Virus record (IMG/VR): IMGVR_UViG_3300043464_001799 | Span: 1-21,133 of that record | Direction: 5' to 3' (one strand) | From: a virus | DNA: 21,133 bases | Part shown: piece after piece, positions 1 to 21,133 of the stretch | How positions within the stretch are numbered: the stretch's first letter is position 1 | Layout: each line of letters opens with the position of its first letter | Position numbers and translations under genes: made by a program | Notes under the pieces: generated by a model | The model's database searches: none | Told to the model about the DNA's origin: nothing | Seen by the model: the letters and a program-made list of their open reading frames with translations, nothing else

Positions 1-909
1 TTTGATGCTTTTTATATGAATGGCGGGGCTGCAGGGGAATATTTAATTGAGAATCAAGGGATTAATTTAATAGGTGTGATCCCTTTCGTGTATGGAAAAA
101 GACAAAAGAATAAACTAATTCCAACCTTAGATACTGATATGTTGGCAATGGCTAAAGCTATACCCACAGAATTAGCAGATGGAAGTGGGGCACAAATGTT
201 TCAATCGTTCTCAATTATGTATGGGATAGATGTTGAATCAGACAACATGACAATGAGCCCGAATGCTTTTTGGTCAATCAAGTCCGATAAAGATTCTGAT
301 AAAGCTCCCCAGCTTGGTGTGCTTACACCAACAGCCGATACCAATAATGTAATTTCTTTTATTATGAGCAAGTTTGTTCTTTGGTTAGAGACTAAAGGTG
401 TTCGAGTTGGATCTGTTGGATCAGTTGATTCGGGTAATTCAGCAAGCGGTATTGCTAAGGTCATTGATGAAATAGATGTGTGGGAACTCAAAAAGAAATC
501 ACAAATGTGGTTCAAGAAAGATGAAGAGGAACTATGGAATGAGAAGATGCCTAAAATTCATAACTATTGGATTAAATCAGGAATGCTAAAGCCAGATATT
601 GGATTACTTCCAGAAAATTATAACCCACAAATAACCGTTGAGTTTGAAGCTCCATCGCCAATGGTATCAAGAAGCCAAGAGATTGCGGACATAAAATCAG
701 AATTAGACATCAAGACTATGACACTTAAGCAAGCAATTCAAAAACTACATCCAAGCTATAATGAAGAACAAATCGATGAGGTATTAAATGGCGAACAAAT
801 GGACGAGAGTGAAGATACCGATAGCGAAATCAATCAAGCCAGCCGAGAGGATTCAGATAGCGAAAGTGATAGTGGAAATAATACAAGCGAGGACTCTCTC
901 AGGTCTTGA
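1..909 (+). CDS. Portal protein, C-terminal part (5' end outside window)
   Basis: The reading frame is open from base 1 (FDAFYMNGG...), so the gene begins upstream and the ATG at 16 is probably internal; about 302 residues are visible. It reads like the C-terminal half of a siphovirus portal, the dodecameric ring at the capsid vertex through which DNA passes: an IGVIPFVYGKR segment, a long alpha-rich stretch (ISFIMSKFVLWLETKGVRVGSVG), then SPMVSRSQEIADIKSELDIK and a helical IQKLHPSYNEEQIDEVLNGE segment. Position ahead of completion, scaffold and capsid genes supports this. The last 40 residues are extremely rich in Asp, Glu and Ser (EDSDSESDSG) and are overprinted by the next gene. Family assignment rests on pattern and order, not on a search. 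Confidence 0.8.
   Translation, partial: FDAFYMNGGAAGEYLIENQGINLIGVIPFVYGKRQKNKLIPTLDTDMLAMAKAIPTELADGSGAQMFQSFSIMYGIDVESDNMTMSPNAFWSIKSDKDSDKAPQLGVLTPTADTNNVISFIMSKFVLWLETKGVRVGSVGSVDSGNSASGIAKVIDEIDVWELKKKSQMWFKKDEEELWNEKMPKIHNYWIKSGMLKPDIGLLPENYNPQITVEFEAPSPMVSRSQEIADIKSELDIKTMTLKQAIQKLHPSYNEEQIDEVLNGEQMDESEDTDSEINQASREDSDSESDSGNNTSEDSLRS
778..782 (+). promoter_or_regulatory. Ribosome binding site inside the portal gene
   Basis: GAGGT lies 5 bases before the ATG at 788, well inside the portal reading frame. It supports real translation start at 788 and hence a long out-of-frame overlap rather than a later start. Confidence 0.75.
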
Positions 910-1273
910 TAAAAACAATGATAAGTTTGAGAAATACACCGCAATGTATGCGAAAGAAAAAGGTGTTGGGCGAGGAGATGTTGATCTCGTTTTAGATGGT
1001 GAGATGTTGGATTCTTTGGAACTAGTGTCACATAAAAATGGAGAGTTGGTTATAGGATATAAAGACCCCTCTGATGAATTGGCTGGTAAAGTTGAAGGGA
1101 ATAGAAGAGGCACATATGGACAACCCAAACCAGTAACTAAACCTAGAGACTTTTTAGGTATAGATGTTGATGAGCTAGATGTTTTAATAAGTGCATATGA
1201 AGATTTAGATACAGAAAAACTGACAGAAGATGATGTCAGAAAGTTAGCAGAAGATTTGCTGGAGGATGTATAG
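788..1273 (+). CDS. Neck / tail-completion protein (virion morphogenesis type)
   Basis: A 161-residue protein starting at an ATG with GAGGT 5 bases upstream. The N-terminus is an amphipathic helix (PAERIQIAKVIVEIIQ) followed by ARTLSG, KYTAMYAKEKG and then GRGDVDLVLDGEMLDSLEL, the L-x-G-x-ML-x-S type motif common in phage virion-morphogenesis or tail-completion proteins. A GTYGQPKPVTKPRDFLGI segment follows, with an acidic helical C-terminus. It would act at the head-tail junction. The first 122 bases overlap the portal gene in another frame; here they encode a basic helix while the portal frame encodes an acidic tail. Family known by motif only; whether it sits at the capsid neck or the tail end cannot be told. 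Confidence 0.7.
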   Translation: MANKWTRVKIPIAKSIKPAERIQIAKVIVEIIQARTLSGLDKNNDKFEKYTAMYAKEKGVGRGDVDLVLDGEMLDSLELVSHKNGELVIGYKDPSDELAGKVEGNRRGTYGQPKPVTKPRDFLGIDVDELDVLISAYEDLDTEKLTEDDVRKLAEDLLEDV

Positions 1274-1353
1274 AACCTGATCAAAAAATAAAGTCTTTAG
1301 CTATTAGGCAAAGGATTGCAGTTAGAGAAGCGATTAAGAAAGCAGCAAAAGAA

Positions 1354-1761
1354 ATGGCTCTGGCTATTCAGGAAGTTATTAAACTTCGAACTAGGCAAGA
1401 GGGAATAGGAACTAAGGGTAAACTTAAAGATTTAGCAGATTCAACCCAATTATTTAGAGCTAGAAATTCTAAAAGATTGAGCCAAGACACATCACCAAGC
1501 ACATCAAACCTCACAGCCACAGGACAATTACTAGATTCAGTTAAAGGTGAAGCTCAAGGCGATAGGGTAAAAATTTCCCTTAAAGGTAAACGCAAGAAAG
1601 AGCTTGGGGGAAATAAATCACAATTATCTAACGATCAGGTTGGTGAATATGTTCGAGAAGGAGGGAGGGAATTTCTTAAACTCTCACCTGAAGAAAAACA
1701 AGAAGCAATTGATTTAGCTACTCAAATAATAAACGAAGAAATAAGTGCAGCGTTAAAATAG
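1354..1761 (+). CDS. Second tail-completion-like protein; true start uncertain
   Basis: From the first ATG the protein has 135 residues. It carries SNLTATGQLLDSVKGE, matching the L-T-x-G-x-LL-x-S motif of tail-completion or head-closure proteins and resembling the DGEMLDS motif of the preceding gene, so the two may be distant paralogs. The ATG at 1354 has no convincing Shine-Dalgarno. The same frame stays open upstream from 1234 and encodes a typical amphipathic helix (IRQRIAVREAIKKAAKEM) that looks like real protein. No ATG, GTG or TTG is available there. An ATA at 1270, four bases after a GGAGG at 1261-1265 and overlapping the previous stop codon, would give 163 residues. A -1 slip or a sequence error are alternatives. 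Confidence 0.65.
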   Translation: MALAIQEVIKLRTRQEGIGTKGKLKDLADSTQLFRARNSKRLSQDTSPSTSNLTATGQLLDSVKGEAQGDRVKISLKGKRKKELGGNKSQLSNDQVGEYVREGGREFLKLSPEEKQEAIDLATQIINEEISAALK

Positions 1762-1780
1762 CTTGACGCAAATTAAATTA

Positions 1781-1786
1781 AAGGAG
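1781..1786 (+). promoter_or_regulatory. Ribosome binding site choosing the scaffold start
   Basis: AAGGAG lies 9 bases before the ATG at 1796. It favours this start over the in-frame TTG at 1763, which has no such site. Confidence 0.7.
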
Positions 1787-1795
1787 AACCTATTT

Positions 1796-2374
1796 ATGAC
1801 CGAACAAGTGCAGGGCAGTGCCCCAACTCAAGAGAACAGTGTTCAACCTGAGCAATCCCAAACAAATGATAAAGTAGCTTATGACACTTATAAAAGAGTG
1901 TTGTCTGAAGCGAAGAAACTCAAAGAACAGGTAAAAGCGTTTGAAGAGAATCAAGCTAAACTACAAGAGAATGCCCTTAAAGAGCAACAACAGTGGAAGG
2001 CTCTTTACGAGCAAACTAACTCTAAGCTGGAAGAAACTAAAAAGGTTTTAACAGAGCAAGAGGTTTCAATAGTTAATGGGATTAAGTACCAGGCGTTTGA
2101 AAAGCACCTCGGTGGAAAAGTTGCGAGTGATGACTATTTGAACTATGTGCCGTTTGAAAAGATTATCATTAACCCTGAAACAAAAATGGTTGATGAAGAA
2201 TCAGTAAAATCAGCGGTTGCAGAATTCACAAAGAAACACTCAAGACTAGTAGACTTCCAAACAGCCAAGATGCCAAACCAGGCAGCAAAGCAGTTTGATA
2301 GTTCTGTAGTAAATGAACTTAAAACAAAGAACGATATTAAAAACGCCTTAGCACAAGTGCTAGGTAAACAATAA
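1796..2374 (+). CDS. Capsid scaffolding protein
   Basis: A 192-residue charged protein. Residues about 30-85 form a long, Glu/Lys/Gln-rich predicted coiled coil (KRVLSEAKKLKEQVKAFEEN and following heptads). A more structured segment follows (YQAFEKHLGG, YVPFEKIIINPETK), then a short helical C-terminus ending LGKQ. Such proteins line the inside of the procapsid and guide assembly of the coat, and the gene sits directly before the major capsid gene, the usual place. The gap to that gene is 13 bases. A scaffold can be confused with other coiled-coil structural proteins, but position makes this the best call. No protease motif is seen, and none is visible elsewhere in the window. Confidence 0.75.
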   Translation: MTEQVQGSAPTQENSVQPEQSQTNDKVAYDTYKRVLSEAKKLKEQVKAFEENQAKLQENALKEQQQWKALYEQTNSKLEETKKVLTEQEVSIVNGIKYQAFEKHLGGKVASDDYLNYVPFEKIIINPETKMVDEESVKSAVAEFTKKHSRLVDFQTAKMPNQAAKQFDSSVVNELKTKNDIKNALAQVLGKQ

Positions 2375-2387
2375 CAGGAGTATTTAA

Positions 2388-3245
2388 ATGGCTGACGCAT
2401 TAATGGGCGTAACCGAAATTTCGGCAACGTCAAAAGCAATTGTAGATTCATTGGCACAAAAGTATTTAGTTCAAGAAGCTAAACTTTTGCCACTTTTTAG
2501 CAACTACTCAAACCTAGTTGTTAAGGGCGCAAGCTCTATCAAGCTTCCACGTTCTGGTGGTTTTTCGGTTTTATCTAAATCGGAAAATACTTCTGCGGAC
2601 GCAAGCATAGTTACATATGCTGCAGACACGATTAACCTTAACAGACATCGCTATGTTCAATTTCTTCTTGAAGATTTTGCTTCTGCACAAGCTTCTGTTG
2701 ATGTTGTTTCAGATGCCCTATTAAAAGCATCTAAAGATCTAGCATTAGACTTTGATACTTACTTAATTTCTCAGCTTATTGCTGGAGCTTCTGCGGCTGC
2801 ACCAGATCACATTATTCAATACACAGATGCAACGAATGAAGACATCGAATTAAACGATTTCTTAAGCGCAAGAAAACTTCTTATCGATCAAAACATTGAT
2901 CCAAGAGAGTGCTTTTGTTTGATTGGTTCTGGACAAGAAAGAAATGCACTTAAAATCTCTGATTTTATTGATGCTTCTAAGTACGGTTCAAATGCTCCAA
3001 TCATGAACGGTGAAATCGGAATGGTTTATGGAATGAAAATTATCCTTCACACAGGATTAAGTTCATCTAACAAAACTATTTTTGCTCACCCAAGTGCTTT
3101 AGGTTTTGCTTTCAGTCAAACTGCTAGAGTACAAAATTTCTATGACCTTAAAGAGCTTGGACAAAGATGGTCTTTAGACGCAGTCTACGGGGCTTCTGTT
3201 CTTGACTCTGGTAAGAGACTAGTTGTTATCGAAGAAACTCCATAA
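2388..3245 (+). CDS. Major capsid protein
   Basis: A 285-residue protein in the size range of HK97-fold coat proteins. Start ATG follows AGGAG. The pattern fits the fold: an N-terminal helical arm (AIVDSLAQKYLVQEAKLLP), an E-loop-like Gly/Ser-rich region (IKLPRSGGFSVLSKS), then LNRHRYVQFLLEDF and the spine-helix-like VVSDALLKASKDLALDFDTY, a central domain with ARKLLIDQNIDPRECFCLIG, and a beta-rich end (YGMKIILHTGLSS, VYGASVLDSGKRLVVIEE). It follows the scaffold and is itself followed by a strong terminator, as expected for the most abundant virion protein. No long N-terminal delta domain is present, consistent with the use of a separate scaffold. Confidence 0.85.
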   Translation: MADALMGVTEISATSKAIVDSLAQKYLVQEAKLLPLFSNYSNLVVKGASSIKLPRSGGFSVLSKSENTSADASIVTYAADTINLNRHRYVQFLLEDFASAQASVDVVSDALLKASKDLALDFDTYLISQLIAGASAAAPDHIIQYTDATNEDIELNDFLSARKLLIDQNIDPRECFCLIGSGQERNALKISDFIDASKYGSNAPIMNGEIGMVYGMKIILHTGLSSSNKTIFAHPSALGFAFSQTARVQNFYDLKELGQRWSLDAVYGASVLDSGKRLVVIEETP

Positions 3246-3251
3246 TTAACC

Positions 3252-3275
3252 GCCCCTCTTCGGAGGGGCTTTTTT
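3252..3275 (+). terminator. Intrinsic terminator after the capsid gene
   Basis: A perfect 7-bp stem GCCCCTC / GAGGGGC closes a TTCG loop with a C-G closing base pair, giving the very stable C(UUCG)G tetraloop, and is followed by six T bases. It stands six bases after the capsid stop codon and just before the site that starts the decoration gene. It would either end or reduce transcription between the head genes and the downstream block, raising capsid output relative to the genes after it. Confidence 0.9.
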
Positions 3276-3291
3276 ATTTAAGGCGGACACG

Positions 3292-3723
3292 ATGGGATTT
3301 CCAAAATTCAAAGAATTTGAAGTTGTATACGAATATGATTTTTCAGTTGATGGCGGTTCAGTTGGTTCTAAATCACTTAGATGTTTAAATGCTAATCCTC
3401 TAGAAGCTGGTCTAATTGTTAAAGCAATTGATGTTTTAGTTGAAACAGCTTTTGACGATGCTAGTGATACTGCTACTGTTACACTTGGTGTGACTGGTAC
3501 GACTAGTGGTTACCTTGCTGACTTCATGACTTTAGCTGAAACAGTTAACACTGCAATTAGAACTGGTGAAGTTGCTGGCTCTTTAGTTTGGGATGATACA
3601 AATGATCACGAGATCAATTATAGAATCCCTTCAAGTGCTGCAGCTCAACCAATTATGGCTATAGGTACTGAAGCATTAACAGTTGGAAAAGCTAAGTTTA
3701 TTTTTAAATGTATTAAATACTAA
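3292..3723 (+). CDS. Structural protein, probable capsid decoration
   Basis: A 143-residue, Cys-poor, beta-rich protein starting after AAGGCGG (5-base spacing). Features include VVYEYDFSVDGGSVG, a KAIDVLVETAFDDASDTATVTLGV segment and a Gly/Thr-rich TGTTSGYLADF loop. Small beta proteins of this kind directly after the capsid gene in phages are commonly virion decoration or head-fibre base proteins. I recognise the general pattern but not a specific family. It is the first gene after the capsid terminator and is followed within 12 bases by the next gene, so it may be transcribed by read-through or from an unseen promoter. Confidence 0.5.
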   Translation: MGFPKFKEFEVVYEYDFSVDGGSVGSKSLRCLNANPLEAGLIVKAIDVLVETAFDDASDTATVTLGVTGTTSGYLADFMTLAETVNTAIRTGEVAGSLVWDDTNDHEINYRIPSSAAAQPIMAIGTEALTVGKAKFIFKCIKY

Positions 3724-3735
3724 TAGGGGTGAGCC

Positions 3736-4080
3736 ATGGCTGGTACGTATAATTTTACGATCGACCAAGGCTCCTCATATTCTACTTTAGTCACCTATAA
3801 GGATTCTACTGGTACGCCCATAAATCTTACTGGGATGACTTTACAAGGATATGCGAGAGCCAATAAAGAAGAATCAAAATCATTTGAATTTTCTTTTACT
3901 ATCTCTAATCAAACAACAGATCCTGGTGAGTTTTACATAACACTGGCTGCCTCTGTTTCATCTGCTTTAGATTTATCTAAGAATAATAAATTCTTTTATG
4001 ATGTTGAACTAACAAATGGATCAACAAAAACTCGATTGTTTGAAGGTATTATCACAATGACAAGAGAGATAACCAGATGA
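3736..4080 (+). CDS. Small Ig-like phage structural protein (BppU-N-like pattern)
   Basis: A 114-residue protein with the pattern YNFTIDQGSSYSTLVTYKDS ... PINLTGMTLQGYAR ... FFYDVELTNGSTKTRLFEGI, ending in a REITR tail. This is the widespread phage beta-sandwich module with an Ig-like fold, found next to fibres or fused to the N-terminus of baseplate and fibre proteins. GGGGTGAG precedes the ATG. The stop overlaps the next start (ATGA), so the two are probably translated together and the product may anchor or pair with the fibre that follows. Confidence 0.6.
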   Translation: MAGTYNFTIDQGSSYSTLVTYKDSTGTPINLTGMTLQGYARANKEESKSFEFSFTISNQTTDPGEFYITLAASVSSALDLSKNNKFFYDVELTNGSTKTRLFEGIITMTREITR

Positions 4081-5453
4081 ACGTAACGATCACAGAGACT
4101 AATAGTGTGGTCGAGGTTCAAGAAGTTTCTCCAAACGAAATAATAATTAACCAACAAGAAATACTAATTACTATTACTGCAAGTGGCGCACCTGGACCGA
4201 CTGGAGGAACTGGACCGCAAGGAAATCCTGGACCTGGAGTTGCTGTTGGTGGAACTACTGGTCAAGTATTAACCAAAATAGATAATACTAATTATAATAC
4301 TCAATGGACAACTCCAGCCACAGTCATAACAGACCATACTTTACTCAGTAATATCGGAACTAATTCACACGCACAAATAGACTCTCACATTTCATCTATA
4401 TCTAATCCTCACGCAGTAACAAAATCTCAAGTTGGATTGGGAAATGTTGATAATACTTCTGATTTAAATAAACCAATTTCAACAGCAACTCAAACAGCAC
4501 TAGATTTAAAAGTAGATGAGAATGCAGCTATCACAGGCGCAACAAAAACTAAAATTACTTACGACTCTAAGGGTTTAGTTACTGCAGGAACTGATGCAAC
4601 AACAGCCGACATAAACGATTCATCTAACAGAAGATATGTGAGTGATGCCCAATTGGTTGTAATCGGAAATACAAGTGGAACGAATACAGGTGATCAAAAT
4701 TTATCTGGCTATGAACTTCTTTCAAACAAAGCAACAGACTTAACAGTTTTAAATAATACTTTATATCCAACAACCCAAGCTGTTCAATCGGCTTTAAATG
4801 CGGCAATAACTACAACTCCAGTCTATATGTTATCGGGTGTAAATTCCGACATATCTGGGTATGAATCAGCCGTTGCACTTGCAGGTTTTACATCTGGAGC
4901 ATTGGCAACTATATCTCAAACAGTAACGACATCAGAAACTTTAATAGAAGAGTTTGCTACTAACTTGGGTTTTCCAAATACTACCGCTCTTCCGGTAGGT
5001 TTGTTTTCAGCTCATTATGAGATGCAAAAATCTGGATCGAGTCAATTGTACTATTCTTATTTTAAAATATTTAAAAGAAATAGTGGTGGAACCGAGACTC
5101 TTTTACTTACTTCGGACAATTCATCTCAAACAAGTTCAAACTCAATAGAACAAATAGACCTTAATGCTTTTAATAGTGCAATCATTCCATTACTTACAAC
5201 GGATAGAATAGTTTTAAAAATTTACGCAAGAATGGTTACAGGCTCACAATCAATAGCTCTAAGATTTGATGACAATACGGACGCGAGAATTCAACTTCCA
5301 GGATCTTCATTAACTTACGTTCCTGAGAATGTTGCCAATAAATCAACAGATGGAAATCTAACAGCTAACTCAACAACATTATATCCATCTCAAAGTGCAG
5401 TTAAAGAATATGTTGATTTAAAAACTATCGTAAATGCTTTAATTTTTGGATAA
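4077..5453 (+). CDS. Collagen-like fibre protein
   Basis: A 458-residue fibre. After a beta-rich start it has six Gly-X-Y triplets (residues 37-54, GAPGPTGGTGPQGNPGPG), a short collagen-like trimer stem. Residues 106-145 carry the common tail-fibre motif NPHAVTKSQVGLGNVDNTSD followed by NKPISTATQTALDLK. Residues 217-241 and 421-446 are two copies of an NK-x-TD ... LYP-x-x-AV motif that flank a beta domain (about 244-416) ending in TDRIVLKIYAR and IALRFDDNTDARIQLPG, which looks like a fibre head. The gene overlaps the previous one by four bases. Its place right after the capsid genes, away from the tail-tip genes, makes a head fibre or neck whisker as likely as a tail fibre. Confidence 0.7.
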   Translation: MNVTITETNSVVEVQEVSPNEIIINQQEILITITASGAPGPTGGTGPQGNPGPGVAVGGTTGQVLTKIDNTNYNTQWTTPATVITDHTLLSNIGTNSHAQIDSHISSISNPHAVTKSQVGLGNVDNTSDLNKPISTATQTALDLKVDENAAITGATKTKITYDSKGLVTAGTDATTADINDSSNRRYVSDAQLVVIGNTSGTNTGDQNLSGYELLSNKATDLTVLNNTLYPTTQAVQSALNAAITTTPVYMLSGVNSDISGYESAVALAGFTSGALATISQTVTTSETLIEEFATNLGFPNTTALPVGLFSAHYEMQKSGSSQLYYSYFKIFKRNSGGTETLLLTSDNSSQTSSNSIEQIDLNAFNSAIIPLLTTDRIVLKIYARMVTGSQSIALRFDDNTDARIQLPGSSLTYVPENVANKSTDGNLTANSTTLYPSQSAVKEYVDLKTIVNALIFG

Positions 5454-5462
5454 GGTAGATAT

Positions 5463-7610
5463 ATGAAAATTACACTAGATCAATTACAATTTACTTTCAC
5501 CCCAACTTCTAATCTTATTTCTTTTGATAATATGCTTGGAGCATTTGAGCCAGAAAGATTGCTAGCTGTAATTAATACCACGACTGGAAAATTAGTTTAT
5601 GCATCAGCATCTCAACCTAGTGGCTTTGGTGGGACATTTGCAAGTGGAACTTACACAAATTCTCAACTTACTTATGCCTCAAGTAATACAGGTCAATCTG
5701 CATCTGATATTCTTCAAGTTCTTTACGACAGCGAGACCGCTTCGCAAAACATTTCGGCTTCAGATGGTACGCAGATACTAACTACAACAGATGCAATGAG
5801 TCTCCAGGAAGGGTTAAATGTTAATATGCTTAACTCATCTTTTGGTGGTCAAGTTGGTAGCTCAATCCCGATCCCTAATAACAACAACGCTCTTTCAATG
5901 GCTTTTCTTAATGGATCAGTATTATCAACTCCAAAAATGGATCCTGTTACAAATGAGCTTATTGTACAAACCAACGCCATACCGCTTCAAGACGTAAACA
6001 TTACGCAAGTAGGATCAACTGCCATTGGAGCAAACTTACCAATTGATATTGCGGCTCAATCTCTTGGAAATGTTAGTACCAATGTTAATTTTTCAGGTGT
6101 TGCGGCTGCAACAAATATTGGAGCAAACTCAACCGGATCTCTTAGAACTTCATCAAATATCGCATTAAACGGCACAAACGTAACAGCTTCACTCGGAGCC
6201 AATGACTCTGGTACGATTAGAACTTCATCTAATATTTCCTTTAATGGTGTTGCGGCTGCAACTCAAAGTGGTACGGCTACAACCGGAACTCAACGAGTAA
6301 TCATTGCAACAGATCAGCCAGTCTTACCTTCCAACATCAGTCAATACGGTGGAGTTTCAACAACTTTAGGTCAAAAAGCAATGACCTCCTCAATGCCAGT
6401 TGCAATTAGCTCGGATCAATCAACACTAAATACTTCTCTTCCTGATCTATATATCTCTGGAGCTCCAAATAGTGCGGCTGGAAATAACAATCTTCTTGCT
6501 GTTGCCGGTCCAGGGGAATTGGATGTTTCTGGTTATAAATCTGCATCTGTCCAAGTAATCTCTACAGCAACCTCAGGTACATTTATTTTTGAAGGAAGTA
6601 ATACGCCCACAAGTGCAACTTTTCAAGTTGTCCCGGCTTTTAGAATTGATTCAGCCTCTCCAAATGCGATTGTGACAGCAATAACAGCAACTAACAGCAA
6701 TCTTATGTACATTATTCCTGTTCGCTTCAGATATATGAGAATGCGAATTGTTACTGGGTTAAGCACACCTGTTCAAGCATTAACAAGATTATCTCAAGAT
6801 CCATTCACTCCTTCCGTATCAAACGTGATTAATGCAACAGCCGGAAACCTTAACTGTACAGTTGTGGGTTCACTTACTTCAGTGGGATCTGTTACATCAC
6901 TTGGTACTGTTACCACTGTAAGTACCGTAGCATCAGCCTCACTAGCTGCAACGACCATCACGGATATTGCCTCGGCTGCAATCACTACGACTCAGACCTC
7001 CGCAAACATCCTCACTGGTAACCAGCAGAACATGGCGTTTCAGGTTGGGGTTAGCGTTGTGTCTGGCACAAATCCAACTCTTGATGTAGTCGTCCAGGAG
7101 ACCTTTGACGGAACCAACTACTACGACATCTATCACTTCCCAAGAATTACAGCGATCGGGCAGTATCGCTCTCCGCAGATTAGAACAACTGGATCTGGTA
7201 TCAGATATGTCAGAACCGTAGGCGGTACAACCCCATCATTTACCAATTCGGTTGTGCGCCCTGTGCGTCAGACCTCATCCGATCTTTTCCGTAACTTCTT
7301 TGATCGCACACTTAATCCAAATACTTTGAGCTCAACAACTGCAACATTTTTTATGGACGGGTGCGATCAAATACAGCTCTCTGTGACTATGAATGCGGGT
7401 GGTACAGCTCCGATTATTAAAATGCAAGGGTCGGAAGATAATAGTAACTGGTATGATCTTCCCTCTATGTCGATCACTGCTGCGGTAGGTGCAGTCACCC
7501 AAATCATGAGCAATGCTACCTCAATGCCAAGATTCGTAAGAAGTATTGTTTCAGCGGCTGGGGTTGGGTCTTCACTTTTATATGTCGATATGAAAGGGCG
7601 AGGTGTTTAA
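5463..7610 (+). CDS. Large repetitive beta-rich virion protein
   Basis: A 715-residue protein of a general phage structural type. Residues about 35-90 have a beta module (AVINTTTGKLVYASA, ASDILQVLYDSE). Residues 208-282 hold three units of exactly 25 residues containing NG/SGVAAAT and RTSSN. Residues 465-490 are a Gly-Ser-Val-Thr repeat (GSLTSVGSVTSLGTVTTVST). Three similar beta-sandwich domains follow one another at about 357-445 (VQVISTATSGTFIFEGSN), 522-603 (LDVVVQETFDGTNYYDIY) and 633-715 (IIKMQGSEDNSNWYDLP), each with an 'R-[FY]-[VM]-R' end strand. The design suggests a fibrous or surface-displayed protein. The DNA for the C-terminal third is clearly richer in GC than the rest. Function beyond structural is not known. 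Confidence 0.65.
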   Translation: MKITLDQLQFTFTPTSNLISFDNMLGAFEPERLLAVINTTTGKLVYASASQPSGFGGTFASGTYTNSQLTYASSNTGQSASDILQVLYDSETASQNISASDGTQILTTTDAMSLQEGLNVNMLNSSFGGQVGSSIPIPNNNNALSMAFLNGSVLSTPKMDPVTNELIVQTNAIPLQDVNITQVGSTAIGANLPIDIAAQSLGNVSTNVNFSGVAAATNIGANSTGSLRTSSNIALNGTNVTASLGANDSGTIRTSSNISFNGVAAATQSGTATTGTQRVIIATDQPVLPSNISQYGGVSTTLGQKAMTSSMPVAISSDQSTLNTSLPDLYISGAPNSAAGNNNLLAVAGPGELDVSGYKSASVQVISTATSGTFIFEGSNTPTSATFQVVPAFRIDSASPNAIVTAITATNSNLMYIIPVRFRYMRMRIVTGLSTPVQALTRLSQDPFTPSVSNVINATAGNLNCTVVGSLTSVGSVTSLGTVTTVSTVASASLAATTITDIASAAITTTQTSANILTGNQQNMAFQVGVSVVSGTNPTLDVVVQETFDGTNYYDIYHFPRITAIGQYRSPQIRTTGSGIRYVRTVGGTTPSFTNSVVRPVRQTSSDLFRNFFDRTLNPNTLSSTTATFFMDGCDQIQLSVTMNAGGTAPIIKMQGSEDNSNWYDLPSMSITAAVGAVTQIMSNATSMPRFVRSIVSAAGVGSSLLYVDMKGRGV
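6084..6308 (+). repeat. Three tandem 75-base units within the 715-residue protein gene
   Basis: Units are 6084-6158, 6159-6233 and 6234-6308, each coding 25 residues. The 17-mer GGTGTTGCGGCTGCAAC occurs exactly at 6096-6112 and again at 6246-6262, two periods (150 bases) apart; TTAGAACTTCATC is shared by units one and two. The third unit diverges in its second half. Confidence 0.8.
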
Positions 7611-7774
7611 TGTTTACAATATGGAAAAAAGTATCTGATGAATCTTGGGAGTTTGTAGAAGAAATTCAAGATTATCTTGCAATACCACAAAGGCTTATTG
7701 ATTTAAGGTTAGACGGTAATGAATATAGAGTAGAAAAAAAGGACGGTGGTTTCTCTACCGTTTTGGAGGTTTAA
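7610..7774 (+). CDS. Small 54-residue protein, unknown
   Basis: Begins with MFTIWKKVSDESWEFVEEI and ends KKDGGFSTVLEV, 54 residues. The ATG shares its A with the previous stop codon (TAATG), so translation is probably coupled to the large protein before it; the next gene starts immediately after its stop. It is charged and has three aromatic residues in the first 14. It may be a partner or chaperone for the preceding fibrous protein, because a similar small gene follows the 805-residue fibre at 17771, but that is inference. No family is recognised with confidence. Confidence 0.7.
   Translation: MFTIWKKVSDESWEFVEEIQDYLAIPQRLIDLRLDGNEYRVEKKDGGFSTVLEV
7743..7761 (+). other. Hairpin with short T run at a gene junction
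   Basis: ACGGTGG and CTACCGT pair (one G-U) around a TTTCT loop, followed by four T bases (7761-7764) and directly by GGAGGT of the next gene. It lies in the end of the 54-residue gene. The short T run makes it a weak terminator at best; it could be an RNA-processing or attenuation element, or chance. Confidence 0.3.
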
Positions 7775-8044
7775 ATGCCTGTTAATGAATTTATAGCGAT
7801 ATCTGCAAATTTAACTACTGAAGAAACTACTATTCTTGATTCATGGGGTGATGCTGAATCACAACTTTCTACCTCAAGCGCACCATCAACAGCTTTTTTA
7901 GAAATCCAATGGGATGGAAGTCGCATTACAAGAGTTTTTGATGGAGTTCAAGTTTCATCGCTAGGTCGATCAGAACAATTAAGACTTTATCCACAGCTTG
8001 GTGGGCTTTTTAACTTAGCAATTAGAAATCTGCTTTACCCTTAA
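7775..8044 (+). CDS. Unknown 89-residue protein
   Basis: Starts right after the previous stop with GGAGGT four bases upstream. N-terminal half is Thr/Ser/Glu-rich (TTEETTILDSWGDAESQLST), C-terminal half has FLEIQWDGSRITRVFDG, SSLGRSEQLRLYPQLGGL and a hydrophobic end FNLAIRNLLYP. No signal peptide. I do not recognise a family. The C-terminal layout (E-I-x-W, then S-S-L, then acidic or basic helix with LYP or YLP) loosely matches the next gene, suggesting a possible distant duplication. Lying among virion genes, it is probably structural or an assembly helper. Confidence 0.65.
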   Translation: MPVNEFIAISANLTTEETTILDSWGDAESQLSTSSAPSTAFLEIQWDGSRITRVFDGVQVSSLGRSEQLRLYPQLGGLFNLAIRNLLYP

Positions 8045-8056
8045 GGAGAATATAAG

Positions 8057-8380
8057 ATGCCGTCACCTACAGATAAAACAACCATTGAATCTATAATGGC
8101 AAACAATCACGCAGTAGAATTGCAAAACAAAAGCAATCGAGCGGCTGCAGCTTTTACTTTATTATCAAACTACAACTGGAATAGTACTGGATCTATGCCA
8201 GAAATAAATTGGCAAGCTCCTACAGGGCTATTCGTATTTAATTCAAGCAATGGAGAGATTTTTTACAAATCTGTTGCTTATAGCAGTTTGTCTTCGATTG
8301 AAAAGAGAGAGTTTTTCCAATATCTTCCAAGGTTTATTAAATTTTGTTTGGAAGGTTATGACAATAGCTATGATATTTGA
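8057..8380 (+). CDS. Unknown 107-residue protein
   Basis: ATG preceded by AAGGAG at 8043-8048. The N-terminus is helical (TTIESIMANNHAVELQNKSN RAAAAFTLL), then a beta part (MPEINWQAPTGLFVFNSSNG EIFYKSVAYSS) and a C-terminal helix (SSIEKREFFQYLPRFIKFCL). It is followed by a 35-base gap before the connector gene. No known family was recognised. Similarity of layout to the preceding protein is noted but weak. Confidence 0.65.
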   Translation: MPSPTDKTTIESIMANNHAVELQNKSNRAAAAFTLLSNYNWNSTGSMPEINWQAPTGLFVFNSSNGEIFYKSVAYSSLSSIEKREFFQYLPRFIKFCLEGYDNSYDI

Positions 8381-8415
8381 TTGTTAATGATTTTTAAATT
8401 TATTTGGGGTGCTTA

Positions 8416-9231
8416 ATGAATAGAATATTTTTTTCAGACAATGGAATACTAAATGACTGGACAAAGGAGCTCAATAGTTATCATGTTGGTTCTAAGGTTT
8501 TTAATTACACTACAAACCAAGATGCTTTATACATCGGTTCTCGTCTTCCTTTTAATCATATTTATTTCAAACTAAAAGAACTAAACGCAGTTTCAGCAAC
8601 TATGACAGTTCAATATTGGAATAATAACTGGGAAAATGTTGTTGAACTAAGAGATGAAACGGCTGGTTTAACACAATCTGGCTTTGTAACATTCACACCT
8701 GATAGAGATAGTTCTTGGACTATGGAGAATGAATCTGAAGATGTAACAGGTTTATCAACGGTTCAGGTTTATGACAAATACTGGGTTAAAATAACTTTCA
8801 ATGCGACATTAACAAACACAACAGAGATTAGTTGGCTTGGGCAAATCTTTTGCGATGACTATGATCTAGGAGCAGAATACCCAGAACTAACAAGACAAAA
8901 TACTTATATGGCTTTTCAGAATGGTAAAATATCTTGGGAAGAACAATGCGTAAAAGCAAGTGAGATTCTCTCTCAAGATCTAATTGATAAACAAATAATT
9001 GAAGATAAAGCTCAAATACTTAACAAAGAAGATTATAAGAATGCAGCCGTTTGCAAGGTTGCTGAGTTGATATTTAATGCCTTTGGAGACGATTATATCG
9101 ATCAAAGACAAAGAGCTAGAGAAGAATATCAATTAAGGTTAAGTAAAAAGATACATCGTGTTGACCTAAACCAAAATGCAGTGGAAGATATTAGTGAACG
9201 TAAAAACACCAGTGGATGGTTGAATAGATGA
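8416..9231 (+). CDS. Probable head-tail connector with N-terminal beta domain
   Basis: Start taken at ATG 8416, four bases after GGGGTG (8406-8411), rather than an in-frame TTG at 8404 that lies inside this site; 271 residues. Residues 1-140 form a beta domain (ALYIGSRLPFNHIYFKLKEL, MTVQYWNNNWENVVEL, VYDKYWVKITF), a pattern seen in phage neck and adhesin-like modules. Residues 180-255 are helical (KASEILSQDLIDKQIIEDK, YKNAAVCKVAELIFNAFGDD, QRQRAREEYQLRLSKKIHRVD) and resemble gp6-like head-tail adaptors. The next gene is a tail terminator, fitting a connector. The adaptor assignment is inference from pattern and order. Confidence 0.55.
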   Translation: MNRIFFSDNGILNDWTKELNSYHVGSKVFNYTTNQDALYIGSRLPFNHIYFKLKELNAVSATMTVQYWNNNWENVVELRDETAGLTQSGFVTFTPDRDSSWTMENESEDVTGLSTVQVYDKYWVKITFNATLTNTTEISWLGQIFCDDYDLGAEYPELTRQNTYMAFQNGKISWEEQCVKASEILSQDLIDKQIIEDKAQILNKEDYKNAAVCKVAELIFNAFGDDYIDQRQRAREEYQLRLSKKIHRVDLNQNAVEDISERKNTSGWLNR

Positions 9232-9683
9232 GCAAGATCACGACGATCTATGACAGATTAGTAGATGTTTTAAAGGAGATGTTTCCTGAAAGAACACGCA
9301 TTCCATATTCTTATTCTTTGCCTGATAATAATAAACTTTTTTATTCCAACGGGTACGGACTAAAGATAGGTGATTCAAGTCCAGAAAATATTGATTTTTG
9401 CACATTCACTAATGCGCGTAGCATATCCGTAATAATAACTAAAGAGCTTACTCGATTACAATCTGATGCCGATCAAGTTGATTTGGTAGTTAAATCGATG
9501 CTTGAAGATGCCTATGTAATACAAAATAAATTTTATGCATATGATGAACTAGAAATAGAAGCATCAATAGCTAAAGTTGACCTTGGATCGGTTGTCGGAC
9601 CAACTGAATTATTAACAGATAAACAATCATTTTTAACATTAGAAATAAATTTTACTTTCTGGATAAGAGAGGAATTAACTTAA
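9228..9683 (+). CDS. Tail terminator protein
   Basis: A 151-residue protein overlapping the previous gene by ATGA. It begins with a helix (ITTIYDRLVDVLKEMFP), has a central SISVIITKELTRLQSD beta strand and helix (ADQVDLVVKSMLED), and ends with LTLEINFTFWIREELT. This helix-beta-helix-beta layout and its place just before the major tail protein fit the small proteins that cap the tail tube (gpU or gp17-like). Alternative: a head-closure protein. Family not proven without a profile search. Confidence 0.65.
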   Translation: MSKITTIYDRLVDVLKEMFPERTRIPYSYSLPDNNKLFYSNGYGLKIGDSSPENIDFCTFTNARSISVIITKELTRLQSDADQVDLVVKSMLEDAYVIQNKFYAYDELEIEASIAKVDLGSVVGPTELLTDKQSFLTLEINFTFWIREELT

Positions 9684-9692
9684 GGAGTATAT

Positions 9693-11186
9693 ATGGCTGT
9701 TGGTATTAGCAAGAATAGCGTGTTCGCGATAAGAGAAGAAGTTACGGCAGGGACATTGATTGCCCCAAGTGCTGCAGCTCAATTCGTTCCACTTAGACCT
9801 GGAAATGAAATGAACTATACAGTTGAGACTTTAGATAATGAAGAACTCAATGCTGATATCGGTGCGGCTAAAAAGTTTAAGGGAAAAGAATCGGTTGAGG
9901 GAACTCACTCAGCTTATATCAAGCATTCAGGTGTTGAAGGTCAAGAGCCACAAGTAGGAATTCTTTACGAATCAGTATTTGGTGATAAAACTGTAAATGC
10001 TACTGAATATGACACGACTACAGGCTCAAGTGTTTCAGCGGTTGTTATGCCGGTGGGTGAAGGGGCTAACTTTTACGTTGGACAAGCACTTTTAATTAAA
10101 GATTCTACTAATGGTTATTCGGTTAGAAACATCAGTTCAATCTCAACTGATACACTTAATCTAAACTTTAATCTAGATAACGCTCCAGCAAGCGGTGTAA
10201 ATCTAGGAAGAGCTATCACATATAAGCCAGTAGGTTCTGGACACCCTACATTTTCTGGTTGGAAATACGATGCTAATGGTCACGCAGTTCAAGCGGCTGC
10301 AGGTTGTACAGTTTCAGAAATAAGCGCAGAGTTTCCAGTAAATGAATTTGCTTCTGTTGAATTCAGCTACCAAGGGACAAAGTATTTTTACAATCCAATT
10401 GAGATCACATCTTCAACTAGGTTTTTTGATTTTAATGACGGTGTGGATAGATCTTGTAGTGTGCCAGTTGGGTTTTATAGAGATCCAATGGAATTAGCTA
10501 CAGCTCTTCAAACTGCAATCAATGATTCACCATCTGCATTTACTGCAACAGTAACATTTTCAAGTGTCACTGGTTTATTCAACATTACTTTTTCAAGTGC
10601 AGCTTCTATCGAGTTCGCAACTGGAGCCAATACAGCTAACACAATTGCAACTAAGATTGGCTTTGCAGTAGCAGACAGTTCAAGTGCAATTTCTCACACA
10701 TCTGCAAATGCTCAAACATATGTAGCTCCTTTTACACCGGCTTACGATTCAAGTGATCCGGTTGTTGTTAAAGATGCTGAATTGTTTATCGGATCATCTA
10801 CGGACAATGTTTGTCTTTGTGCTACAAGTGCAACTGTTACAATTTCAAAAGAAGTTGAAGATGTTGACTGTATATGCGAAGAAACAGGCACTAAAGAAAA
10901 GATTGCCACAGGAAGAGCTGTTTCAATTGAAGCTGAATTAGTTTTAGAAAAACATCAAGTTAGATTGTTTAACAACCTTTTAAATAACACATCTATCCAA
11001 GCTATGTTAAATGCTGGACCAAAGTCTAGTGGAAATTGGATTCCTGGAAAATGCGTAAATGTTTATTTAAGAAATGCAGTAGTAAGCGAGCATACTATCG
11101 GTGGTGATTCTTTCATTACGGCATCAGTTGTAATTAACGGCTTTGTTGCTGCTAGTTCAAAAGATGTTTACTGGAACTTCATCTAA
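9693..11186 (+). CDS. Major tail protein with inserted domain
   Basis: A 497-residue protein after AAGGAG (9682-9687). The N-terminal VFAIREEVTAGTLIAPSAAA and LRPGNEMNYTVETLDNEELN are the typical start of siphovirus tail-tube proteins, and the C-terminal ATVTISKEVEDVD ... TGRAVSIEAELVLE ... VVINGFVAAS completes the fold. It is much longer than the usual 150-350 residues. A block at about 241-340 (FFDFNDGVDRSCSVPVGFYR, then ELATALQTAI, then a TGLFNITFSS motif and IGFA) looks like a separately inserted phage module likely exposed on the tube. Seven cysteines include two CxC pairs (374/376 and 393/395). It precedes the chaperone and tape measure genes, as usual. Confidence 0.75.
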   Translation: MAVGISKNSVFAIREEVTAGTLIAPSAAAQFVPLRPGNEMNYTVETLDNEELNADIGAAKKFKGKESVEGTHSAYIKHSGVEGQEPQVGILYESVFGDKTVNATEYDTTTGSSVSAVVMPVGEGANFYVGQALLIKDSTNGYSVRNISSISTDTLNLNFNLDNAPASGVNLGRAITYKPVGSGHPTFSGWKYDANGHAVQAAAGCTVSEISAEFPVNEFASVEFSYQGTKYFYNPIEITSSTRFFDFNDGVDRSCSVPVGFYRDPMELATALQTAINDSPSAFTATVTFSSVTGLFNITFSSAASIEFATGANTANTIATKIGFAVADSSSAISHTSANAQTYVAPFTPAYDSSDPVVVKDAELFIGSSTDNVCLCATSATVTISKEVEDVDCICEETGTKEKIATGRAVSIEAELVLEKHQVRLFNNLLNNTSIQAMLNAGPKSSGNWIPGKCVNVYLRNAVVSEHTIGGDSFITASVVINGFVAASSKDVYWNFI

Positions 11187-11192
11187 GGTTAA

Positions 11193-11213
11193 CCTTTTGT
11201 TACAACAAAAAGG
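11193..11213 (+). promoter_or_regulatory. Possible hairpin covering the chaperone ribosome binding site
   Basis: CCTTTTGTT (11193-11201) can pair with AACAAAAAGG (11204-11213) with one bulged A and a two-base loop that would in practice open wider. The second arm includes the start of the AAGGGGA binding site (11210-11216) of the ATG at 11220. It could limit translation of the tail chaperone, which is needed in low amounts compared with the tail protein. Chance cannot be excluded in AT-rich DNA. Confidence 0.35.
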
Positions 11214-11219
11214 GGAACT

Positions 11220-11510
11220 ATGAACGAAATACAAACTGCTAAAGGTGTTCTTAAGTACAGAAATCCGACAGTGTTGGAAAATATGGAAATGCTCAAAGCT
11301 TCTAGGGAATTCTTTAAAAATGAAGACCCTTTAGGAGCTAAGATTGAGATTATTAAACACCTTAAGCCACTGTTAGATTATTCTTCTTTAGACGGCATTA
11401 CTTGCTTCGAAGAACTTAATCAATATGGCGATGAGATGACTATGCCACTTAGTGATATTGCAGATCAAATTTTAAGTAAAGTGGCAGGTGCATTCTCAAA
11501 AAAGAATTAA
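11220..11510 (+). CDS. Tail assembly chaperone, short form (gpG-like)
   Basis: A 96-residue soluble, helical protein lying between the major tail protein and the tape measure, the fixed place of the G/GT chaperones of long-tailed phages. It reads MNEIQTAKGVLKYRNPTVLE at the start and ends in KKN just after the A AAA AAG slip site. Both G and GT forms bind the tape measure and bring tail protein to it during assembly and are normally not in the finished virion. The Shine-Dalgarno is AAGGGGA a few bases before the ATG. Confidence 0.8.
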   Translation: MNEIQTAKGVLKYRNPTVLENMEMLKASREFFKNEDPLGAKIEIIKHLKPLLDYSSLDGITCFEELNQYGDEMTMPLSDIADQILSKVAGAFSKKN

Positions 11511-11821
11511 TCCCTGATGCGATAAACGCAATTAAGCAGGGGTTAAAGAAAGAACAATTAGAAAGGTTTGTTGAGAAAGAAAAGCTCGACAACATATATG
11601 AAGCAATAAAAGATGTTCATGACTACCTTGATTTAAAGTCAATTTTAAACCTTGGTCTTCAGATTCATCATAGTGAAATTCCCTTCGAGAAGATTTTAAT
11701 TTTCTCATGGATAAAAGAGGAATTAGATGGCAGAGGACATATCGTTTCGACTGAAGGTGATAGACGACAAGCTAGCAGTAGCTTTGGATCAAAACACTCA
11801 AAGAGCAAAAGGTCTAAGTGA
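11220..11821 (+). CDS. Tail assembly chaperone, -1 frameshift form (gpGT-like)
   Basis: Ribosomes slipping back one base at 11498-11504 read codon GAA at 11504 next and continue to TGA at 11819-11821, giving about 200 residues (95 from the G part, 105 from the T part). The T part is helical and charged (ELIPDAINAIKQGLKKEQLE ... DVHDYLDLKSILNLGLQIHH ... IFSWIKEEL), with no ATG start of its own after a suitable binding site, so it can only be made by frameshift. The last 31 residues overlap the tape measure gene by 95 bases and are Ser/Lys/Arg-rich (SKHSKSKRSK). In lambda the T part binds the tail tube protein. Confidence 0.85.
11486..11546 (+). promoter_or_regulatory. -1 programmed frameshift signal
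   Basis: Slip heptamer A AAA AAG at 11498-11504, in frame as TCA AAA AAG AAT TAA, the same heptamer as in E. coli dnaX. Downstream TTAATCCCTG (11507-11516) pairs with CAGGGGTTAA (11537-11546) over ten base pairs with one U-G; the stable part begins at 11511, six bases after the heptamer. A small TGCG/CGCA hairpin sits in the loop. Upstream AGGTG (11486-11490) may act as the Shine-Dalgarno-like stimulator. Confidence 0.9.
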
Positions 11822-13745
11822 TACTCTTAAGATTGCCGCTGGTACCTTCGCTGGTAACATTGCCATTAAAGGATTTGACCTTTTAGGTGATGCAATCAAG
11901 GGAGCAACTGGTTTTCTATTCGATGCCGTAGCCGCTTCATCTGAATCCGAAACAGCATTAAACAATTTACAAAGTGCACTAGAAAGAACAGGTCAAGCCA
12001 CCAAAGAAAACATTGATTCATTTAAAGCATTAGCCGAAAGAATTCAACAAACTACTGCATTTGAAGACGATGCTGTTGTAAGCGCAGGGGCTTTAATTCA
12101 AACATTGGGTAGACTTAGTGGTGAAGGATTAAACAGAGCAACCGATGCAGCTGTAAATTTAAGTGCAGCACTTGGGATTGATCTTGAAAGTGCAGCCACA
12201 TTGGTTGGTAAAGCAGCTAATGGAAACGTAACAGCTCTTCAAAAACTTGGAATTGAAGTTAAAAAAGGTATCACTGATTCTGAAACTTTTGCCAACACAT
12301 TAAAGATTTTAGAAGACAGATTTAGCGGATCGGCTGCAGCTCAAACAAAGACATTTGCAGGATCTTTATCTCAATTAAAAAATGTATACGACGATGTTCT
12401 CGAAGGAATTGGCGGTGTAATTACTTCCAATCCTGCAATCATAGCTGGGTTTAATACTTTAAAAGTGGTTGTTGTTGATTTAGGTAAAAGATTAACAGAA
12501 TTATTTCAAGATCAAAGTTCGATAAAAGGATACGTTGATGGAATACTTACTGCTTCACAATTCATTATCGATGGTTTCGATGGAATATTCAGAGTGGCTA
12601 GTGCTGTTTTTAATGGGATCACTCTTGTTATTAATGGATTTTTAGCAACATACCTTGGAGCTGTTTCAACAATTATAAACGCAGCAACTAATATTCCTGT
12701 TGTTGGTGAGAAATTTAAAGGTGCGGCTGAGGTTGCACAAAATGCATTTGAATCATTTAGAGAATCTGCAGAACAAGACATACAAGACGTTAACAATGCA
12801 CTGACAAGTGGTAATGCATTTACAGCTATAAGTGACGGTATTGGTAACGCTAAATCAAAATACAATGAATTTTTTGAGCAAGTAAAAGCCAAAGCTCCAG
12901 AGCTTAAAAACAATTTAACTCCAGGATCAGATACATCAACACAACAAGATGCTGAATCAATAAAAAGAACACAAGCATTAAAAAGTTCTTTATTAGAATT
13001 AGAGCAACAATTTGCTGTTGAGAAACTTGCTTTAGATGAAGCTAATAGACAGGCTGATGACCAAAGATTTTTTACTAGATCAGAAGAGGATATAGTTAGA
13101 CTTCAACAGTTTGAGCAACAAAAACTAGACATTAAATTAGATGCTGCTTTGAGAGCGGCTGATGCGATTGCAGTTCCTCAAGAAAAAGAACTTGCTAGAC
13201 AAAAAGCTTTTCAACAAAGAGAAATAGATGGGCTAAAAGTTACTCAACAAACTAAAGCACAAATTAGACAACAAGACATTGCCAATCAAGCGGCATTTTT
13301 CGGGGCTGCCACGTCACTTGCAAGTTCAAAGAATAAAGAATTAGCTGCAATTGGTAAGGCTGCAGGCTTAGCAGAAATAGCAATAAAAACTCCTCAAGCT
13401 TTTGCTTCATCATACGCATTTGGTACTAAGATTGGCGGTCCAGTGACAGGTGCTATTTTTGGTGGAATTGCTGCAGCTGCAATGGCTGCTCAAGCTTCAC
13501 AGTTAGCAGGCGTGAAAGGTTTTGAATCAGGCGGTATTATTGCTGGAAACTCTATGACTGGTGATAATTTGCTAGCTAAGGTTAACTCAAAAGAAATGGT
13601 TCTAAATCAAGATCAACAAGCTAACTTATTTGAAATGATTAAAAACGGATCATCCGGAAGTCAACCTATAGTTGTTCAAATAGATGGTGTTGAAGTTTTT
13701 AGAGCTGTTAGAAATCAACTTAATAGTGGGATGAAATTCGCATGA
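11727..13745 (+). CDS. Tape measure protein
   Basis: A 672-residue protein with AGAGG six bases before the ATG. It determines tail length and travels with the DNA during infection; 672 residues imply a tail of about 100 nm. The N-terminus has the typical ISFRLKVIDDKLAVALDQNT and an ETALNNLQSALERTGQAT helix; TLGRLSGEGLNRATDAAVNL and ALGIDLESAATLVGKAANGN are standard for the family. Hydrophobic stretches occur at about 285-330 (FNGITLVINGFLATYLGAVS) and 570-590 (GAIFGGIAAAAMAAQAS). A long coiled coil lies at about 410-510. The C-terminus has FESGGIIAGNSMTGDNLLAK and NSKEMVLNQDQQANL, the usual end motif. It overlaps the GT chaperone frame and the next gene (ATGA). Confidence 0.9.
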   Translation: MAEDISFRLKVIDDKLAVALDQNTQRAKGLSDTLKIAAGTFAGNIAIKGFDLLGDAIKGATGFLFDAVAASSESETALNNLQSALERTGQATKENIDSFKALAERIQQTTAFEDDAVVSAGALIQTLGRLSGEGLNRATDAAVNLSAALGIDLESAATLVGKAANGNVTALQKLGIEVKKGITDSETFANTLKILEDRFSGSAAAQTKTFAGSLSQLKNVYDDVLEGIGGVITSNPAIIAGFNTLKVVVVDLGKRLTELFQDQSSIKGYVDGILTASQFIIDGFDGIFRVASAVFNGITLVINGFLATYLGAVSTIINAATNIPVVGEKFKGAAEVAQNAFESFRESAEQDIQDVNNALTSGNAFTAISDGIGNAKSKYNEFFEQVKAKAPELKNNLTPGSDTSTQQDAESIKRTQALKSSLLELEQQFAVEKLALDEANRQADDQRFFTRSEEDIVRLQQFEQQKLDIKLDAALRAADAIAVPQEKELARQKAFQQREIDGLKVTQQTKAQIRQQDIANQAAFFGAATSLASSKNKELAAIGKAAGLAEIAIKTPQAFASSYAFGTKIGGPVTGAIFGGIAAAAMAAQASQLAGVKGFESGGIIAGNSMTGDNLLAKVNSKEMVLNQDQQANLFEMIKNGSSGSQPIVVQIDGVEVFRAVRNQLNSGMKFA

Positions 13746-14506
13746 GTAATTCATTAAGATTTTACGTGGATAATTTGGTTGATCAATCAACAATAACAGC
13801 ATCAACAGAAAATGCATTATACCCAACTGAGAATTTACAAGATCCAAGAAGAACAAAAGTATTTAGAAGTACAACAAACTCAGATTCAATTGTATTTGAT
13901 TTTGGAGAAACTTCTAATATTGATTCTATAATGATTGTTGATGGTCCGGATGGATTGGGTGTATCGGCTGTTACTTTAGAACTAAATGGAACGAACACTT
14001 GGGGTGCACCTGCATTTTCTCAAGTTGTAACATTAACCACAACTCACGGTGTTTCATATGCAGAGTTCGCTTCCCAGTCTTATCGTTTCGCTAGGCTTGT
14101 ACTTACTTCCACTCTTGGTTATTGCGAGCTTAGTAAAGTATTTTTGGGACAAGCACAACAAATAGGTGTGGATAGATCAGTTCAATATAATTGGTCATAT
14201 CAGTCTAAAGAGTTAAGTAAAATTCAAGAGAACCAATACGGCACTAAATTCATTGATATTATATCAAGACAAAAGCAAATAAATTTCTCAATTAATCTTT
14301 TAGATAAAGATGAACTTGATGACATATTTGAATTATACGACACAAAAGGAATATCTAAGCCATTCTTTATGCGGCTTGGTTGCAATGAAATAAGCAACGA
14401 TTTTAAAAGATACTCTGGAATGTTTTATTTAAACTCAATTCCACAAATAACAAACTCCTCTTTTAATAGATACAATTTAAGTATGTCTTTAGAGGAAGCA
14501 AAATGA
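13742..14506 (+). CDS. Distal tail / tail-tip protein with discoidin-like domain
   Basis: A 254-residue protein overlapping the tape measure stop by ATGA. It starts with a strand and TASTENALYPTENLQDPRRT, followed by SDSIVFDFGETSNIDSIMIV, the pattern of F5/8C (discoidin)-like beta-sandwich modules common at phage tail tips. The second half has NWSYQSKELSKIQENQYG, INLLDKDELDDIFELYDTKG and a C-terminal FKRYSGMFYLNSIP, typical of the first protein laid on the tape measure end. Its place directly after the tape measure supports a distal tail or minor tail role connecting tube and hub. Confidence 0.65.
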   Translation: MSNSLRFYVDNLVDQSTITASTENALYPTENLQDPRRTKVFRSTTNSDSIVFDFGETSNIDSIMIVDGPDGLGVSAVTLELNGTNTWGAPAFSQVVTLTTTHGVSYAEFASQSYRFARLVLTSTLGYCELSKVFLGQAQQIGVDRSVQYNWSYQSKELSKIQENQYGTKFIDIISRQKQINFSINLLDKDELDDIFELYDTKGISKPFFMRLGCNEISNDFKRYSGMFYLNSIPQITNSSFNRYNLSMSLEEAK

Positions 14507-14955
14507 GTACACTTCTCGTTAATCCATTATCAACAACACTTGAACAGGAATTTACCCTTGATAACAACTATAGATATGACATTGGTTCTTTTGCTCCTTA
14601 TTTGTATGTCCACAATGCACCATCAGGGACATTTACATTTGAACTTATCGAGGGTGTTACTACACTTCAAACATGGTCTTTCTCTTCAGAAGATATAAAA
14701 ATATCCTTATCTACTGCCAACAATTTCCTGCACGTATTTTACCCCTTGACGAAACCCTACCCTTATCAACTGAAGAGAGGGACATTTAAACTCAAGTTAA
14801 GTGCAACAGGATATTCCAATACAATTTCATCTTTTATTGGATGGATACAACAACACGAAAATTTAAACAATGAATTATCTTATACGCCTTTTAATGACGA
14901 AGAGAATCCTTTGGCTATAAGATTAAAAGTATACAAGGAAGGTATCAATGCCTAG
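14503..14955 (+). CDS. Unknown 150-residue tail-region protein
   Basis: Starts in an ATGA overlap with AGAGGAAG just upstream. Sequence is beta-rich: EQEFTLDNNYRYDIGSFAPY, APSGTFTFELIEGVTTLQTW, FKLKLSATGYSNTISSFIGW. No signal peptide or Cys. Probably a small jelly-roll or sandwich component of the tail tip or a fibre attachment. I do not recognise a family. It shares its end with the next gene by an eight-base overlap. Confidence 0.65.
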   Translation: MSTLLVNPLSTTLEQEFTLDNNYRYDIGSFAPYLYVHNAPSGTFTFELIEGVTTLQTWSFSSEDIKISLSTANNFLHVFYPLTKPYPYQLKRGTFKLKLSATGYSNTISSFIGWIQQHENLNNELSYTPFNDEENPLAIRLKVYKEGINA

Positions 14956-15355
14956 GGTAATTTCATTCGCAGATGGATTCACATCCTCAAGCGCACCAAC
15001 CATTTCTAGTGGATCAGAAGAATCATTCACATTAAATAACAATCAAGCTGCAACTAATATTGGAATTGACTTAAGTGGATACCGAGCGGCATTTGTAAAC
15101 TATTCTATTAGACGATCTGATACAGTCACAACGGTTGAGCAATCTGGTGATATTGTTTTTCATTATGATGGAGCGGCTTGGAATATCGAGAGAGGTAATT
15201 ATGTTGGGGATTCAGTATTGGCTGATTCAATTGTAAATACATACGATGTTGTTTTATCAATGTCTGGCACTAATGTTAGATATGCTACTGGGAATATGGT
15301 CGGTGGAACTCATACTTGTACGATTAAAATGGAAATAGTGAGGCTTTCAACATGA
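14948..15355 (+). CDS. Small beta-sandwich protein of the fibre region
   Basis: A 135-residue protein with a strong AAGGAAGG site (14935-14942). The pattern GIDLSGYRAAFVNYSIRRSD, QSGDIVFHYDGAAWNIERG, VVLSMSGTNVRYATGNMVGG resembles a small protein found beside phage fibre genes in many genomes, probably a beta sandwich. It overlaps the previous gene by eight bases and the following signal-peptide fibre by four, so it is likely produced with the fibre and may form its base. Function inferred from neighbourhood only. Confidence 0.6.
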   Translation: MPRVISFADGFTSSSAPTISSGSEESFTLNNNQAATNIGIDLSGYRAAFVNYSIRRSDTVTTVEQSGDIVFHYDGAAWNIERGNYVGDSVLADSIVNTYDVVLSMSGTNVRYATGNMVGGTHTCTIKMEIVRLST

Positions 15356-17769
15356 AATTTTTAATAGCTTTTTTTCTAATATTCTTTGCTCTTAACATTA
15401 AGGCTCAACAAACGATTGATAAACTAAATGTTAAAGCCTTAAAACTTCCAAGTGAATCAACTTCACGAGCGGTTTTAATAGACGGAAGTGGGCAAGTTAA
15501 AGCAAGCTCAACAGTATCAGACACCGAGTTAAGTTATCTTGATGGATTATCTGCATCACTTACTTCTTTATTAAGTGGAAAAGAAAACACAATTTCTTTA
15601 ACAGCAAATAGAGCGGTTCAATCAAGTGGCGCTGGTGTTCTAGAAGTTTCTTCGGTTACTTCAACAGAACTTGGTTATGTATCAGGCGTTACTTCAGGAA
15701 TACAATCACAGCTTGGAGCTAAACTTTCAACAACTGGTAACGAATCAGCTTCAGGCACAAAAACATTCACTGGCAAACTAGTAACAAGCACAACTTCAAA
15801 CGGATCAATTCCATGCCCTGTAATGACTCAAGGACAGCGAGATGCAATTGTTTCTCCTGTTGAGGGTGATTGTATTTACAACAGCTCATCGGATAAAACA
15901 AATGTCTACACCGGATCAGCTTGGATTGTTGTTGGCTCTGGGGTTGGTGGGATTAATTACATTACAAATTCAGATATAGAATTAGATACAACTGGTTTTG
16001 CGGTTTATGCGGATGCTGCAGGTGTTGTGCCTGTGGATGGAACTGGTGGTAGCCCAAACGTCACAATCTCAAGATCGACAACAACTCCATTAAGAGATAC
16101 GGCTGATTTTAATTTTGTTAAAGATGCAGCTAATCGACAAGGGCAAGGTTTTAGTTATGACTTTACAATTGCAAGCGCAGATAAAAACCAATTATTAAAA
16201 ATAGAATTTGAATATGAGATTGTTAGTGGAACTTACGCAAGTAATGACATGGGAATTTTCATTTACGATGTGAGTAATGCCGTAATAATTAATCCATTGG
16301 TGAGTGATCTTCCAGGGTTATCAGGAACTCCAGGTAAGTTTATTTCTCAATTCCAAGCTACCTCTTCAACTTCATATCGCTTAATTGCTCATGTAAAAAC
16401 AACTTCCGCAAGTGCTTATACATTAGCGTTTGATACTTTTAAAGTTGGTCTTGAACAATATTTTGTTGGGACAATTATTACTGATCCAGTCTCTTGGACA
16501 CCTACAGGGTCAATGAACACCAACACAACTTATTCCGGTAAGTGGTGGAGAAATGGAAAGTTCATGGAAGGCTACATAAAACTAGACTTCACAGGTGCAC
16601 CAAACTCAACTTCACTAACAGTTAATTTACCTTCTGGTTACTCAATAGACACTTCATCATTATTAACAGCCGGAGCTTCTAACTCATTCACATTAGGGTA
16701 CGGAAATTTTCTTGATACTAGTGCGAACGATTATGCGGCACTATCTCTTGAATATTCTTCAACCACAGCTCTAGCAGTTAAAGTTTTTAGAACTGCTTCA
16801 ATAGCAAACATAGTCGATACAAAACAAGCATTCACCCAAGCTATACCTGTTACCGTTGCTAATACAGACGTAATGAATCTTTACTTTAAAGTACCTATCC
16901 AAGGATGGACATCCGCAAACGCAGCGACTCAAGGATTTGGTGTTGTTCCTTATGGTCACTATGCTGGGAACGCTGGCGAGTCTTTAACTTCATTGGTAAC
17001 AAATATTCCATTTGCCGCAATAGTAAATGATTCAACTGCATCTTTTAGTGGAGCAACTTTAACTATACCAGAAGCAGGGCTATATCTTATTAATGGTTCA
17101 ATAAGGGTAACAGTTGCAACAGCTGGAAGAATTAACTTATATGTTGGAGGAACTTTTCAGGGAGTAAGTAGTGGTGATAGCACATCAGCCACGATTAAAA
17201 GTTTTACTTTTTATTATTATTTCAGAAAAGGAGATGCCGTAACACTTAGATTAGATGATAACAAAACACTAAACAACACATCTGGAGATCATTACATTCA
17301 ATGGTCGAGAATTGATAAAAATATGTTTGGAATGAATCAGCAAGTTTTTGCTTCATACACAACAAATGCAGGACAATCAAATGCAGACGGTGCTTATACA
17401 ATAGTAAACTTTGAAGATAGAACAGACGACACTCATAACTCAGTAACTACGGGTGGATCATGGAAATTCACAGCACCGGTAGATGGTCTTTATACTGTTT
17501 TATCTAGTATTCAATTTGCTTCAGCTTCTTTCGCAGCCGGTGTATCATTACAAACTGGCTTATTTAAAAACAATGTTCAGGTCACACAAAATAGATGGAG
17601 AAAAGATGCCACTCAGTCTTTTGTGACACCTGCACCTACAATGAACCATACTTTAAAATTAAACGCTGGCGATTTTATTGATATAAGAGTTTACCAAGAC
17701 AGTGGTGGATCAAGATCATTATCAACAACTGGGATTGATAATTATATAACAATAATTAAGGAAAACTAA
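15352..17769 (+). CDS. Large fibre with predicted Sec signal peptide and C1q-like ends
   Basis: An 805-residue multi-domain fibre. Start is firm: ATGA overlap and GTGAGG eight bases upstream. Residues 1-18 (MKFLIAFFLIFFALNIKA) look like a signal peptide with cleavage before QQ. Residues 39-77 and 87-124 are two copies of a TELSYLDG / TELGYVSG fibre repeat. Residues 150-197 have two cysteines (156, 174) in the IPCPVMTQGQRDAI ... GDCIYN ... NVYTGSAW pattern. About 201-366 is a carbohydrate-binding-like jelly roll (TADFNFVKDAANRQGQGFSY), 378-525 another beta domain (KWWRNGKFMEGYIKLDF), and 545-655 and 665-805 are two C1q-like domains (TIPEAGLYLINGSI, KFTAPVDGLYTVLSSI). A receptor-binding role is likely. 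An exported form is unusual for a virion fibre. Confidence 0.7.
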   Translation: MKFLIAFFLIFFALNIKAQQTIDKLNVKALKLPSESTSRAVLIDGSGQVKASSTVSDTELSYLDGLSASLTSLLSGKENTISLTANRAVQSSGAGVLEVSSVTSTELGYVSGVTSGIQSQLGAKLSTTGNESASGTKTFTGKLVTSTTSNGSIPCPVMTQGQRDAIVSPVEGDCIYNSSSDKTNVYTGSAWIVVGSGVGGINYITNSDIELDTTGFAVYADAAGVVPVDGTGGSPNVTISRSTTTPLRDTADFNFVKDAANRQGQGFSYDFTIASADKNQLLKIEFEYEIVSGTYASNDMGIFIYDVSNAVIINPLVSDLPGLSGTPGKFISQFQATSSTSYRLIAHVKTTSASAYTLAFDTFKVGLEQYFVGTIITDPVSWTPTGSMNTNTTYSGKWWRNGKFMEGYIKLDFTGAPNSTSLTVNLPSGYSIDTSSLLTAGASNSFTLGYGNFLDTSANDYAALSLEYSSTTALAVKVFRTASIANIVDTKQAFTQAIPVTVANTDVMNLYFKVPIQGWTSANAATQGFGVVPYGHYAGNAGESLTSLVTNIPFAAIVNDSTASFSGATLTIPEAGLYLINGSIRVTVATAGRINLYVGGTFQGVSSGDSTSATIKSFTFYYYFRKGDAVTLRLDDNKTLNNTSGDHYIQWSRIDKNMFGMNQQVFASYTTNAGQSNADGAYTIVNFEDRTDDTHNSVTTGGSWKFTAPVDGLYTVLSSIQFASASFAAGVSLQTGLFKNNVQVTQNRWRKDATQSFVTPAPTMNHTLKLNAGDFIDIRVYQDSGGSRSLSTTGIDNYITIIKEN

Positions 17770-17770
17770 A

Positions 17771-17944
17771 ATGATAAAAGTAGAAATAAAACTTGAAGGA
17801 ATAATAACTAATGAAGGTGAGTTTGAAACTCAAGAGATAGCAGAGTCTTGGGTGAATGAATTATCTCAACCTTGGATGGGATTTAATTCCGAAGGCGATT
17901 ATGTTTTAAAAGAAGGTTATGTTGTGGAGTATATTGAAGAATGA
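17771..17944 (+). CDS. Small 57-residue protein, possible fibre partner
   Basis: Reads MIKVEIKLEGIITNEGEFE, then TQEIAESWVNELSQPWMG, and ends VLKEGYVVEYIEE. AAGGA at 17759-17763 precedes the ATG and its stop overlaps the tail hub start (ATGA). The EFETQEIAESWVNE part resembles small phage proteins that have a beta strand followed by an EEA-x-x-W helix. It is acidic. It follows the signal-peptide fibre directly, like the 54-residue gene after the 715-residue protein, so a fibre chaperone or assembly role is possible. No experimental family is claimed. Confidence 0.7.
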   Translation: MIKVEIKLEGIITNEGEFETQEIAESWVNELSQPWMGFNSEGDYVLKEGYVVEYIEE

Positions 17945-20460
17945 CTTATGCAATAGAAGCATCTAAACCACGCTCTGAAAAAGTAACACTCGCAACAGTC
18001 GAATGCGTTGATCAAGCCAAAGTTTTCACTCTTGATTCTGGTTCTCAATATTATAAAGATGTTAATTATTATGTCGTTGGTGTTAAGCAAGGAACCACTA
18101 CACTTGCGGCTGGCACACTCGCATTGGCTGCAGGTCAATACTATTTTAACCCATTAACTAAACGTCTTTACATTAGAATGACTGATTCATCTAACCCAAA
18201 TACAAAACAAGTATCAATCACGTACAGATTATTTTTTGGGACTGGAGAGTTTAATCTTCCATTTAACTTAGCAAGCGGTGAAGAGGTTCCATTTGATGGA
18301 AGAATTCAATCTATTGGTGGGCTCAAACAATCTCTTGACGATGAACAAGTAGGAACGGTTGTTGAGTCTAGCTCGTCTATTTCACTTATTAATCAGGATG
18401 GGTTTTTTGATGATATATACGACACCCTAATATGGGAAAATCAAGCTATTGAGTTTTACTCTTGGTTCCCCAATATACCAATTGCGCAATCAAGAAAAAT
18501 ATTCTCGGGAGTAATTGAAGAAAAATCATTTACCTCAAGTGTGGTAAACTTTAAATTAAAAGATTTTACTTTTAGACTAAGAGATAAATTAAACCTATCT
18601 TTATTCACAACTTCAGACGGTGATTTATCGGACTCGGATTTAAATACATACAAGACTAGAATTTATGGAAAAGTTAAACACTTAAAGACAATTGGCATTG
18701 ATAAAAATTTAGATAATGTTTCAAGTGCAATAACAGTGACAACTTCAATTGGATCTAACATACTTACTTTCTCTTCTTCGATTCTTGCGACTATATTTCC
18801 AGGGGATGAAATATTTTTTACATTAAATAATACCGAATACAAGTTTGGAGTGGATTTAATTACAAGCTCAACAACTGCCACAACTGCTAGTAATATTGAG
18901 ATTAATTTAACAGCTCAAGCATTTTTTATAAGACCAAAGACACCTTCAAGAAATAAAAATAGGGATTGGCATATTGCAGGTCACAAGCTACGTGCTCCAT
19001 CAACAACAATTACAAATGTATTTTCTGGTAATAGATTTGAAGTTGCATCAACTCTTGATTTATTTGCAGGGGATTTAATTGATGTTAATGGGGACAATGT
19101 TCTAATTAGAAGAATAACTAACAACATTATTACAACTGAAACAAATGTCACTCCAACTCCATCCGTATCAGATACAGTATCAAGAGAAGCCGTCAACGAT
19201 GTTTTCTTTGGAAATAAACGTCTTATAATTGATCGAGATTGGAGTCTAACAAATACCACTGAAGCTATTTTAAATATTGATCCATTGGCAGAATTTAATA
19301 TCACACCAGAGCGCAGTTTAGTCGGCACAAATTTAACGTTCACAAATGGCACTAGAAATATTACTTCATCAAGTGGCACATTAGACCTAAGAACAATATT
19401 AAAACCAAGAGATTGGGTTAGATCGTCTTCAATTACTCATACAACTTGGTATGAAATAAGCCAGGTTAATGAATTCTCAATTGATATTGTAACCACATTT
19501 GGTGGAACTACTGGAGCAACAACAGCTCTTTATAAAAATGTAGAATATATAAATGATGATTCATTAATAACAGTTTCAACTTATGGTATGGAATATTTGG
19601 GGGCATGGATAAAAACCCCTGCACAGTCTGTTAAGCATATGCTTCTTGTCGATTCTGGTTTTACTGCTATTGATACGGCAAGTTTCACAAAAGCTGATGC
19701 TATGTGCGATTACATAGTTTCGATCTCATTTGGCGGTGATCTTCCAGAAATCAGAGAATCAATTAACAAGATTAATAAATCAGTTTTTGGATCACTATAC
19801 ACTAACTCAAACTTTCAATTATCTTATTCAATTCTTAATTCTACCAAACCAGAATCACTTGCAGCTATTAAAGACGACGACATACTAAGTTTTGATGTTA
19901 CTTCAAAGAATAGTATTATTTCAGCGATAAGAGTTAATTACCGTCCATTTATTGACATCAATACGGGTGAAGAGACCTTTGAAGTTTACCAAGAATCAAA
20001 TTCATTTGTTAACCGTCTTATAGGAATAAGCAGAGATAGAGAAGAAACTATATATTTATTCGAAGATGATAAAGCTAAAATCATAGCTCAAAGAATAATG
20101 TTCTTTAATTCTCTAAGTACATCTAGGGTAAGAGTTAAAGCAAAAGCCAATATGTTTTTAACAAACCTAAATGATAAGGTTTATCTAAATTTAGATCGTC
20201 TTTATAAACGATATGGTGGAAGAGATAAGCTTAAAATAGGAATAGTTTCAAGCACCTCCAAAGATGGTTTTAGTTCTGAGATAGAATTTAACGACTTATC
20301 CAACATCTTTAATAGAGTGAATTGTATTGCGCCCAATACGGCTCAAGTTTATGCTTCTGCAACACGAGATGAGATTGCCAAAAACGCTTTTATATTAAAC
20401 AATAATACAGAAACTCCAGATGGAACTAATAATGAATTTGGATGTAATCTAATAGGATAA
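17941..20460 (+). CDS. Tail hub / baseplate-like tip protein
   Basis: An 839-residue protein overlapping the previous gene by ATGA. Residues 145-220 (SISLINQDGFFDDI, FYSWFPNIPIAQSRKIFSG, VNFKLKDFTFRLRDKL) match the N-terminal pattern of phage tail hub proteins, with FSGVI then a D-F-x-x-x-L-R-D strand. Residues 235-255 read YKTRIYGKVKHLKTIGID, the usual continuation. The middle is Ser/Thr-rich with beta repeats (DLIDVNGDNVLIRR). The C-terminal part (YGMEYLGAWIKTPAQSVKHM, SAIRVNYRPFIDINTGEETF, RVRVKAKANMFLTNLNDKVY) is a hub-like beta and helix region. Position after distal tail and fibre genes fits. It probably forms the trimer closing the tube. Confidence 0.7.
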   Translation: MTYAIEASKPRSEKVTLATVECVDQAKVFTLDSGSQYYKDVNYYVVGVKQGTTTLAAGTLALAAGQYYFNPLTKRLYIRMTDSSNPNTKQVSITYRLFFGTGEFNLPFNLASGEEVPFDGRIQSIGGLKQSLDDEQVGTVVESSSSISLINQDGFFDDIYDTLIWENQAIEFYSWFPNIPIAQSRKIFSGVIEEKSFTSSVVNFKLKDFTFRLRDKLNLSLFTTSDGDLSDSDLNTYKTRIYGKVKHLKTIGIDKNLDNVSSAITVTTSIGSNILTFSSSILATIFPGDEIFFTLNNTEYKFGVDLITSSTTATTASNIEINLTAQAFFIRPKTPSRNKNRDWHIAGHKLRAPSTTITNVFSGNRFEVASTLDLFAGDLIDVNGDNVLIRRITNNIITTETNVTPTPSVSDTVSREAVNDVFFGNKRLIIDRDWSLTNTTEAILNIDPLAEFNITPERSLVGTNLTFTNGTRNITSSSGTLDLRTILKPRDWVRSSSITHTTWYEISQVNEFSIDIVTTFGGTTGATTALYKNVEYINDDSLITVSTYGMEYLGAWIKTPAQSVKHMLLVDSGFTAIDTASFTKADAMCDYIVSISFGGDLPEIRESINKINKSVFGSLYTNSNFQLSYSILNSTKPESLAAIKDDDILSFDVTSKNSIISAIRVNYRPFIDINTGEETFEVYQESNSFVNRLIGISRDREETIYLFEDDKAKIIAQRIMFFNSLSTSRVRVKAKANMFLTNLNDKVYLNLDRLYKRYGGRDKLKIGIVSSTSKDGFSSEIEFNDLSNIFNRVNCIAPNTAQVYASATRDEIAKNAFILNNNTETPDGTNNEFGCNLIG

Positions 20461-20463
20461 TTT

Positions 20464-20988
20464 ATGCCTTTCGTTACCATACCTTCAGGTTCTATTGATA
20501 TTGGGGATCCAATCACCAAAGATTTATGGGACAAAGTTAAAGCAAACGAAGACGATTTAAACACAAGACTGACAGCCGTTGAAGGCTCCGCAGCGAAAAT
20601 AGAAGTTTTTGATGGGAATGTTTACTTAGGAGTATTGGCATCTACTCTTACGGGAATTTTTTATTACGTTGCAAAAGAAAATTTCACACTAACAGCTTGT
20701 CGATTAAGAATTTATGAAAAAGCTCCCATCACAGGTGGAACTTTAGAAATAGACGTAAAGGTTAATGGCACATTTAACGACACTGGTATGGCTTCGGTTT
20801 TTACAACTAGACCAAGTGTTAATTTTGCTACAGCTTCAGACTATGATTTTTCTACTAACCAGGTTTTTGACAATACAAAAATAAACATAACAGCTAACCA
20901 AGTTTTGCGAATTGATATTACATCGCTTCCATCAACGGGTGGATTTCTTGGAAAATTTTATTTACAATTTTACGGTGAGGTCTCTTAA
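20464..20988 (+). CDS. Tail appendage protein
   Basis: A 174-residue protein three bases after the hub stop, with a TAGGA site. The start IPSGSIDIGDPITKDLWDKV followed by KANEDDLNTRL is a familiar N-terminal trimer-forming helix of small tail-tip appendage proteins (the K-x-N-x-x-D-L-x-x-R pattern). The rest is a beta jelly roll (GVLASTLTGIFYYVAKEN, RLRIYEKAPITGGTLEIDVK, GGFLGKFYLQFYGEVS). It probably decorates the tip or binds the receptor. The next gene starts in a TAATG overlap. Confidence 0.6.
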   Translation: MPFVTIPSGSIDIGDPITKDLWDKVKANEDDLNTRLTAVEGSAAKIEVFDGNVYLGVLASTLTGIFYYVAKENFTLTACRLRIYEKAPITGGTLEIDVKVNGTFNDTGMASVFTTRPSVNFATASDYDFSTNQVFDNTKINITANQVLRIDITSLPSTGGFLGKFYLQFYGEVS

Positions 20989-21133
20989 TGCCTGCAATAA
21001 TTACGCTCCCATTTAATTTTATGCCTATAGAAACGTCGGTAAAGACAAGTTCCTATACGATTCCAGCGGGCAAATATGCTAAAGTAACTCCGTTTTTTAA
21101 CTCAGCACCAGACACAACACTAGCATCGGGTGC
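20988..21133 (+). CDS. Tail-region protein, N-terminal part (cut by window end)
   Basis: ATG overlaps the previous stop (TAATG), with GGTGAGG at 20974-20980. About 48 residues are visible (MPAIITLPFNFMPIETSVKT then SSYTIPAGKYAKVTPFFNSA and PDTTLASG). The IPAGKYAKVTP part is the beta strand pattern seen in phage appendage proteins, so it is probably another small tail-tip component. It runs off the window end, so length and family cannot be judged. Confidence 0.65.
   Translation, partial: MPAIITLPFNFMPIETSVKTSSYTIPAGKYAKVTPFFNSAPDTTLASG

Follow-up and report, generated by a model that had tools for sequence, protein, structure and literature searches.

The window analyzed here, a 21,133-base virus contig from IMG/VR with a siphovirus-type module, carries in its tail region an 805-aa ORF (15352-17769, + strand) whose N-terminus has the form of a secretion signal. 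The preferred reading, to which we give a probability of roughly 45%, is that this ORF encodes a distal tail fiber that would be exported by the Sec pathway, probably be disulfide-bonded and dock onto the virion at lysis. The fibers of known tailed phages are assembled in the cytoplasm, as is the whole textbook virion, and we are aware of no tailed phage whose fibers are assembled in the periplasm. The initial annotation had pointed to a conflict between an exported fiber and the assembly of virions in the cytoplasm. This conflict is real. If the reading is true, part of the host-binding fiber crosses the inner membrane of the bacterium, which would not be expected of a tailed phage.

In the window, the capsid and tail-tube region is succeeded by the tape measure (11727-13745) and then by a series of tail genes. 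Directly after the tape measure lies a 254-aa gene with an F5/8C-like N-terminal part (13742-14506, +), followed by a leaderless 150-aa tail gene (14503-14955, +), a leaderless 135-aa gene for a probable fiber connector or adaptor (14948-15355, +), the fiber, an 839-aa probable tail hub gene (17941-20460, +), and a 174-aa gene. The fiber ATG is placed on the stop codon of the upstream gene in an overlap of the ATGA type (15352-15355, +), an arrangement for translational coupling, and a 4-nt overlap was present at 17 of the 21 junctions listed. Tail fibers of Caudoviricetes are expected in the tail module beside tail-tip genes, where both the window ORF and its relatives are located. In front of the tape measure, a tail-assembly-chaperone-type pair was found (11220-11727), in which a 96-aa ORF ends near the slippery CAAAAAAG (about 11497-11504); the -1 frame after it is open up to the tape measure start, comparable to the programmed frameshift of lambda G/GT. 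The window also contains other fiber-like genes, two of them leaderless and situated between the capsid and tail genes (4077-5453 and 5463-7610) and one at 20464-20988. The protein of 4077-5453 comprises collagen-like repeats and the stretch GLGNVDNTSDLNKPISTATQTAL, which is also present in the leader fiber of contig L006, and the shared stretch suggests module exchange within these phages. Homing-endonuclease-like ORFs occur among the tail genes of relatives (L213:9209-9763, L007:3744-4262, and L188:11759-12265), that of L213 adjoining the fiber adaptor.

The fiber begins with MKFLIAFFLIFFALNIKA followed by QQTIDKL. Residues 1-18 (15352-15405, +) have the anatomy of a Sec-type signal peptide, with K2, an unbroken hydrophobic run from F3 to L14, and the sequence NIKA followed by QQT, in which I, K, and A hold positions -3, -2, and -1 and signal peptidase I is predicted to cleave between A18 and Q19. 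The export signal that had initially been assigned to the first 18 residues is thus confirmed at the sequence level. M1 is the only in-frame ATG, GTG, or TTG upstream of the Cys155 codon and overlaps the upstream stop, so the leader is not a mis-called start; a second, leaderless product was ruled out on the same grounds. A frameshift fusion with the upstream gene was also rejected, since the two genes simply overlap as ATGA and no slippery run is obvious there. Leaders were scored with a rule of our own, which looks for a 10-residue hydrophobic window with K or R ahead of it, no acid, and small residues at -3 and -1. By this rule the fiber has the n-, h-, and c-regions and the allowed -3/-1 residues of a signal peptidase I substrate, and it is the only positive among the 22 window genes. 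Applied to 19 related contigs, the rule selected 13 of 211 ORFs, 11 of which are this fiber. The window fiber is very probably an exported protein. A lipobox of the T5 Llp type is absent, as +1 is Q19 and no Cys precedes residue 155, and no Pfam or NCBIfam match to a membrane anchor or an outer-membrane secretion domain was obtained for the window fiber. In three other leaders of the family a Cys lies near the cleavage region (LTAC in L032, IGSC in L035, and TAC in L021), and given this residue a few members might be lipoproteins.

The hydrophobic N-terminus might instead go unused for export: it could serve as an anchor of the trimer within the tail or the connector, or the signal could be too weak for a fast-folding fiber. 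Such a reading fits the established cytoplasmic assembly of tailed-phage fibers, but it is improbable in view of how the leader has evolved. In 18 other syntenic phages its sequence diverges while the charge, the hydrophobic core, and the small -1 residue are retained. Q is found at +1 in 19/19 syntenic fibers, a count that is somewhat favorable because Q was sought near the expected site. The leader is also tightly linked to a pair of cysteines farther along the fiber, and it is missing where fiber part and adaptor part form one protein.

This pair belongs to a neck domain, PCPVMTQGQRDAIVSPVEGDC (15769-15951, +), with the invariant Cys155 (15814-15816) and Cys174 (15871-15873), which are the cysteines of the mature window fiber. 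The initial annotation had correctly noted a pair and position 174, while its other position, 156, is in fact 155. When viral contigs were searched with a DNA pattern for the neck (PCPxMTxx[QE][RK]...GxC, two spacings), 35 stretches with 34 distinct necks were retrieved. The leader rule was passed by 31 of these 34 fibers, and by eye all 34 are leader-like; the three failures are L031, which has no basic residue, and L032 and L035, in both of which residue 2 is acidic. With its cysteines replaced, the neck (PRMTxxQRDAI..G..VYN) was accompanied by a leader that passed the rule in only 13 of 99 cases (Fisher p ~7e-16, computed as 31/35 with the chance match L050 counted as a failure). Beyond the neck, too, cysteines are more frequent in the leader/Cys-pair fibers than in leaderless Cys-less fibers, with medians of 7.6 and 3.0 per 1000 residues (p 7e-5). 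The co-occurrence of Cys pair and leader is what is expected of a protein folding in an oxidizing compartment, and the earlier suggestion that the two cysteines suit such a compartment is supported by it. Cys155 and Cys174 probably form a disulfide in the exported fiber.

The mature fiber would comprise residues 19-805 (15406-17766, +). It starts with a stalk-like stretch (15406-15768, +) holding two units of the type TELxYLDGLxxxLxxLLSGK, where residues 22-136 match phrog_16122, a virion structural protein. The tip region (15937-17766, +) consists of a beta-rich part and two C1q/TNF-like domains at about residues 538-604 and 684-788. It matches phrog_15750 and also BclA_C, the latter with E=1.8e-6, below its cut-off. 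C1q matches were also obtained with a low-confidence structural model of the tip (pLDDT 62.6), from which nothing beyond the C1q/TNF-like class was taken, and comparison with solved structures by sequence gave nothing significant for the tip. Fiber-type repeats and a receptor-binding-type tip are thus both present, the former with a PHROG virion structural match and the latter with BclA_C/C1q-like matches and a low-confidence model. Residues 196-805 recur in leader fibers of siphovirus and podovirus types and, with 35-43% identity, in one leaderless fiber (L002/L003). This suggests that the tip does the same job, the binding of cell-surface ligands, with and without a leader.

Relatives were also retrieved by a leader-blind scan, for which the 254-aa tail gene was aligned and the fiber was excluded. 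At each of the 46 viral loci obtained, the slot following the 150-aa and 135-aa genes was judged by hand; about 10 loci were too short to judge. A separate fiber fills the slot in 23 distinct phages of the window-like clade (the window, L006, L188, L189, L011, L191, L196-L199, L024, L201-L203, L207, L209, L210, L226, L214, L217, L221, L227, and L212), and it has a leader in 23/23. The rule is passed from the first start in 21 of them, the exceptions being L221, with no basic residue close to the N-terminus, and L212, whose leader requires a later start. These 23 phages are related to one another, so the counts are not independent events. In six further loci (L190, L193, L194, L195, L204, and L228) the cassette of 150-aa gene, 135-aa gene, and fiber is missing as a unit, and the 254-aa tail gene directly adjoins the 839-aa-type gene; the tail module can therefore do without the cassette. 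In more distant relatives (L215, L220, L222, L223, and L224/L225), the fibers are leaderless or an adaptor is fused to fiber material.

The 135-aa protein was modeled with AlphaFold from 18 sequences (pLDDT 84.7) and shows an N-terminal arm and a beta-sandwich. Its fold is best matched by a KP1 baseplate protein (Z 9.3), the tailspike of an Acinetobacter phage (Z 9.0), and T4 gp9 (Z 8.6), the connector of the long tail fibers, and C-terminal domains of phage tailspikes are among the matches; values of Z 8-9 indicate a common fold and not a function. The protein is a probable connector, and it may also be a short fiber by itself. Its N-terminal part is fused to leaderless fiber material in L215 and L224, and adaptor and leader fiber are separate genes in L214. 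A comparable arrangement was found with another tail type. In MW202898, a complete genome, and in contigs of podovirus type, the leader fiber directly follows a separate adaptor gene resembling the T7 gp17 N-terminal part; one PF03906 match exceeds the curated cut-off, and elsewhere the matches are weak or missing. MW202898 has no annotated fiber other than the leader fiber and its adaptor. Its cultured portal-protein relatives, Vibrio phage 1.182.O and Stenotrophomonas phage BUCT708, have a single leaderless fiber of ~890 aa with an adaptor-like beginning, in which PF03906 is not called by Pfam. The presence of fused leaderless fibers on the one hand and of separate adaptors with leader fibers on the other, in two tail types, indicates that the fiber has apparently been split; the distal part seems to be the one that bears the leader. 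In L021 and L030, two genes precede the leader fiber, one long and tail-tip-like, the other smaller and adaptor-like.

Several small genes accompany these fibers. Short holin-like genes are often found next to the leader fiber in podovirus-type contigs and MW202898. In many contigs a second small leader gene, in several cases with cysteines, directly follows the fiber (L016:2979-3545, L017:5531-5971, L023:6691-7122 and 7122-7964, L027:8747-9343, L032:5487-6392, and L035:10672-11538), and its product might assist the fiber in the periplasm, as a partner or as a chaperone. In other contigs the following gene is leaderless and encodes a protein of ~160-205 aa of the type MKKLLVK...YHPAIE... (L010:7825-8355, L025:9201-9818, and L038:1-477). 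This protein may be a cytoplasmic chaperone of fiber assembly, which would favor assembly into the virion.

The preferred reading of an exported and docking fiber can be put as a sequence of steps. The distal fiber, encoded apart from its connector and provided with its own Sec signal peptide, would be made late together with the tail genes. It would be exported across the inner membrane, losing its leader at the predicted site, and would fold in the periplasm as a trimer with the Cys155-Cys174 disulfide. Meanwhile, virions would be assembled in the cytoplasm with the leaderless connector only, which would be the 135-aa protein in the window and the T7-gp17-N-like adaptor in podoviruses. Lysis would then mix the compartments, and we infer that the fiber docks on the connector at this point. 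Docking is favored by the slot position, the coupling, the joint presence or absence of the cassette, the fused relatives, and the lack of a recognized anchor; points against it are the other fiber-like genes of the window (4077-7610 and 20464-20988), the absence of the cassette from six loci, the possibility that the 135-aa protein is itself a short fiber, the PF03906 matches of the podovirus adaptors, most of which lie under the cut-off, and the lack of a known precedent. More tentatively still, siphovirus- and podovirus-type tails may share a two-compartment virion, in which a cytoplasmic particle with its connector is joined at lysis by a distal fiber that has been exported and oxidized in the periplasm.

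The main rival is that the fiber is exported and never becomes part of the virion. It would be periplasmic, displayed on the surface, or released at lysis, and receptors of the host, of debris, or of neighboring cells would be masked by its tip, with superinfection exclusion or a decoy as its role. This is somewhat less probable than docking. The leader and the Cys pair speak for it, phages without the cassette exist, and a second small leader gene often adjoins the fiber. There is a precedent in lambda Lom, a leader-bearing outer-membrane protein from the tail region (PMC12309495), and phages of P. gingivalis encode Q-rule leader proteins whose function is not known (PMC10367356). On the other hand, searches of the window protein gave no anchor, lipobox, or outer-membrane secretion domain; its gene, coupled to leaderless tail genes, is present or absent together with them; and in leaderless relatives fiber and adaptor part make up one protein. 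The initial annotation had suggested display on the host surface to block further infection or to bind other cells; the position of the gene and its fused relatives favor a virion fiber instead.

In the window clade, 78% of the genes have a Shine-Dalgarno match of at least 4 nt, compared with 39% after shuffling; in the calibration, Vibrio phage 1.182.O gave 81% and Flavobacterium phage 11b 15%. This use of Shine-Dalgarno sites indicates that the host of the window phage is probably not a member of the Bacteroidota. Q at +1 of leaders is the Q-rule of Bacteroidetes (PMC5837995), and high Q-values are found in some other bacteria as well (PMC5837995). A Bacteroidota host was considered from a match in a Bacteroidia MAG (L049) and rejected, as only a phage contig matches there and the Shine-Dalgarno use opposes it; L050 was discarded as a chance match in a GC-rich genome. 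No annotated phage of known host close to the window was found when annotated phages were searched by tail and capsid genes. A scan of genome contigs with an alignment of the fiber N-terminus returned no match, nor did a search of plasmids.

The initial annotation had further proposed that the gene may be a recent capture of a host surface protein and that host proteins with the same domains should be looked for. The source could be an exported fiber similar to the Bdellovibrio MATs, or a protein with leader and neck from the Bacteroidota. MAT fibers are leader-bearing and phage-like, some of them with TNF-like tips (PMC10769870), and proteins with a leader and a neck without the Cys pair are encoded on Bacteroidota chromosomes (L177, L178, and L184). 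Cys-less-neck fibers with a leader and Q at +1 were also found in phages without Shine-Dalgarno sites (L082, L090, L122, and L167), and these and the Bacteroidota proteins indicate that exported neck-bearing fibers are broader than the window family. In two of these phages a small leader protein is encoded after the leader fiber (L090:9160-9774 and L082:8166-8780). Recent capture is nevertheless unlikely. The leader occurs in the same tail slot of the 23 distinct related phages, the tip is common to a leaderless phage fiber, and a search of 84,980 bacterial and archaeal genomes with the Cys-pair neck DNA pattern in one spacing returned nothing cellular, only the phage contig in the Bacteroidia MAG and one chance match. 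An ancient exchange with host fibers such as the Bdellovibrio MATs may have occurred.

Phage fibers and Sec leaders are each known, and no description of Sec-leader tail fibers conserved across several tail types was found in the open-access papers searched. Widespread Sec-leader fibers with a Cys pair would mean either that virions are finished outside the cytoplasm or that free receptor-binding fibers are secreted. Both outcomes can be tested experimentally and are relevant to host range, superinfection, and the exchange of fiber modules between phages and bacterial surface proteins.

Among known systems, the Bdellovibrio MAT fibers (PMC10769870) resemble the window fiber in having a signal peptide, a long fiber, TNF/C1q-like or other adhesive tips, and a likeness to phage fibers. 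MATs are encoded on the predator chromosome and displayed on its surface, whereas the window fiber is encoded on a tailed-phage contig, in the tail module. MATs also have a conserved beta-rich domain of ~130 aa directly after the signal peptide, while several phage members have ~20 residues between leader and neck; compared with MATs by description, the window has ~120 residues of fiber-type repeats after the leader, and in L198 the neck lies ~20 residues past the cleavage site. Lambda Lom shares a leader-bearing gene inside the tail region, but it is an outer-membrane beta-barrel and not a fiber. The Bacteroidota proteins and the phages without Shine-Dalgarno sites have the order of the window type, with a leader, Q at +1, and then a PRMTxxQRDAI neck; they differ in lacking the Cys pair of the neck and, for the phages, in genes without Shine-Dalgarno sites. 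The T7 gp17-type fiber with its PF03906 adaptor holds the same genomic slot, and in the podovirus relatives the gp17-N-like adaptor gene is directly 5' of the leader fiber. The window fiber has no match to an N-terminal PF03906 virion-attachment domain of its own, and in the podovirus relatives this part is a separate upstream protein. The T7-type fiber is one leaderless protein, whereas here a Sec leader is carried by the distal fiber, which is encoded apart from the adaptor.
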